Assembly: GCF_029892965.1 (NCBI RefSeq)
Contig: NZ_JARXWN010000009.1
Location: 62,001 to 126,000 of the forward strand
Origin: Dysgonomonas sp. PF1-14
Lineage (GTDB): Bacteria > Bacteroidota > Bacteroidia > Bacteroidales > Dysgonomonadaceae
Reading direction: 5' to 3'
Length of the DNA stretch: 64,000 nt
The notes below the pieces were generated by a model. The model did no database searches and was not told the DNA's origin. It worked only from the letters and a program-made list of their open reading frames with translations. This document shows, one piece after another, positions 1 to 64,000 of the stretch (positions are counted from its first letter, which is position 1; each line of letters starts with the position of its first letter). The translations under genes were made by a program, and so were the position numbers.

Positions 1-1
1 C

Positions 2-3000
2 AAAGCCTTCAAGTGGCTGATAAAAGGAAACAAGCTGATCTATCAGGACGACCGTAGCATACACGAAGTAGTAAAAGCGCCACAGTTTGAGTTCAAGTGG
101 ATAAAGACTACCCTCGAAGACCGTCGTCTGGGTGTCTATCCGCACGTATCTATCCTCGATAAAGTCTTCATCGAAGCTGTAGGCGGTGACATTACTTTCA
201 AAATAGAAGATAATACACAGACGGGAAAAGGCATATATTCCGAAAAGGTAGAGAATAAAGACCAGCAACTCGACGATGCCGAATACTACTATGCCGATCT
301 GGGAAATCTCATTCTGGTAAGGATAAAACCGTATCAGGAAGATTTCAGGACATTTGTATTCAACACACGCACCAAAGAGGTACTCAATATAAAGATGCTC
401 AACGATGCAGGAATACTCCTGCCCGACAATCATGGTATCATATTTCCCAACGGGTATTATCTCCAAAATGGCGACCACAAGATATTTGAAAGCGAACTGA
501 ATAATCTGGAATTTTTCCGTAAAGTGGCATCACCTAACGGCGAAGACTTCCTTTACATATTCTACCAGAACGAGCGGAATATTTACGTCATCATGTCGTA
601 CAACATCATCCGTCAACAGGTAGAGACACCGATTATCTGCAACGGATTCACCCTGTCTCACGATGGTACGCTGATATTCTTCCGTAGCGAACAAGAGGCC
701 TCCAGGCATCATCAGGTACAGATATGGCAAACCCCCTACTCTGCCCGCCTGATAGAAAATTATGAGAAGAAGGACAACATTCTTTACAAAATCGGCAACA
801 AGGACATTGTAAAGGCAATGGCTGAATGTCAGGAAGTCATTCACCTGATCAACAAGGAAGATACCTACGAAGGTCTTTATGAAGACATTGTAAAGAAATC
901 GAATGATATTGTCGATGCTTACTTCTGGGTATCGGACGAAGCTACGTATAAACTGGCTGAACCACTGGTAGAAATAAAAGAGATTGCCAACACAGCCATC
1001 GACGAGTTCGAGAAGGTCAAAGCACAGAAGAAATACGCAGCAGATATACTGGAAGCAACAGTTAACAAAGTAGATGCACTGCTATTCTCTATCAAAAATG
1101 CAAAATTTGATTCGCTCGATAAGCTGGTTAAACTATTGGCCGAAACCCGCAGAATGCAGGGTGAAGTCATAGAACTTAATAATCAGAAATACATAGACAC
1201 CGGCAAAATAGAAGAGCTGAAAGAAACGCTGATAGCCACAGCCGGCAAACTGTCGGACAAAACTGTCGAATTCCTGTTGCGCGATGAAGCTTTGATTCCG
1301 TACGAAACAAAAGTAGCAGATCAGAAAAAAGAAGTCGAAAGCGTCCTGAAAGTAATAGATGCCAACAAGATAGAAGAGAACTGCAAGTTGATATCTTCCG
1401 AACTGGAATTGCTTATAGACATACTCAACAGCCTGAAAATAGACGATACTACCCAAACCACTAAGATCATCGAAAAAATATCACTGATATTTGCATCGCT
1501 GAACGAGGTCAGGGCGCAACTGAAAAAGAAAGTAGATTCGCTGAAAAACAAGGAAGCCGCCGGAGAATTCCGTGCTCAGCTTACCTTGCTCGAACAGAGC
1601 ATCGTCAACTATCTGGAACTGGCTACATCACCCGAAAAGAGTGATGAATATTTCACAAAGGTTAGTGTACAGATAGAAGAACTGGAAAGTAAATTTGCCG
1701 ACTTCGACGATTTCATTGTTATTATATCCGACAAGCGGAACGAGGTAGTAAAAGTATTCGATGCGCGGAAAGCACAGTTGATAGAACAAATCAACAGACG
1801 CACTTCTTCTCTCGAACAAATCGGTCTGCGTGTACTGAAAAATGTAGAAAATAAGGCACAGTCTTTCAAATCGAAAGAAGAAATACAAGCTTTCTACTCT
1901 ACCGACCTCATGGTCGACAAAGTACATAAGCTGGTTGAAGACCTGAAAAATCTGGGAGACGTATCGAAAGCCGAAAATCTGGAGAACAGCCTCAAGACTT
2001 CCCTCGAAGATGCGCTGCGTATATTGAAAGATAAGTCGGAGCTGTTTGTAGACGGTGAGAATATCATTGCACTGGGTAATCATAAGTTTGCCGTAAACAA
2101 GCAATCACTCGATCTTACAGTGGTAAGACGCGACGACAGGCTGCTCTATCACCTTACAGGGACTAACTTCTACCACGAAATGCAGGATGGCGATATAAAC
2201 CGCTATCGCGATATATGGGAGCAGGAAGTAGTTTCCGAAAACAATCTGGTTTACAGAGCCGAATACCTTGCTTATCTGGCATTCAACGAAAGTCTGAAAT
2301 CAAAAGACTTCAATCTGCAACAGTTTATTTCGGGGCGGGTAGAACAGAGCTATTCCGAATCGTATATGAAAGGCGTACACGATGCTGATGCGATTACGAT
2401 CTTCGAAAAACTTACTTCGATACATCAACAGTTGGGACTGTTATCGTTCCGTCCGCAGGAACGTGTCGCTGCACAGTTGTTCTGGCACAGCGTAGATCCT
2501 GAGGATAAGAAACTACTGAACGGACTGATTGTCTCTGCTAACAATGTATTGAAGGCATTCCCTGCATCAGGAAATTATCAGTATGTTATCAGAGAGATAC
2601 AGGAAATGTTTGTGAAATGGAACACGCGCTTCAATTTCTCTAGAATGAGTCCTGAACAAATAGCAATATATCTGTTCTGTGAATTTGCCGAAAATCCTGA
2701 ATTTACAGTGAGTGAACAGGCACAGGAGCTGGAAAAAGAGTTTACAGCTTACTTGAAAAAACAGAAGTTGACCGAGAACTTCAAAACTGATCTTGCCGAA
2801 GATTCGTTCAGCGATGTAGAGCGTTTCTATCTGGTACGCAACTGGTTGCTATCATTCATCGACCTATCGGAGAAATACAACAAGTATAAAAAATACGTGG
2901 GCGAAACATCTTGCCTGCTATTATTGACCGATTTCCGCTACGAGTTGAGGCGCAGTCCCGACCAGATCGAGATTGCCGACCTCAGAGGTAGTCATCCGGT

Positions 3001-4369
3001 GATCGTAAACAATTTGTATTCGATAGATTATCACGACTTTATTCAGAAATTGACTCATTTCTACGAAATCAGTGTACCTACATTCAATGAATTTACACAA
3101 CTGAAAGACAAGATGATAGCATCTTACAGGAAGTCTCTGAAAATAAACGAACTGAAACCACGTGTACTTACATCTTTTGTCCGCAACAAGCTCATCAACC
3201 AGACGTATCTGCCGTTGATAGGTGCTAACTTGGCTAAACAGCTCGGCGTGGCGGGAGACAACAAACGTACGGCACGCATGGGTATGTTGTTGCTGATATC
3301 GCCTCCGGGATATGGTAAAACCACCCTGATGGAATATCTGGCAAACATAATGGGGCTGAACTTCGTGAAGATCAACGGGCCTACCATCGGTCATTCCATC
3401 ACATCCATCGATCCTGCCGAAGCCAAGACTTCGGGAGCGCGCGAAGAACTGAAAAAGATAAATCTCGCTTTCGAGATGGCTGATAATGTAATGCTCTACG
3501 TAGACGACATCCAGCACTGTAGCTCGGAGTTCCTGCAAAAGTTCATTTCGCTTGCCGACGGGCAACGCAAAATGGACGGTATATTTGAAGGAGACAGTAA
3601 GACCTACGATTTGCGCGGCAAACGCTTCTGTGTGATCATGGCGGGTAACCCGTACACCGAAAGCGGCGAGAAGTTCCAGATACCGGACATGTTAGCCAAC
3701 CGTGCCGATGTGTACAATCTGGGTGATGTGATCGGAGGCTCCGATACATTGTTCAAACTCAGTTTGCTGGAAAATGCAATTGTGGAAAATCCGTATATGC
3801 AGAAGATAGCAAGCAAAAGCTTTACAGACTTCTACAATCTGGTAGACTATGTGGAAACGAAAAGCGAAATGATGCCCGATCTCGAAGGCAACCATATGCA
3901 GCAGGATGTAGACGACTTCATTGCAGTAGTGAAAAACAGCCTGTCGATAAGAGATATAGTATTGAAAGTGAATCAGAACTATATTGCCAGTGCAGCCATG
4001 CAGGATACTTATCGTACCGAGCCTTCTTTCAAACTGCAAGGATCGTACAGGGATATGAATAAGCTGGTAAGCCAGATTGTTCCGCTAATGAACAAGAAGG
4101 AGATAAGCGAACTGATTCTTACCCACTACGAAAGCGAATCGCAAACACTGACAGCAGACAGCGAAGCAAATATACTGAAACTAAAAGAGATAGCAGGTCT
4201 ATTATCAGGTAGTGACAGCGAACGCTGGATACACATCAAAGAGATATTCAACAAAAATAATAAATTTGGAAGTATCGACCAGAATAACCAGACAGGACTG
4301 GTTATTGCCCAACTGGCAGAGTTTAACGACAATCTGGAAGGTATCAAAAAAGCTATTACAAAAAAGTGA
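2..4369 (+). CDS. Very large AAA+ ATPase (DNA repair ATPase type), 5' end outside window
   Basis: The reading frame is open from base 2 with no stop, so the gene begins left of the window and about 1,455 residues are visible. The first half is long and charged, probably helical or coiled coil. An AAA+ module sits near the C-terminus: Walker A SPPGYGKTT near 3298, Walker B MLYVDDIQ near 3491, a sensor-1-like CVIMAGNP near 3630 and an arginine-finger-like LANRAD near 3692. The order resembles MoxR-type AAA+ proteins. Bacteroidota homologues of this size are usually labelled DNA repair ATPase, but I know of no clear biochemical function. It ends at TGA before a strong hairpin. The AAA+ call is firm; the role is unknown. 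Confidence 0.75.
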   Translation, partial: KAFKWLIKGNKLIYQDDRSIHEVVKAPQFEFKWIKTTLEDRRLGVYPHVSILDKVFIEAVGGDITFKIEDNTQTGKGIYSEKVENKDQQLDDAEYYYADLGNLILVRIKPYQEDFRTFVFNTRTKEVLNIKMLNDAGILLPDNHGIIFPNGYYLQNGDHKIFESELNNLEFFRKVASPNGEDFLYIFYQNERNIYVIMSYNIIRQQVETPIICNGFTLSHDGTLIFFRSEQEASRHHQVQIWQTPYSARLIENYEKKDNILYKIGNKDIVKAMAECQEVIHLINKEDTYEGLYEDIVKKSNDIVDAYFWVSDEATYKLAEPLVEIKEIANTAIDEFEKVKAQKKYAADILEATVNKVDALLFSIKNAKFDSLDKLVKLLAETRRMQGEVIELNNQKYIDTGKIEELKETLIATAGKLSDKTVEFLLRDEALIPYETKVADQKKEVESVLKVIDANKIEENCKLISSELELLIDILNSLKIDDTTQTTKIIEKISLIFASLNEVRAQLKKKVDSLKNKEAAGEFRAQLTLLEQSIVNYLELATSPEKSDEYFTKVSVQIEELESKFADFDDFIVIISDKRNEVVKVFDARKAQLIEQINRRTSSLEQIGLRVLKNVENKAQSFKSKEEIQAFYSTDLMVDKVHKLVEDLKNLGDVSKAENLENSLKTSLEDALRILKDKSELFVDGENIIALGNHKFAVNKQSLDLTVVRRDDRLLYHLTGTNFYHEMQDGDINRYRDIWEQEVVSENNLVYRAEYLAYLAFNESLKSKDFNLQQFISGRVEQSYSESYMKGVHDADAITIFEKLTSIHQQLGLLSFRPQERVAAQLFWHSVDPEDKKLLNGLIVSANNVLKAFPASGNYQYVIREIQEMFVKWNTRFNFSRMSPEQIAIYLFCEFAENPEFTVSEQAQELEKEFTAYLKKQKLTENFKTDLAEDSFSDVERFYLVRNWLLSFIDLSEKYNKYKKYVGETSCLLLLTDFRYELRRSPDQIEIADLRGSHPVIVNNLYSIDYHDFIQKLTHFYEISVPTFNEFTQLKDKMIASYRKSLKINELKPRVLTSFVRNKLINQTYLPLIGANLAKQLGVAGDNKRTARMGMLLLISPPGYGKTTLMEYLANIMGLNFVKINGPTIGHSITSIDPAEAKTSGAREELKKINLAFEMADNVMLYVDDIQHCSSEFLQKFISLADGQRKMDGIFEGDSKTYDLRGKRFCVIMAGNPYTESGEKFQIPDMLANRADVYNLGDVIGGSDTLFKLSLLENAIVENPYMQKIASKSFTDFYNLVDYVETKSEMMPDLEGNHMQQDVDDFIAVVKNSLSIRDIVLKVNQNYIASAAMQDTYRTEPSFKLQGSYRDMNKLVSQIVPLMNKKEISELILTHYESESQTLTADSEANILKLKEIAGLLSGSDSERWIHIKEIFNKNNKFGSIDQNNQTGLVIAQLAEFNDNLEGIKKAITKK

Positions 4370-4400
4370 ATCATTTTTAACTAACTTCACAAACAAGGAA

Positions 4401-4432
4401 AGGCTGCCCCTATTGGAGCAGCCTCACCTTTT
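4401..4432 (+). terminator. Intrinsic terminator after the AAA+ ATPase gene
   Basis: The arms AGGCTGC (4401-4407) and GCAGCCT (4418-4424) pair perfectly and are followed by CACCTTTT. It lies about 30 bases after the ATPase stop, in its direction. Confidence 0.7.
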
Positions 4433-4484
4433 CAATAATACATGAATAACCTCCCTATCATTCAGCAGGGCTATTAAGTTCTTA

Positions 4485-4605
4485 TATTGCCACGCCTTTT
4501 AAGGCGTGGATAAAGGATTATCTAAAAAAAGGACTTTAGTCAAAATTTGGCTAAAGCCAGTTCCAAATTCTCAATCCTGTTCCTCCACTTAAAAGTGGAG
4601 GCAAT
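4485..4605 (-). repeat. Four-hairpin interspersed repeat, copy A
   Basis: This non-coding block sits between two convergent genes. It contains CCACGCCTT/AAGGCGTGG (4490-4509), GACT/AGTC around 4532-4540, GGCT/AGCC around 4549-4558 and CCTCCACTT/AAGTGGAGG (4582-4601). The outer edges read ATTGCC and GGCAAT. Read on the minus strand it aligns hairpin by hairpin with 28850-28970, and its last hairpins with 37731-37808. Stem bases differ between copies while pairing is kept. It resembles REP/MITE-like elements; no transposase is present. Confidence 0.75.
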
Positions 4606-4636
4606 TAAAGATAAAAAACTTAACAGCCCTTCCTAT

Positions 4637-5875
4637 TCAGGGTTTCATACCTAAAGCCTCTGTATAACCTTTATTTTTTGTGCAATTAGCAAACTTCATG
4701 TTGTCAAGGAGGTCTGTCATTGCTTTTTTCACCACCTCAGTATCAGGGCGCACCTCACGTATCTTTGCAAAACTACTCCGGTCTGCCTTTGTGTATTCCA
4801 CAATCACATCCCAGTTTTCGGGTGTAGGAATAATAGCCATACATGCCCGCTCAGCCATCTTCTTATACGGCCAGAAATGCCAGCCTATATTATTATTTTC
4901 GAGCATACGCCTCATACCTCCAACCCATTCGTCCGTATTTTCACCTGTTTCACCCATATACATCGGCAGGTTAACGCTGTCGCGGAAATTTATCAGATCC
5001 CCTATATGAGAAGCCAATGTATCGCACTTGTAGCGATGACAGGTGTACATCAGATTATCATCGAACTTAGAGTCTTTAAACACCTTAAAGTTGTTGTTCC
5101 ACTGCGCACCACCGAGCAAGACGATATGATTCTTATCTACTGTGCGTATAGAATCTACACACCTTTTGTAAAGCGGCTCTAACTCTGTATTCAGTTTATC
5201 ATAGTCGGGTCTGAAATAATGGGCAATAGGCTCATTTACCAGATCATAACCCAAAATGATAGGTTCATTGGCATAACGTGCAGCTATCTGTTTCCAGATA
5301 TCACAGAACAGCTTTTTGCTCTCTTCGTTGACAAACAGCCAAGGATAACCGTAACTATCGTCGATATTATCTCCTGTTTGCCCACCGGGTGCTACGTGCA
5401 TATCCAGAATCACATAAAGCTCTTCCTGACGGCACCATTCCAGCAGTTGATCGAGTATCTCAAATCCGATCTGCCCTTTATCTTTTCCCATATAGTTGTC
5501 ATCGGTAAACAACTTATAGTGAAAAGGCACACGAACCGAATTCATACCTGTTCCCCTGATGTATTTTATGTCTTCATGCGTTATATAATTCTTTCTGAAT
5601 TCCTGCCAGAACCAGTTTGTAAAATCGGGTCCGGTCAGTTCACTGAACGCATCATTTATCAGCCTGTAGGAATTTACATCCTTAAAGAATAACATATATC
5701 CTTCGGGATTAAGCCAGTTACCGAGATTAATACCTTGTATCAGAAATTTCTCTCCATTAGGCTTAATCAGATTCTTACCCTCTACCCTGATATATTTATT
5801 TTCCTTTACATCTGACTTTTTAGAAATAAAACTCAAAAAAAGAAGAGGCAATAGCAGATATATTAACTTTTTCAT
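4637..5875 (-). CDS. Glycoside hydrolase family 5 (cellulase-type fold)
   Basis: This 412-residue exported enzyme has an N-terminal hydrophobic signal (residues 1-18) but no clear lipobox. The GH5 signature is present: acid/base Glu215 in DLVNEP and nucleophile Glu309 in MGETGEN, 94 residues apart, as expected for a TIM-barrel retaining enzyme. HVAPGG near 160 is another family motif. GH5 covers beta-glucanases, mannanases and others. The GH128 genes in the same locus suggest a beta-1,3- or beta-1,6-glucanase or exo-glucosidase role, which is inference. It is the last gene of the PUL and is separated from the GH2 gene by a terminator-like hairpin, so it may be expressed at a lower level. Confidence 0.88.
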   Translation of the reverse strand: MKKLIYLLLPLLFLSFISKKSDVKENKYIRVEGKNLIKPNGEKFLIQGINLGNWLNPEGYMLFFKDVNSYRLINDAFSELTGPDFTNWFWQEFRKNYITHEDIKYIRGTGMNSVRVPFHYKLFTDDNYMGKDKGQIGFEILDQLLEWCRQEELYVILDMHVAPGGQTGDNIDDSYGYPWLFVNEESKKLFCDIWKQIAARYANEPIILGYDLVNEPIAHYFRPDYDKLNTELEPLYKRCVDSIRTVDKNHIVLLGGAQWNNNFKVFKDSKFDDNLMYTCHRYKCDTLASHIGDLINFRDSVNLPMYMGETGENTDEWVGGMRRMLENNNIGWHFWPYKKMAERACMAIIPTPENWDVIVEYTKADRSSFAKIREVRPDTEVVKKAMTDLLDNMKFANCTKNKGYTEALGMKP

Positions 5876-5903
5876 TTCAAATATCAGATAATTGTTTTCC
5901 TGA

Positions 5904-5952
5904 GAAAAAAGTAGCAGATTTGTACAATCTTCACAAAAATTAATCTGCTACT
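5904..5952 (-). terminator. Hairpin with U-tract between the GH2 and GH5 genes
   Basis: AGTAGCAGATT (5910-5920) and AATCTGCTACT (5942-5952) form an 11-bp stem. Read leftward it is followed by six T. It lies after the GH2 stop, so it may end or attenuate PUL transcription before GH5. Confidence 0.65.
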
Positions 5953-5972
5953 CTTTCACCAACCCTAAATAA

Positions 5973-7781
5973 TTACTTTTTCTTGAACCACTCCTGAAGC
6001 ACGTAGAAAGCCAGCTTACGGTCGCCACGATCGGAGATAACACCCTTCCTGTTAAATCCGTCCTGAACGTTAGGCAACAAGCGTCTCGATGATCGGAAAT
6101 CTTTCAATATCCAAGGAGAGATACCTGATACATAAGGCATACGCTCATCTATCATTCTCAGTGTTTTACGATACAGTTCTGCCTGATATTCTTCTGTCCA
6201 TATCTGGCTTACATCACCATGATGACCGAAGACTGCCTCGCCGCCAAACTCGCTTATCATCAACGGCTTTTCGTAATCTACTTCCCATTTCACACGATCG
6301 AGTTTTTCGTTTGTGCCGTCATACCAGCCAACATACTGGTTTACACTGATAATATCAACATACTCACTCATATTGTCGTTAATAGAAAGAATCTCCTTCG
6401 ATTTGTCCTTACGTTCCATTGCCATACTGATAAGACGTGTATTGTCTTTTTCGCGGGCATATTTTGCCAACGATGACAGGAATTTGTCGCGAGGATCGCT
6501 ATGAGGAGTTTCGTTTGCTATAGACCATACGAAGATATTAGCACGATTCTGATCGCGTTCTATCATTTCGTCCAATTGGTTCAGTGCATTTGCATACACA
6601 TAGTCTTTCTCCCAATGGATAGTCCAGTACACCGGAATTTCCGACCATACCAGTAAGCCCATCTTTTCAGCCAGACGTACCATTTGTTCGTTGTGCGGAT
6701 AGTGAGCCAGACGCACATAGTTGCAACCCAGATCTTTTGCCCAGTTCAGCAGTGTGCGGTCTTCGTCCTCACTGAATATTCTGCCATTGCGGAAAGCCGC
6801 TTCTTCGTGAATGCTTATGCCTTTCATGAAAATTTGTTTTCCATTCAGGAATATCTCACGACCACGCGTTTCTATTGTTCTGAATCCTATCTCATCATTT
6901 ACCTTATCGGTAGCTGACGATACTAAAACGTCATACAACTTAGGCGACTCTGGCGACCACAGGCTAGGTGTAGCCTTCACTTCTACAGAAGCCATACCCG
7001 AAGCATCGGTAGTCAGAGTTTGTTTTATTTTCAGTTCAGGAATCTCAATAGTCACTGTCTGTCCGGCTGTTTTAGCTGACATACGGGCTTTCAGTTCCAA
7101 TGTATTTGTTGTACCTTTCTTCAACTGAACTTTGTACGACTGAATAAAAGTCTGAGGCAGTTCTACCAGCATCACATCGCGAGTAATACCTCCATAGTTG
7201 AACCAGTCAAAATTGTTTGTAGGTACGGCATCAGCACGACGCTTATTGTCTACTTTCACGACCAGCTTGTTATTACCTGATTTTACAATATCGGTAACAT
7301 CGAAATTGAACGGTGTGTAACCACCTTCGTGTTCTCCTACCTTCGTTCCGTTAAGGTATATCTTCGTATCGTAGTTAGATGCTCCGAAGTACAGATATAC
7401 TTTATTGCCCGACTTGGGTGTGTACAGGAACTGCTGTCTGAACCAGATTGTTCCCTCATAAAGGAAAAGATTGTCGGAATGAGTATTCCAGTCTCCCGGA
7501 ACGGGCATTACCGGCGCCGTATCGAAGTCGTACTCCTTCCATGTGCTAACATTATCTACCTGATGGTCTTTGAAGAATCCATCGGGATTCGGCATACGCC
7601 GATAATCATAGTACCCTGTTTCGAGTGGGTCTACTACATAGTGCCAATAGCCGTTGAGACTGATTCGGTGCCTGTTGTAAACGTTTTGCACAAGCGGATC
7701 GAGCCCTTGTGTAGTCTGACCGAAAGCCAGCAGATTACAGAACAAGACAGCGAACACCAATAATTTACTTTTTAGTCGCAT
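5973..7781 (-). CDS. Glycoside hydrolase family 2, beta-glucuronidase-like
   Basis: This 602-residue exported enzyme (signal to about residue 21, ending in FGQ) has the GH2 order of sugar-binding jelly roll, Ig-like domain and TIM barrel. The acid/base is Glu424 in WSIANE and the nucleophile Glu511 in ISEFGG. Length and motif spacing match bacterial beta-glucuronidases (about 600 residues). It has FNRKG, giving Asn577-x-Lys579, the NxK pair that in glucuronidases contacts the substrate carboxylate. I therefore prefer beta-glucuronidase (or uronidase) over beta-galactosidase. The nearby uxuA/uxuB operon, which handles released glucuronate, supports this. The exact substrate is unproven and some other GH2 enzymes also carry NRKG. 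Confidence 0.85.
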   Translation of the reverse strand: MRLKSKLLVFAVLFCNLLAFGQTTQGLDPLVQNVYNRHRISLNGYWHYVVDPLETGYYDYRRMPNPDGFFKDHQVDNVSTWKEYDFDTAPVMPVPGDWNTHSDNLFLYEGTIWFRQQFLYTPKSGNKVYLYFGASNYDTKIYLNGTKVGEHEGGYTPFNFDVTDIVKSGNNKLVVKVDNKRRADAVPTNNFDWFNYGGITRDVMLVELPQTFIQSYKVQLKKGTTNTLELKARMSAKTAGQTVTIEIPELKIKQTLTTDASGMASVEVKATPSLWSPESPKLYDVLVSSATDKVNDEIGFRTIETRGREIFLNGKQIFMKGISIHEEAAFRNGRIFSEDEDRTLLNWAKDLGCNYVRLAHYPHNEQMVRLAEKMGLLVWSEIPVYWTIHWEKDYVYANALNQLDEMIERDQNRANIFVWSIANETPHSDPRDKFLSSLAKYAREKDNTRLISMAMERKDKSKEILSINDNMSEYVDIISVNQYVGWYDGTNEKLDRVKWEVDYEKPLMISEFGGEAVFGHHGDVSQIWTEEYQAELYRKTLRMIDERMPYVSGISPWILKDFRSSRRLLPNVQDGFNRKGVISDRGDRKLAFYVLQEWFKKK

Positions 7782-7794
7782 TGTATTATATTTT

Positions 7795-9300
7795 TTAGTT
7801 AATTAATTCAATGTTGTCGAAATAGAATATTCCCGGACTAGCCTGTACATTTGAGGCATACGACCCTCCGAATTGTATCACCCATGTATCGAAGGTGGTA
7901 ATGGCTGCGCTGCCTGAGAAATCGAATACCAATTCTACCCATTTACCAAAGTCTGTAGATGTCAGTGTCTTAGTAACGATTGCAGTCTCCGATGTTTTCT
8001 TACTGTTTACCAAACGTACTTCTACTGTCGGTTTCAGATTCACCCCGTCATAGTTGTTGGTAGTTGGCAGATAAACGTGCATTTTCAGTTTATTCTTATT
8101 TTCCAGATCGAATGTATAATTGCGTGTCAATGTAAGCTGTTCGTTGCTGCCCGTTCCGCGTACTATACGTACAATAGAATCTGACGGATTCGGGTTTGTC
8201 ATGCTTACATTACGTACAACTGAGTAGGATGGAAGCCCCCATGTATTATTACCCATACCGGACAATACAAATGTCAGGGATTTAGAGACTTCTTCAAATC
8301 CTTCGTCTATCGTTTCTTCTTTCGGAGGATCTACTTCTGCCGGTTTCTCAGGTTCAATAGGGTAACCTTTCGGTACAAGCAGATAGTGGTCTTCCCACTT
8401 AGCGGTAGCACGCGATGCAGGGTACGATTCTTCGTGAACTACGCGCAGATAGTTTTCACCGATAGAGTCTATTCTATATTCGATATCGGATGGTTGATTT
8501 CCTCTATAGAAGAACATATAAGCTCCGCCTGTAAGTTTCAGATAATAAACATCTTTTCCGCTCTGTTCGCGTTTTGTTATCGACCATTTTTGTGGCTGCG
8601 TACCCGGTGTATAGTTTACAATAAAGTCTCCTTTTGGCGATGATGCCACTCCCGTTACCGTACCCATTTCTTTCAGTTGGTTAATGCGGTATTGTGCAAC
8701 GCCGTCAATAGTACCTCCATGAGAGTATGATTGTCCATGATTTTCGTAAACGCATTCTGCGCCCAATAGTTTGAATGTTATTTCATCGTCATACATTCCT
8801 GTTCCTGCATAGAAAAGCGGTGCTTTCTTGTCGTCAGATTCCTGTCCGGTCTGACGTTTCCACAGACGCACATGACCTGTGCGAAGCGAATCGAGTACCC
8901 ATGTTTTACCATTCAGAGCTGCAACTCCACCTGTTAAGAAATCATATACGGGATCGCTTACCAGTGCCATATTGTCCTGTGTGATTTTGATATCACGGGA
9001 TACAGTTACTTCTTTTGCTCCATCGTAATATGTCATTTTCACTGTGTATGTACCTGTGAAAGCATAGCCTGCATATACAGTGTCTCCTACTGCCGACTGC
9101 CCGTTTCCTAAGTCCCATTTAGGAGGCAGTACATCTCCTAACAGGCCGTTTATAAACATAAAGGAATTGTCGTCGGCCATATCTACAACCTTGATACGTC
9201 CATCGTCCGGAATTGGTTCAAAATCCATTGCCGGATTATCGGGTGAACATGCCCACATACATGAAAGGGCTATGATGACAAGTGATATTATTTTTTTCAT
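7795..9300 (-). CDS. Surface glycan-binding lipoprotein of the PUL
   Basis: This 501-residue lipoprotein has lipobox ALSCMWAC with Cys18 then SPD. A PKD-like beta-sandwich (about 35-110, with WDLGNGQ and GTYTVKMTYYDG) is followed by a middle domain of unknown type. The C-terminal domain (about 345-501) looks like a jelly-roll carbohydrate-binding module. No catalytic signature is visible. It lies directly downstream of susD, 13 bases before the GH2 gene, where PULs normally encode SusE/F-like or SGBP glycan-binding proteins. It is probably anchored to the outer face of the outer membrane. The binding role is inferred from architecture and position. Confidence 0.75.
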   Translation of the reverse strand: MKKIISLVIIALSCMWACSPDNPAMDFEPIPDDGRIKVVDMADDNSFMFINGLLGDVLPPKWDLGNGQSAVGDTVYAGYAFTGTYTVKMTYYDGAKEVTVSRDIKITQDNMALVSDPVYDFLTGGVAALNGKTWVLDSLRTGHVRLWKRQTGQESDDKKAPLFYAGTGMYDDEITFKLLGAECVYENHGQSYSHGGTIDGVAQYRINQLKEMGTVTGVASSPKGDFIVNYTPGTQPQKWSITKREQSGKDVYYLKLTGGAYMFFYRGNQPSDIEYRIDSIGENYLRVVHEESYPASRATAKWEDHYLLVPKGYPIEPEKPAEVDPPKEETIDEGFEEVSKSLTFVLSGMGNNTWGLPSYSVVRNVSMTNPNPSDSIVRIVRGTGSNEQLTLTRNYTFDLENKNKLKMHVYLPTTNNYDGVNLKPTVEVRLVNSKKTSETAIVTKTLTSTDFGKWVELVFDFSGSAAITTFDTWVIQFGGSYASNVQASPGIFYFDNIELIN

Positions 9301-9327
9301 ATCATTTTATATTTAATCAGTTACGGA

Positions 9328-10905
9328 TTAATAACCCGGATTTTGCTGCAATTTATAATTACTATTGATAATCTCGGATGTAGGTATCGGCAATAAACCT
9401 TTAGCCGCATAATTGAACTTCTGTGTATATACATCATTTCCGGAAGGATCTGTTTCGTCGATCTGCTGTTTTGCATAATCTATACCTCGACGCATCAAAT
9501 CCCAGTAGCGAAGTCCTTCACAGGCAAATTCAAGATCGCGTTCTGCATAGATAAGATCTAAACTAACCGAAGGTACACTTGTTGCATTACCCATAGAACG
9601 TTGACGAACTTTGGTATAATAATTCAATGCTTTACCAGTGTCACCTCCTTTAAGATTAAGTTCTGCTGCCATCAGCAGAATATCCGAGAAGCGGATAACA
9701 GGATTGTTGTACGGATAATTTACACGCACATCGCCTTTGTTTGACTGAAATTCTTTCAGAGCTGCCCATTTGCGTGGGAATATACCTGAATCCTGATAAC
9801 CTGCTTTATAGCTCACACCTTCTTCTTTCGGTACCACAAAAGATGCTGCTTTGCGTGCATCGGCATCGCTGAACGTTTCGTAGTAAGCTTTAGATATAGG
9901 TGCAAACGACCAACCATCAGCATAGTGGGATTTGTCGCCTGCATTGAGGCGCATAGACCACAACAGTACCGAAAGGTTACCGTCCGCTACTTCGCGGTTC
10001 GAATTGTCCCATCCCTGATATGATTTTTCAGAGTGTTGAATTTCAAATACAGATTCTGCATTATTTGCATTCTTCGGAGAGAATAAATCACCGTATTTAG
10101 GCAATAGTCCGTGACCACTGTTGTTGATAAGGTCTTCGCTGATGCTGATTATATTTTGCAATGTGATATCACCCATCTGAGTTTGATTATAATAACCGGT
10201 GTAGTATAACCACGAGCGTATCAGTAATCCCTGTGCGGCGCTCTTTGTCACTCGTCCCAATTCTGTTGCAGGAAGATTTTTGTATGGCTTCAATACCTGC
10301 ATAGCCTCTTGCAAATCGGCTGCTATTTGTCCGTAAACGGCCTCGGGAGAAGCTTGCTCCTGAGTGTATTCTTTACTTGACAACGTTTTGGTTATCAGTG
10401 GCACATTACCGAACAGGCGTACCAGATCGAAATAGAAATAAGCACGCAGGAACTTAGCTTCGGCAGCATAGCGGGCACGATTTTCTTCCTTATCGAACTG
10501 TGCATCCGGCAATTTCTCAAGAAGCAGATTGGCACGATAGATACCCGAATAGTATTTTTTCCACAGTGAGCGCACATTGGTAACATCGCCATTAAGCGTA
10601 CCTCTGTTGAATCGCTCCATAGTAGCTCCGTCAGTGGCATTGTCGCCTCCGGCATAACAACGGTCACCCATAACTTCGCTGATCCATTCGAACGGAATAC
10701 TACCCGCTCCTGTGCCCGGTGTATTTACAGCACCCCATTGCAGTACATCATATACCGATACCAGCCCCGAGAAGCATTCCGAATCGTTCTTATAATAATT
10801 TGTTTCCAGTTCTTCTGTTATCGGCTTCAGATCGAGTATGTCGCCGCAAGCCGTCATAGACAGGAATCCTGCCAAAATGATAATATATTTTAATCGAGTT
10901 TTCAT
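9328..10905 (-). CDS. susD: SusD/RagB family nutrient-binding outer-membrane lipoprotein
   Basis: This 525-residue protein has lipobox SMTACGD (Cys20) and the SusD fold: TPR-like helices in the N-terminal half and a C-terminal segment with PYNNPVIRFSDILLMAAE and GLRYWDLMRRG, both strongly characteristic of SusD. It forms the lid of the SusC transporter and captures oligosaccharide at the cell surface. It follows susC by 25 bases, so the two are co-transcribed. The glycan is probably a beta-1,3-glucan oligosaccharide given the linked GH128 enzymes. Confidence 0.95.
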   Translation of the reverse strand: MKTRLKYIIILAGFLSMTACGDILDLKPITEELETNYYKNDSECFSGLVSVYDVLQWGAVNTPGTGAGSIPFEWISEVMGDRCYAGGDNATDGATMERFNRGTLNGDVTNVRSLWKKYYSGIYRANLLLEKLPDAQFDKEENRARYAAEAKFLRAYFYFDLVRLFGNVPLITKTLSSKEYTQEQASPEAVYGQIAADLQEAMQVLKPYKNLPATELGRVTKSAAQGLLIRSWLYYTGYYNQTQMGDITLQNIISISEDLINNSGHGLLPKYGDLFSPKNANNAESVFEIQHSEKSYQGWDNSNREVADGNLSVLLWSMRLNAGDKSHYADGWSFAPISKAYYETFSDADARKAASFVVPKEEGVSYKAGYQDSGIFPRKWAALKEFQSNKGDVRVNYPYNNPVIRFSDILLMAAELNLKGGDTGKALNYYTKVRQRSMGNATSVPSVSLDLIYAERDLEFACEGLRYWDLMRRGIDYAKQQIDETDPSGNDVYTQKFNYAAKGLLPIPTSEIINSNYKLQQNPGY

Positions 10906-10930
10906 ATTCTTGTATTATTTAGAGTTCGGG

Positions 10931-13900
10931 TTAGAATGATAGATTTAAACCAACTGTAAACGTCTTAGGCTGAGGATATACACCCCTGTCGAGTCCCTGA
11001 GACATTACTCCGCCTGTCACCTCTGGCTCGTAACCTGTGTATTTAGTGAACGTGAGCAGATTGAGTGCCGAAACATATACCCTGCACTGTCTGATATGGA
11101 ATTTTTCCAATTGCTTGAATGTATATCCCAACTGTATATCTTTCAGGCGAAGGAACGATCCGTTTTCGAGGAAGAAATCGGACGCGGTAGTAAAGTTCCC
11201 GTTCTGATCGTCGGAAGTAATACGCGGGTACGAATTTGAAGTTCCTTCACCATGCCAGCGATCCATTACAGTTGTCTGATAATTACTTGTCTGCAAATCC
11301 CAGCGGCGTAGTCCGTTAAATATCTTATGACCGGCAAGTCCTGTCCAGAACATATTGAAATCGAAACCTTTATATCTGGTAGAGAAACTAAACCCGAAGT
11401 TGAACTTAGGATGCGGGCTTCCGCAATATTCGCGGTCGAGCACATCTATTACTCCATCGTCGTTTTTATCTTTAAAGATCAGGTCTCCCGGTTTTGCCTT
11501 AGGCTGGATAACTGTTCCGTCAGAACTCTTATAGTTATCTATCTGCGCCTGATTCTGGAATATTCCCAATGTCTTGTTCAGATAGAAATATCCGATCGGT
11601 TGTCCGGGTTCCATCATCAGCAGGTTTTGCATCTGTATTACACTACCGCCTGTGATATATCCGCTTTCGTTACCTACTTCCAGTACCTTATTCTGGTTGT
11701 AAGAAATATTTCCGGTAACATCTATCGACCAGTCTTTTTTCAAGTCTTTACGATATCCCAAGCTAAACTCTATACCCTGATTGCGTACACTACCGGCATT
11801 GCCCCAAGGAGCAAGGTTACCAATATACATAGGTGCAGGGATGATCACCAACAGGTCTTTTGTAGTCTTACGATATAAGTCTATAGTGGTTGTAAAATCG
11901 CGCAGGAAACGGGCATCGAAACCGATATTGAACTGCTCTGATGTTTCCCATTTCAGGTCAGGGTTTGCCGTACGTCCCGGTGCTGCACCGATAGCCTGCT
12001 CATCGTCTCCGAAGTAATAGTTTTTACCCCATGTGCTGATAGTAGATACATATTGCCAGTCATCCAAAGCATCGTTACCTGTTTGTCCCCAACTAACGCG
12101 GGCTTTCAGCATATCGAGCCATTTTACGTTTTCCATGAATTTTTCGTTCGTCACATTCCATCCTGCCGATATGGAAGGGAAATGTCCGTAACGGTTGTTA
12201 GGCCCGAAGCGGTACGAACCGTCGATACGATAGGTAGCTGTCATCATATAGCGGTTGTCGAAGTCGTAGCTTATACGTCCGAAGTATGAAAGGAAAGCTT
12301 TTTTGAAGGCTCCGCCACCTGCTCCGTCACTACCTTGCTTCTTAGCCAATGCGATATATGCATATGCAGGATCATCGTATAAAAGACCTTGTTTGCTTGC
12401 CGATACATCAGTACCATTCTCTTTACGGACAGAATTACCTACCATTGCCGAGAAATTATGCTTATCTATCTTATTCATATAAGACAAAGTATTATCATTA
12501 TTAAAGCCAAAGATTTGATTCATGGACTTACTCACGCCCGTATCATTAGTAAAGTTGGAACTGTTGAGACGATAAAGTGGTGTATAACCTCTCGATTCGT
12601 TGTATGTAATAATCTGATTAAGATTTGATCTCAGTGTAAATCCTTTGTAAGCCAACTGAGCGAATCCGGTCAGATTGATACGTGTATAGCTGGATGAACC
12701 GTGCGTATAATAGATACGTGCAACCGGATTCACTACTTCGGTAGCTACATAAGGCGACACGCCAAAGTCCCTCATATCGTCGTACACCGGAGTGATAGGG
12801 TCTATATTGATAGCTGAAGATATCGGTCCTGAATTACCCTGATTGGATGCAATAGATTGTCTTTTTACATGGGATACGTCAGAGTTTGTACCTATTTTCA
12901 ACAAACCATTGAAATAATTGCTTTCAAAATTCAGACGTGCAGTATAACGCTCATACTTCGATTTGCCGGGTGCAAATATACCTTCCTGCATAAAGTACGA
13001 CATGGATGTATTATAGAGAGATTTTTGGTTACCACCCATCAAGGATAGTTGATGATTGGTTATAGGTGCATTTTTATTGGCTATTTCACGCTGCCAGTCA
13101 GTACCTTTACCCATAGCGGATATTTGCTCTTCGGTATATGGTAATGCCTTACCCGAATTGTATGCAGATTCGTTCATTATGCGCGCATAAGCAGTCGCAT
13201 CGAGCAGGTCGAGATAACGGCGAGGATTTTGTATACCATACGAACCACTGTATTCAATGCGGTTTTCGCCCTCTTTCCCTTTTTTCGTTGTTATCAATAC
13301 GACTCCATTCGCACCCTGTGCTCCGTAAATGGCGGCAGAAGCAGCATCTTTCAATACTTCCATCGATTCGATATCTGAAGGGTTAAGAGATTCTATACCT
13401 CCCACAGTAACATCGTTTATCTTATTGGTGGTCATAATAAATCCATCTACAACATAAAGCGGCTCAGTACTGTTATTCGTACCTGCACCACGTATGCGGA
13501 TACTGACTGCTGCGCCGGGCTGTCCGCTATTGTTCATTACCGTTACTCCGGGTACGCGCCCCTGCATTGCCTGATCGGCACGCATCAGTCCGGTCTGAGC
13601 CAGATCTTTAGACGAGATGGATGTAATAGCTCCGGTTACAAGGCTTTTCTTTTGCACTCCGTAACCGATAACAACGACTTCATCGAGTTCGTTATTTTCT
13701 TTCAACTGTACATTGAGTTCTCCGGCAGCAGTTATTCTGATTTCCTGCGGCGAATAAGCCACATAACTGAAAACCAGCGTACTATTGAGCGGAACATTCA
13801 TTGTATATGCACCGTCGATATCTGTTATCGTACCTACGGCTGCTCCTTTCTGTACCACAGACACACCTATAAGGGTTTCTCCTGTTTGTGAGTCTGTTAC

Positions 13901-14011
13901 GACACCTTTTACGGTTACCATCGCTCCTGTATTTGTGGCTTGTTGCTGAGCAAAAAGGCTACAACATGAGCAGATCAGTAGTAATACCGACAAAACAAAA
14001 ATTCTGTTCAT
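10931..14011 (-). CDS. susC: SusC/RagA family TonB-dependent transporter
   Basis: This 1,026-residue protein begins with a signal peptide (to about residue 21, FAQQ). A CarboxypepD_reg-like domain (about 33-108, TVKGVVTDSQTGETLIGVSV) and a TonB-box-like stretch (DEVVVIGYG) follow. Next come the plug (GRVPGV, PLYVVDGF, VLKDAASAAIYG) and a 22-strand barrel ending in an aromatic residue (LNLSF). It imports oligosaccharides with energy from TonB-ExbBD. It begins 22 bases after the regulator gene and is followed by susD, the defining PUL pair. Confidence 0.96.
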   Translation of the reverse strand: MNRIFVLSVLLLICSCCSLFAQQQATNTGAMVTVKGVVTDSQTGETLIGVSVVQKGAAVGTITDIDGAYTMNVPLNSTLVFSYVAYSPQEIRITAAGELNVQLKENNELDEVVVIGYGVQKKSLVTGAITSISSKDLAQTGLMRADQAMQGRVPGVTVMNNSGQPGAAVSIRIRGAGTNNSTEPLYVVDGFIMTTNKINDVTVGGIESLNPSDIESMEVLKDAASAAIYGAQGANGVVLITTKKGKEGENRIEYSGSYGIQNPRRYLDLLDATAYARIMNESAYNSGKALPYTEEQISAMGKGTDWQREIANKNAPITNHQLSLMGGNQKSLYNTSMSYFMQEGIFAPGKSKYERYTARLNFESNYFNGLLKIGTNSDVSHVKRQSIASNQGNSGPISSAINIDPITPVYDDMRDFGVSPYVATEVVNPVARIYYTHGSSSYTRINLTGFAQLAYKGFTLRSNLNQIITYNESRGYTPLYRLNSSNFTNDTGVSKSMNQIFGFNNDNTLSYMNKIDKHNFSAMVGNSVRKENGTDVSASKQGLLYDDPAYAYIALAKKQGSDGAGGGAFKKAFLSYFGRISYDFDNRYMMTATYRIDGSYRFGPNNRYGHFPSISAGWNVTNEKFMENVKWLDMLKARVSWGQTGNDALDDWQYVSTISTWGKNYYFGDDEQAIGAAPGRTANPDLKWETSEQFNIGFDARFLRDFTTTIDLYRKTTKDLLVIIPAPMYIGNLAPWGNAGSVRNQGIEFSLGYRKDLKKDWSIDVTGNISYNQNKVLEVGNESGYITGGSVIQMQNLLMMEPGQPIGYFYLNKTLGIFQNQAQIDNYKSSDGTVIQPKAKPGDLIFKDKNDDGVIDVLDREYCGSPHPKFNFGFSFSTRYKGFDFNMFWTGLAGHKIFNGLRRWDLQTSNYQTTVMDRWHGEGTSNSYPRITSDDQNGNFTTASDFFLENGSFLRLKDIQLGYTFKQLEKFHIRQCRVYVSALNLLTFTKYTGYEPEVTGGVMSQGLDRGVYPQPKTFTVGLNLSF

Positions 14012-14033
14012 AATATTAGTATCTAATTGATTA

Positions 14034-16856
14034 TTAATTTCTTTCGTTTAAAATTGAGCTAAAATTGTCGTTTGCTTCCAAGTTTAATTTTTTTCGTAGT
14101 CTGTATTTTGCCATTTCTACGCTGCGGAACGAGATATTGAGCAAATTGGCTATTTCTTTGTTGCTTAGATTTAATTTGAGATAGGCTAACAATTTAAGAT
14201 CGCCCTGCGATAGTTGGGGATATTTTACAGCCAGCCGTTCGAGCAGTCCGCCGAAAACCACATTGAAGTATTTTTCAAATATTTCCCAGTCTTCGTTATT
14301 GTCGAGCTCTCCCTCTATTTTCTTTATTACTTTTTTTATGGTTTGCTTAGCTTCTTTACTTTGTTCATATTTTTCTGCTTCCTGTATTTCCTGTTTCAGT
14401 TCATTCATCAAGTTGTTGCGTTTTACACCGTTCATGGTGATAAAGGCAAGCCGCTTGTCTTTTTCCTGCAATTCTATTTCCAGCTTATCTTTTTCCAGTT
14501 CGAGTATCAGTTGCGACTGAATCAGGTTTTCTTTTTCCAACTTGTCTACCTGCGCCTGTTTGATCCGCTCGATACGTCTTTTCTCTTTATCGGTTTTGCG
14601 TTTGTAAAAGAGAGAGATAAGCAGTATAATAAATCCTAAGATAAAAGCATATACAAAAATCATCGGGGTACTTATATACCAAGGCACATCTATCTTTACG
14701 GAAACCTGTGCCGGCTGACCATCCAGATCGTTCGCATTACGCAACTGAATAGTATATGAGCCCGATTCGAGGTGTGTGAGTGTCAAGTAATTATCGACAG
14801 TCTCTTTTACCCAGACCGAATCTATTTCAACTATGCGATATTCTATCACACGGTCGGCATTCAGATTTACAGGATATATGTTGATAATCTTCTTATTGTT
14901 AGGAAGTTCAAACTGTTTCTCATCAAAGCCGTAATACACAGGGCTGCCTACACCATAAGCTTCCATCATTCTTATTTCCAAACGATTGGATTGATTTTTG
15001 CTTAATTGTGAGAATGCTATTCCACTCTGATAGCCTACAGCGTATGTATTCATATCCAACTTGTTGACAGCAGGCGAAATACGTTTGTTGTAGATGTGAG
15101 AGAATATACCGGCACTTTTCTCCAGTTTGTCTCCTTTTCGTACTACATAACCTATATCGCTCGGGGTCTGATACCAGAATACATTATCGAACTGAGTTAG
15201 CGATAACAAATCGGAACCCGAAATACGGAACAATTCTGACAAGCCTTTATCCACTGCCAGCTCCTGATCCTGCACATTGTACATAAGAGGGGAAGAACCG
15301 TCGTAGTACACAATGTGGTCGTCAAGCATTGTCATCAGCATAAATTCCTTGTTCTCAGACGAGGCTACATGATATTGCCTTATATCTTCTACCGAAGTCA
15401 TGTCTTTGGATAAAGTAAGGCGTACAAATCCATCGCGTGGAATCATCAACCACAGATAGCCGTACTTGTCGAACAGAATATGACGCGAAGCTCCTTCATA
15501 GTTTTTTATTTTACTGACGTAATTGAGCTTACCGTCGACCATCCGGTACAAGCTAAGGCCATAATAGTCGCTCCCGACAAAACAAGTCGGGTCAATGAAT
15601 GACTGAGTCAGTGCCGTTGTTCCACCTTCCTTAATCCGTACAGGCGTGTCTCCGCTGAGTCTGAATAGTCCTAAGTCGTGATTATAAATCAGTTCGCCAC
15701 CGATATTATACATAGCCCATACCGATCCCGAAGTGCCATCTATCTTATAAAAATCGCCTTTGGATGTAAGTTTGAATACTCCCTGATTGGAACCGATATA
15801 AATATCGTTTTGCAGAGGCACTACGCTTCTGACAATACCGATAGATGGCTTCGGTGTATAATAGCTTTCTTTTCCTTCCATATCCAACGTGGCTACTCCT
15901 GCATCGAGCCCCATCCATATGTTTTCGTAGTTATCTATTCCTACGCTCAACACTGTAGATGTAGGCAGTCCGTTGCCTTCTCCTGCATTCTTTATAATAT
16001 TTCCGCTCTCGTCAAGAATATACAAACCACCACTGGTAGTACCTACAAGATACTGTCCTTTAGGGGTTTCTCTGGCTGTAAATATTTTAGCCTTACCCAA
16101 TATGGCATTTGCCTGCACATTGAGTGGCGTCAGTTTAGTATAATCGTCGGAAAGTACAAATACGCCTTTGTGTTCGAGAAAAAGCAGTATCTTTTTATCA
16201 GATGCCCTTCTTACAGCATATATGATACGGTCGTCTACAGATGTTATTTTCTGAAACTTCTTATCTGCATCCATCCTGTAAAGAAGATCTTTGGACTGTA
16301 CCCATACATCACCCGAAACAATGTGCATATAGCTGAAATTGTCAAGCCCTTTGATCGTGTCTACTTCCTGTGTGTTGATATTATAGCGAATGATCATCTG
16401 ATGCGACTGTGCATAGACATTACCGCCATTGTTGACAGGAGAATCGACACGCCAGAATTCGACTGACAGATTCTTAGCCGTATTTATCCATAAAGGGGTG
16501 TATTGGAATTTTCCAAATTTATCCTGTGTCCATTTCCCGAACTGGTTAACCGAACCGCTGTATAGCGTATTTGTCTTGGAATCGAAATACAGGCTTCTCA
16601 TAATGCTGCCTGTACCGGGATTGCAAACTTCCCAGCGTACTCCGTCGTAAACGCCCAAACCATTGTTCGATGCAAAAAAAACATACCTTCCATTTCCGGG
16701 CGCAATGCTCCATATCTGCGACTTCTCAAGACTTCCGCATTTGTCCTGAAATGTCTCCAGATATGTATTACCCTTATCTATGGGTAATTGCGCCATTCCG
16801 TTGATGAAAGGAATAGCTAGTAATAAAAACAATATGAAGCTTTTTTTACCAACCAT
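14034..16856 (-). CDS. Membrane-spanning PUL regulator: propeller sensor, Y_Y_Y domain, HTH
   Basis: This 940-residue protein has a signal peptide (MAQL near residue 24). A long periplasmic region with two-component-regulator propeller repeats (such as YENIWMGLDAG) and a Y_Y_Y-like domain (about 640-725, LTHLESGSYTIQLRNAND) follows. A single TM is at about 729-751, a coiled coil at about 755-850, and a LuxR/GerE-type HTH at the end (LSNKEIANLLNISFRSVEM, about 884-902). No histidine kinase or receiver domain is present, so it is not a classic hybrid two-component protein but a one-component sensor like a family of Bacteroidota PUL regulators. It probably senses periplasmic oligosaccharide and activates the PUL. 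It sits inside the operon. Confidence 0.88.
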   Translation of the reverse strand: MVGKKSFILFLLLAIPFINGMAQLPIDKGNTYLETFQDKCGSLEKSQIWSIAPGNGRYVFFASNNGLGVYDGVRWEVCNPGTGSIMRSLYFDSKTNTLYSGSVNQFGKWTQDKFGKFQYTPLWINTAKNLSVEFWRVDSPVNNGGNVYAQSHQMIIRYNINTQEVDTIKGLDNFSYMHIVSGDVWVQSKDLLYRMDADKKFQKITSVDDRIIYAVRRASDKKILLFLEHKGVFVLSDDYTKLTPLNVQANAILGKAKIFTARETPKGQYLVGTTSGGLYILDESGNIIKNAGEGNGLPTSTVLSVGIDNYENIWMGLDAGVATLDMEGKESYYTPKPSIGIVRSVVPLQNDIYIGSNQGVFKLTSKGDFYKIDGTSGSVWAMYNIGGELIYNHDLGLFRLSGDTPVRIKEGGTTALTQSFIDPTCFVGSDYYGLSLYRMVDGKLNYVSKIKNYEGASRHILFDKYGYLWLMIPRDGFVRLTLSKDMTSVEDIRQYHVASSENKEFMLMTMLDDHIVYYDGSSPLMYNVQDQELAVDKGLSELFRISGSDLLSLTQFDNVFWYQTPSDIGYVVRKGDKLEKSAGIFSHIYNKRISPAVNKLDMNTYAVGYQSGIAFSQLSKNQSNRLEIRMMEAYGVGSPVYYGFDEKQFELPNNKKIINIYPVNLNADRVIEYRIVEIDSVWVKETVDNYLTLTHLESGSYTIQLRNANDLDGQPAQVSVKIDVPWYISTPMIFVYAFILGFIILLISLFYKRKTDKEKRRIERIKQAQVDKLEKENLIQSQLILELEKDKLEIELQEKDKRLAFITMNGVKRNNLMNELKQEIQEAEKYEQSKEAKQTIKKVIKKIEGELDNNEDWEIFEKYFNVVFGGLLERLAVKYPQLSQGDLKLLAYLKLNLSNKEIANLLNISFRSVEMAKYRLRKKLNLEANDNFSSILNERN

Positions 16857-16868
16857 TTTGTTTATTCT

Positions 16869-17840
16869 TTATTCTGATTCTGCTACTGCTATTTTAGTAT
16901 TCGGATGTAAAGTGCTGTAATATTCTCCTACAACGGTAGGCAGACCATTGGCATCTATCAGTGCACAAGGCCACAATCCCGACATGGTAGGCGATGCATT
17001 GAACCACGCATAACGGTCTACACCTTCCATTGCTTCGATCTGTGGAAGAAGTGTCTGTGTGAAAGACAGCATTTGTGCGGGTGTATAGCGGTTCTTGGCA
17101 GGATCGCCCCCTGTATTATCATCTCTTACACCAAATTCGGTAATCCATATCTTTTTGCCCCAACGCTCATAAACGGCTTTTAACGGATCGGTAAATAATG
17201 TAGCTGTATTCGGCTGATAGATATGTACTGCGATATAATCTACACGTAGGTTCTGCTCTGCCACTCCGTCCATAAACTGCACCATCCAACTGGTTTCGGA
17301 CAATGACGGATAAGATGTAGCAGGACTGATCAGCTTTATACCCGGATTGAGGTTATCGCATATAAATTTCCATTTCGTCAGCGCCTCGCTAACCGACATA
17401 TTTGCTTCTCCTGTCAGGTCGGGTTCATTAAATCCGAGTACATAATGTATCTTTCCTTCTTCGTAGAGTGCATTCAGTTTGTCTATGTTTGCCTGAGTTG
17501 CCGTCGCTCCGTTCCAGAACATCGGTACGAATTCGCAATTCTGGGGCATATCTGCCATCTGGTCTTCGGGGATAAATGTCCCCCATGTATAAAACCAATG
17601 GGCTTTCATGTTGATGACATTTTTCCACCATACGCCTACTGTCGTATTGGTGCTCATACCCATTCCTTTTTTTACAGAGGTGTCTTCTGCCGGAACTTCG
17701 GGAGTCTCATCTTCTGCCGGAGCTTTTACCGGAGGGGTAATTTCCGAACTGTCGCAAGCTACCATAAAGAATACCATACATAATACCATCAGTTTGAGAC
17801 CGATCTGATACGGTAATGTGTGTGTTCGATTATTTTTCAT
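16869..17840 (-). CDS. GH128 beta-1,3-glucanase lipoprotein
   Basis: This 323-residue protein is a lipoprotein (MVFFMVACDSS, Cys29) with a Pro/Glu-rich linker (36-55) and one catalytic domain of the glycosyl hydrolase catalytic core type, assigned to GH128. Key residues are acid/base Glu139 in LGFNEPDL and nucleophile Glu235 in WITEFGVRD; HIYQPNT near 206 and WFNASPT near 279 are also typical. GH128 enzymes cleave beta-1,3-glucan (laminarin, curdlan, fungal wall glucan). It lacks the GLUG tail carried by its neighbour. It ends 12 bases before the regulator gene. Confidence 0.85.
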   Translation of the reverse strand: MKNNRTHTLPYQIGLKLMVLCMVFFMVACDSSEITPPVKAPAEDETPEVPAEDTSVKKGMGMSTNTTVGVWWKNVINMKAHWFYTWGTFIPEDQMADMPQNCEFVPMFWNGATATQANIDKLNALYEEGKIHYVLGFNEPDLTGEANMSVSEALTKWKFICDNLNPGIKLISPATSYPSLSETSWMVQFMDGVAEQNLRVDYIAVHIYQPNTATLFTDPLKAVYERWGKKIWITEFGVRDDNTGGDPAKNRYTPAQMLSFTQTLLPQIEAMEGVDRYAWFNASPTMSGLWPCALIDANGLPTVVGEYYSTLHPNTKIAVAESE

Positions 17841-17876
17841 ATTATTTCTGTTATTTCTTATTATTTCAGGTTTAGA

Positions 17877-17909
17877 AAGCTTCTTCCCCCTTTCCGAAGA
17901 AAGAAGCTT
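17877..17909. other. Inverted repeat between the two GH128 genes
   Basis: AAGCTTCTT (17877-17885) and AAGAAGCTT (17901-17909) form a 9-bp stem between the stop of one GH128 gene and the start of the next. Its T-rich tail is on the plus strand, against the direction of the genes, so it may stabilise or process the mRNA rather than end it. Confidence 0.5.
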
Positions 17910-17921
17910 CTCTTTATTTTT

Positions 17922-20192
17922 TTAATATGCTATGCTACCCTTGTAGCCTACATTTACGAGAACCGGTTTATCTGTATCCCAACGCCACACGTTAGCCATA
18001 TCGAAATCGCGGGCGCGGTAAAATCTTTCGTACAGGTCGGCGGCTTTCTTTACAGCTCCGTCCAATCCGCTCTTATTGTCTACAGGCACATACGAGCTTA
18101 GTGCTCCTCCTTCGAAATATTGCATTTCAGACACATAGTTGTCTGCATTCGCTCCTGTGCCATTGGCTGCCGTACCTGCTACCGCATGAACCGTAGTTCC
18201 GTTAAGTAGAACATTGCTCACGATACTCTTCGATACATAACCATTATTCTGGAAAGTGGACGATATACCAGCAATAGGTAAAGCTGTAGTAGTAACACCT
18301 GATAATGCCGCGTTGCGAACAACACAATTCTCTATAACGCCTTTTCCTGTTCCGCAAATACCGCCTCCGCTAGATGTATTGATGGTTCCTCCAACAGTGA
18401 TCATTGGTGACGACATATCTGCGCCTTGTCCTTCTACCAGACAATTACGGATATTTGCTCCAACTCCTGCAATACCACCACACATAAATACATTATTGAG
18501 TCGTCCGGTGAACATACATTCGTCAATACTCATATTATCGTTATTGTTTGCGCCGAAGATACCTCCTACTCCATTCACTCCGCCTACTGTAGCGCTAATG
18601 CTCATGGTAGACAGACAGTTTCTGATAGCCACTGCCGATTCTCCGCGTCCTACTATGCCTGCAATGCGGGTTTTAAGAGCTCTTACTGAGATGCTTCCTT
18701 CTGTCGTACAATTTGCAATTACAGATGCTCCTGTTTTGGCACGTCCTGCTATTCCGCCAACCATTCCGCAAGTAGTTTCTATAGTCAGATTAGCATATAC
18801 ATTCGATATTTGTCCACCCGTAATTTCGGCTGCAATACCACCCAGCAGGTCTCCGGTATTGGTAGATTTCAATGTACCTTTTACAACGATGTTGTCGATA
18901 ATACCCACACTATGGTCGCCCACGATAACACCGAATGCCGATGTGGCTGTGATGTCTACATCAGGGAATGAAATATTTTTAATATTTCCCGTATTGGTTG
19001 TGATCAATCCGCCTTTGGTCGCGATAGATCCATATTTAAGCCCTTTTATCTGACGATTGTTACCATCTATATTTCCTGAGAATGACGGAATCGGTGTCCA
19101 TGCAGGAACCAATGTGCTTAGATTTACATCTGCGATCAGTTTATAGCTTTTGCTAACTTCCTCGCGAATACGATTAAACTGGCTTGCATTAGCTATCAGA
19201 TAAGGATTGTTTACTGAACCGTCTCCACCTGCAAATTCAGAATTTTCTACCATTCCGAAATTACTGTAATATTGTCCGTTTATAGTAAGACTTCCATCTG
19301 CATTGATCAGTCCGCAAGGCCATAGTCCTGCCATTGTTGGCGAGGCGCTAAACCATGCATAACGCTCTACAGCTTCCATACTTTCGAGCTGAGGGATAAG
19401 GACTTCCATGAATGCCAATATCTGCTCACGTGTGTAACGGTTTTTAGTTGGATCACCTCCTGTATTTTCATCTCTCACCCCAAATTCGGTAAGCCATACT
19501 TTCTTACCCCAACGGGCGTATATATTGCTGATAGGATTGGTAAACAATGAAGCTGTATTCGGCTGATAGATGTGTACGCCTACATAGTCGACACGCAGAC
19601 CGCGAGCTATTGCTGCATCCATGAACTGTACCATCCAACTGGTTTCTTTCAGCGATGGGTAAGATGTCACCGGACTTACCAGTTTTATACCGGGATTGAG
19701 GTTCTGACACAGATATGCCCATTTTTCAAGAGCTACTTCTACTGTCATATTTGCCTCCTCTTTCAGGTCGGGTTCATTGAATCCAAGCACATATTTTATT
19801 TTACCTTGCTCATATAGTGTATTCAGCTTAGCAATGTTAGCATCTGTAACAGCACTGCCACTCCACAGCATAGGTACAAATTCGCTGTCAGGCGCATTTG
19901 CCTGTTGCGCATCGGGAATAAATGTACCCCAAGTGTAATACCAGTTTGAATTAAGGTTGCTTACATTCTGATACCATACGCCATTTGTCGTACTGGTACT
20001 CATTCCAACACCTTTTTTAGAAGAGCTGTTAACGGCAACTTTCAGTGTTGCAACTCCATCTGTATTATCTTTTGCTGTCCGCAGGTCTGAATTTTCACAT
20101 GAAGAAAGCGCGATGGCCAGAACCAATATGAATGCGATGTGATTCCATAAGGAAAAAGCATTCTCAGCATAATTTCTGATTATATTTCTCAT
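17922..20192 (-). CDS. GH128 beta-1,3-glucanase fused to a GLUG-repeat domain
   Basis: This 756-residue lipoprotein (ALSSCENS, Cys32) has an N-terminal GH128 domain (about 58-310) with Glu140 in LGFNEPDL and Glu236 in WLTEFGVRD. A C-terminal domain (about 322-756) is built of GLUG-like repeats, rich in GGI, NC and VVGD turns, probably a right-handed beta-helix. The GH128 part is close to the neighbouring 323-residue enzyme. The GLUG part is close to residues 470-911 of the upstream lipoprotein, so the gene looks like a fusion or duplication product. I infer that the GLUG domain binds glycan or projects the enzyme from the surface. Confidence 0.85.
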   Translation of the reverse strand: MRNIIRNYAENAFSLWNHIAFILVLAIALSSCENSDLRTAKDNTDGVATLKVAVNSSSKKGVGMSTSTTNGVWYQNVSNLNSNWYYTWGTFIPDAQQANAPDSEFVPMLWSGSAVTDANIAKLNTLYEQGKIKYVLGFNEPDLKEEANMTVEVALEKWAYLCQNLNPGIKLVSPVTSYPSLKETSWMVQFMDAAIARGLRVDYVGVHIYQPNTASLFTNPISNIYARWGKKVWLTEFGVRDENTGGDPTKNRYTREQILAFMEVLIPQLESMEAVERYAWFSASPTMAGLWPCGLINADGSLTINGQYYSNFGMVENSEFAGGDGSVNNPYLIANASQFNRIREEVSKSYKLIADVNLSTLVPAWTPIPSFSGNIDGNNRQIKGLKYGSIATKGGLITTNTGNIKNISFPDVDITATSAFGVIVGDHSVGIIDNIVVKGTLKSTNTGDLLGGIAAEITGGQISNVYANLTIETTCGMVGGIAGRAKTGASVIANCTTEGSISVRALKTRIAGIVGRGESAVAIRNCLSTMSISATVGGVNGVGGIFGANNNDNMSIDECMFTGRLNNVFMCGGIAGVGANIRNCLVEGQGADMSSPMITVGGTINTSSGGGICGTGKGVIENCVVRNAALSGVTTTALPIAGISSTFQNNGYVSKSIVSNVLLNGTTVHAVAGTAANGTGANADNYVSEMQYFEGGALSSYVPVDNKSGLDGAVKKAADLYERFYRARDFDMANVWRWDTDKPVLVNVGYKGSIAY

Positions 20193-20212
20193 GATAAATT
20201 TTTTGTATTAGA

Positions 20213-20259
20213 AAAGCCGGGACTTCTCCTTAATATTACCTCTATAAACAGAAGTCCCG
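20213..20259 (-). terminator. Terminator-like hairpin between the GLUG lipoprotein and GH128-GLUG genes
   Basis: CGGGACTTCT (20218-20227) and AGAAGTCCCG (20250-20259) form a 10-bp stem. Read leftward it is followed by GGCTTTTC. It lies just after the stop of the first PUL gene and could reduce transcription of the rest. Confidence 0.6.
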
Positions 20260-20269
20260 ACCGGTTAAA

Positions 20270-23005
20270 TTATCTTTTTCTGACTAAACTTAGAGTTGTC
20301 GGTGAAATAGTTCCATTGTATCCTACATTTCTTAGTACAGGTTTACCTGCATCCCATTTCCAGATAGTCGTAAAGTCGAATCCTAAAGACTGATAGAATG
20401 CCTGTGTGAGTTCAGCTGATGTCTTAGGCGCTCCGTCAAGACCGGCTGCATCATTATCAGGAGTATATCCGCTGGCTACACCACCTTCGTAGTACAATAC
20501 ACCCGAAGAATAGTTATTAGCATTAGTTCCTCCGCCATTGGCAGCCGTTCCGGCTACACCATGTACTGTAGTACCATTGAGTAATACATTGCTGACTACG
20601 GAATTTTTAATGAATCCATCATTCTGGAAGGTCGACACGATGCCCGATATAGGTAATGAAGTAGTTGTGACTCCTGTAAATGCAGCATCGCGAACGATAC
20701 AGTTTTCCATTGTTTTCTTACCTGTTCCGGCGATACCTCCCGTACTTGATGTGTTTATAGAACCTCCTACAGTAATCATAGCCGAAGCTATGGTTGCACC
20801 TTGTCCTTCTACCACACAGTTACGGATATTGGCTGCTACACCAGCTATACCACCACACATAAATACATTGGTTATTTTTCCGGTAAACATACATTCGTCG
20901 ATGCGCATATCGTTATTGTTGTTTGCTCCGAAGATACCTCCAACACCGTTAGTGCCACTGGCTGTATTATTTATACTCATAGAAGACAAACAGTTTTTAA
21001 TTACTACACCAGTTTGTCCACGACCTAATATACCTGCAATTTGTCTTCTGGATGCTGTTATAGTTAATGTACCTTCTGATGTGCAATTCGAAATTGTACT
21101 TGGAGCTGTTATTGCCCTTCCAACAATGCCTCCAGACATATTACACGATGTAACTATTTCCAGATTTGCATATACGTTCGTTATCTGTCCTCCGGTAATT
21201 TCACCAACAACACCTCCAAGTATATCTCCTGTGTGTGTTGAGGTCACAGCACCTTTTACTACCACGTTTTCGATAGTTCCTGTATTATGGTCTCCTACAA
21301 TAACGCCAAACGCTGCTGTAGCTTTGATATCGATACCTGTAAATGCTATATTCTTGATATTACCTGTATTATTGGTTATAATACCTCCCTTAGTAGCGAT
21401 AGAAGCATAAGTTAGATTTTTCACCTGATAGCCACCTCCATCAATCGTACCGGAGAATGTACCTATTGGTGCCCATTTATTTTCTTCCGGTAACGTTGCC
21501 AGATCGACATCGGCTGTCATCTTGAAGTTCTTATCTGCGTAATCACGTATTTTGCTAAACTGTGTAGCTTTAGATATCAGGAATGGATTTGCAGCTGTAC
21601 CGTCTCCACCATCGAATTGTTCTTCAGCAAACAGTTTGATTGCTTTCTCTACTGACGCAACTTTACCCAACGTTACTTTCACGCTCATATCAGCACTTAT
21701 AAATCCTGTCTGAGGTGTAAGAACTAACGAAGCTCCCGATATAGAGGCTGTTACGTTTTCCGGTTGCTGTACGATTGTAGCCACAGCTGTAGCCGGAGTA
21801 TAATTCAGCGGTTTGGTAACAGTAGTTGTTATTTCAGATATAAGAGATGGGAAATTGGTAAATACCAATATATCGGCAGGAGTGGAAGACGTGATCGTTC
21901 CTGTATTCTTCGCTGCGATAGCCGACAGATAATTTTCGCCTGTAACGTTCATATCAGCAGCATTACAGTTGGTTATTGTTCCTGCATTTACAGCAACAAG
22001 ACCTGCTACATATTCAGTACCTGTAACCGAACCTGAGATAGTAAGATTGCTGATCTTAGCAGCAGCAGTCGTGTAACCAAACAATGCTACATTTGTAGTC
22101 CCTGTAATATTAATACCCGAAATTGTTTTTCCATTACCGTCAAACGAACCTGCAAACGGAGCAGCTTCTGTACCCAGAGGTTGCCATGAAGCACCGTCAA
22201 GATTGATATTCTCAGTTAGTTTAAAGTTCTTATTTGACAGGTATTGTACTTTTTTCAGCAATTCTACACTGTTTATTTCATAAGGAGCTTCGGCAGTTCC
22301 GTCTCCATTTACAAACGGTGAAACAGTAATAGATACAGGTACTTCAGTACGGACACCAAAAGTTACAATAAGGTCGAGAACTCCACCGATAAAGCTGTCA
22401 CCCGGCGTCAGCGTAAGTACGCCATTTCCGGTTTTCTTATCTATTGTTATTTTTACATTCAGTCCTTCAACCGGATTTTCAACTACAATACTGGACATAA
22501 ACGGATCTACTGTGAACGGAATATCTACAGCTTCGGTCAGTCCATTTATACTATTGTATTTTTCATCCATTGTGAAAGTGATAGGCGCATTCGGGTCTGT
22601 ATCTTCAGCCACCGTAAAAATCTGGCTGCAATAGTAAGATTTTCCGTTTATCTGCACATCTATCTTTAATGTAAAGTCACCCAATTCGATAGGCTTTCCT
22701 TCGATCGGGATTTTTACAGAACCATCGGCAACCAGTTCTACCGACTGTTCAGATATATATACACCATTTATTTCCTTTGCTCTCACTTTGGCAGAAGCTC
22801 CGCCACCCTGATAATGCAAATTGAAAGTATTGTGAGAAGACATCTGTGCGTTCTGCACAAAGCTTCCCTCAATAGAAGAGTTTTCGCAATCGATTTCAAA
22901 TCTCACCGATTCGGTTTCATCGTCCTTTTCGCAACTGGCAAAGGCCAATAACAGAAAAAGACAACAAACTAGCGAGTGTAATTTGAGAAGTGTCATTTTT
23001 TTCAT
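20270..23005 (-). CDS. GLUG-repeat surface lipoprotein, first gene of the PUL
   Basis: This 911-residue lipoprotein (LLAFASCEKDD, Cys26) has two Ig-like beta-sandwich stretches (about 30-235) and a first GLUG-like repeat block (about 238-380). A short linker with another Ig-like unit (about 385-465) and a second GLUG block (about 468-911) follow. The last block matches the tail of the GH128-GLUG protein almost throughout, including VYANL, MFTG and NVFMCGGIAG. No GH motif is present. It is probably a non-catalytic glycan-binding or scaffold protein on the cell surface. A start at Met4 (MTLLKLHS) is an alternative. Function is inferred from repeats and operon position. Confidence 0.75.
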   Translation of the reverse strand: MKKMTLLKLHSLVCCLFLLLAFASCEKDDETESVRFEIDCENSSIEGSFVQNAQMSSHNTFNLHYQGGGASAKVRAKEINGVYISEQSVELVADGSVKIPIEGKPIELGDFTLKIDVQINGKSYYCSQIFTVAEDTDPNAPITFTMDEKYNSINGLTEAVDIPFTVDPFMSSIVVENPVEGLNVKITIDKKTGNGVLTLTPGDSFIGGVLDLIVTFGVRTEVPVSITVSPFVNGDGTAEAPYEINSVELLKKVQYLSNKNFKLTENINLDGASWQPLGTEAAPFAGSFDGNGKTISGINITGTTNVALFGYTTAAAKISNLTISGSVTGTEYVAGLVAVNAGTITNCNAADMNVTGENYLSAIAAKNTGTITSSTPADILVFTNFPSLISEITTTVTKPLNYTPATAVATIVQQPENVTASISGASLVLTPQTGFISADMSVKVTLGKVASVEKAIKLFAEEQFDGGDGTAANPFLISKATQFSKIRDYADKNFKMTADVDLATLPEENKWAPIGTFSGTIDGGGYQVKNLTYASIATKGGIITNNTGNIKNIAFTGIDIKATAAFGVIVGDHNTGTIENVVVKGAVTSTHTGDILGGVVGEITGGQITNVYANLEIVTSCNMSGGIVGRAITAPSTISNCTSEGTLTITASRRQIAGILGRGQTGVVIKNCLSSMSINNTASGTNGVGGIFGANNNNDMRIDECMFTGKITNVFMCGGIAGVAANIRNCVVEGQGATIASAMITVGGSINTSSTGGIAGTGKKTMENCIVRDAAFTGVTTTSLPISGIVSTFQNDGFIKNSVVSNVLLNGTTVHGVAGTAANGGGTNANNYSSGVLYYEGGVASGYTPDNDAAGLDGAPKTSAELTQAFYQSLGFDFTTIWKWDAGKPVLRNVGYNGTISPTTLSLVRKR

Positions 23006-23113
23006 AGGTATTTGATTTAAATTTTAAAAGTTTTGTTTAGACTTAAAAATCTAAATGCAAATATTGTCAGAGATGCTGTTTTTTAAAAGAAATACACCCC
23101 TACAAATGCCCTA

Positions 23114-23143
23114 CAAATATAAATATATAACCCTACAAAACAA
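23114..23143 (-). promoter_or_regulatory. Promoter of the PUL operon
   Basis: Read on the minus strand, a TATATTTG -7 box (23114-23121) lies 19 bases downstream of a TTG -33 element (23141-23143). This fits the Bacteroidota consensus TTTG-N19-21-TAnnTTTG, about 110 bases upstream of the GLUG lipoprotein start. The rest of 23006-23374 shows no gene. Confidence 0.6.
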
Positions 23144-23370
23144 CAACAAGAGATGAAAATATAAACATAAACACCCCATATTAAACACTTTAACTAAAAG
23201 CAAAGGCACAACACTATGCTCTACAACACAAAAGAAGATGTTCTAAAAGCATTCATCTGCTTCATTGCTTGCTTCATCAGTCGTAGGTCACATACTTTAG
23301 TATGCTCCCGTCCTCCTGAGAACCAGCGGCTTCGCATCTAAACACTAGTAAAACACCTTTGATTTAAATA

Positions 23371-23410
23371 GCAAAAGAGACTACCCCTTTTACTTTCGGG
23401 ATAGTCTCTT
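23371..23410 (-). terminator. Terminator after uxuA
   Basis: AAGAGACTA (23375-23383) and TAGTCTCTT (23402-23410) pair, extended by CCC/GGG. Read leftward the stem ends in TCTCTTTTGC. It lies 28 bases beyond the uxuA stop. Confidence 0.65.
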
Positions 23411-23437
23411 GAAAAAATTTATGCTTTAGAACAATCT

Positions 23438-24613
23438 TTACTTATTATATAATGTATAGGCTATTCCCATTTCGAGTCCACGCAATTCTGCCAATCCTCT
23501 GAGGCGGCCGATACATGAATATCCCGGATTAGTTTTCTTATGCAGGTCGTCTATCATCTGATGTCCATGATCGGGACGGAAAGGAATCGAGATATTACGT
23601 TTTTGTTGCACTTCCAGCAGTCCTTTCATTACGCCGTACATATCTACATCTCCTTCGAGGTGATTGGCTTCATAAAAGTTGCCTTCTGCATCGCGCTGCG
23701 TCGCACGCAGGTGAACGAAGTTTACACGATCGCCCAGACGTTTTATCATATTCGGCAGATCGTTGTCAGCTCTTACACCAAACGAACCTGTACAGAAACA
23801 CAATCCGTTAGACATATTAGGTACGGCTTCCACCAACTTGTTAAAATCACTCTCGGTACTCAATATACGAGGCAAACCGAGTATAGCATAAGGCGGATCA
23901 TCGGGGTGAATAGCAAGCTTCACTCCCACCTCATCGGCTACAGGAGCTATTTCGCGTACAAATTCTATCAGATTTTTGCGCAGTGTTTCGGCATCTACAT
24001 CCTTATATCTGTCGAGCTGCGCCTGAAACTCCTGTAATGTAAAGCTTTCTTCTGCACCGGGCAGTCCTGCTATCATATTGCGTACAAGCAAGTCTTTATC
24101 AGCCTGCGACATGCTTTCGTAACGGGCTTTTGCTTTTGCTATTTCTTCTGCTGAATAATCTTTTTCGGCTCCGGGACGTTTCAGTATAAAAAGTTCGAAT
24201 GCCATAAATGCTGCACGTTCGAAACGCAGTGCTTTTGATCCGTCCGGCATTGTGTATGCAAGATCGGTGCGCGTCCAGTCCAGTACAGGCATGAAGTTGT
24301 ATGTAACGATCATCACTCCGCATTTAGCCAGATTGCGGATGCTTTCTTTATAATTTTCAATATACTGTTTGTAGTTGCCTTCCTGCGTTTTTATATGTTC
24401 GTGTACAGGAATACTTTCTACTACAGACCATGTAAGTCCTGCTTTTTTAACTTCATCTACACGTTTTTGTATTTCTTCTACTGTCCATACTTCACCGTTT
24501 TTGATGTGATGCAGAGCAGTTACTATACCTGTTGCTCCGGCTTGTCTTATATCGGCAAGAGATACGGGATCGTTTGGTCCGTACCAGCGCCATGTTTGTT
24601 CACTTAATATCAT
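23438..24613 (-). CDS. uxuA: Mannonate dehydratase
   Basis: This 391-residue enzyme has the UxuA opening ([15 protein letters not shown]) and the metal/active-site stretches IHPDDPP (about 238), FCTGSFG (about 275), FVHLRATQ (about 300) and DHGHQM (about 346). It dehydrates D-mannonate to 2-keto-3-deoxygluconate in the hexuronate pathway, in the cytoplasm. Length is normal (about 390-400). It is the third gene of an operon behind a LacI-type regulator and an SDR dehydrogenase, 44 bases after the latter. UxaC (uronate isomerase) and KDG kinase/aldolase are not in this window. Confidence 0.95.
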
Positions 24614-24657
24614 GATTTGAATTATAAGTTATGAATTATAAATTATGAATGAAAAAG

Positions 24658-25473
24658 TTAGATGGAGAATGCATCGAAACCTCCGTCGATAACGAGGATA
24701 GTCCCCGATACAAATTTAGAAGCGTCACTGATCAGATAGTGAAGAGAGCCAAGTAGTTCGTCAGCTTCACCGAAACGGCCGTATGGCGTGTGTGCCAGAA
24801 TGGTTTTGGAACGGTCAGTATATGATCCGTCAGGATTCAGGAGCAGCGCTCTGTTCTGATCTGTGATAAAGAAACCGGGAGCCAATGCATTCACACGAAA
24901 ATTTTCTCCAAATTTGAGGGCAAGCTCACCTGCCATGTATTTTGTAAAGTTAGCTACTGCTGCTTTTGCCGCACCATAACCTGCTACACGAGTCAACGGA
25001 CGCAATGCCGACTCGGATGCGATATTGATAATATTACCTGCTCCACTGTCAACCATTGCTTTGGCAAATACGATGGTAGGTATTACTGTACCGAAAAGGT
25101 TTAGGTCAACTACTTTTTTGAAAGCATCTATTTCCAGATCGAAGATTGTCTTATCCGGCGGGATAGTTGCACCCGGCATATTTCCTCCGGCAGCATTTAC
25201 CAGAATATCAATTCTACCGTAAGCTTTTACAATATCTTCACGGTTTTGCTCCAGTATTTCTTTTTTAAGTACATCGGTTACTAAAAACATGGCCTCTCCG
25301 CCGTCTGCTTTTATTTTGGCCACGAGTTCATTTCCTTTATCTTCTACCCTGTCGAGTATTACTACTTTGCATCCTTGTTTTGCGAGATACTGAGCCATAT
25401 CGGAACCCAGAATACCGCATCCTCCGGTAATCAGCACTACTTTGCCTTTTACACAGAATAAATTGTCGTTCAT
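24658..25473 (-). CDS. uxuB: SDR-family D-mannonate oxidoreductase (fructuronate reductase)
   Basis: This 271-residue short-chain dehydrogenase has the TGGCGILG nucleotide-binding motif (16-23), NAAGG (93-97), and catalytic Ser153 with Tyr166-x3-Lys170 in YGAAK. The SDR type of mannonate oxidoreductase (as in Bacillus and Bacteroidota) interconverts fructuronate and mannonate; it is unrelated in fold to E. coli UxuB. The assignment rests on its place directly before uxuA and after the regulator. A different sugar-acid dehydrogenase remains possible. Confidence 0.85.
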   Translation of the reverse strand: MNDNLFCVKGKVVLITGGCGILGSDMAQYLAKQGCKVVILDRVEDKGNELVAKIKADGGEAMFLVTDVLKKEILEQNREDIVKAYGRIDILVNAAGGNMPGATIPPDKTIFDLEIDAFKKVVDLNLFGTVIPTIVFAKAMVDSGAGNIINIASESALRPLTRVAGYGAAKAAVANFTKYMAGELALKFGENFRVNALAPGFFITDQNRALLLNPDGSYTDRSKTILAHTPYGRFGEADELLGSLHYLISDASKFVSGTILVIDGGFDAFSI

Positions 25474-25486
25474 AATCAGATAGTTT

Positions 25487-26563
25487 TTAGAGTTTATAAT
25501 TGTTATAGAAATCTACATTTTCTTTTATCAGTATGTCGATAGGCATATAATTGACCTTTTCGGGTATCTGCTTGAACAGGAAATAATTTCCCATTGCTTT
25601 CACCGCATCGTAGCCTTGCAGTTCGGGACGCTGCGAAAGGATGAATGATACCTGGCTATTGCGTAAGGCTTCCATGTTCTGTTCTATGGCATCGTGCCCT
25701 ATCAGCCTGATTTTTTCGCACAGTGATTTATCCATTTCCGCCAGCAATCCAATCAGCTCATATATACGTGAATTCAAAACAATACCACCGACCAGACCGG
25801 AGCTGTTTTTAATTATATTTTCCAGTTCTTTGAGGCTCTGGGTATGATTGTCGGGATCAACTTCTATGTGATGTATGCGTCCTTTATAATTATTTTTTTG
25901 CAGATAGTCCATAAAGCCCTGCTCGCGGGTCTTCATCTGTACCGATATTTCTTTGTACTTGAAGCGTATGTGTGCAAAGAAAACATCGGCATCGAACCCA
26001 ACCTGCCCCAAAAGCAATTTAGCCGCAATAGTACCACTTGCAAACGAATCGCCTCCAAAATAAGACAGGTCATTCTGCCCCGAAATTCCGGAATCTATAT
26101 AGATATATGGTATTTCCCTTTCGTCCAGTTCCTGCGATAGTTTGATAACATGCTCGCCAAACAGAGTGGCAATGAGAACACCATCGAATTTTTTTTGTTT
26201 AAACGCTTTCAATGCCTTGTTGAATGAACTGCGGTCGTATTGGTCGAATTGAAAAAATTCGGTACTGATATTGAACTTCCGCAACTCGACAGTAGCTCTT
26301 TCTATACCATCGCATACCAGCTCCCAATAGCTACCTTCCGAGTATGAGGGAGTAATGGCGGCAAAACGGTAACTACGTTTAGATGCCAGAAAGCGAGCCA
26401 CCATATTGGGCTCGTAGTTGATCTCTTTCAGTACTTTCTCTACCTTAGCTTTCTTTTCGGGCGACACCTTACCTCTGCCATGCAGTACTCTGTCGACTGT
26501 GCCGGGTGATACTTCAGCCAGTTTGGCTATATCTATTATGCGTATATTTTTGTTATCTTTCAT
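25487..26563 (-). CDS. LacI-family regulator of the uxu operon
   Basis: This 358-residue regulator has an N-terminal LacI HTH (IRIIDIAKLAEVSPGTVDRV) with hinge helix (PNMVARFLASKR) and a periplasmic-binding-protein-like effector domain. I chose the start MKDNKN at 26563. The longer reading from 26599 adds 12 residues (MRTQYYYF...) and would run into the downstream operator. It leads the operon and is separated from uxuB by 13 bases. Two identical palindromes around its promoter suggest autorepression, released by a hexuronate intermediate. The Val-Asp-Arg in the recognition helix (GTVDRV) differs from LacI and defines a subgroup common in Bacteroidota. Confidence 0.9.
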   Translation of the reverse strand: MKDNKNIRIIDIAKLAEVSPGTVDRVLHGRGKVSPEKKAKVEKVLKEINYEPNMVARFLASKRSYRFAAITPSYSEGSYWELVCDGIERATVELRKFNISTEFFQFDQYDRSSFNKALKAFKQKKFDGVLIATLFGEHVIKLSQELDEREIPYIYIDSGISGQNDLSYFGGDSFASGTIAAKLLLGQVGFDADVFFAHIRFKYKEISVQMKTREQGFMDYLQKNNYKGRIHHIEVDPDNHTQSLKELENIIKNSSGLVGGIVLNSRIYELIGLLAEMDKSLCEKIRLIGHDAIEQNMEALRNSQVSFILSQRPELQGYDAVKAMGNYFLFKQIPEKVNYMPIDILIKENVDFYNNYKL

Positions 26564-26588
26564 TCGGTTTAATCTAAAATAATAGTAC

Positions 26589-26602
26589 TGTGTGCGCACA
26601 CA
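26589..26602. promoter_or_regulatory. Downstream operator O1 for the LacI-type regulator
   Basis: TGTGTGCGCACACA is a perfect 14-bp palindrome, located between the predicted transcription start and the regulator start codon. It has the central CG typical of LacI-family sites. An identical copy lies 59 bp away. Confidence 0.75.
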
Positions 26603-26615
26603 CCATATATTATTA

Positions 26616-26645
26616 CAAATGTATCACTAATAATTATTTAAACAA
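26616..26645 (-). promoter_or_regulatory. Promoter of lacI-uxuB-uxuA
   Basis: On the minus strand, TTG (26643-26645) and a TACATTTG -7 box (26616-26623) are 19 bases apart. The promoter lies exactly between the two operators. Confidence 0.7.
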
Positions 26646-26647
26646 TA

Positions 26648-26661
26648 TGTGTGCGCACACA
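26648..26661. promoter_or_regulatory. Upstream operator O2 for the LacI-type regulator
   Basis: This is a second perfect copy of TGTGTGCGCACACA, just upstream of the -33 element. Two operators 59 bp apart, centre to centre, would allow looping across the promoter. Confidence 0.75.
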
Positions 26662-26747
26662 GAAAAAGCATAAACATATATATATCATTGATAATAAAAC
26701 AATTATAAAAATATTAAAAATTTAAAAATGTTATAGAACATATTAGA

Positions 26748-26870
26748 TGTTCAATTATTTGCTGCGCGCAATCACAGATTGCTTGCCATACTTTGCCCAA
26801 AGCGGCAAAGTATGCAAAACGCTTTTGCGCCACGCTTCATAGGACGACCCGTTAAAGGGCTCAAAGGCTA
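26748..26870. repeat. Hairpin-rich interspersed repeat, second family, copy 1
   Basis: It begins ATGTTCAATTATTT, followed by hairpin GCAATC/GATTGC and hairpin CATACTTTGCC/GGCAAAGTATG (26787-26814). It then has CCACGCTTCATAGGACGACC. The flanks are nearly identical to 34091-34210, but the second stem has a different sequence there. There is no coding potential and no transposase. Confidence 0.7.
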
Positions 26871-26899
26871 AACAAAAAAACTCGCTCATGGTTTTTGCA

Positions 26900-27205
26900 T
26901 AATACGAACCAACGGCTAAGCTCAAACACGTTTTTGTTTTACGCCTTTCTCTCCCTACGGGTACCCCGTCCATAAAGCTAACGGCGCGGGCTGACGCTCG
27001 ATTGGGGGAGACGATAGCCCTGCTTTGTCAGCGCGTCCCGACTTTGTGCATTAGCTACGCAAGCGGGCACCTGTCCGGTGAAGGCGGCGTAGGAGGGGAT
27101 GGGGCGATAGCCCGTTCGTCCCTTTCAGCCGACAAGCCGTTGACAGGTCGCTGAGGAGCGAAGCACTAGAGTTTTGTTTACTTTTGGGCGATGCAAAAGT
27201 AAAAA
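26900..27205. other. GC-rich non-coding block with a terminal inverted repeat
   Basis: About 300 bases between the first repeat and the end of the B12 operon are much richer in G and C than the neighbourhood. I find no credible gene. The block ends with TTTACTTTTG and CAAAAGTAAA, a 10-bp inverted repeat (about 27178-27204). It may be an extension of the repeat, a decayed element or a structured RNA. Confidence 0.4.
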
Positions 27206-27332
27206 CAAGCACGGGAGTGCGCGTTAGTAATAAACTGGTCTTATAAAGATTAAATGAAGATGGAGGTTATGCGTAGAAAAAAGGAACGTTTATTCAATAC
27301 AATATCAAATACGTATCTGACATAAATATTTA

Positions 27333-27376
27333 TGAAAAAAAATAACAAAGGGGCTGATCCATCGCGGATTCGCCCC
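27333..27376 (-). terminator. Terminator of the B12 uptake operon
   Basis: GGGGC..GATCC (27350-27360) pairs imperfectly with GGATT..GCCCC (27366-27376). Read leftward, the stem is followed by TTTGTTATTTTTTTTC. It lies 35 bases beyond the stop of the last operon gene. Confidence 0.7.
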
Positions 27377-27410
27377 CTTCTGAGTGTGTTAACCTATAAT
27401 ACAAACAAAT

Positions 27411-28787
27411 CTAATCAAAGTCGTATATAAAGAATATTCCTGCCGGAAAATGAGTGTGATGCTTATAATTATTCACCAACACAGGTTCAGGCTTGCTAAA
27501 GTTGAAAACGCTGATGTTGTTAAGCAGGAAATTTGTTCCATATCCTTTTATCGTAGTCTGATATACCTCGCCACTGACAGGATGAACAGCCAGATTGTTG
27601 TAGGCCATACCTGCATCATTCATATGTTCTTTGGCATCGGTCAGATATTCAGATGTTCCTGTACTGAAAATATGACGATATATCTTTGTAGAAGCATTGC
27701 TATAATAGATAGTATCACCTTTGGCACTGATGCCCGGAGTAGCCCCAAAGCCTGCACCTACTTTCCCTTCCGTTACTTCATTGGTCTTGATTACGGAATA
27801 GTCTTTTGCGTTTATTTTCAAAATCTTATTCGGTGTTCCGGTTGTAGATACATAGAGATTACCGTCAGCTGTTTTAATTACACCCGAAACGGCGGCATCG
27901 AGTTCTATCTTGTGAGAAACTACAGTTTTTCCGGCTTCCAGTACAAGGATCGATCTACTCGCAGGAACAAATACTTTATTCTCGACTACTGCCATCCTGT
28001 TTTTCAGAGCGCCCTTAGTTCCGTCTACAAATTTTATCGTGCCGGTAGTGGTATTGAATAAATAAACACCGTTGCCATCCCTGATAAAGATATTATCAGT
28101 GCCTAATACTGCGATATGTGTCGGCCAGCTGAGAACAGATATTTTATCGTTGTATGCCACTTCTTTTTTCAATGTTTCGGCATTGGCAATAATCAACATA
28201 CCATCGCTGTCATACTTACCAATATTGCTTTTTCCATTTTGCGAAATAATATACATTTTCCCATTCCCAATAAAAAGATCCTCTGCACCGTTACCAAGTT
28301 CTGTTCCATTAGCCTTCCAGTACACACTGTCAGTAATTTCGCCGTTAGGAGAGATAAATGTAAGAAAACTGTTCTCCTGAAAAGCACTACCTTCATTGAG
28401 TATAAATGTTCCGTTGCGATACTTTCCGTAAACAGTAAGATTGACTTTTGTAGACGATTCTCCGTTCGGATTTATACAGGTCAGCGTCACGATATAGTTG
28501 CCCGGCTCTTTTTTCACAAATTTGAAAAGGGAATCGGTAGCCAAAGATTCCGATGTAGATTTAAGGTCGTCATTTACAGACCATACGAATTTGCTTTTCG
28601 AATCACTTGTCACATTTGCCTTGAGGTAAATAGTATCTCCCTGTGCAACAGACGTTATACCGGAAAGATTGACGATAGCGGTCTCAGGCTTAGCCGTATC
28701 AGGTGTTGTAACAATATCATCATCGTCTGAACATGAAGCAAATCCAAGAAATAATGCAAATGCAGTGTAATAAAGTAATTTTTTCAT
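27411..28787 (-). CDS. Lipoprotein with PKD-like and beta-propeller (YncE/DUF5074-like) domains
   Basis: I chose the start MKKLLYY at 28787, giving 458 residues. The reading from 28820 adds MLNINSIIKTK before the signal. Lipobox LGFASCSDDDD gives Cys19. A PKD/Ig-like domain (about 35-115, SKFVWSVND and YIVTLTCINPNG) precedes a propeller-like region (about 120-458) with blades such as GNLYVSTTGTPNKILKIN. It resembles the BtuG class of surface B12-binding propellers but with an added PKD domain. It is the last gene of the cobalamin operon, separated from the PKD lipoprotein by a repeat element. A B12 or cobamide-binding role is inferred from position and fold. Confidence 0.7.
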   Translation of the reverse strand: MKKLLYYTAFALFLGFASCSDDDDIVTTPDTAKPETAIVNLSGITSVAQGDTIYLKANVTSDSKSKFVWSVNDDLKSTSESLATDSLFKFVKKEPGNYIVTLTCINPNGESSTKVNLTVYGKYRNGTFILNEGSAFQENSFLTFISPNGEITDSVYWKANGTELGNGAEDLFIGNGKMYIISQNGKSNIGKYDSDGMLIIANAETLKKEVAYNDKISVLSWPTHIAVLGTDNIFIRDGNGVYLFNTTTGTIKFVDGTKGALKNRMAVVENKVFVPASRSILVLEAGKTVVSHKIELDAAVSGVIKTADGNLYVSTTGTPNKILKINAKDYSVIKTNEVTEGKVGAGFGATPGISAKGDTIYYSNASTKIYRHIFSTGTSEYLTDAKEHMNDAGMAYNNLAVHPVSGEVYQTTIKGYGTNFLLNNISVFNFSKPEPVLVNNYKHHTHFPAGIFFIYDFD

Positions 28788-28849
28788 TTTAGTTTTTATA
28801 ATACTATTTATATTTAACAATCACATATAGCTTATTATCTAATCTTAAT

Positions 28850-28970
28850 TGCCTCCTGCTTTAGCTGGAGGATAGGATAATAATCGGAGAAAAGGCTTCA
28901 GCCAAAGCAGCTTCGACTAAAGTCGTTTTCTACTCGCTTAATTATCCACGACTTAAAAGTCGTGGCAACT
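28850..28970 (+). repeat. Four-hairpin interspersed repeat, copy B
   Basis: It holds CCTCC..GGAGG (28852-28871), GGCT-TC-AGCC (28894-28903), CGACT-AA-AGTCG (28914-28925) and CCACGACTT/AAGTCGTGG (28946-28965). It is flanked by ATTGCC and GGCAACT. It aligns with the minus strand of copy A and with the end of copy C. It separates two lipoprotein genes of the B12 operon. Confidence 0.75.
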
Positions 28971-29022
28971 AATATGCTTAATAATAAAATTTCACATTTT
29001 CTCTGTAAATAAAGTGTTACTA

Positions 29023-30291
29023 TCAATTTCTTGTAGGGATTGATTTTCCTAACAGATGCAGGTCTTCGGCTCCGGCTACTTCGGTAGATACTTCGCCAAG
29101 CCATCCGGCCTCCTGATTTACGCCTGTATATACTTTCACAAAGTCGATACCGGGCAAGTGTACCTTGTTTCCGTTTTTGTCTACTGCCCAGCTGATGTCG
29201 ATAGCCGATTCATCATCACTGTTAGGTGCATTATCGGCATAGCCCCAGTCGTAAGCATAGAGTACCCAGTATGAACCCTGCCCGCTTTCGTCTATGGCAT
29301 TATTAGGAAGCAATGTACCTTTAAAGGTGATCTTATCTTCCGTTATCCAGCTTGGATAATAGCTTTGGCGATGAAACATATTTTTGGCTTTATAACCCGA
29401 ATTACCCTGATTGTCTTCCCACATTATATACTCATCTGTGGCCTCTTCGGTTTCATTTTGTGGTTTATAGTAGGTAATCTCATAGTTTTTTATCGTTGCA
29501 GGTTTATTATATTCACTACCCGCTATTTCGTACCATTCGTCATCATCCGGCTTTCCATTACCATTTTTATCATAAGCTACCATGATAATACCCGGCTCGC
29601 AGTTACCTCCTCTGCCCGGCGCTTCGGGATTCGGATTTGCAGCTGACCAGAATGCATTACCTTTTACACGAAAATCACGTTTACCCGGTACATTTACTAT
29701 TGTATGGTCGAAGCCGAAAGTTACATATCCGCCAAAGCCGCCAAGATGTATCATCGATGAGTTTGGTCCTTTAATAGCGTCTTCGGCTTTTTTTCTAATT
29801 GTCTCTTTTGTGTCGCCATCTTCGCATGAAGGCAATTCGTTCACAAATTGTCCTACAGCAGGCAGATAATCAAAGACTGTAGCGATGTAAGCACTATATT
29901 CGGTCGCTTCTTTGCTTACTGTTATTTTAGTTTCTGCTTTTTTCTCTATTGAGCCGCTCTTGGCTGTTAGTGTAAACAGATAATCTCCTGTTTCGAGTGC
30001 CAGAAATTGCAGGTCTTTAGTCTGGCTTACAACTGAATCTTTTATGTTCAATGCGGTATTACTCATTGTCCATGTAAATGTCCCATTAGTAAAACCTTCG
30101 ATTACAGGCTCTACTGTCTGTATTTTACATCTGTCTGTACCATACTGCGCCTCAACCCCTTTTATTTCGTTGATTGCAGCAGGTGGTGTAACAGGCGGTG
30201 TGATATCATCATCGCTACAAGCGGCAAAGCCGGTAAATAAGGCCGTAAACAATACGAGCCGTACATACTTTTTTAAATCATTCCTTTTCAT
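29023..30291 (-). CDS. PKD-domain surface lipoprotein of the B12 operon
   Basis: This 422-residue lipoprotein (FTGFAACSDDD, Cys25) has a PKD/Ig-like domain at about 40-128 (GTFTWTMSN, ETGDYLFTLTAKSG). A second domain (about 130-422) contains GGFGGYVTFGFDHTI, PEAPGRGGNCEPGIIMVAYDKNGNG and DDEWYEIAGSEY. The second part resembles a family of Bacteroidota cell-surface proteins often encoded beside B12 receptors. It lies 35 bases after the BtuG-like gene. I infer an accessory role in capture of cobamides; its relation to the BtuH class is not settled by sequence reading. Confidence 0.7.
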   Translation of the reverse strand: MKRNDLKKYVRLVLFTALFTGFAACSDDDITPPVTPPAAINEIKGVEAQYGTDRCKIQTVEPVIEGFTNGTFTWTMSNTALNIKDSVVSQTKDLQFLALETGDYLFTLTAKSGSIEKKAETKITVSKEATEYSAYIATVFDYLPAVGQFVNELPSCEDGDTKETIRKKAEDAIKGPNSSMIHLGGFGGYVTFGFDHTIVNVPGKRDFRVKGNAFWSAANPNPEAPGRGGNCEPGIIMVAYDKNGNGKPDDDEWYEIAGSEYNKPATIKNYEITYYKPQNETEEATDEYIMWEDNQGNSGYKAKNMFHRQSYYPSWITEDKITFKGTLLPNNAIDESGQGSYWVLYAYDWGYADNAPNSDDESAIDISWAVDKNGNKVHLPGIDFVKVYTGVNQEAGWLGEVSTEVAGAEDLHLLGKSIPTRN

Positions 30292-30326
30292 TTCTCAGAT
30301 AATATTTTAATAATTAATGCAAATTC

Positions 30327-31481
30327 TTATTTATAGACAAAGGCAAAGTGTGCCGGTATATTTCCTGCCAATACACGCCATTTCATTTTTCCTTCGGGAG
30401 AGAAGCAATAGACATAGCCTGTAACCACATAATTTTGTGCATCGGTAATGTATATCTCCTTCGTTTCGGGATGAACGGTCAGCCCGTATGGTATCACAAT
30501 CCGTTTGTCGGTACCGTCCGTAATTATCCTATCAGAGATAATCTCCTTCGTGCGGGTGTCTAATATGCCGTATGTCACTGTGTTCTGTCCTGTATTGTAG
30601 CTGAAAGCCACACTGTAATAATAAAGGGAATCACCACTCATATACATTCCGCCGACAGGTATATCCAGTTTTTGTTTCACTTTGTTTGTTTTACTGTCGA
30701 TAACATACAGATTGGGTGGCACATTGTAGTAATCGCCGCGTGAACTCACATAGATATCGCCGCGTTTGTCGATCTGCATGCGGTGAGGGTTGATACCTAC
30801 CTCTATCTTTTCTATCTCGGTAAATGTATTCAGATCAACTACCGATACTGTACGGTCATAATTAGGTACGCGATAGCCTCCCGAATTGGCGACATACAAT
30901 TTTCCGTCATTTATCACTATCTCTTCAGGCTGATAGCCGACCGTCACCTTGCGGGTGATTTCAAGGGTTGTAGTATCTATTTCGGCTACAAATCCGATCT
31001 CGGCATTCGGATTAACTTCTACTTTTCCTGCATAGGAACTGATATATGCCTTGCCATCGTGAAATGCCATATAACGGCAGTTAGGCACACTGATGCGTTT
31101 AATATGCTTGGCAGATTTTACATCCATTACTTCTATAAAGTTGGAGCAGTTGATAACAGAGTACAGCTTACTACCGTAAATCTTTATATCATTGCCCACA
31201 TCACCCAACTCCTTCACAATCTCCGGATTGCGTGCCGAAAATATGTCGCGATGATACACGCCCGTAGCATAATCGAAATAGTCGATAGATGCGCGGTTCA
31301 TCCCCATATTGCCCTCATTGAGCACATAGAAGCCTTGTATATTACCTTCGAGTATAGAATCGGCGGATGGTGGTGTCACCTGTTCTTTTTCTTCTTCGAA
31401 AATATAGATATCGTCCCTACATGAGGCGTATTGCAGCATCAGCACAGCAATGGCTGCGAATATCAATAGTTTTCTGTTCAT
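30327..31481 (-). CDS. btuG: BtuG-like beta-propeller lipoprotein
   Basis: This 384-residue lipoprotein (LMLQYASCRDD, Cys21) is almost entirely a seven-bladed YncE-like propeller (blades with GKLYVANSGGY, GDIYVSSRGDY, KEIYITDAQNY). BtuG of Bacteroides thetaiotaomicron is a surface propeller of this type and size that binds cobalamin and passes it to BtuB. The start codon overlaps the stop of the btuB-like gene (ATGA), so the two are translationally coupled. The gene lies behind a cobalamin riboswitch. Assignment is strong on context and moderate on sequence alone. Confidence 0.85.
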   Translation of the reverse strand: MNRKLLIFAAIAVLMLQYASCRDDIYIFEEEKEQVTPPSADSILEGNIQGFYVLNEGNMGMNRASIDYFDYATGVYHRDIFSARNPEIVKELGDVGNDIKIYGSKLYSVINCSNFIEVMDVKSAKHIKRISVPNCRYMAFHDGKAYISSYAGKVEVNPNAEIGFVAEIDTTTLEITRKVTVGYQPEEIVINDGKLYVANSGGYRVPNYDRTVSVVDLNTFTEIEKIEVGINPHRMQIDKRGDIYVSSRGDYYNVPPNLYVIDSKTNKVKQKLDIPVGGMYMSGDSLYYYSVAFSYNTGQNTVTYGILDTRTKEIISDRIITDGTDKRIVIPYGLTVHPETKEIYITDAQNYVVTGYVYCFSPEGKMKWRVLAGNIPAHFAFVYK

Positions 31482-33541
31482 ATTTCCACGCTTATTATAA
31501 ATTTAAAATTGCGGCCGGGCATCGGATAATTGAGAACAACTTCATACTGCTGATCGAAAATATTATTTATCTCAACAGCCCCTTTGAATTTGTAGCCTTT
31601 GTATCTGATCATTTTCTGTAACGACATATCGTGTGTGTACCAAGGTTCTATATGATTTTTAGGTATGTTATTTATAGCACCGTTGTAGCGTTCGCCGATG
31701 TATATAAAGCTGTAATTAAGCCCCCAGTCGTTATATTGCGCATTGAATATCGCTGAACCACTGTGCCAAGGGGTATAGGGTATCTGGTCACCGTACGAGC
31801 TTAAGGGTTCTCCATTGATGGCTTTCTGAAAATCCTGCATTTTCGAATAAGAATATGTCAGGTTCAGATTGGTTTTCACTTTCCCTATATGCGCTTGTAC
31901 GCCGCCGACCACGTCTATACCTTTGCCTTTCATCTTTCCCATGTTCGTCATCATCCAACGAAACTGGCTTCCGGTAGGCGCAGCAATGATTTTGTCGGTC
32001 ACATTCAGATAATAGGCATCGACCTGTAGTGACAATCCGTCGAGAATCGCATTTTTCCGAAAAGGTTTGTTATAGCTGAATCCGACATTATACTGATTGG
32101 TGTATTCGGGCTTCAGGTTGCTGTAGCCGACCTGTGTATAGTACAGATCGTTGAAAGTAGGCATACGGAATATACGCTTGGCAAAAGCCCTGAAATTGAG
32201 ATCGTGCCGGCTGAAAGGCTTATAGCCTAAAAACACAGCGGGTGTAAACACATGCTTGTCGGGCGACTTGGTATTATAGCGTACTTTCTCCTGCACAAAA
32301 GAACCGACAATGCTTGCCTGTGCTTTCAGTTTCCCCAGATTGAGGGACGATGCCAGTGAAGCAAGTGTAGTATAGCGTTGTGGATAGGTAAATTTAGTAC
32401 CCACGCCTTTCATCGTGCCATTCAGCTTGTTGTACTGAAAATCGACCGACAGGGAAACATCCCAAATGGGGAGGATATTATACATATTCACAACGGACAG
32501 ATAGGCTTCCTGCTGATAATATTTATTATCTACCTGTGCTTTCTCCGTTACATTCTCGTTCAGAAATTCCACACTATCGCGTGCTATGTAGTGTGTGTAG
32601 TCGTAAGCAAATTTAGCACGTGCCTGAAACTTGTATTTATCGGTAAATTCTTTGTTGAAACTAGCCTGTGCAAAGAAGTTTTTGTCACGCAGACGCTCTC
32701 CGTTAGACCATTCCGTATCTGTAGCTACACTTTTTATATATCCCGGTAATCCTCTGTCGGAATCGTAATAGTAAAGCTTGGCTTCCCAATAGCCTCTGTC
32801 TACAAGCCCGTACAATCCTGTCTCGACACGCAATGCTTCTATGTCGCTATTCTGGCGGACAGCAGTGGTATCGTAAGCAGTTGAGCCATCGAGATTCTTG
32901 CGTTTGTAGCGAAATTTATATTCTCCATTGGATTTGATAAATTCAGAACTAAGGCTTAGATTTATCTTATTGGTAAGCTTCTGTTCCCATCGCACCGATG
33001 GATTAATCAGGTTTATAGATCCGGCTTTGTAACGAACCAGCAGGTTAGTCTTCTTGCCATCCGCAAATTGCGGCTTTCGGGTTTTCATATATACAGATGC
33101 GGCTGAAGCAAAGTCTTTTGCAGGTTGGAAAATTTCGCTCTTTTGTCCGTTATACAGCGATATCTCTTCCATATCGTCGAGTGAAAATTTGCCCAGATCG
33201 ACAGTTCCGTTCTGCGCATTGCCCAGTTGTATGCCATCGTAGAATACACCCACATGCTGAGACCCCATATTGCGGACATTCACAGTCTTGAGTCCGCCCA
33301 TACCACCGTAATCCTTTATCTGTACTCCGGCAAAGTAGCGTAGGGCATCGGCTACATTGTGACTATTAAGCTGTTCGAGTTGGACTCCCGACAGCTTCTG
33401 AGAAGGTATGACTTCCTGAAAAGGTTTGGCAACAATCACTATCTCGTTGAGATGTTGTAAACTATCCAACTTGTGTTGTGCCGACGCAGACAAAAACAGA
33501 TTCAACAGCAGGGCTGCGAAACCAAATTTTTTAAAATACAT
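31478..33541 (-). CDS. btuB: BtuB-like TonB-dependent cobalamin receptor
   Basis: This 687-residue outer-membrane receptor has a signal peptide (LFLSASAQ) and a TonB-box-like LNEIVIVA. A plug domain (about 45-155, SGVQLEQLN, FAGVQIKDYGG, VFYDGIQLGNAQNG) and a barrel ending in FKFIISVEI follow. It lacks the N-terminal carboxypeptidase-regulatory-like domain of SusC proteins and is BtuB-sized. It is the first gene after the cobalamin riboswitch. It should import B12 or related cobamides across the outer membrane with TonB energy. Confidence 0.9.
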   Translation of the reverse strand: MYFKKFGFAALLLNLFLSASAQHKLDSLQHLNEIVIVAKPFQEVIPSQKLSGVQLEQLNSHNVADALRYFAGVQIKDYGGMGGLKTVNVRNMGSQHVGVFYDGIQLGNAQNGTVDLGKFSLDDMEEISLYNGQKSEIFQPAKDFASAASVYMKTRKPQFADGKKTNLLVRYKAGSINLINPSVRWEQKLTNKINLSLSSEFIKSNGEYKFRYKRKNLDGSTAYDTTAVRQNSDIEALRVETGLYGLVDRGYWEAKLYYYDSDRGLPGYIKSVATDTEWSNGERLRDKNFFAQASFNKEFTDKYKFQARAKFAYDYTHYIARDSVEFLNENVTEKAQVDNKYYQQEAYLSVVNMYNILPIWDVSLSVDFQYNKLNGTMKGVGTKFTYPQRYTTLASLASSLNLGKLKAQASIVGSFVQEKVRYNTKSPDKHVFTPAVFLGYKPFSRHDLNFRAFAKRIFRMPTFNDLYYTQVGYSNLKPEYTNQYNVGFSYNKPFRKNAILDGLSLQVDAYYLNVTDKIIAAPTGSQFRWMMTNMGKMKGKGIDVVGGVQAHIGKVKTNLNLTYSYSKMQDFQKAINGEPLSSYGDQIPYTPWHSGSAIFNAQYNDWGLNYSFIYIGERYNGAINNIPKNHIEPWYTHDMSLQKMIRYKGYKFKGAVEINNIFDQQYEVVLNYPMPGRNFKFIISVEI

Positions 33542-33683
33542 TTTTAAGCCGATTGAACATTATCAATAGCTTACAGAAAAAATATTGAAGATTGAGTGAG
33601 TAAGAAACAGGAGTAAGTCCCGATTGATATTCTTATCAGTGTTCTTCAGCTCCATTTCCCCGAAAGCTTTAAACTATATATCA

Positions 33684-33968
33684 ATCTTGGCAGGTCTTCT
33701 GACTTACTCTATCTCCGAACGTCCTTCCCAATATTCAGTGAACAGTGAGCAGTTAACAGTTAACAAAAGAATGATAACTATAACTGACGACTGATGACTG
33801 TCAATCAGTGGAATTTGGTTTTGTTCGAAGACTTTTTTCAATTGCTTGTTAACTGATGACTGTTAACTGCTCACTGAAAAGAGCTTACAGCAGCGGGTCT
33901 GTTCAGGATTTTCACCTGATTCCCTTTTCATCACTTTTCCGAAGAAGCGGAAATTGTGACACCAAAAT
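33684..33968 (-). promoter_or_regulatory. Cobalamin riboswitch upstream of btuB
   Basis: Read on the minus strand, the conserved core GGTGAAAATCC-TGAACAG-CCCGC-CTGTAA lies at 33885-33916. The B12 box AGTCAGAAGACCTGCC lies at 33689-33704. The closing helix ATTTTGG (33962-33968) with CCAAGAT (33684-33690) pairs with one wobble. Cobalamin binding is expected to shut down expression of the uptake operon. The arm between the core and GGGAAGG (33723-33729) is unusually long and contains a large inverted repeat (33734-33879). Confidence 0.93.
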
Positions 33969-33975
33969 CTGGGTA

Positions 33976-34007
33976 CAAAGGTAGTGGTTTATTTACGAAT
34001 TAAACAA
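33976..34007 (-). promoter_or_regulatory. Promoter of the B12 uptake operon
   Basis: On the minus strand, TTG (34005-34007) and a TACCTTTG -7 box (33976-33983) are 21 bases apart. Transcription would start just before the riboswitch. Confidence 0.7.
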
Positions 34008-34090
34008 GTATTTTTTCGTATTAAATTTTTGTTTTTTTGTATACATGTGAGGTACAAATATTTATTACTTTAATTTGTAGTTGAAGTAAC

Positions 34091-34215
34091 ATGTTCAATT
34101 ATTTACTGCGCGCAATCACTGATTGCTTGCATTCCTTTTGGCCTAAGCCCCAAAAGGAATCAAAAAGTCTTTTATGCCACGCTTCATAGGACGACCTGTA
34201 AAACGGTTTAGGAAC
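34091..34215. repeat. Hairpin-rich interspersed repeat, second family, copy 2
   Basis: It begins ATGTTCAATTATTT and continues with GCAATC/GATTGC. A second hairpin ATTCCTTTTGG/CCAAAAGGAAT (about 34131-34160) and GCCACGCTTCATAGGACGACC follow. The flanks match copy 1 at 26748. The second stem is different in sequence but equal in position and length. Confidence 0.7.
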
Positions 34216-34243
34216 TGTTTAAATTTGACCGAAAATATTTCAT

Positions 34244-35335
34244 TTAACCCTGATTGTTTACAAACCACGCAAATAGCGCCAATGCAATAAGACCTGCAAT
34301 AACAGCCAGTGTAATCTTAACCTTACTATACGGTCTGTCGCCGGTGACACGCCCCGTACGTCCGTTCACAAAGAAGTGATATAGCTTGTTGCCATACGTG
34401 TAAGACGACATATAGACAGGCAACAGTATGAGCTTGAACTTAATGTTGCTGAAACGTGTCTTTTTAGAATCTACACGCTGACTATCGCCACCGATATCGC
34501 GCCGGATCGCATAATCGATCTCCGCTTCCATCCTTCGGCGTGCATACTCGTATCCGGTAGTCATGTTCATCACATACTTTTCGGTAACAAAGCCACTGAG
34601 AAAACGGTTATCGGCATCCACCATATTCATCGTATCCCAGTTTTGTATCTTGCTCATCACATCGGACGGTATCATTCCCGAAGCAGGAACCATCACATCG
34701 TCGAAAAACAGCGATATATGCCCGCTGCGGTACGACCATCGTGTGCGGACTACGGTCTGCCTGTTCTTACCGCTTCCTACAGTCGTTGTATAACTGTCGC
34801 CACGCTGACCTGAATAGTCGGTATTGGTCTGCGCATCGTATGTCCAGCAAGGAATATATACACCTTGAAGCTTATTGGAATAAAGAGCTCTCTGCTTTAG
34901 TTTATTGGGGGCAAACCACAGGCTTTTGATCCACGTTTGCATATGACTCTGCATCTCGTTATCCGCCACCTTAAACGGCAACAGATACGACGGACGGATC
35001 AGACGCTCCATGTGTACGTCCGATTCGATGAAGGGCATGCTGCAATAGGGACACTCAGCCGACTTCATACTTTCATCGAATGTGGATTCTGCACCGCACT
35101 TGCGACAACAGATCACTTTGGTTGCCTGCGTATCGAGCAGCTCAATGTCCTTTGCATATTGCTCGAAATCGAGTTCTTCAACTTCGTCTACAACTTTGGC
35201 ATTGATGGGCGTATCCGCCCCGCAGTAATCGCAATGAAGAAAAGTAGTACCCGGCTTATATTTCAGGGCAGCGCCACAATGTATGCACTGATAGGTGTCG
35301 CTGCCCAGTGATATATTTTCGGTTATATCTGACAT
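34244..35335 (-). CDS. Zinc-ribbon protein with C-terminal membrane segment
   Basis: This 363-residue protein opens with two zinc ribbons (Cys17/20 with Cys35/38; Cys77/80 with Cys95/98). A conserved middle region with YIPCWTYDAQTNTDYSG and MIPSDVMSKIQNWD follows, then one TM near the C-terminus (about 338-359). Homologues are often labelled TFIIB-type zinc ribbon or primosomal protein N'-like, but no helicase motif is present, so I reject that role. It ends the two-gene unit begun by the SPFH-GYF gene, 6 bases apart, which suggests a shared membrane-associated function. The actual function is unknown. Confidence 0.7.
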   Translation of the reverse strand: MSDITENISLGSDTYQCIHCGAALKYKPGTTFLHCDYCGADTPINAKVVDEVEELDFEQYAKDIELLDTQATKVICCRKCGAESTFDESMKSAECPYCSMPFIESDVHMERLIRPSYLLPFKVADNEMQSHMQTWIKSLWFAPNKLKQRALYSNKLQGVYIPCWTYDAQTNTDYSGQRGDSYTTTVGSGKNRQTVVRTRWSYRSGHISLFFDDVMVPASGMIPSDVMSKIQNWDTMNMVDADNRFLSGFVTEKYVMNMTTGYEYARRRMEAEIDYAIRRDIGGDSQRVDSKKTRFSNIKFKLILLPVYMSSYTYGNKLYHFFVNGRTGRVTGDRPYSKVKITLAVIAGLIALALFAWFVNNQG

Positions 35336-35341
35336 GTTTTT

Positions 35342-36460
35342 TTAGTCTTGTTTTGGAAGCGGTGGAGGTGTTGTTGCCCACAGGTCTTGCAGGTCGGGTT
35401 GTCCACCTGCCGGCACCCAGTCGGCCAGTCCTTGTTTCCACACAAGAGTTTCACGCGTAATCACCTGTTTTTGGGCAAGCTCGGTCAGGCTGCTTTTATT
35501 GAAAGGCCCCGACTGCTTACCGTCTACCGCCACATAATATGCTACTGTGCCGGGTATTGGCGGAGGCGTAGCCTGTGTATTTTGTGCATTCTGATTGTTC
35601 TGCATCTGGTTAGACATTGCCTGTGTCATCTGGTTGGCCATAGCCATACCAGCACCTAGTCCGATACCCATACCGGCCGTACCTGAAGGATTTTCAGCAG
35701 CGGCTTCCATAGACTTGGCAGCTTTCAGTTTCATCAGTTTATCGAGGTCTATCTTGTCAAGACGGCTCAGTTCGAATATTTCTTTTTTCACCTCTTCCGG
35801 CATCGAAACGTTTTCGATGAGGAATTTAGTAACGTCCATACCATAAGCTGTGAAATCGTCTTTCATGTAGCCATAAATGGCCTCCGACAATTCGTTGAGG
35901 TTGGCAGCATAAGTCTCTACCGGAAGTTCTGCTTCTCCGGCTGCATCCGTAAAACGGGTTACGATAATGCTTTTAAGCTGTTCTTTGATATGTTCGGTGG
36001 TGAATGTCTGGTTTGTACCTACTATTTCGCGGATGAACACAGGAGCATCGGTCACCTTGAACGAATACAACCCGAATGCTCTGATCTCGACCATACCGAA
36101 ACGGTTATCGTTAAGGATTATAGCATTCTTGGTACCCCATTTCTGGTCGATGAAGTTTTTTGTACTCACAAAATACACTTCTGCCTTGAACGGACTGTTG
36201 AATCCGTATTTCCAACCTTTCAGCGTGGTCAGGATAGGCAGGTTCTGGGTATTAAGGGTATATGTTCCGGGAGAGAATGTGTCGGCAATCTGTCCTTCAT
36301 TAACAAATACCGCCATTTGCCCTTCGCGGACAATCAGCTTCGCATTGTTTTTGATCTCATTGTTATACCTCTCGAAACGATAAACGATCGTATCCTGTGT
36401 ATTGTCAAGGAACTCAATTATGTCTATAAGTTCGTTTTTCAGTCTGTCAAAAATACCCAT
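35342..36460 (-). CDS. SPFH-domain protein with C-terminal GYF_2 domain
   Basis: This 372-residue protein has an SPFH (band 7-like) domain at about 25-240 (REGQMAVFVNEGQ, FSPGTYTL, ALGLYSFKV-like strand at about 128). A glycine/methionine-rich stretch (about 262-290) and an Asn/Gln-Pro linker (290-310) follow. The end is a GYF_2/DUF4339-type domain (about 313-360, YYVAVDGKQSGPFN, WKQGLADWVPAG). It has no TM of its own. SPFH proteins form membrane-linked oligomers. It is paired with the zinc-ribbon membrane protein, so the two probably act together, perhaps in stress or envelope quality control. That last step is inference. Confidence 0.8.
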   Translation of the reverse strand: MGIFDRLKNELIDIIEFLDNTQDTIVYRFERYNNEIKNNAKLIVREGQMAVFVNEGQIADTFSPGTYTLNTQNLPILTTLKGWKYGFNSPFKAEVYFVSTKNFIDQKWGTKNAIILNDNRFGMVEIRAFGLYSFKVTDAPVFIREIVGTNQTFTTEHIKEQLKSIIVTRFTDAAGEAELPVETYAANLNELSEAIYGYMKDDFTAYGMDVTKFLIENVSMPEEVKKEIFELSRLDKIDLDKLMKLKAAKSMEAAAENPSGTAGMGIGLGAGMAMANQMTQAMSNQMQNNQNAQNTQATPPPIPGTVAYYVAVDGKQSGPFNKSSLTELAQKQVITRETLVWKQGLADWVPAGGQPDLQDLWATTPPPLPKQD

Positions 36461-36495
36461 GTGATATAAGTTTTTGTGTTAGTATTATTTTTCTT

Positions 36496-36503
36496 CAAAT
36501 ATA
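36496..36503 (-). promoter_or_regulatory. -7 box for the SPFH/zinc-ribbon operon
   Basis: On the minus strand TATATTTG lies 35 bases upstream of the SPFH start. A -33 element is not obvious. Confidence 0.45.
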
Positions 36504-36689
36504 AGTGATTTTTTGCCTTGTGGGGAAATTATAGTGATGGTTTTAATTTTTATTTTAAGATTATATTCAATGAATAATTCTGAAATAGTTTATCTATAAG
36601 ATATCAATGTACTAATGATAGCGATCTTTGAAGAAGTGAAATAGTGTACCCAAAAGGAGGTAAAGGTTATGAAAAGTAAAAACTATATA

Positions 36690-37036
36690 AATTCGTTACT
36701 TTTTAGTTAAAATTATATCACGCAAAGACGCGAAGGCGCAAAGAAAAAATACTTGTAACTTGTAACTACCAATAGGATGCAGAAACAGCGTTCGGAGTTA
36801 GCCAATTGCATTCGCCCCTACAGGAGAAAAGTAATGGAACAAAAAAACAATGTAGATCCGTTACATTCGTTACTTTTTAGTTAAAATTATCTCACGCAAA
36901 GACGCGAAGGCGCAAAGAAAAATGTACGATTCTTTGAACAGAATACAGAAGGAATGTCTATGCCAGTAAGAGATGAAAAGTAATGGAACAAAAAACAATG
37001 CAAATCCGTTACATTCGTTACATTTTAGTTAAAATA
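36690..37036. repeat. Imperfect tandem repeats in the SPFH-lipoprotein spacer
   Basis: TTCGTTACTTTTTAGTTAAA plus the following CACGCAAAGACGCGAAGGCG occurs at about 36693 and 36869, about 176 bases apart. A third, shortened copy (TTCGTTACATTTTAGTTAAA) starts near 37015. A second motif, AAGTAATGGAACAAAAAA, occurs near 36830 and 36977. The rest of 36504-37101 shows no gene. It is probably a decaying intergenic repeat array, not a CRISPR. Confidence 0.6.
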
Positions 37037-37101
37037 AAAGAGAATTGAAGATTAATCTGCTTACTATCAATAAAAAAATGTAATGTTTATCACCTTTTAG
37101 G

Positions 37102-37132
37102 TTGTAAAGTATGAAAAAGAATTATAACTTTG
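37102..37132 (+). promoter_or_regulatory. Promoter of the small lipoprotein gene
   Basis: TTG (37102-37104) and a TAACTTTG -7 box (37125-37132) are 20 bases apart, 25 bases before the start codon. Confidence 0.6.
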
Positions 37133-37157
37133 TTAGGATTAGATTAATACCTCATAT

Positions 37158-37691
37158 ATGAAATTCTTAACACTTCTTTTTGTTCTGTTCTTTTTATCCG
37201 GTTGTTCCAATATGCTGCCCGAACCCGACCTTCATCTGAGGCTGAAAGGTCAGAAGCAGACAATCAACAGTATTATCTCGAATGGGGAAGTACTCCCCCA
37301 CTCTGTGGCTGCACTCAACAAGGATCAGGAAATAGATTCGTTTTACCAGTTGTACCAGAATGGAGAGAACAGTTTGCTAAAAGTATCGGAAACTCATTTA
37401 TGGAACAGTGAGCCTAGCGACACTACGTTTGTGTACTATTTTGACAAATATGAAAATCTGTTTGCTTTTCAGGTAAAGGTCACTTTATCGAACGACAGCC
37501 TGTACAATTCGGCAACTGCCTTTTATGACAACTATATGGAAATAGTATCGCAGGAATATGCCACTATAGACAACTGCGACATACCAATGGATGGTACAGA
37601 TACATTGTATGTCGATTTTTCCAAATACCGTCTTCCTACCGATGTAAAGACTTTCGCAAAGGAGAAAAAGATTATTCTGCGGAACCGGTAG
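37158..37691 (+). CDS. Small lipoprotein of unknown function
   Basis: This 177-residue protein has a clear signal and lipobox LFFLSGCSN (Cys16). The remainder is a mixed alpha/beta domain with no motif I recognise (KYENLFAFQVKVTLSND, DTLYVDFSKYRLP). It stands alone, with its own promoter, between the repeat array and the convergent hydrogenase accessory operon. It is probably anchored in the outer or inner membrane facing the periplasm. No function is proposed. Confidence 0.75.
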   Translation: MKFLTLLFVLFFLSGCSNMLPEPDLHLRLKGQKQTINSIISNGEVLPHSVAALNKDQEIDSFYQLYQNGENSLLKVSETHLWNSEPSDTTFVYYFDKYENLFAFQVKVTLSNDSLYNSATAFYDNYMEIVSQEYATIDNCDIPMDGTDTLYVDFSKYRLPTDVKTFAKEKKIILRNR

Positions 37692-37730
37692 ACAGGGAGT
37701 TCTGTAAAGGGGCTATAATATTCAGAATAT

Positions 37731-37808
37731 TGGCGGTTTTAGCCAAATCAATTCGACTAAAGTCTATTATATCCAGAATCTTAATCCACGCCTTAAAAGG
37801 CGTGGCAA
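37731..37808 (+). repeat. Four-hairpin interspersed repeat, partial copy C
   Basis: It holds GGC..GCC (about 37732-37744), CGACTAAAGTC (about 37754-37764) and CCACGCCTT/AAGGCGTGG (37786-37805), followed by CAACT. The last three hairpins match copies A and B; the first hairpin is missing or replaced. It lies between convergent genes. Confidence 0.7.
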
Positions 37809-37841
37809 CTATGAGTTTAAAAGTCACAGCATAAGAGAGTT

Positions 37842-38537
37842 TTAATTCCTATCTTTCAGCAACCAATTGCACCAGTTGTCCATGCCTGTGCCTTTTGTAG
37901 CAGAGACTTCAAAGAAGCATAGTTTATGGTTTACTTTCAAGGCATTTTCGCGTAGCTTGTTTATATCCGTATCCAGATAAGGAGCTAAGTCTATCTTGTT
38001 GATAACACAGATATCGGCTTCCTGAAACATATACGGGTACTTCAACGGTTTGTCGTCTCCTTCGGTAGTGCTGATAATCACCACTTTCTTGTCCTCGCCC
38101 AGATCGTACATGGCAGGACAAACCAGATTGCCGACATTTTCGATGAAGACCAGTGCATTATCGTCCGGATTCAACTTTTGTAATGCCTGCTTGATCATAT
38201 CGGCCTCCAAGTGGCAACCCATACCAGTATTTACCTGATAGGCAGACACTTCAAGAGCAGCTATACGGTCGGCATCGTTTGTGGTTTGTTGGTCGCCTTC
38301 TATCACATACACAGGTACTTGCCCCTTGATGCGACGGATAGTTTCTTCCAACAGGGAAGTCTTACCCGAACCGGGCGAACTCATAAGGTTGAGGCAAAAG
38401 ATGTTCTTTGAGTTGAAATAACCCTTGTTCTCATCGGCGATTATATTGTTGCGCGACAGGATATCTTCTTCTACGGCTATGATCATCTTTTCGTCTACCG
38501 TATATTTCTGTTCATTGGTTTTGTCTTGTTGGCTCAT
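37842..38537 (-). CDS. hypB: Hydrogenase nickel incorporation GTPase HypB
   Basis: This 231-residue protein has the P-loop SSPGSGKT (53-60), the internal metal site GMGCHLEADM (Cys108-His109), GNLVCPA (about 139) and the GTP-specificity motif NKIDLAPY. HypB hydrolyses GTP to drive nickel insertion into the hydrogenase large subunit, with HypA. The N-terminus lacks both the His-rich stretch and the CxxCGC nickel site of some HypB proteins, so nickel storage is unlikely. It is the last gene of the leftward accessory operon, 1 base after hypA. Confidence 0.97.
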   Translation of the reverse strand: MSQQDKTNEQKYTVDEKMIIAVEEDILSRNNIIADENKGYFNSKNIFCLNLMSSPGSGKTSLLEETIRRIKGQVPVYVIEGDQQTTNDADRIAALEVSAYQVNTGMGCHLEADMIKQALQKLNPDDNALVFIENVGNLVCPAMYDLGEDKKVVIISTTEGDDKPLKYPYMFQEADICVINKIDLAPYLDTDINKLRENALKVNHKLCFFEVSATKGTGMDNWCNWLLKDRN

Positions 38538-38538
38538 A

Positions 38539-38895
38539 TCAGTCTTTGGTTTTATTTTTTACGACTATCGACTTTATCCTCAGCTCTTTGCCTTTGAGTA
38601 TGCTTACACAATACGATCCGCAATGCGGACATGGTGAAAACAGGACATCGACAGGGAAGACTGCTTCGCAATCGCCGCATCGGCCTTCACCCGCTATATC
38701 GTGGCGTACGATACGGGCATTGTTGAGCATAGTGCCTTTTACAGAGCTTTCGAGGGCAAACTCGAGTGTATGAAGCTCTACTCCGGCAAGGCTGCCGATC
38801 TCGAGTTCGAGTTCTTCTATCTCTGTAGCCTGATGCTTTCGCGCCTGTTGTTCGGCTAGTTGTACAATGCTTTGAGCTATAGATAATTCGTGCAT
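38539..38895 (-). CDS. hypA: Hydrogenase nickel metallochaperone HypA
   Basis: This 118-residue protein begins MHELSIAQSI with the nickel-ligand His2. It carries the zinc site Cys73-x2-Cys76 and Cys89-x2-Cys92. Length is typical (113-118). It binds nickel and delivers it with HypB. It lies between hypF (6 bases) and hypB (1 base) in the same operon. Confidence 0.97.
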   Translation of the reverse strand: MHELSIAQSIVQLAEQQARKHQATEIEELELEIGSLAGVELHTLEFALESSVKGTMLNNARIVRHDIAGEGRCGDCEAVFPVDVLFSPCPHCGSYCVSILKGKELRIKSIVVKNKTKD

Positions 38896-38901
38896 AATGG
38901 T

Positions 38902-41148
38902 TTATAATCTTCTCGATGCGGCTACAGCCAGTTGTCCGGCAGCTATACCGCTATCGTTGCATGGTATCTTACAGGGAATGTATAACGGGATTCCCTCTTG
39001 CGAAAATAGTAAATGTAATTGTTCCGTCAAACGTTTATTCTGAAAACATCCGCCCGACAACACAACTTTGGTCGTACCGGTCTGGCTGAGAAGGAGTTTC
39101 GATTTTTCCAAGATAAGGTATGCCAATGAGTTATGCACCTTAGCTGAAATTTGCCCTGTATCAACACCATCGGCCAAATCGCGTAATACCCCTTCAAACA
39201 AGGAGCGTGACGAAATGACAGGGTTTTGATAGTCAACTGTATATCGGCTAACCATATCGTTATTTGCTGACTGTTCCAACAAAACAGGAGCTTCTGCCTG
39301 ACGAGTAGCTACATCGCACAGACCAAGCAGAGAAGACAGAGCATCGAACAAACGCCCTGCTCCGGAGGTCAGAGGTACATTTATACCCTTATCTATCATA
39401 GTTTTGAGCATATCTATCTTTGTATGTCCTAACCGCTCGATAAAGGATTGAGGTATGTCAAGTCCGTAATGATAGAGATAAGAAACCGCCATGCGCCATG
39501 CCTCATCCGAAGCCTTGTCTCCACCGGGCATAGGGACATATTCCAGATGTGAAAGACGGGTATATTCCTTCTTGTCGCATAGGAAGAACTCGCCGCCCCA
39601 TATTTTGCCGTCGTCACCCAATCCTGTTCCGTCCCACACGACAGCTATTACGGATTCATGGATTCCGTATTCGAGCATACAGGCAGCAGCATGGGCGTGG
39701 TGATGCTGTACCCTCTGCAATGGTATGGAATGAGCCAAAGCCATTTCTTCGGCTTCGCGGCTCGACATATAGTCGGGATGCAGGTCGCAAGCCAGTTGCT
39801 TCGGACTGAAACGGAAAAGATGGCGGAACCGCTCCAAAGATTCTTTATAGAAACTGAGTGTCTCCCAGCTTTTGAGATCGCCTATGTATTGGCTTTGTAT
39901 AACAGTATCGCCTTTACCCAATGCAAAAGTGTTTACTTTCTCTGCACCGAATGCCAGTATACCGTCAGCATTCACGTCTGCAAAGAACGGTTCGGGTACA
40001 TAGCCGCGCGAACGCCTTATCAGACATGGCTTATCAGCACAGACATGAAGTATAGAATCGTCTATACGATTGTGTATAATGCGATTGTGATGTAATATAA
40101 GGTCTACCTTTTCGCCGAACTGCCCTTCAGCCTCATCGGGTGATATGACAATGGGCAATTCGCTCAGATTACCACTTGTCATTACCAGTGCAGGAGAGCT
40201 TAAATGCTTGAACCAGTCGTAATGTAGCGGCATATATGGAAGCATACAACCCAAAGTATTCATGCCGGGATTGATTCCCGAAGCCAGTGCTTTGTGTTGC
40301 TTCAGCAATACGATAGGTCTACGCCACGACATGATGCTTTCTCGCTCCACATCGTTAAGTTGTGTATATTGTCGAAGATACTCCTCATCGCGGAACATCA
40401 CTGCAAAGGGCTTGGTATCTCTGTGCTTCACTTCTCTCAGGCGATTTACAGCCTGTTCGTTCGTCGCATCGCAGATAAGGTGATAACCGCCTATACCTTT
40501 AGCTGCTATCACTTTACCTGATGACAGTAGTTTTACTGACAAGGCGAGTAATTCTTCATAGCCTGTATATTCTACACCATCATACGTTGCATAATAAACA
40601 GGGCCGCAATAGTTACAAGCTACAGGCTGTGCATGGAAGCGCCGATCGTATATATCGGTATATTCCTTTTGACAGTCGGGACACATAATGAATTCAGCCA
40701 TTGTCGTATTCTTCCTGTCGTAGGGTAAGTCTTTGATAATGGAGAATCTGGGCCCACAATGCGTACAGTTGATAAAGGGGTAACCTATCCTGTGAGCTTG
40801 TGCCTGCCTGTCGTGCAAACAATCGGCGCATACAGCTATGTCGGGAGCTACCTGTGTAACTTCGTCCGACAGTGATTGACTTGGAATGATCTCAAAGTCT
40901 TTATAACCGACATTATCCTCTATTTCAGTGATATGGATATGATGAATAGCCGCAACTACAGGATGCTCTTCCTGTATACGCTGTACGAACCTATTACAAG
41001 CTTCTTCTGTTGTTTCGAGACGAATAACAACACCATCGTTGGTATTGGCAACCGTACCTTTCAGCCCCATCTGTTTTGCCAGCAGATAGATAAAGGGACG
41101 GAAACCCACCCCTTGTACAAGGCCTTGTATGTGTATTTGTGTTATCAC
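38902..41148 (-). CDS. hypF: Carbamoyltransferase HypF
   Basis: This 748-residue protein has the full HypF order. It comprises an acylphosphatase domain (1-90, VQGVGFRPF), two zinc-finger pairs (Cys107/110, 128/131, 156/159, 178/181), a YrdC-like domain (about 195-380) and a Kae1-like domain with HHHAHAAAC. It makes the thiocyanate precursor of the cyanide ligands from carbamoyl phosphate and ATP, handing it to HypE. The start codon is GTG; it shares one base with the stop of the upstream 81-residue gene (TAGTG), so translation is coupled. Confidence 0.97.
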   Translation of the reverse strand: MITQIHIQGLVQGVGFRPFIYLLAKQMGLKGTVANTNDGVVIRLETTEEACNRFVQRIQEEHPVVAAIHHIHITEIEDNVGYKDFEIIPSQSLSDEVTQVAPDIAVCADCLHDRQAQAHRIGYPFINCTHCGPRFSIIKDLPYDRKNTTMAEFIMCPDCQKEYTDIYDRRFHAQPVACNYCGPVYYATYDGVEYTGYEELLALSVKLLSSGKVIAAKGIGGYHLICDATNEQAVNRLREVKHRDTKPFAVMFRDEEYLRQYTQLNDVERESIMSWRRPIVLLKQHKALASGINPGMNTLGCMLPYMPLHYDWFKHLSSPALVMTSGNLSELPIVISPDEAEGQFGEKVDLILHHNRIIHNRIDDSILHVCADKPCLIRRSRGYVPEPFFADVNADGILAFGAEKVNTFALGKGDTVIQSQYIGDLKSWETLSFYKESLERFRHLFRFSPKQLACDLHPDYMSSREAEEMALAHSIPLQRVQHHHAHAAACMLEYGIHESVIAVVWDGTGLGDDGKIWGGEFFLCDKKEYTRLSHLEYVPMPGGDKASDEAWRMAVSYLYHYGLDIPQSFIERLGHTKIDMLKTMIDKGINVPLTSGAGRLFDALSSLLGLCDVATRQAEAPVLLEQSANNDMVSRYTVDYQNPVISSRSLFEGVLRDLADGVDTGQISAKVHNSLAYLILEKSKLLLSQTGTTKVVLSGGCFQNKRLTEQLHLLFSQEGIPLYIPCKIPCNDSGIAAGQLAVAASRRL

Positions 41149-41393
41149 TATTTGGCTTTTACCAGCTTTGACGAGATGAAGAACAGAAGCATGAAGATGA
41201 AGGACACAAAGAATAAGAAGCCGTATAACTCCATAGTATGCTCATGGTATACAATTCCGGATTCACTATCGTAATGATTTCCGAAATCATTATACTCCAT
41301 CTGCGAACGGCTATAGAACATGATCCCAAAGAAGATAGTGAACAGAGAAAGCAGCCCACCCAGAAAATACAGTATATACTTTGTCGGCTTCAT
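41148..41393 (-). CDS. Small two-TM membrane protein in the hyp operon
   Basis: This 81-residue protein has two TM segments (about 6-26 and 56-76) joined by a polar loop rich in Tyr, His, Glu and Asp (MEYNDFGNHYDSESG). It lies between the FmdE-like gene (10 bases) and hypF (1-base overlap), so it is very likely a real, co-translated gene. I recognise no family. The acidic and His-containing loop could bind metal or contact a partner, but this is speculation. Confidence 0.65.
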   Translation of the reverse strand: MKPTKYILYFLGGLLSLFTIFFGIMFYSRSQMEYNDFGNHYDSESGIVYHEHTMELYGFLFFVSFIFMLLFFISSKLVKAK

Positions 41394-41403
41394 CGATAGG
41401 AAT

Positions 41404-41937
41404 CTATTTTATCTCGAAAATCTCATCTCTATCCAGTTCGTACCAATAGCGAATAGCCAGTTCACGCACATATTCCCAATACATCGGCGCATGCCCCCAT
41501 CGCTTGACAGCTCCGGTTATCTCTGTTCTTATCATATTTAAAACCTCGTCCTTTATCTTGACATGAACAGACCTGTCATTTGTATGGAAAACAGCTTCGG
41601 GGAGCGGGCTATCAGTTGCTTGGGAAACAATCAGTCCATGCCCGAATGTTGCACTGGTACTTACCTGCAAACCATCGTTGAGACAACTTACCGGAGGCTT
41701 GTTGCCAGCCAAAGATGTAATACTTACACCACCTGCTTCGGCACTCAATCTGCTAAGGGCATAAATACCCATCTTAACTCCTATAATTGCATAAATACCC
41801 AGATGCCCATGCAACTCGTTTGTTAACACTCCGGCTCGCCATTCTTCAACTCCATAGCGTTCTATGGTTTTAGCTACCATAGGCCTCATGTCTGTAGAAT
41901 ATACAGCGGGTTCCAACGGGAAGGATTCAAATATCAT
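41404..41937 (-). CDS. FmdE-family protein at the head of the hyp operon
   Basis: This 177-residue protein has the FmdE domain signatures: HGHLGIY (His43, His45), GVKMG, then CLNDGLQ (Cys85, Asp88) and TSATFGHG (His100). FmdE was first described as a subunit linked to formylmethanofuran dehydrogenase, but stand-alone copies are common in bacteria without it, and no other such subunit is present here. The conserved His and Cys residues suggest a metal site. Its place as first gene of the hypF-hypA-hypB operon suggests a metal-handling role in hydrogenase maturation, which is inference. Confidence 0.8.
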   Translation of the reverse strand: MIFESFPLEPAVYSTDMRPMVAKTIERYGVEEWRAGVLTNELHGHLGIYAIIGVKMGIYALSRLSAEAGGVSITSLAGNKPPVSCLNDGLQVSTSATFGHGLIVSQATDSPLPEAVFHTNDRSVHVKIKDEVLNMIRTEITGAVKRWGHAPMYWEYVRELAIRYWYELDRDEIFEIK

Positions 41938-42102
41938 AGATATAGATTTTATTTATGGTTCATCTTTTATTGTTATCAAACAAGATCTGGACTATGGTTA
42001 AGCGCCCTCCGGCAGAAAATGTTGTCTAACTAACCGATTTACTGATACATATTACATTACGCATATATAGAAAAGGGCTTGCAGAACAATTTTCGCCAAC
42101 AA

Positions 42103-42110
42103 CAAAGTTA
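42103..42110 (-). promoter_or_regulatory. -7 box for the fmdE-hypF-hypA-hypB operon
   Basis: On the minus strand TAACTTTG is 165 bases upstream of the FmdE start, in the divergent spacer. No convincing -33 element is seen. Confidence 0.4.
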
Positions 42111-42164
42111 AACAAATAATCGGTTTTTGTAATCCATATGACTATTTCTTAAAAATATAATTGT

Positions 42165-42172
42165 TATATTTG
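42165..42172 (+). promoter_or_regulatory. -7 box for the hypCDE-hydrogenase operon
   Basis: TATATTTG lies 36 bases before the hypC start codon, giving a short leader. The divergent layout would allow one regulator to control both hydrogenase operons from this spacer. Confidence 0.5.
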
Positions 42173-42208
42173 AGATTGTATTTATCTCACACTAAAACCT
42201 TTAATGCT

Positions 42209-42454
42209 ATGTGCCTAGCCGTACCAGGAAAAATCATAAGTATAGATAATTCTATCCCCGACCTTACGATGGCTAAAGTGGATTTTGGCGGTATGCTGAA
42301 AGATATCTGCATACAATGGGTAGAAGCATCCGTCGGCAGTTACATACTTGCACATGCAGGAATGGCCATATCGGTGGTTGATGAAGAACATGCCGAAGAA
42401 ACGCTCGCCGACTTCGAGGCTATCGCACGATCTTTAGAAAATCCCGCAACATGA
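42209..42454 (+). CDS. hypC: Hydrogenase maturation chaperone HypC
   Basis: This 81-residue protein starts MCLAVPGKI; Cys2 is the essential metal-binding residue. I chose ATG at 42209 because it places Cys2 correctly; the longer reading from 42161 adds 16 unrelated residues and overlaps the -7 box. HypC carries the Fe(CN)2CO unit with HypD and delivers it to the large subunit. Its stop overlaps the hypD start (ATGA). Confidence 0.97.
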   Translation: MCLAVPGKIISIDNSIPDLTMAKVDFGGMLKDICIQWVEASVGSYILAHAGMAISVVDEEHAEETLADFEAIARSLENPAT

Positions 42455-43545
42455 AGTATCTGGATGAATATAGGGACAAGGAGCAGGTAAAAATGCTTGT
42501 AAATGCAATACGGAAAACCGTAACACGCTCATGGTCTGTCATGGAAATATGTGGCGGACAAACTCACTCCATAGCCCGCTATCGCATCGAAGATATGTTA
42601 CCACCCGAGATAAAATTATTACATGGACCCGGTTGCCCGGTATGTGTAACCCCGATAGAAACCATAGACCTTGCACTGGATATTGCCAGACGCCCGGAAG
42701 TTATTTTCACTTCGTTCGGCGATATGATGCGTGTACCCGGAACTATGGAAGATCTGCTGAGTGTGAAAGCTAAAGGTGCGGACGTCAGGATGCTATATTC
42801 CTCATTAGATGCGGTAGAGCTGGCAGAAAAAAATCCTGATAAGGAAGTGGTCTTCTTTGCCGTAGGTTTTGAGACTACTATTCCGGTACATCTTACAGCC
42901 GTAAGAGAAGCGCAGCGCAGAGGCTTGACAAATTTCTCCATCCTGGCATCGTTCTTTACAGTGCCTGCTGCAATAGACACCATATTGTCCGATCCTGAAA
43001 ACAAGGTGGACGGATTTCTTACAGCAGGGCATGTATGTGCTATAATGGGAAATAAAGATTACTATCCGTTGGCTGAAAAGTATAATCGCCCGATGGTAGT
43101 TACAGGATTCGAACCGATCGACTTATTATATGGTATATACAGGTGTATCCTCCAACTAGAAGCAGGAACGGCAAATGTAGAGAATGCTTACAAACGGATA
43201 GTACCAGAAAATGGTAATTCCGCATTCCAAAAGCTTATGAGCGAAATGCTGGAACCATTCGATCAGGAATGGCGCGGAATCGGGCAAATACCACTAAGCG
43301 GGTTAAGGCTGAAACCCAACTATAAGCAATATGATGCCGCAAAGAAATTTTCGACGGCAGATAAAATAAATAATATAAAGGTAAACAAAGCCTCTCTGGA
43401 ATGTATAGCCGGAGATATAATGAAAGGGAATAAACAGGCTGCCGATTGTCCGTATTTCGGAAAAGACTGTAATCCGGAGCATCCGGTAGGTGCACCGATG
43501 GTATCGTCCGAAGGTGTTTGTGCAGCATACTATAACTATAAATAA
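42451..43545 (+). CDS. hypD: Hydrogenase maturation scaffold HypD
   Basis: This 364-residue protein contains MEICGGQTHS (Cys34), GPGCPVCVTP (Cys61, Cys64), and Cys residues near the C-terminus for a [4Fe-4S] cluster (CPYFGKDC, SEGVCAAYY). It assembles the Fe(CN)2CO centre with HypC and HypE. It overlaps hypC by 4 bases and ends one base before hypE. Confidence 0.97.
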   Translation: MKYLDEYRDKEQVKMLVNAIRKTVTRSWSVMEICGGQTHSIARYRIEDMLPPEIKLLHGPGCPVCVTPIETIDLALDIARRPEVIFTSFGDMMRVPGTMEDLLSVKAKGADVRMLYSSLDAVELAEKNPDKEVVFFAVGFETTIPVHLTAVREAQRRGLTNFSILASFFTVPAAIDTILSDPENKVDGFLTAGHVCAIMGNKDYYPLAEKYNRPMVVTGFEPIDLLYGIYRCILQLEAGTANVENAYKRIVPENGNSAFQKLMSEMLEPFDQEWRGIGQIPLSGLRLKPNYKQYDAAKKFSTADKINNIKVNKASLECIAGDIMKGNKQAADCPYFGKDCNPEHPVGAPMVSSEGVCAAYYNYK

Positions 43546-43546
43546 T

Positions 43547-44584
43547 ATGGAGTTGAACTGTCCTCTACCCATCAGCGACAACGATCGCATACTGCTTGGT
43601 CATGGCAGCGGAGGGCGACTTACGCACCGACTGATATCCGACATATTCTATCCTGCATTCCGCAATCCGTTGCTGGAACAGGATCACGATGGCAGTATAT
43701 TTACCGTAGAGGGTGGTAAGATGGCTATATCTACCGACTCCTTTGTGGTAGACCCGATATTTTTTCCCGGTGGCGACATCGGCGATCTGGCTATAAACGG
43801 CACAGTGAATGATCTGGCTTGTTGCGGGGCAAAACCATTGTATCTTACAGCCGGATTTATTCTCGAAGAAGGTTTCCCTATGACTGATTTGCAACGCATT
43901 GTAAACTCAATGAAGGAAGCTGCCGACAAGGCCGGAATATACATTGTGTCGGGTGACACCAAAGTAGTAGAGCATGGTAAATGCGATAAGATATACATTA
44001 ATACTACCGGTATAGGAATTGTAGACAGCAATACAAATATATCACCCAAGAATGCTGCCGAAGGCGATGTGATCATTTGTAGCGCGCCGATAGGTGTACA
44101 TGGCATTACTATACTTTCTACACGCGAAAGTCTTGGCTTCGAAACCAATCTGAAAAGTGATACGGCAGCACTTAACAAGATGATAGCCGGATTATGTACC
44201 GGAATAAATGAAATACATGTATTGCGTGACCCTACCAGAGGCGGACTCAGCAGCACGCTGAACGAAATAGCACAAGCCGCCAATGTAGAAATAGAACTGG
44301 ACGAAGCGTCGCTCCCTATTCCCGATGCTGTACGTGCCGCATCCGAAATACTGGGATTAGACCCTTTGTATATAGCCAATGAAGGCGTTGTTCTGATCAT
44401 ACTCCCCAGAAAGTATGCTGCCGATGCGCTGAATATCATGCACCGCTTTTCTGAAGGCAAATCAGCTGCTGTTATAGGACAGGTGACTACCAGAGGTAAA
44501 GCCGGAGTAAAAATGAAAAACCTGTATGGCGGTCATCGCATTATTACCATGTTAAACGGTGACCAATTACCACGAATATGCTAA
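43547..44584 (+). CDS. hypE: Carbamoyl dehydratase HypE
   Basis: With the start at 43547 (MELNCPLPIS) it has 345 residues; the reading from 43490 lies inside hypD and is rejected. It has the PurM-like ATP-binding fold (LGHGSGG, STDSFVVDP, GDTKVVEHGK, RDPTRGGLSS). It ends in PRIC, whose terminal Cys carries the thiocarbamate converted to cyanide. It acts with HypF and HypC-HypD. It is followed by a 53-base gap before the small-subunit gene. Confidence 0.96.
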   Translation: MELNCPLPISDNDRILLGHGSGGRLTHRLISDIFYPAFRNPLLEQDHDGSIFTVEGGKMAISTDSFVVDPIFFPGGDIGDLAINGTVNDLACCGAKPLYLTAGFILEEGFPMTDLQRIVNSMKEAADKAGIYIVSGDTKVVEHGKCDKIYINTTGIGIVDSNTNISPKNAAEGDVIICSAPIGVHGITILSTRESLGFETNLKSDTAALNKMIAGLCTGINEIHVLRDPTRGGLSSTLNEIAQAANVEIELDEASLPIPDAVRAASEILGLDPLYIANEGVVLIILPRKYAADALNIMHRFSEGKSAAVIGQVTTRGKAGVKMKNLYGGHRIITMLNGDQLPRIC

Positions 44585-44637
44585 AGACAAAAACACATAA
44601 TACAAATAAGATCAACTAACTTAAATACTTTGTAAAT

Positions 44638-45750
44638 ATGGAAAACAAGAAACTATCCGTTTATGAAGAATGTCAAAAGAAAGGAGTCTCGCGCCGCGAT
44701 TTCCTTAAATTTTGTACAATGATGGGAGCTTTACTCGGGCTAGAATCTACCGGTGTTGCCCAAATAGTGGAAGCTATGGAGAAAAAGGCACGACTACCGA
44801 TTATCTGGCTACATTTGCAGGAATGTACCTGTTGCAGCGAATCATTTATCCGTACCGCCCACCCTATTCTGGCCGACCTCTTGTTCGACCAGATATCGCT
44901 GGACTATACCGAGACACTGATGGCTGCTGCGGGCGATCAGGCAGAAAAGAGTATGCATGATACAATGACCAAGTATAAAGGTGAATATATACTGATGATC
45001 GAGGGTTCTATCCCTACCAAAGACGAAGCGTACTGCTGTATAGGCGGACGCAGCGCCAAGCAGATAGTGGAAGAGGCTGCCGAAGGGGCAAAAGCCGTTG
45101 TAGCATGGGGCAACTGTGCATCGGCAGGATGCGTACAGGCTGCTAATCCGAATCCGACCGGGGCACGTCCGGCACACCGTATTATTAAAGGTAAGACAGT
45201 AATGAATGTGCAGGGTTGCCCTCCTATAGCAGAGGTCATGGCGGGAATAGTTGTGCATCTGCTTACATTCGGCACAATACCACAACTCGACAGTTTAGGA
45301 CGTCCTAAAGCATTCTATTCGCGCCGTGTACACGACACCTGCTATCGCCGCGCTAATTTTGATGCAGGGCTATTTGTAGAAAATTTCGATGATGAGAATG
45401 CTAAACGTGGCTACTGTCTGTACAAAGTAGGTTGTAAAGGGCCTAACACATATAATGCCTGCGGTATCATCAAGTGGAACGAAGGTACAAGCTATCCTAT
45501 ACAGAGCGGACATCCTTGTATCGGTTGCAGCGAAGAAGGATTCTGGGACAAAAGTCCATTCTACAAACGTAACCCTACAACTCATGGCTTCGGCATAGAA
45601 GCAACAGCCGATCAGGTAGGGCTGGCTTTGGGAGTAGCTACCGTTGCAGGAGCAACCGCACACGCCATAGCTACCAATATACGCAAGAAAAAACTCATCG
45701 ATAACGAAGAGCCTGTAAATGAGAGCAGCGAACACAGTGATAACCAATAA
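44638..45750 (+). CDS. hyaA: [NiFe] hydrogenase small subunit, oxygen-tolerant (group 1d-like)
   Basis: This 370-residue protein opens with a Tat signal (SRRDFLKF, Arg19-Arg20). The proximal cluster region has ECTCCSES with Cys63, Cys65 and Cys66, then GNCASAGC with Cys160 and Cys165, and GCPP with Cys194. Ordinary enzymes have four of these; the extra Cys65 and Cys165 match Cys19 and Cys120 of the Ralstonia membrane-bound hydrogenase. They predict a [4Fe-3S] cluster giving oxygen tolerance. Medial and distal ligands follow (HDTC 235, YC 260, GC 266, NAC 275, HPCIGC 294/297). A C-terminal hydrophobic anchor (about 326-346) holds it on the periplasmic face of the inner membrane. Confidence 0.96.
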   Translation: MENKKLSVYEECQKKGVSRRDFLKFCTMMGALLGLESTGVAQIVEAMEKKARLPIIWLHLQECTCCSESFIRTAHPILADLLFDQISLDYTETLMAAAGDQAEKSMHDTMTKYKGEYILMIEGSIPTKDEAYCCIGGRSAKQIVEEAAEGAKAVVAWGNCASAGCVQAANPNPTGARPAHRIIKGKTVMNVQGCPPIAEVMAGIVVHLLTFGTIPQLDSLGRPKAFYSRRVHDTCYRRANFDAGLFVENFDDENAKRGYCLYKVGCKGPNTYNACGIIKWNEGTSYPIQSGHPCIGCSEEGFWDKSPFYKRNPTTHGFGIEATADQVGLALGVATVAGATAHAIATNIRKKKLIDNEEPVNESSEHSDNQ

Positions 45751-45762
45751 ACACAAAAAACT

Positions 45763-47481
45763 ATGGCAGAAAGAATAGTCGTTGACCCGATCACCCGTAT
45801 CGAAGGTCACTTAAGAATAGAAGCAGAAATAGAAAACGGCGTAATCAAGGATGCTTTCAGTTCGGGCACAATGGTTCGCGGTATAGAGACCATCGTTAAA
45901 GACCGCGACCCGCGCGATGTATGGGCTTTCGTTGGACGTATTTGCGGTGTATGTACATCTACACATTCCCTTACTTCGGTGCGTGCAGTAGAAAACGCAC
46001 TGGACATCGTGATACCACCGAATGCCGAGATGGTACGCAACATTATGGCAAATGTACTTTTCATGCACGACCATGTAGTGCATTTCTACCATCTGCATGC
46101 CCTCGACTGGGTAGATGTGGTAAATGCCTTGAAAGCTGATCCTGCCGCAGCTGCGGCGGCTGCTCAAAAGTTATCGACATGGCCTAAAAGCTCGGAAGGG
46201 TATTTCAAAGGAATACAAGACAGAATTAAGAAATTTGTCGACAGCGGACAACTCGGTATCTTCGCAAACGGTTACTGGGGACACCCTGCATATAAACTCA
46301 CTCCCGAACAAAACCTGATTGCCACAGCTCACTATCTGGAAGCATTGGAATGGCAAAAGGAAATAGTAAAAGTACATGCTGTATTCGGAGGAAAGAATCC
46401 GCACCCTAACTATCTTGTAGGCGGTATGCCGGCCAGCATCAACCTGAATGAAGCCAATGCAATTAATGCCGAAAGGCTTGCATTTGTAAGGGAAAAACTG
46501 GAAGAAGCCAAACGCTTCATCGATCAGGTATATATTCCAGATATACTGCTCATCGGCAGTGTATATAAAGACGATTGGGGTAAAATAGGCGGAGGTGTGC
46601 ATAATCATCTTGCCTTCGGCGACTTCCCTATGAATGGTTCCGACCCTGAAAGCTATAAAATACCACGCGGTATTATCCTCGACAGGGATCTGACAAAGGT
46701 GCATCCGGTAGACGCTACTTCACCCGAAGAAATACAGGAATATATATACCACTCATGGTACAAATATACCAAAGGTGACAGCGCAGGACTGCATCCGTTC
46801 GATGGAGAAACTGAACTCGAATACACAGGCCCTCGTCCGCCATACAAACATCTGGACGTAACGGACAAGTACAGCTGGATAAAAACTCCACGCTGGAAAG
46901 ACAAACCAATGGAAGTAGGTCCATTGTCGCGAATGCTGGTTGCTTATGCCTCTGGAAAAGAGCCGCAAAAATCGCTGATAGACGACACATTGAAAGCGCT
47001 CGACCTGCCTGCCGAAGCACTATTCTCCACACTGGGCAGAACTGCTGCCCGCGCATTGGAATCGAAACTGAATGCCGACTGGGCACTTGAATGCTACGAT
47101 CAGTTGATAGCCAATCTGAAAGGTGGTGACGATCGCATGGTAAACAATGAGAAATGGGAAGAAAGTTCATGGCCTAAAGAAGCAAAAGGCGTGGGACTAA
47201 CCGAAGCTCCGCGCGGTGCTCTGGCTCACTTTGCCATAATAGAGAACAGCCGCATAAAGAACTATCAGATGGTGGTGCCTACAACGTGGAATGCTTCGCC
47301 TCGCGACGAAAAAGGGCAGTTATCGGCTTACGAGTCTGCTTTGGTAGGAACTCCTGTCCACGATCCTAAACTGCCGTTGGAAATATTACGCACTATACAC
47401 TCTTTCGACCCTTGTCTGGCTTGTGCAGTCCATCTGTACGATGAAGACGGTGACTATGTACATCAAATGGATACATTCTAA
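45763..47481 (+). CDS. hyaB: [NiFe] hydrogenase large subunit
   Basis: This 572-residue protein carries the nickel ligands in RICGVCTSTH (Cys61, Cys64) and DPCLACAVH (Cys551, Cys554). The last 15 residues after His557 are the peptide removed by the HyaD protease once nickel is inserted. It splits H2 at the Ni-Fe(CN)2CO centre and passes electrons to the small subunit; it crosses the membrane with that partner through the Tat system. It starts 12 bases after the small subunit. Motifs fit membrane-bound uptake group 1 enzymes. Confidence 0.97.
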   Translation: MAERIVVDPITRIEGHLRIEAEIENGVIKDAFSSGTMVRGIETIVKDRDPRDVWAFVGRICGVCTSTHSLTSVRAVENALDIVIPPNAEMVRNIMANVLFMHDHVVHFYHLHALDWVDVVNALKADPAAAAAAAQKLSTWPKSSEGYFKGIQDRIKKFVDSGQLGIFANGYWGHPAYKLTPEQNLIATAHYLEALEWQKEIVKVHAVFGGKNPHPNYLVGGMPASINLNEANAINAERLAFVREKLEEAKRFIDQVYIPDILLIGSVYKDDWGKIGGGVHNHLAFGDFPMNGSDPESYKIPRGIILDRDLTKVHPVDATSPEEIQEYIYHSWYKYTKGDSAGLHPFDGETELEYTGPRPPYKHLDVTDKYSWIKTPRWKDKPMEVGPLSRMLVAYASGKEPQKSLIDDTLKALDLPAEALFSTLGRTAARALESKLNADWALECYDQLIANLKGGDDRMVNNEKWEESSWPKEAKGVGLTEAPRGALAHFAIIENSRIKNYQMVVPTTWNASPRDEKGQLSAYESALVGTPVHDPKLPLEILRTIHSFDPCLACAVHLYDEDGDYVHQMDTF

Positions 47482-47493
47482 ACAGATTCAACT

Positions 47494-48255
47494 ATGAGAA
47501 GTCGTAGAGAAAAACTAAGAGAAGTATATGTCTGGGAACTGCCTGTACGAATCTATCACTGGGTAAACGCATTATGTATCGTTATCCTGTGTATTACGGG
47601 ATTCCTTATTGCCGATCCGCCGTCACTGATGAGTGAGACAGAAGCCAATTTCAGGTACTGGTTCGGTACGGTACGCTTTATTCACTTTGTTACGGCATTT
47701 GTATTCTTCTTCAATTTTATGTTTCGCATTTACTGGGGATTTGTAGGGAATAAGTATGCCAGCTGGAAGAACTTTATCCCATTGAAGAAATCGCAATGGA
47801 AAGAGCTGATAGAAGTGATAAAGGTGGATGTATTCATGATCAAAAACAAGCCTGTAGACAGTATCGGACACAATCAGGTTGCCAGCAGCACTTACTTTAT
47901 CATGTTTCTGGCATTCCTTATACAATGTATCACCGGATTCGGATTATACGCCCAGATGAGCAAAGCCGCATTGCCGAAGCTTTTCGGATGGATGGTGCCG
48001 CTTATGGGAGGCGATCTGATGGTACGCCATATTCATCATTATGCTATGTGGTTCTTTATTCTCTTTGCTATAGGGCATATTTACCTCGTATTCTATCACG
48101 ATTATATCGAGCGGCGTGGTGTGACTTCGTCCATGATAGGCGGCTGGAAATTTGTTGAAGAAGAAGTAGCGGAAGCGGAAGAAAAGAAAGAAGCAGAAGA
48201 AAGAGCAAAGAAGATGGAAAAACAAGCATCTGCTAAAATAGCTGTGGAAGAATGA
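47494..48255 (+). CDS. hyaC: Hydrogenase cytochrome b subunit
   Basis: This 253-residue membrane protein has four TM segments (about 22-42, 64-84, 130-152, 180-205) and haem-ligand histidines in YHWVNA, FIHFVTA and RHIHHYAMW. It takes electrons from the small subunit to quinone. The last 35 residues are a highly charged Glu/Lys helix (EEEVAEAEEKKEAEERAKKM), not usual for the family. It overlaps hyaD by 4 bases (ATGA). Confidence 0.93.
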   Translation: MRSRREKLREVYVWELPVRIYHWVNALCIVILCITGFLIADPPSLMSETEANFRYWFGTVRFIHFVTAFVFFFNFMFRIYWGFVGNKYASWKNFIPLKKSQWKELIEVIKVDVFMIKNKPVDSIGHNQVASSTYFIMFLAFLIQCITGFGLYAQMSKAALPKLFGWMVPLMGGDLMVRHIHHYAMWFFILFAIGHIYLVFYHDYIERRGVTSSMIGGWKFVEEEVAEAEEKKEAEERAKKMEKQASAKIAVEE

Positions 48256-48695
48256 ATACACTGATACTTGGCGTAGGAAATTTATTACTGAAAGACGAAG
48301 GTGTGGGAATCCATGTGATTCGCGCACTGGAACAAGAAAATTTACCCTCCGGCGTCCATCTTATGGATGGCGGAACCGGAGGGTTTCACCTCATCAGTTG
48401 GATAGAGAAGTACGACCGCATCATAATGATAGATGCTACACTGGACAAGAATCCGCCCGGAACAGTACGTGTGTTAAGACCGAAATATTCATCGGAGTTT
48501 CCCCCATTGATGAGTGCCCATGAAATAGGTCTGCGCGATATGATGTCTATCATGGAACTGACCGAAACGATGCCCCTGATAGATCTGATTGTAATATCTG
48601 TTGAAGATATCAGTGAAGTGGGTATGGAGCTGACACCGGCGGTAAAAAAAGTTATACCCGAAGTTGTGGAAAAGATAAAGCAGATGACTCTATAA
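48252..48695 (+). CDS. hyaD: Hydrogenase maturation protease
   Basis: This 147-residue endopeptidase of the HyaD/HybD type has GVGNLLLKDEGVG with Glu16, IDATLD with Asp61 and SAHEIGL with His90. These are the three metal ligands that read nickel occupancy. It cleaves the C-terminal peptide of the large subunit. It is the last hydrogenase gene; a hairpin covers its stop codon. Confidence 0.94.
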   Translation: MNTLILGVGNLLLKDEGVGIHVIRALEQENLPSGVHLMDGGTGGFHLISWIEKYDRIIMIDATLDKNPPGTVRVLRPKYSSEFPPLMSAHEIGLRDMMSIMELTETMPLIDLIVISVEDISEVGMELTPAVKKVIPEVVEKIKQMTL

Positions 48696-48711
48696 GAGAA
48701 AATAGAGTCAT
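48684..48711 (+). other. Hairpin over the hyaD stop and next ribosome site
   Basis: ATGACTCTAT (48684-48693) and ATAGAGTCAT (48702-48711) form a 10-bp stem that includes the hyaD stop region and ends one base before the next start codon. With no U-tract it is more likely a translational brake or processing site than a terminator. Confidence 0.5.
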
Positions 48712-48712
48712 C

Positions 48713-49489
48713 ATGAAACAAATCATAACCATTTCATTATTTTTCCTTTTCTCTTTACAAGGATTTTCAACAAATCAGGTGAAAGATTATCTGATCCTGG
48801 ATAATGATACATTGTATCTTTACAATTCTCCTTTAGAACAGATCAGTAATATATCAAGTGATATTTTCGAACTGGAACAACCCGAAATTTTAACATCCAG
48901 TTGTTGGAGGGGGTATTATGCGGAATGGAGAATCATAAATAACACACTATACTTATCGAAGCTTTTTGCCTGTTACACCGACAAGGTAATAAATAAAACC
49001 ATTGAGAAAATCCTAAAACGAAAGTTCACCAACGGATTGCTTAAAGCCGATTGGGTGAATAGTCCGTTATGGTGTGGAAAAGACTTAGTAGGAGAAAAAA
49101 CACTGTACCTCTCCATTTACAGATATGAACGCAGGCTTCTGATGGAAAACGGAAAAGTAATAGACATAAAGGAATATAACTACCTTCCATGTGATTATGA
49201 AAATAAAAATGAGCGATTGAATTTCGTATTGAAGTCTATCAATTGGAAAGAGTTCCCAGCAGGCTCTTATCTCAGCTTTGAAGCCGAACTAAAGATAGAT
49301 TATTCGGGTAGAATAAAAGATATCAAGATAATGCGATCGAATATCCCAAGCTTCGACTACGAGATCATAAAAGCATTGGGGGCACTCCCTTGCTGGCCTG
49401 TATATTATAGAGAAGGTAGAATATACAATCCTGTGGATTGGATAAGGATAGAGGTAAAGTATGATGAGATTAAGAAATACATCCAATAA
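48713..49489 (+). CDS. Secreted protein with TonB-C-like C-terminal domain
   Basis: This 258-residue protein has a signal peptide (FLFSLQGFST). The N-terminal part (about 25-165) shows no known motif but has several Cys residues. The last about 75 residues (AELKIDYSGRIKDIKIMRSN, LPCWPVYYREGR) resemble the TonB C-terminal/energy-transducer fold found in many Bacteroidota proteins without a membrane anchor. It starts 17 bases after hyaD and may be read from the hydrogenase operon, but there is no known link to hydrogenase. Similarity to TonB-C is moderate. Confidence 0.65.
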   Translation: MKQIITISLFFLFSLQGFSTNQVKDYLILDNDTLYLYNSPLEQISNISSDIFELEQPEILTSSCWRGYYAEWRIINNTLYLSKLFACYTDKVINKTIEKILKRKFTNGLLKADWVNSPLWCGKDLVGEKTLYLSIYRYERRLLMENGKVIDIKEYNYLPCDYENKNERLNFVLKSINWKEFPAGSYLSFEAELKIDYSGRIKDIKIMRSNIPSFDYEIIKALGALPCWPVYYREGRIYNPVDWIRIEVKYDEIKKYIQ

Positions 49490-49544
49490 ACAAATAGCAG
49501 CCATGTTCCGGTAATTTCATTCCAATACAATAAATTATCAGAAT

Positions 49545-50267
49545 CTACTTTTTAGAACTTCCTCTAACCCCCTCAATCACATTCATTAATCTATCTAAAG
49601 AGTTGATATCGTATCGCAGCTGATTTCGGATATGATTAAAATCCAGTTTATTGACAACACGTGTAGTTGCATGATACTTCTTAGTGTACGACTTACCAAC
49701 CAGCCTGTAAATATTATCAAGGTCTTTTGCCGGATGAACCCTTGATTCGGGATCGATCGAATAAGGATCGAAACCCAGCCTATCCTTTATAAATTTACCA
49801 CTGGCAAGGCGCTTATCTATTTTCTGAAAATGGCGTGTCTCTGCCATAAACCATGCTTCGATCTCATGGATGGCTATAATAATATCGAAGTAAGGAGCTT
49901 CTTTCTTAAATTTGTGAGGTAAATACCGTAGCCCTTTCTCCAACCGCTCCAAATCTTCTACCGGAATTGGATAAAGATCCCTTACGCCAATGATCTTTTC
50001 ATAACCCTTTTCGCGCAGATTGACTATGTTATCCATAATTTCCGATTTCACCCTGTTGTCGGCACCACAATCGAAAATAAGCACCTCGAATTTTGGATTA
50101 CGCGAAAATGACATATTCCTTACAATTTCCTGTTTGGGAATATTCGTTCCCCCACGAAACTGTTTCTGAATAATATTTATAGACTGTGTCCCGAGTATTT
50201 CTTTAATCAGGCGATTTATAAAAATTTGCTCGGTCTGTCCCTCAACAAAAAAGGCAATTCGTTTCAT
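49545..50267 (-). CDS. DUF4276 / TOPRIM-like protein, partner of AAA ATPase
   Basis: I chose ATG at 50267 (MKRIAFFVEG), giving 240 residues; the reading from 50270 uses a TTG one codon earlier. The N-terminal FFVEGQTEQ (Glu9) and LIFDCGADN (Asp66, Asp70) resemble the acidic sites of TOPRIM nucleases. HEIEAWF (Glu135, Glu137, Trp139) is typical of DUF4276/RloB-type proteins. Its start shares one base with the stop of the ATPase (TGATG), so the two are translationally coupled. ATPase plus TOPRIM pairs occur in anti-phage systems such as AbiL, PARIS and OLD/Gabija relatives. Nuclease activity is inferred. Confidence 0.75.
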   Translation of the reverse strand: MKRIAFFVEGQTEQIFINRLIKEILGTQSINIIQKQFRGGTNIPKQEIVRNMSFSRNPKFEVLIFDCGADNRVKSEIMDNIVNLREKGYEKIIGVRDLYPIPVEDLERLEKGLRYLPHKFKKEAPYFDIIIAIHEIEAWFMAETRHFQKIDKRLASGKFIKDRLGFDPYSIDPESRVHPAKDLDNIYRLVGKSYTKKYHATTRVVNKLDFNHIRNQLRYDINSLDRLMNVIEGVRGSSKK

Positions 50268-51409
50268 CAATCGTTATCTTCTTCATCTATTGAACCAAAA
50301 CCATTTTTATAAAAATCGGTAGTCAGGAAATCAAAATTATTAAGCCCTGTGTATTTGAAGTCTTCAAAGTTATCTTTTGCATTTATATGATTGTAATATA
50401 CCGACCGCGACGACTCCACCCTGTCTATTACCGTCCAGTATTTCAACGGAATCTGATTCATCACATAGCGGTCGTTGGTAGTCATAAAGAATTGCAGGTT
50501 AGAGTTATCAATCCTTCTGACAACTATATCCATCATCCTTCGGGAAGTATCGAAGTCCAGCCCTTCACCCATATCGTCTATAAGCATGCACAGCGATAAA
50601 TCGCTCAAACGTGCATAACTGAGCATAATCAGCAATGCCAGCGAGCGAAACATGCCTTGCGACATATCGTGTTGCGTAACCATGTATTCACCCTCTTCTT
50701 CGATACAGATTCCATACAAGCCGTTTTTTTCCAAGATATCAATACCTGTTACGGAATACCCCAGATCGCGCATGCCTGACATTATATCATTAACGAAGCT
50801 TTCGCCATACGTTTCGCGGCCTCTGTAAAAAGTGTAAATAAGGACTTCCGTACCTTCAATACCCGGATCTCCCCCATCTATGCGTGTATAGTCTTTTACC
50901 TGTTTATTTTTTTCAAACTGATTAGCAAACAGATAGTTTCTCAGCGACAACCCCCATTTAACAAATTCCCTGAAATACGGCTTTCTATCTGCATCTTGTG
51001 CACATATTACCAATCGGTGATCTTCAGCCGCGAACGGAATATTTTGTCCTTCGGCACTCAGTAGCACTCCTTTATCCCTGTCTAATAAGACTTTATCATT
51101 CATGGATAATATCTCGTTAGATACTTTACGGTCTTTAAATTCAAGAATATATTTATATCTGATATCTTTTTCCGTAAAAAGGACTTCAAAATTCTCAGAT
51201 GGACTTATTGCATTCCTCAGGTCAGTTTTCCCCGACAGCAGGTTGGCTAACTCACGAATAACGTTTAGTGTACGGCTTTTACCGGAGGCATTTTTACCCA
51301 CCAGCAGATTTATATTATCGAAATAAGCATATGTGTTTCCCGTACCTATAATATGCCATTCGCGCGGTTCCCCCGCATAGCGGGTATATTTCAGAGCGTT
51401 TAGTATCAT
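50267..51409 (-). CDS. AAA/ABC-type ATPase of a two-gene unit (possible defence system)
   Basis: This 380-residue ATPase of the AAA_15/AAA_21 class has Walker A GKNASGKS (38-45) and a signature-like HDMSQGMFRS (247-256). Walker B is LIDDMGEGLD (276-285) with DDMGEG in place of the usual DEPE, and MTTNDR lies at 309-314. It has no long coiled coil or C-terminal nuclease domain; the nuclease-like part is the separate downstream gene. The layout matches bacterial immunity pairs where an ABC-type ATPase senses infection and a TOPRIM protein acts. No transposon or other defence gene lies nearby, so the assignment is tentative. Confidence 0.75.
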   Translation of the reverse strand: MILNALKYTRYAGEPREWHIIGTGNTYAYFDNINLLVGKNASGKSRTLNVIRELANLLSGKTDLRNAISPSENFEVLFTEKDIRYKYILEFKDRKVSNEILSMNDKVLLDRDKGVLLSAEGQNIPFAAEDHRLVICAQDADRKPYFREFVKWGLSLRNYLFANQFEKNKQVKDYTRIDGGDPGIEGTEVLIYTFYRGRETYGESFVNDIMSGMRDLGYSVTGIDILEKNGLYGICIEEEGEYMVTQHDMSQGMFRSLALLIMLSYARLSDLSLCMLIDDMGEGLDFDTSRRMMDIVVRRIDNSNLQFFMTTNDRYVMNQIPLKYWTVIDRVESSRSVYYNHINAKDNFEDFKYTGLNNFDFLTTDFYKNGFGSIDEEDND

Positions 51410-51426
51410 ACTAATTCAGATTTTTA

Positions 51427-51434
51427 CAAAAATA
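51427..51434 (-). promoter_or_regulatory. -7 box for the ATPase/DUF4276 pair
   Basis: On the minus strand TATTTTTG lies 17 bases from the ATPase start, suggesting a very short leader. A TTTG about 15 bases upstream is too close for an ideal -33 element. Confidence 0.35.
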
Positions 51435-51555
51435 CCAATTCTTAAGTGACAAATATCATTTTTCCAGCCAAATATGATATTCCTCGCTTATTTTCAGTTC
51501 AAATATACACGATTTAACTTACATACCCTCATATCGGATTGTCATATTAAAATTG

Positions 51556-51563
51556 TATCTTTG
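51556..51563 (+). promoter_or_regulatory. -7 box for the antiporter gene
   Basis: TATCTTTG followed by GCA is a good Bacteroidota -7 element, 44 bases before the chosen start. The -33 element is unclear. Confidence 0.5.
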
Positions 51564-51607
51564 CAGCAAAAAGCTAAGGATAGGGCATAAATGGCGGATT
51601 GAATTTG

Positions 51608-53887
51608 ATGAAAAAATATAAAAATCTAATATTCTATATTTCTATAATCGGAATCTTTGTTGCATTGGTTTACCTGATGTTAAGGCTTGGCAGGCTAAAT
51701 CTGGAAGCACAACTGAATGTATATGGACTAGCTCCTAAAAGTACAGCCTGGAAAGATTTCTTACGGCATCTGACCGATGATCTGGCTGCACCGATGGCTA
51801 TCCTGCTACTCCAGATAGTCGTTATCCTGCTTGCAGTAAGGATTTTCGGGTGGATATGCCAGAAAATAGGGCAACCCACCGTTGTCGGTGAAATCCTTGC
51901 CGGAGTTGTGCTTGGCCCTTCGTTGCTCGGATTATATTTTCCGCAAGTATCCCATTTCCTTTTCCCCGAATCTTCGCTCGACACCATACGTTTTCTGAGT
52001 CACATAGGGCTTATCCTGTTCATGTTCATTGTGGGCATGGAGCTGAATCTGAAAACGATAAAGAACAAAGCCAATGATGCTCTGCTGATAAGCCATACGA
52101 GTATTGCCGTATGTTTTGCTCTGGGGGTAGCAATAGCCTATTACCTGTTCGGAAAGTTCACCCACGAAACTACAATTTTTCTTCCTTTTGCCCTCTTTAT
52201 GGGAATAGCAATGAGTATTGCGGCATTTCCGGTGATGGCACGTATAATACATGAAAAAGAGATCAACAAAACACCACTGGGTGCTACTATCATAACCTGT
52301 GCCGCCATAGACGACATTACGGCTTGGTGCCTGTTGGCTGCTGTAATAGCCATTGTTAAGGCCGGGTCATTTGTCAGTTCTTTATTCATCATCCTGCTTG
52401 CCGTCGTATATGTTGTCTTTATGTTCAGGGTGGTACGCCCATTTCTGAAAAAGATTGCCGATATGCAATCCTCCAACAGGGTTATAAGCCGTTCGGCTAT
52501 CGGTATATTTTTCCTTATTTTATTCCTTTCGGCGTATGCTACCGAAGTGATCGGAATACATGCCCTCTTCGGGGCATTTCTGGCAGGTGTAATTATGCCG
52601 CCGAATGTCAATTTCAGAAACCTGTTCACCGAAAAAATAGAGGATGTCTCTTTGGTGCTGCTGCTGCCATTGTTCTTCGTATATACCGGATTGCGCACTC
52701 ATATAGGCTTGCTGAACGAACCCGGATTGTGGATGATTTGCGGCGCTATCGTATTCCTTGCCATCATGGGTAAGTCGATGGGGAGCGCGTTAGCTGCCCG
52801 GTTTGTCGGAAACAGTTGGAAAGACAGCCTCACTATAGGTGCACTGATGAATACCCGAGGATTGATGGAACTTGTGGTACTCAATATCGGGCTCGATCTG
52901 GGAATACTCACACCGGAAGTTTTTGCAATGATGGTTGTAATGGCACTGACTACCACATTTATGACATCTCCATTGCTCAACCTTATAGATAAGGTGTTTA
53001 AGCGGAAACAAAAAAATCCGGAGGTTAAGGAAGAGAAAAAATATAAAGTACTCGTTTCATTCGAAAATTCGGAAATGGGACGTAAACTACTATTCGTAGC
53101 CAACAGTTTTATACGAAAAAAGCAAACAGGTTCAGAACTTACAATGCTACACCCGTCGGAGGGTAACCTGCTCTACCAATATGGTATAGAAGAAGAAGAG
53201 AAAGACCTTTTCAGACCGGTATGGGAAGAAGCCCACAGCCTGCAACAAAACTTTATTCCCATGTTTAAAGTTGTAGGAGATGTAAGTACCGGAGTTGTGA
53301 AAATTGCAAACAAAGGCGATTACGACCTGCTACTGATAGGATATAAAGATTCTCTGTTTTCGGATAATGTTTTTGGTCGCTTTCTCGGATTTTCGAACAG
53401 GTTGATACACATACCGAATTATTTTCTGACAAAATTCGGCAACCAGAAAAAGTGGAGCCGTATGTTGATGGCACCCCTCGATGAGAGTACCCGTACCATA
53501 GTTTCCAAAAGCGATATGCAGGTTGGCATATTTATTGATAAAGGATTAGTAAGTATGCGGAATATTTTTATTCCGGTATTCGACGAAGACGATATCTTTG
53601 TAGGAGACTTCATGCAGCGGCTTGCTGAAAATTCATATGTAAGGATTACACTATGGGATGCAATAGGACTGATGGACACGTCGATGGAATTTATAAAATC
53701 GGTACGGGAGATCAAAGCTATAAATCCTTATCTGTTCCAGCTTTGGAACAACAATATTCCGGTAGACAGCGACATACTGAAAAAACAGGATTTGATAATG
53801 ATCAGCCTGAACAGTTGGATAGAACTGGAAGACCGAAATCCGAAACTGATGAAAGACGCTCCTTCTACACTGGTATTGACCGACTAA
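51608..53887 (+). CDS. CPA2-type cation:proton antiporter with cytosolic C-terminal domain
   Basis: With ATG at 51608 (MKKYKNLIFY) it has 759 residues; a TTG nine bases earlier is possible. An extra N-terminal TM (about 8-25) precedes a Na+/H+ exchanger domain (about 60-455) with PTVVGEILAGVVLGPSLLG, AAIDDITAWCLLA (the ion-binding Asp pair) and NTRGLMELVVLNIGLDLGI. The C-terminal about 280 residues form a UspA-like soluble region (VLVSFENSEMGRKLL). It exchanges Na+ or K+ for protons at the inner membrane. The ion is not readable from sequence. It is followed 35 bases later by a TPR gene. Confidence 0.9.
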   Translation: MKKYKNLIFYISIIGIFVALVYLMLRLGRLNLEAQLNVYGLAPKSTAWKDFLRHLTDDLAAPMAILLLQIVVILLAVRIFGWICQKIGQPTVVGEILAGVVLGPSLLGLYFPQVSHFLFPESSLDTIRFLSHIGLILFMFIVGMELNLKTIKNKANDALLISHTSIAVCFALGVAIAYYLFGKFTHETTIFLPFALFMGIAMSIAAFPVMARIIHEKEINKTPLGATIITCAAIDDITAWCLLAAVIAIVKAGSFVSSLFIILLAVVYVVFMFRVVRPFLKKIADMQSSNRVISRSAIGIFFLILFLSAYATEVIGIHALFGAFLAGVIMPPNVNFRNLFTEKIEDVSLVLLLPLFFVYTGLRTHIGLLNEPGLWMICGAIVFLAIMGKSMGSALAARFVGNSWKDSLTIGALMNTRGLMELVVLNIGLDLGILTPEVFAMMVVMALTTTFMTSPLLNLIDKVFKRKQKNPEVKEEKKYKVLVSFENSEMGRKLLFVANSFIRKKQTGSELTMLHPSEGNLLYQYGIEEEEKDLFRPVWEEAHSLQQNFIPMFKVVGDVSTGVVKIANKGDYDLLLIGYKDSLFSDNVFGRFLGFSNRLIHIPNYFLTKFGNQKKWSRMLMAPLDESTRTIVSKSDMQVGIFIDKGLVSMRNIFIPVFDEDDIFVGDFMQRLAENSYVRITLWDAIGLMDTSMEFIKSVREIKAINPYLFQLWNNNIPVDSDILKKQDLIMISLNSWIELEDRNPKLMKDAPSTLVLTD

Positions 53888-53922
53888 AAAATGCAGGTAG
53901 GAATTAACAGGAAAATTAAAGA

Positions 53923-56139
53923 ATGAACAGCCGGGAGATAATATCACTTAAAAAAAACATATTACTTAATCTGTCAAAAAGGCAGTTAAAAGACGCTTTT
54001 GGATCGTTAGCAAAACTAACTGTCAGTACACAGGACTGGAAAATATCGGAAACATTGAGCGAACTGGAGACGAATTATAAGTATATGCTTCATTATCTCT
54101 TCGAAGGTGTGGAAGATCCCGAAAGAGAAAATGTATATAAAAATTTGCTCCGGTCATTGTATGAACTGACTGATGATGCATCTGAAGAGCTACTGAGAAT
54201 AGAATCTACAAATATCTTCTACGAAAAGTACCGGATAAACTCGTTAAGGGATAATTCTTTGACCGATTATCCTAATCAACTGAAAGACATTGCAGATTCA
54301 CTTTCATTAGTCGATCTGCTGGAAGAAGGTGACGAGAAAAGAAACAGGAAACAGGAACTTGCCATACGACGCGAGCGTATCGGCTCCGATATGTTCAACA
54401 CGATATTTGTATCTCCGCGAGCTGATGAAAAGGAATTACAGGCTTATCTGGCTTTCGTGTCCAACAACGAACTGCCTATGCGTGAAAAAAGCCTGTTTGT
54501 ATCAGCACTTACTCTGAATCTGTTTCACCGCTTCGATGCCCGCAAAGTACAGGTTTTGATGCAAGCTGCTTCGTCCGACAACATGCAGTTGCGCGAAAGA
54601 GCTATTGTAGGATTGGTAGTAGTCATGCAAATGTATGATATACGCTGGTCTCTGTATCCCGAACTACAAAGCCAACTGGATATAATGTCTGAAAACCCGC
54701 AATTCAAAAAAGCTGTCCTTCGCATTATTATACAACTGATACGCTCACGCGAAACCGAACAGATCAGTAAAAAGATAAGAGAAGAGATTCTGCCCGAAAT
54801 GATGAAATTCAACAATCTGGCAGGAAGGAAACTCAACATGGAAGAACTTATGGGCGGCGATTCGGACTTTTCGGAGAAAAACCCTGAATGGCAAAAAGAA
54901 CTGGAAGAATCGGGGCTGGGTAAGAAACTACAAGAATATTCCAACCTGCAAATGGAAGGTGCAGACGTTTTCCACTCTACATTTTCAGGGCTGAAAAGCT
55001 TTCCTTTCTTCTCCGAAATGGGAAATTGGTTCCTACCTTTCGAGCCGTCATATTCCGAAATCGCCATGCTCTTTCCGGATGACAACAAAAATAATTTGCT
55101 AAAGACAGCTGTACTAGACTCAGGGCACATGTGCAATTCCGATAAGTACTCGTTTTGCCTCAGCCTTGCGCAGATATCTCAGTCGCAGCGCGAAATGATG
55201 ATGGGACGTATGGGTGCCGAATCGGAAGAGATAAAACAGTTGCAAAAAGAAGCGCAGGCATTGAATCCGACTATAGATGACGAAGTGGTTTCCAACCAAT
55301 ATATACAGGATTTATACCGCTTCTTCAAACTGAATCCGTACCGTAGCAGTTTTTTCGATATATTCAAGCTCAGTCTTAATTTCTACGAGAAGAAGTCGAT
55401 AGCACCGCTTATATCGGATATTGACAGTATGAAGAAAATAGCGCATTACTGTTTCGATAAAAACAATTTCAGCGAAGCACTGGACATTTTTCAGAGACTG
55501 GCTGCATTGGATGACCGCAACGATGACCTGTGGCAGAAGATCGGTTATTGCAAGCAGATGCTCAACGATCAGGAGGGAGCTTTGGATGCTTACCTGAAAG
55601 CCGATTTCTTAAGACCGAACAATTCGTGGATCATCAGACGAATAGCACAGCTTTACCGCAGCCTGAAGAAACCAGACTTGTCGCTGGACTACTATAAAAA
55701 GGCTTCGAAACTCAATCCGGACAATATCAGTACCGAACTGAATATCGGACACTGTTATCTGGAAATGGGCAATTATGAGGAAGCTCTCAACACCTACTTT
55801 AAAGTAGAATTGCTCGATTCGAAAGGGACTAAGGCACAGCGTCCACTTGCATGGACTGCATTTCTGCTGCGCAAATATGACGTATCGCAAAGATATTATA
55901 AACAAATACTGGCAGGTAAACCTACCGAGCACGACTATCTGAATGCAGGGCATGTGGAACTATGTATGGGAAACAAAAAGGAAGCAATAGAACACTACAA
56001 GCAGATCATATACAAAACAAATGATTTCGAACTATTCGAATTGCTGTTCGATGCTGATCAAGACACCTTGAAAGAGCATGGTGTGAATGACAGTATATTC
56101 CCGTTCCTGTTCGACCAGATAAAGTATAGTGCAAGTTAA
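53923..56139 (+). CDS. TPR-repeat protein
   Basis: This 738-residue protein without signal peptide has a helical N-terminal two-thirds (HEAT-like character, about 1-500) of no known family. A run of TPR units spans about 510-700 (FSEALDIFQRLAALDDRNDD, QEGALDAYLKADFLRP, YEEALNTYFKVELLDSKG, KEAIEHYKQII). It is probably a cytoplasmic scaffold. It may be co-transcribed with the antiporter, but no shared function is evident. I do not recognise the N-terminal family. Confidence 0.8.
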   Translation: MNSREIISLKKNILLNLSKRQLKDAFGSLAKLTVSTQDWKISETLSELETNYKYMLHYLFEGVEDPERENVYKNLLRSLYELTDDASEELLRIESTNIFYEKYRINSLRDNSLTDYPNQLKDIADSLSLVDLLEEGDEKRNRKQELAIRRERIGSDMFNTIFVSPRADEKELQAYLAFVSNNELPMREKSLFVSALTLNLFHRFDARKVQVLMQAASSDNMQLRERAIVGLVVVMQMYDIRWSLYPELQSQLDIMSENPQFKKAVLRIIIQLIRSRETEQISKKIREEILPEMMKFNNLAGRKLNMEELMGGDSDFSEKNPEWQKELEESGLGKKLQEYSNLQMEGADVFHSTFSGLKSFPFFSEMGNWFLPFEPSYSEIAMLFPDDNKNNLLKTAVLDSGHMCNSDKYSFCLSLAQISQSQREMMMGRMGAESEEIKQLQKEAQALNPTIDDEVVSNQYIQDLYRFFKLNPYRSSFFDIFKLSLNFYEKKSIAPLISDIDSMKKIAHYCFDKNNFSEALDIFQRLAALDDRNDDLWQKIGYCKQMLNDQEGALDAYLKADFLRPNNSWIIRRIAQLYRSLKKPDLSLDYYKKASKLNPDNISTELNIGHCYLEMGNYEEALNTYFKVELLDSKGTKAQRPLAWTAFLLRKYDVSQRYYKQILAGKPTEHDYLNAGHVELCMGNKKEAIEHYKQIIYKTNDFELFELLFDADQDTLKEHGVNDSIFPFLFDQIKYSAS

Positions 56140-56318
56140 TCAGTCTCCCCGACCGAATAAATTTTGTAATAAAAAAATGCAAAGAAAACGATTGCATCAT
56201 CTTTTACCTATATTTATCCACTTACTTAACCCGACAACGGCAAAAAATTATTATTTTTGTTACTTACATTTTGATTTTGATACTACAATAAGAAACTAAA
56301 ATAAAAACAAAGAGAAGC

Positions 56319-58064
56319 ATGGAAAACAATGATTTGCTATTGCAAGTAACGGCTAAAGCCAAAACATGGCTGTCTGACAAATACGATGCCGACACAAGAA
56401 AAGAAGTACAGGCATTATTGGACAAAGAGGATAAAACAGAGCTGATAGAAGCTTTTTATAAAGACTTAGAATTCGGTACAGGTGGTCTTCGCGGCATTAT
56501 GGGCGTAGGCACCAACCGCGTTAATATATATACTATAGGTGGTGCTACACAAGGATTGTCGAACTACCTGCTGAAAGAATTCTCAGCCCTTAAACAAATA
56601 AAAGTAGTTATCGGGCACGATTGCCGCAACAATAGCCGCAAATATGCAGAAATTTCTGCTGAAATATTGTCAGCAAACGGCATTAAAGCATATCTTTTCG
56701 AAGACTTGCGCCCTACCCCTGAGGTTTCTTATGCCATCCGCAAACTGGGAGCTCAGAGTGGTATTATGATCACAGCTTCGCATAACCCTAAAGTATATAA
56801 TGGCTACAAAGCATATTGGGACGATGGTGCACAGGTAACCCCTCCACACGATAAAAATATAATTGCAGAAGTAAATCGCGTAAATGTAGAAAACATCAAA
56901 TTTAAAGGCAATAAAGACCTGATAGAAGTGTTGAAAAAAGACATGGATGATGCCTACATTGCCGATCTGAAAACACTTATGCTATCCCCTGAGTCTGTAA
57001 AAAGACATGGTGGTATAGGCATCGTGTACACTCCGCTACATGGAACAGGACTTACCATTATACCGAAAGCAATGAAAGCATGCGGGTTTACCAATATTAT
57101 TAATGTGCCCGAACAAGATGTATTGAGCGGTGAGTTCCCTACTGTAGTATCTCCTAACCCGGAAGATCCGGCTGCTATGGCAATGGCTCTGAAAAAAGGT
57201 GAGGAAACAAATGCAGAACTTGTATTTGCTACCGACCCCGATGCCGACCGCTTTGGTGCTGCTATCCGTAACGATAAGGGGGAGTTTATCCTGTTGAACG
57301 GAAACCAGACAATGCTCGTACTTATATATTATATAATTACCCGCAAAAAAGAACTGGGGCAACTTACCGGTAAAGAATATACAGTACGCACTATTGTTAC
57401 CAGTGCCCTTGTACAAACCGTATCGGAAAAGAACGGCGTAGAAATGTTTGAATGCTATACAGGCTTCAAATGGATTGCCTCCGTAATGCGCGACCTTGAA
57501 GGTAAACGCAAATACATAGGCGGCGGTGAAGAAAGCTACGGATTCCTTGCCGAAGATTTCGTCCGCGACAAAGACTCTGTTTCGGCCGCAATACTCTTCG
57601 GAGAAATAGCTGCATGGGCTAAGGACAATGGAAAAACTCTGTACGAAATGTTGCAGGATATCTATGTAGAGTACGGTTTCTCGAAAGAGAAAGGTATCTC
57701 TGTAGTAAAGGAAGGCCGTACAGGAGCAGAAGAGATAGAAGCAATGATGAAGAACTTCAGAGAAAACCCGATCAAGCAGATTGCCGGTTCTAAAGTAACC
57801 CTCATCAAAGACTTCGTTACCCTGAAAGCCAATGATCTGGAACTGAACGAAGAATATACACTCGAAATGCCGACAACATCTAACGTACTGCAATACATGA
57901 CCGAAGATAAGACTAAAGTTTCAATCCGTCCTTCGGGTACAGAACCTAAAATTAAGTTCTACATTGAGGTACACAGCAAACTAAAATCAAGAGCTGAGTT
58001 TGACGCCGTAGATGCAGCTGCCGACAAAAAGATAGAGCAAGTATGTAAAGATTTAGGAATTTAA
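56319..58064 (+). CDS. pgcA: Alpha-phosphoglucomutase / phosphomannomutase
   Basis: This 581-residue enzyme of the alpha-D-phosphohexomutase family has phosphoserine Ser154 in TASHNPKVYNGYK and metal loop DPDADR (Asp306, 308, 310). The sugar-binding loop is GGGEESYGF, and the phosphate-binding loop is RPSGTEPKIKFY near the C-terminus. It interconverts glucose-1-P and glucose-6-P (or mannose phosphates) in the cytoplasm. Length and layout match the PgcA type. It stands alone with a strong terminator behind it. Confidence 0.93.
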   Translation: MENNDLLLQVTAKAKTWLSDKYDADTRKEVQALLDKEDKTELIEAFYKDLEFGTGGLRGIMGVGTNRVNIYTIGGATQGLSNYLLKEFSALKQIKVVIGHDCRNNSRKYAEISAEILSANGIKAYLFEDLRPTPEVSYAIRKLGAQSGIMITASHNPKVYNGYKAYWDDGAQVTPPHDKNIIAEVNRVNVENIKFKGNKDLIEVLKKDMDDAYIADLKTLMLSPESVKRHGGIGIVYTPLHGTGLTIIPKAMKACGFTNIINVPEQDVLSGEFPTVVSPNPEDPAAMAMALKKGEETNAELVFATDPDADRFGAAIRNDKGEFILLNGNQTMLVLIYYIITRKKELGQLTGKEYTVRTIVTSALVQTVSEKNGVEMFECYTGFKWIASVMRDLEGKRKYIGGGEESYGFLAEDFVRDKDSVSAAILFGEIAAWAKDNGKTLYEMLQDIYVEYGFSKEKGISVVKEGRTGAEEIEAMMKNFRENPIKQIAGSKVTLIKDFVTLKANDLELNEEYTLEMPTTSNVLQYMTEDKTKVSIRPSGTEPKIKFYIEVHSKLKSRAEFDAVDAAADKKIEQVCKDLGI

Positions 58065-58088
58065 CAACTCCAACATTATAAATAACTT

Positions 58089-58121
58089 AGCCGGATAATC
58101 AATTTATCCGGCTTATTTTTT
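58089..58121 (+). terminator. Terminator of the phosphoglucomutase gene
   Basis: AGCCGGATAA (58089-58098) and TTATCCGGCT (58104-58113) form a perfect 10-bp stem followed by TATTTTTTC. Confidence 0.85.
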
Positions 58122-58176
58122 CATAAAAAAAGTCATAATTCACAAAAAAAGTAGTTCCTTTGCATGAATTTTTCAG

Positions 58177-58192
58177 GAATGAACATTCATTC
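58177..58192. promoter_or_regulatory. Inverted repeat, possible MarR operator
   Basis: GAATGA-ACAT-TCATTC lies in the 557-base spacer before the MarR gene. It shares the AATGA half-site with the palindrome at 58501. I see no gene in 58122-58621. Confidence 0.4.
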
Positions 58193-58500
58193 TACACTAT
58201 TATCCTCATTAGGTATGGTATCTATAGCAGATATACGGCATAATGCGGGGAGCAAAATGCGGACAGAAGTACAATGCCCCTGCGACAATACGGAAAGTAT
58301 GAACCTCAATGCAATGGTACATATAATAAAGAACAGGTTACTCATTCTTATAAACAATCGTGAACATAATAAAGGAAAAATATGTTATCTAAAAACTAGC
58401 TGCTTATTCTTATTAAGCAACAGATCGCCCAGACTGATTTATATTTTTAATAACTCAAAAATCACAACAAATACATTTTGACATTAAAGAAGTGTGAATG

Positions 58501-58520
58501 AAATGAACGAATGTTCATTT
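58501..58520. promoter_or_regulatory. 20-bp palindrome, likely MarR operator
   Basis: AAATGAAC-GAAT-GTTCATTT is a perfect 8-bp inverted repeat with a 4-base centre, the size of MarR dimer sites. It lies about 70 bases upstream of the -7 box of the MarR-RND operon. Confidence 0.55.
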
Positions 58521-58590
58521 ATTCGCATAAAAAATGTTAAAGAATCGATTTTTAATAAAGATATTGGCAACTTATTATAAGTACACTTAC

Positions 58591-58598
58591 TATATTTG
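58591..58598 (+). promoter_or_regulatory. -7 box of the MarR-RND efflux operon
   Basis: TATATTTG is 23 bases before the MarR start. A TTG at 58564-58566 is 24 bases upstream, slightly long for a -33 element. Confidence 0.5.
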
Positions 58599-58621
58599 TC
58601 CCCGATTTAAATATTTATTAA

Positions 58622-59095
58622 ATGGATGAAAAATGTAAAAAACTAGGCAACCCAAATGATGATATAGGATATCTTATATGGAGGGTAACTAAGTACTGGC
58701 AACGGGGCAAGCATAAACTGCTGGATGAATTCGGCCTTACAACTGCACAGTTGGAATTACTTGGAGCTATCTGTCATATGTCGAGCCACAATATAGAAGC
58801 TACACAAATAGCATTGTCGCAGGAAACAGAAATAGATCCTATGACAACATCTACAGTATTGCGAAACCTACAGAAGAAAGGCTTGATCAGCCGGCGCGAA
58901 AGCACGACCGATACAAGAGCCCGCATAGTGGAACTGACAGATGACGGTTCGGAACTCTTTGCTAAAGCAATAACAAAAGTAAAGGAAGGACAAGATCTAT
59001 TATTCGAGAATATAGACAAAGAACAACTAAAACAACAGCTCCAGCTTCTCTTACAGGAGATGGACAGACTAACTAAAATAAACAACAACAATTAA
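58622..59095 (+). CDS. MarR-family regulator of the efflux operon
   Basis: This 157-residue winged-helix regulator shows the MarR pattern: helix-rich start, TTAQLELLGAI, the recognition region QETEIDPMTTSTVLRNLQKKG, and the wing SRRESTTDTRARIVELTDDG with the conserved Asp-x-Arg. It probably represses its own operon, binding the palindromes upstream, and is released by a small toxic ligand. It lies 16 bases before the RND adaptor gene. Confidence 0.92.
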   Translation: MDEKCKKLGNPNDDIGYLIWRVTKYWQRGKHKLLDEFGLTTAQLELLGAICHMSSHNIEATQIALSQETEIDPMTTSTVLRNLQKKGLISRRESTTDTRARIVELTDDGSELFAKAITKVKEGQDLLFENIDKEQLKQQLQLLLQEMDRLTKINNNN

Positions 59096-59111
59096 ATAAA
59101 TTTTATTAGGT

Positions 59112-60233
59112 ATGAACGTGAAGAAGATTGTTTTTGGAGCAATGGCTCTGTTAATCATGGTATCTTGCGGTGGTGGCAAGAACGCCAATCCTTTTGGAGG
59201 AGGTGACGAAGGACCTCAGGCATATAAAACGACTGTCTTAGCAGAACAGTCAATCGAACTGGAAACAGTATATCCTGCCACTATCAAAGGTCAGGAAGAT
59301 ATAGAAATAAGACCGCGTATTGATGGATTTATCGATGCAATACTTGTGGACGAAGGATCTGTCGTTAGCAAAGGGCAAACTCTATTCAGAATCAATTCAC
59401 CTTCAGCCGACCAGGCTGTAACTACAGCAGCAGCAGCTGTAAAAAGTGCTGAAGCTCAGGTAGAAACAGCACAGCTGAATGTGGACAGGATCGCTCCTTT
59501 GGCTGAAAAAAACATTGTTAGTGTTACACAATTGTCAACATATCAGAATGCTTTGCTGGCAGCAAAAGCAACACTGGATCAGGCTAATGCTCAGCTGACT
59601 AATGCGAAAGCAACAAAGAGTTGGACAAATGTAACCAGCCCGGTTAGCGGAGTAGTAGGCACTATTGACTTCCGTCAGGGAAGTTTGGTGAACTCAGCCA
59701 ATACGTTGACAACAGTATCCAGCATTAACAATGTATTTGCTTACTTCTCTATCAACGAAAAGGAGTTTGTAAATCTGTTAAGCGGATTGGAAGGAAAAAC
59801 TCAGGCTGAGAAAATTAAAAATATACCTGATATAACCTTGAAAATGGCTGATGGTTCCATATATCCGGAAAAAGGTAAGATCAAAACCATTACCGGACAG
59901 GTTAACGTAAATACCGGAACAGTAAATCTGCGTGCCGAGTTCCCTAACTCGCAAGGCATACTCCGCAGTGGCTTTAGTGGTAACGTGTCTATCCCAAGAC
60001 ATCTGCAGAATGCCATTGTTATTCCTCAGGATGCTACTAAAACACAGCAGAACAAATATCTGGCATACAAAACACAGGGCGACACCATAGCTGTACAAAC
60101 ACTAATCTCAGTTATTGCGACTCCTGACGGAAAAAGTTATGTTGTAACAGACGGACTCAAAGCCGGAGATCGTATCATCGTAGAAGGTATGGTGACAATG
60201 GCTGATGGTAAGAAAATCATCGTAGAAAAATAA
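59112..60233 (+). CDS. RND efflux periplasmic adaptor (membrane fusion) lipoprotein
   Basis: This 373-residue lipoprotein (LLIMVSCGGG, Cys19) has the AcrA-like order: barrel-sandwich half (PRIDGFIDAILVDEGSVVSKG, about 72-92), alpha hairpin (about 100-170), second lipoyl half (TSPVSGVVGTIDFRQG) and beta-barrel (about 210-290). The membrane-proximal domain ends in GLKAGDRIIVEG. It links the inner-membrane pump to the outer-membrane channel. It follows MarR by 16 bases and precedes the pump by 32. Confidence 0.95.
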   Translation: MNVKKIVFGAMALLIMVSCGGGKNANPFGGGDEGPQAYKTTVLAEQSIELETVYPATIKGQEDIEIRPRIDGFIDAILVDEGSVVSKGQTLFRINSPSADQAVTTAAAAVKSAEAQVETAQLNVDRIAPLAEKNIVSVTQLSTYQNALLAAKATLDQANAQLTNAKATKSWTNVTSPVSGVVGTIDFRQGSLVNSANTLTTVSSINNVFAYFSINEKEFVNLLSGLEGKTQAEKIKNIPDITLKMADGSIYPEKGKIKTITGQVNVNTGTVNLRAEFPNSQGILRSGFSGNVSIPRHLQNAIVIPQDATKTQQNKYLAYKTQGDTIAVQTLISVIATPDGKSYVVTDGLKAGDRIIVEGMVTMADGKKIIVEK

Positions 60234-60265
60234 ATCCGGAAAATAAATAATAAAACAAGATTACA

Positions 60266-63200
60266 ATGTTAAAAACATTTATAGAAAGACCTGTATTATC
60301 CACCGTTATCTCCATCATCATTGTGGTGCTGGGTATAATCGGTCTGGCTACACTACCGGTAGAACAGTATCCGGATATTGCGCCGCCTACAGTGCAGGTA
60401 CAAGCATATTACACCGGTGCCAATGCCGATGTGGTAATGAACAGTGTGGTAATCCCCCTCGAAGAGCAAATCAATGGTGTAGAGGGTATGACATATATGA
60501 CATCGTCGGCTAGTAATGGGCTGGCTCAGGTCAGAATATTCTTTAAACAAGGAGTAAATCCCGATATCGCAGCCGTAAACGTACAAAACCTTGTTGCGCG
60601 TGCCACTCCATTGTTGCCGACTGAGGTAACGCAAGTAGGGGTAACCGTACAAAAACAACAGAATAGTACATTGCTGGGATTAACGCTATCGACTGACAAC
60701 CCCGACTATGACGGAGAGTTTATACAGAACTATGCAAATATCAACATCCTGCCACAGATCAAGCGTGTTTACGGGGTTGGTAACGCCAGCGTGTTCGGGG
60801 CAAAAGACTACTCCATGCGCGTATGGCTAAAACCGGACATAATGGCATCGTATAAGATTTCTCCTCAGGAAATCATTGGTGCATTGCAGGATCAGAATAT
60901 CGAAGCAGCTCCGGGTGAGTTGGGAGCTAACAGCGACCAGTCGTTCCAGTATACAATGAGATATACAGGAAAGTTGAAGACTGCCGAAGAATTCGGGAAC
61001 ATCATCGTACGTTCTCAGAATGGGCAAATATTAAGGGTAAAAGATGTTGCAGATGTAGAATTGGGATCACTGAACTACAGTGTTGTTTCACAGACAAATA
61101 TGGACCAGTCTGTATTTGTCCAGATCAACCAAACTGCGGGTTCTAATGCGCAGGAGGTTATCAACAATGTGAAAGCTGTATTGAATGATGCTGAAAAAGA
61201 ATTACCTAAAGGGGTAAAGATCAACTACATCATGGACTCCAGCGAGTTCCTTGATGCCTCCATCGAAAAAGTAATACATACATTGTTAGAAGCATTCGTA
61301 CTTGTATTTCTTGTGGTGTTTGTGTTCCTGCAAGACATCAGGTCTACCATCATTCCGGCTATTGCCGTACCGGTAGCTATTGTGGGTACATTCTTCTTCT
61401 TACAGATATTCGGATTTTCTATTAACCTGCTGACTCTGTTTGCTCTCGTACTTGCCATTGGTATTGTGGTGGACGATGCCATAGTCGTCGTCGAGGCCGT
61501 CCATGCTCAGCTCGATGCGGGAGAGAAAGACCCGAAACAAGCTACTTTAACAGCTATGGGTGAAATTGCACCGGCCATTGTATCCATCACACTGGTTATG
61601 TCTGCTGTGTTTGTCCCGGTCAGCTTTATCGGGGGAACGAGTGGTATCTTCTTTAAGCAATTTGGTCTTACTCTGGCTATAGCCATCCTTATATCGGCAG
61701 TCAACGCTTTGACTTTGAGTCCGGCTCTCTGTGCCTTGTTCCTGAAACCTCATGACAATAAGCATGAGAAGAAAGGCTTTATGCAGCGTTTCTATCACAA
61801 CTTCAACATCATGTTCAACAGTGCAACACAGAAGTATAAAAAGAGCCTGCAATTTTTAGGAAAACGCGGACACCGTTGGATCACAGTTGCCATCATAGTT
61901 GTAGCTTCAGGTATATTATTCGGTCTGATGAAGCTCTTGCCTACCGGTTTCGTACCGAACGAGGATAGTGGTGGTGTAATCGGATTTGTTACACTTCCTC
62001 CCGGAGCATCTCTGGAAAGATCCGACTCTATGGTGATGCAGGTTGTAAAAATAGCTCAGGAAATAGAAGGCGTACAATCTGTAACCAATATTACAGGGGT
62101 AAACTTCATGGCCGGTATGGGAAGCTCGTATGGTACTATAATTGTAAAAATGGAACCATGGAACCAACGTAAACTTTCGACCAATGAGGTAACAGCGTTA
62201 CTTAAAGAAAAAACAGCTCATATAAAAGACGCTACATTCTTCTATGTTGCCACTCCTACCCTTCAGGGATTCGGACTTGGTGCTGGAGTTGAAATGGAAT
62301 TGCAAGACCGTATGGGTGGCGATATCAATAAATTCTATGAAATTACGACCAACTTCATTGCTAAATTGCAGCAACGAGATGAGGTAATGATGGCTATGAC
62401 CAACTTCAACCCTGGTTTCCCTCAAAAAGAGATCAGTGCGGATATACCGAAAATCAAAGCTGCCGGACTAACATTATCTCAGGTGATGAATACCCTTCAG
62501 GTATATGTCGGAAGTTCATATATATCTACCTTCAACCTGTATGGAAAGCAGTTCCGTGTAATGGTACAGGCTGCTCCTGAATACAGAAGTAAGTTGGAAG
62601 ACCTGAACGGATTGTTTGTACAGACAGCAAGCGGAGATATGGCGCCTATTACAGAATTTATCCATGTAACTGATGTTAGTGCACCTCCTACTTTGAGTCG
62701 TTTCAATATGTACTCATCTATGGACGTAACTATCATCCCAAATATGCTGGAAGGTAAAAGTACAGGGGACGTTCTGAAAATCATTGATGAAATGTATCAG
62801 GACAAAACGATTTTCCCAGAGGGATATACATACGAATATGGAGGAATGACCCGTGAAGAAGCAGGAGCAGGAAGCCAGACCATACTTATTTTCGGTATCT
62901 GTATCATCTTCGTTTACTTGCTGTTGTGTGCCTTGTACGAAAGTTACATTATACCACTGGCAGTATTATTCTCTCTGCCTGTAGGTTTGGCGGGCGTATT
63001 CATCTTCCTGATGATATTCGGTGTGTCGCAGGGTATTGTAAATAATATTTATGTCCAGATATCGATGGTCATGCTCATCGGACTATTGGCGAAAAATGCA
63101 ATTCTGATTGTGGAATACGCATTGCAACGCCGCCAGCAGGGTATGAGTATTGTAGAAGCCGCCGTAAACGGAGCTGTAGCACGTCTTCGCCCGATCTTGA

Positions 63201-63436
63201 TGACATCGTTTGCTTTCATCGCCGGATTGTTCCCGCTATTTATTGCAAGCGGAGCCGGAGCTATCGGTAACCGGTCTATCGGTATCAGTGCCATCGGTGG
63301 TATGTTTATAGGAACAATGATTGGAGTCTTGGTTATTCCGTCACTCTACATCATATTCCAGACACTTCAGGATAAAATAAGTAAATCAGGTATGATAAAC
63401 TCGAACGATGAGTTTATAAACAAACAAGGTAAATGA
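60266..63436 (+). CDS. RND multidrug efflux pump, HAE1/AcrB-like
   Basis: This 1,056-residue pump has 12 TM segments and two large periplasmic loops. The proton-relay residues match AcrB: Asp403-Asp404 in GIVVDDAIV and Lys943 in LAKNAILIVEYA. FIERPVLSTVISI at the start, GAFVLVFLVVF-like TM2 and the gate loop FGLGAGVEMELQDR are family features. It exports drugs, detergents or bile-like compounds using the proton gradient, with its adaptor and outer-membrane partner. The stop overlaps the start of the next gene (ATGA). Confidence 0.96.
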   Translation: MLKTFIERPVLSTVISIIIVVLGIIGLATLPVEQYPDIAPPTVQVQAYYTGANADVVMNSVVIPLEEQINGVEGMTYMTSSASNGLAQVRIFFKQGVNPDIAAVNVQNLVARATPLLPTEVTQVGVTVQKQQNSTLLGLTLSTDNPDYDGEFIQNYANINILPQIKRVYGVGNASVFGAKDYSMRVWLKPDIMASYKISPQEIIGALQDQNIEAAPGELGANSDQSFQYTMRYTGKLKTAEEFGNIIVRSQNGQILRVKDVADVELGSLNYSVVSQTNMDQSVFVQINQTAGSNAQEVINNVKAVLNDAEKELPKGVKINYIMDSSEFLDASIEKVIHTLLEAFVLVFLVVFVFLQDIRSTIIPAIAVPVAIVGTFFFLQIFGFSINLLTLFALVLAIGIVVDDAIVVVEAVHAQLDAGEKDPKQATLTAMGEIAPAIVSITLVMSAVFVPVSFIGGTSGIFFKQFGLTLAIAILISAVNALTLSPALCALFLKPHDNKHEKKGFMQRFYHNFNIMFNSATQKYKKSLQFLGKRGHRWITVAIIVVASGILFGLMKLLPTGFVPNEDSGGVIGFVTLPPGASLERSDSMVMQVVKIAQEIEGVQSVTNITGVNFMAGMGSSYGTIIVKMEPWNQRKLSTNEVTALLKEKTAHIKDATFFYVATPTLQGFGLGAGVEMELQDRMGGDINKFYEITTNFIAKLQQRDEVMMAMTNFNPGFPQKEISADIPKIKAAGLTLSQVMNTLQVYVGSSYISTFNLYGKQFRVMVQAAPEYRSKLEDLNGLFVQTASGDMAPITEFIHVTDVSAPPTLSRFNMYSSMDVTIIPNMLEGKSTGDVLKIIDEMYQDKTIFPEGYTYEYGGMTREEAGAGSQTILIFGICIIFVYLLLCALYESYIIPLAVLFSLPVGLAGVFIFLMIFGVSQGIVNNIYVQISMVMLIGLLAKNAILIVEYALQRRQQGMSIVEAAVNGAVARLRPILMTSFAFIAGLFPLFIASGAGAIGNRSIGISAIGGMFIGTMIGVLVIPSLYIIFQTLQDKISKSGMINSNDEFINKQGK

Positions 63437-64000
63437 TTATGATAAGAAAATATACAAAAGGTGTGATTCTGTTGGGAGTAGTACTCTCAATGGGACTCAC
63501 CTCCTGCGGAGTCCTGAATTCAAAATATAAAGCACCTGAAATAGATACTCAGGACATGTTCAGGGGAGAGAACCCGACAGATACAACAACGATTGCAAAT
63601 ATTCCATGGAGAGAATATTTCAGAGATCCTGCCCTTCAGGCATTAATAGACGAAGGTTTGGCCAATAACTACGATCTGCGCATTGCATATACACGTATTC
63701 AACAGGCCGAAGCCGGACTATATGTAGCCAAATCGGCGTACTTCCCCACTGTGGCACTAGGTGGCCAGGTTACACATACGCAAGTAAGTAAGGGTCCCGA
63801 TGGTAAAGAAAGAGTACTGGGCTACAATGGCGGAGACCAATGGGCACTGGGATTTGTGGTGCAATGGGAGGCTGATATATGGGGAAAACTCAATAGCAAA
63901 ACCAAAGCGCAATATGCAAATCTGGTAAGTACATACGGTTATCGCAATCTGATACAGACATCTCTGATTGCTAATATAGCAACTACCTATTACTCGTTGC
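63433..64000 (+). CDS. TolC/OprM-type outer-membrane efflux lipoprotein, 3' end outside window
   Basis: The first 189 codons are visible. It starts at ATG 63433 (overlapping the pump stop) or ATG 63439 in the same frame. A lipoprotein signal (GLTSCGVLNSKY) is followed by the typical start of the outer-membrane factor domain (WREYFRDPALQALIDEGLANNYDLRIAYTRIQQAEAGL, as in the OprM/NodT family). It forms the exit channel of the RND system. The remainder lies beyond the window. Confidence 0.93.
   Translation, partial: MIMIRKYTKGVILLGVVLSMGLTSCGVLNSKYKAPEIDTQDMFRGENPTDTTTIANIPWREYFRDPALQALIDEGLANNYDLRIAYTRIQQAEAGLYVAKSAYFPTVALGGQVTHTQVSKGPDGKERVLGYNGGDQWALGFVVQWEADIWGKLNSKTKAQYANLVSTYGYRNLIQTSLIANIATTYYSL

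Follow-up and report, generated by a model that had tools for sequence, protein, structure and literature searches.

A pair of genes at positions 44638-47481 of the 64,000-nucleotide stretch of Dysgonomonas sp. PF1-14 DNA analysed here, referred to below as the window, raises the question of whether a member of the Bacteroidales carries a respiratory [NiFe] hydrogenase that withstands oxygen, and to what use such an enzyme would be put. The original prediction for this locus was an oxygen-tolerant uptake hydrogenase, and it drew on six cysteines around the proximal cluster of the small subunit. In the reading that we consider probable, the locus encodes a periplasmic, membrane-anchored [NiFe] uptake hydrogenase of the group 1d type, whose six cysteines likely bind a [4Fe-3S] cluster and which would oxidize H2 in connection with anaerobic respiration and low levels of oxygen.

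Both open reading frames are intact and encode a small (370 aa) and a large (572 aa) hydrogenase subunit. With scores far above the family cut-offs (small subunit, 477 bits with NCBIfam hydA at a cut-off of 179.5; large subunit, 776 bits with Pfam NiFeSe_Hases at a cut-off of 25.8), the assignment to the [NiFe] hydrogenases is secure, and the residues characteristic of group 1, namely both Ni-Fe CxxC motifs of the large subunit and the Fe-S ligands of the small subunit, are present. A search of the 4.58 Mb, 49-contig genome for [NiFe] enzymes returned this single full hydrogenase, together with two further weak matches that span about 68 profile positions and lie under the family cut-off. The genes hypCDE (42206-44584) are located upstream on the strand of the subunit genes, and hypBAF (37842-41148) on the opposite strand (Table 1). 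The start of hypE was chosen by us inside the open reading frame 43490-44584, and its identity is supported by Pfam and homology rather than by an NCBIfam scan.

Table 1. Genes of the hydrogenase locus, with their coordinates in the window and the features on which their assignment is based.
Feature	Coordinates	Strand	Remarks
Hydrogenase small subunit	44638..45750	+	Tat signal; six proximal-cluster cysteines 63, 65, 66, 160, 165, 194
Hydrogenase large subunit	45763..47481	+	Cysteine ligands of Ni-Fe and counterpart of His229 conserved; Gly at the position of Glu73
b-type cytochrome subunit, HyaC/HoxZ/CybH type	47494..48255	+	TIGR02125 above cut-off; Ni_hydr_CYTB
Hydrogenase maturation protease	48252..48695	+	TIGR00072 above cut-off; HyaD/HybD subfamily TIGR00140 below cut-off; HycI
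hypC	42206..42454	+	Family match
hypD	42451..43545	+	Family match
hypE	43550..44584	+	AIRS/AIRS_C; 71% identity to annotated P. distasonis hypE
hypF	38902..41148	-	Family match
hypA	38539..38895	-	Family match
hypB	37842..38537	-	Family match
FmdE-domain protein, between hypF and hypC	41404..41937	-	PF02663 51.3 bits, cut-off 22.9
Small ORF between hypF and FmdE gene	41148..41393	-	DUF4064 below cut-off; 39% match in L039/L064

All six predicted cysteines are found where they had been placed, and they align with the six of the membrane-bound hydrogenase (MBH) of C. necator and of E. coli Hyd-1, where we take them to be residues 17, 20, 115 and 149 beside the extra 19 and 120. The spacing had been described as that of MBH, which is correct as far as the alignment of all six is concerned, but the two extra cysteines lie 100 residues apart in the window and 101 in MBH, corresponding to a one-residue gap in the alignment. 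Since the similarity to MBH extends over the whole length of the small subunit (E 1e-128), a chance match is excluded. The nearest PDB chains of this subunit are MBH HoxK (433 bits), 3ayx (399) and Hyd-1 (396), with Hyd-2 at 270, and Glu76 is present besides the six ligands. The two extra cysteines by which group 1d is recognized have been named as Cys19 and Cys120 in MBH, where swapping them out (Cys19Gly/Cys120Gly) lowers O2 tolerance (PMC10583674); both have their counterparts in the window. When 101 distinct small subunits, among them those of the window and the reference enzymes, are aligned, 98 rows cover both extra sites; 84 of these have Cys at both, and all 98 have Cys at the remaining four proximal sites. 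The extra cysteines are either both present or both absent throughout these 98 rows, none of which has a single one; where they are missing, the residues are Gly/Gly (13 rows) or Gly/Asn (one row).

The placement among oxygen-tolerant enzymes was checked with a maximum-likelihood tree of 98 of the 101 small subunits, three short rows being excluded. The window is placed in a clade that consists mostly of six-cysteine enzymes and includes MBH, Hyd-1 and further Bacteroidota; within it, the window groups with two MAGs of its own genus (91% identity), Massilibacteroides and Parabacteroides. Outside the clade are E. coli Hyd-2 and two Chloroflexota rows, whose position is unsure; this outgroup is thin, consisting of three rows on long branches, and groups 1b, 1e and 1h are missing from the references. 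'Group 1d' is therefore used here in the sense of clade and cysteine motif, not of a HydDB classification. The b-type cytochrome partner that also belongs to this group is encoded in the window. Judged from sequence, the locus is a sound candidate for a group-1d-type uptake hydrogenase, but an ordinary one, and putatively oxygen-tolerant.

Three observations speak against a simple reading as an oxygen-tolerant enzyme: the residue at large-subunit position 73, the closest structural relative of this subunit, and the assembly genes. In the PDB, the large subunit is matched best by 3myr (805 bits), presumably the Allochromatium vinosum enzyme, followed by 4c3o (749 bits), which we take to be Salmonella Hyd-5. 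A. vinosum has been placed among the species with O2-sensitive enzymes (Bowman et al., 2014, PMC3940037). According to the same study, large-subunit Glu73 is highly conserved in tolerant enzymes, and its exchange in Salmonella Hyd-5 (Glu73Ala) abolishes H2 oxidation in air; it is named there as a correlate of tolerance and is not a group-defining residue. In the window this position is Gly. A large subunit is available for 82 six-cysteine rows, that of the window among them; residue 73 is Gly in 36, Glu in 27, Gln in 15, Ala in three and Ser in one. With Glu in only 27 of these 82 rows, the residue cannot serve to define six-cysteine enzymes, and the Gly of the window together with this spread implies either that Glu73 is dispensable in this branch or that tolerance is lower than assumed in many six-cysteine enzymes. 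The proximity to 3myr and the absent Glu73 would also suit a conventional group 1 enzyme that is sensitive to oxygen and whose extra cysteines form no [4Fe-3S] cluster. This we regard as very improbable, given the complete set of six ligands accompanied by Glu76, the higher score of the small subunit against MBH than against Hyd-2, and the position inside the mostly six-cysteine clade.

The maturation set had been called full. For HypA, B, C, D and F and the maturation protease, which exceed their family cut-offs, and for HypE, recognized by its Pfam domains and its identity to the P. distasonis protein, this description is accurate. It does not extend to the families HyaE (PF07449) and HyaF/HoxQ (PF04809), which have no match in the whole genome, or to HoxL/O/Q/R/T/V, for which no open reading frame within the window matches; an assembly system of the MBH/Hup or Hya kind is thus missing as judged by HyaE/HyaF genome-wide and by HoxL/R/T/V within the window. 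Among 140 sequences compared, many of them from short loci, open reading frames with a Hox or HyaE/F protein as best match are confined to an alphaproteobacterial locus (L054), the C. necator and E. coli references and one case in L096. The latter (genome G167) is a HoxR-like (rubredoxin) frame of 42% identity within the hydrogenase locus, and the sole Hox-like best match among the Bacteroidota loci compared. As neither of the assembly factors HyaE and HyaF/HoxQ could be found, assembly of the enzyme probably takes place in cells free of oxygen.

A possible, if somewhat doubtful, explanation of these features is that the six-cysteine cluster is kept for one-way oxidation of H2 with acceptors of higher potential, for example fumarate, in a mainly anaerobic cell, and that turnover in air is poor. 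Gly73, which the window shares with the largest fraction of six-cysteine rows, and the lack of HyaE and HyaF matches would be in keeping with it, as would the redox up-shift of the six-cysteine group that is discussed by Couto et al. (2015, PMC4486115). In that study, green sulfur bacteria are also credited with six-cysteine enzymes only, so the motif need not imply a host that uses oxygen, a point that likewise counts against the oxygen-tolerant reading. The distribution of cytochrome bd oxidase, however, argues against this explanation and in favor of an oxygen-tolerant enzyme: CydA is commoner in Bacteroidales genomes with the hydrogenase (39 of 42) than in the others of the order sample (246 of 351; Fisher p 0.0009, kinship ignored). 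The Fisher tests require independent genomes, a condition from which these related genomes depart, and they presuppose that the hydrogenase and CydA counts come from the identical 393 genomes.

For the group-1d-type uptake enzyme that we favor, the course of events would be as follows. By homology to the family mechanism, the folded heterodimer would leave the cytoplasm by the Tat pathway, H2 would be split at the Ni-Fe site, and electrons would pass from the proximal via the medial to the distal cluster, and from there through cytochrome b into the quinone pool. The six cysteines would most likely form a [4Fe-3S] proximal cluster able to supply a second electron, by which oxygen would be cleared from the active site. 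The most likely use would be H2 oxidation tied to anaerobic respiration, with additional use of low oxygen via cytochrome bd oxidase. The predicted respiratory uptake type is supported by the cytochrome b partner, by the Tat signal, and by TatC and CydA in the genome, which has one CydA match, on a contig other than that of the hydrogenase; NrfA has no match in the genome. TatC presence says little, because 328 of the 393 genomes of the order sample have it, and Tat as a limiting trait was dropped on this count. In one locus (L080, genome G187, 94% complete), a hydrogenase small subunit with a Tat motif occurs in a genome with no TatC match, probably owing to an assembly gap.

Of more importance than the window enzyme itself is its comparison with relatives that differ in the cysteines or in residue 73. 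The order sample contains 42 Bacteroidales matches, the window among them. Both extra sites are covered by 39 of these, of which 36 are six-cysteine and three four-cysteine enzymes, the latter in genomes G116, G310 and G485 (loci L104, L078 and L099). To these may be added G353 (L101), which has Gly at the second extra site, the only one covered; owing to partial coverage, G395 shows Cys at the second site only, and G288 covers neither. The tree needs five trait changes, likewise with both extra columns masked, and the five are forced by well-supported branches in the careful tree, compared with only three in the quick masked tree. An AU test rejects a tree that holds the 12 four-cysteine rows of the clade together as one group (p 0.005, on which long branches may weigh). 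With Hyd-2 as outgroup, the simplest account would be one gain followed by four losses, namely in Bacillota, in G485 with G353, in G310 and in G116. The firmest case of loss is G116, which nests with two six-cysteine rows (support 99/85) and has the codons GGC and GGT at the extra sites, compared with TGC and TGT in these two rows, a difference of one base each. Its contig measures 5.7 kb in a 700-contig assembly, and membership in this genome is therefore less sure than the sequence. G310 is located on a long branch at an unresolved fork. The large subunits of both G116 and G310 keep Glu73.

The change made in the laboratory in MBH, Cys19Gly/Cys120Gly, thus seems to have occurred naturally among relatives. 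CydA has no match in two of the four four-cysteine genomes (G116 and G353, the latter 78% complete) versus one of the 37 six-cysteine genomes (G216), with G395 scored as six-cysteine and G288 excluded; the numbers behind this difference are tiny (Fisher p 0.02), and it too speaks against one-way oxidation as the reason for keeping the cluster. It is plausible, and in our judgement evenly balanced, that the Bacteroidales hold a natural series of Gly73 six-cysteine enzymes without the aerobic chaperones, Glu73 six-cysteine enzymes, and four-cysteine revertants (G116 by one base per codon) that keep Glu73, in which the revertants would be oxygen-sensitive and the tolerance of the Gly73 subtype differently tuned. 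If this is true, what the special cluster costs and what it is good for could be tested among relatives, and natural enzyme pairs could reveal why [4Fe-3S] is kept and whether Glu73 is truly needed. Four-cysteine forms within the Bacteroidales were not found in the literature searched, which leaves most subscription journals outside, and we make no claim that they are unpublished.

With a limit of E <= 0.001, 5 of 101 genomes in the family have a homologue, compared with 42 of 393 in the order and 103 of 395 in the phylum; most of the phylum hits come from a single family (f136), and some of the hits are distant. Two genomes of the same family as the window (G036 and G037) carry a Flavobacterium-type form with 59-61% identity and another gene order, and five genomes from other families have enzymes 77-85% identical to that of the window. 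The cluster (37842-48695) has a G+C content of 45.0%, higher than in each of 107 sliding segments of 10.85 kb taken from the window, and the flanking window frames have no match in seven of the eight relatives' loci tested, some of whose flanks are short. G+C content and unmatched flanks suggest horizontal movement or rearrangement, of which they are not proof. The exception is L040 (1698-7402) of Massilibacteroides, where adjacent frames match window positions 59100-63999, about 10 kb from the cluster, at 54-73% identity; in L040 the matching stretch sits immediately upstream of hypC. Transfer by plasmid was considered on account of P. distasonis NZ_OY725764 (L084, 'plasmid 19') and rejected: besides the full hydrogenase cluster, this contig bears guaA, mltG and a gene for a 16S rRNA methyltransferase, and it was typed as non-mobilizable. 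As it may be a misassigned chromosomal piece, it is not taken as evidence of mobility.

The original prediction had presented such an enzyme as unusual for Bacteroidota, which goes too far, as six-cysteine and group 1d enzymes of this phylum were published in 2015, 2016 and 2025. Couto et al. (2015, PMC4486115) assign six-cysteine enzymes only to the CFB group, and in their analysis four Firmicutes four-cysteine enzymes fall among the six-cysteine ones; a group 1d enzyme from Bacteroidetes is listed in HydDB (2016, PMC5037454); and the Parabacteroides 1d enzyme is described as that of a human gut lineage whose H2 metabolism is still to be investigated (Welsh et al., 2025, PMC12578642). In view of these reports, the window enzyme belongs to an already known kind. 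For Dysgonomonas, the literature search yielded nothing on this hydrogenase. The window extends a known family, and it fits the view that some Bacteroidales burn H2 by respiration besides making it.

A gene for an FmdE-domain protein beside hypF is also found, among the loci compared, in L038, L039/L064 (one contig) and L065, at 63-67% identity. The window protein keeps HGH and one Cys; two cysteines of its PDB relative 2gvi are absent. A function as maturation factor was not adopted, what speaks for it being the FmdE domain, a distant match to 2gvi (E 1.2e-5) and the adjacency in four genomes; a literature search on FmdE together with hydrogenase led mostly to papers on archaea.

Among known systems, the nearest is that of P. 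distasonis (WP_005855017/WP_005855015), from the Bacteroidota branch of HydDB group 1d, which has the same set of subunits, six cysteines, Gly at position 73, 78% small-subunit identity and the shared order hypBAF / hypCDE-small-large-cybH-protease, but whose record does not list the FmdE-domain gene and the small frame that the window has between hypF and hypC. The Flavobacterium-type hydrogenase (L063; also G036 and G037) likewise has six cysteines, but differs in its small subunit (59-64% identity), its hyp order, its Gln at position 73 and its separate clade. E. coli Hyd-1 (HyaABC) shares six cysteines, cytochrome b and protease with the window, whose genome, in contrast, has no HyaE/HyaF match and Gly in place of Glu73; in E. 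coli appCB follows hya, whereas CydA is encoded on a separate contig in the window genome. The MBH of C. necator (HoxKGZ) differs by its Glu73 and by HoxL/O/Q/R/T/V, which have no match in the window, and resembles the window enzyme in the six cysteines, small-subunit Glu76, Arg193 and Pro242, the cytochrome b and 57.9% identity over residues 7-326.
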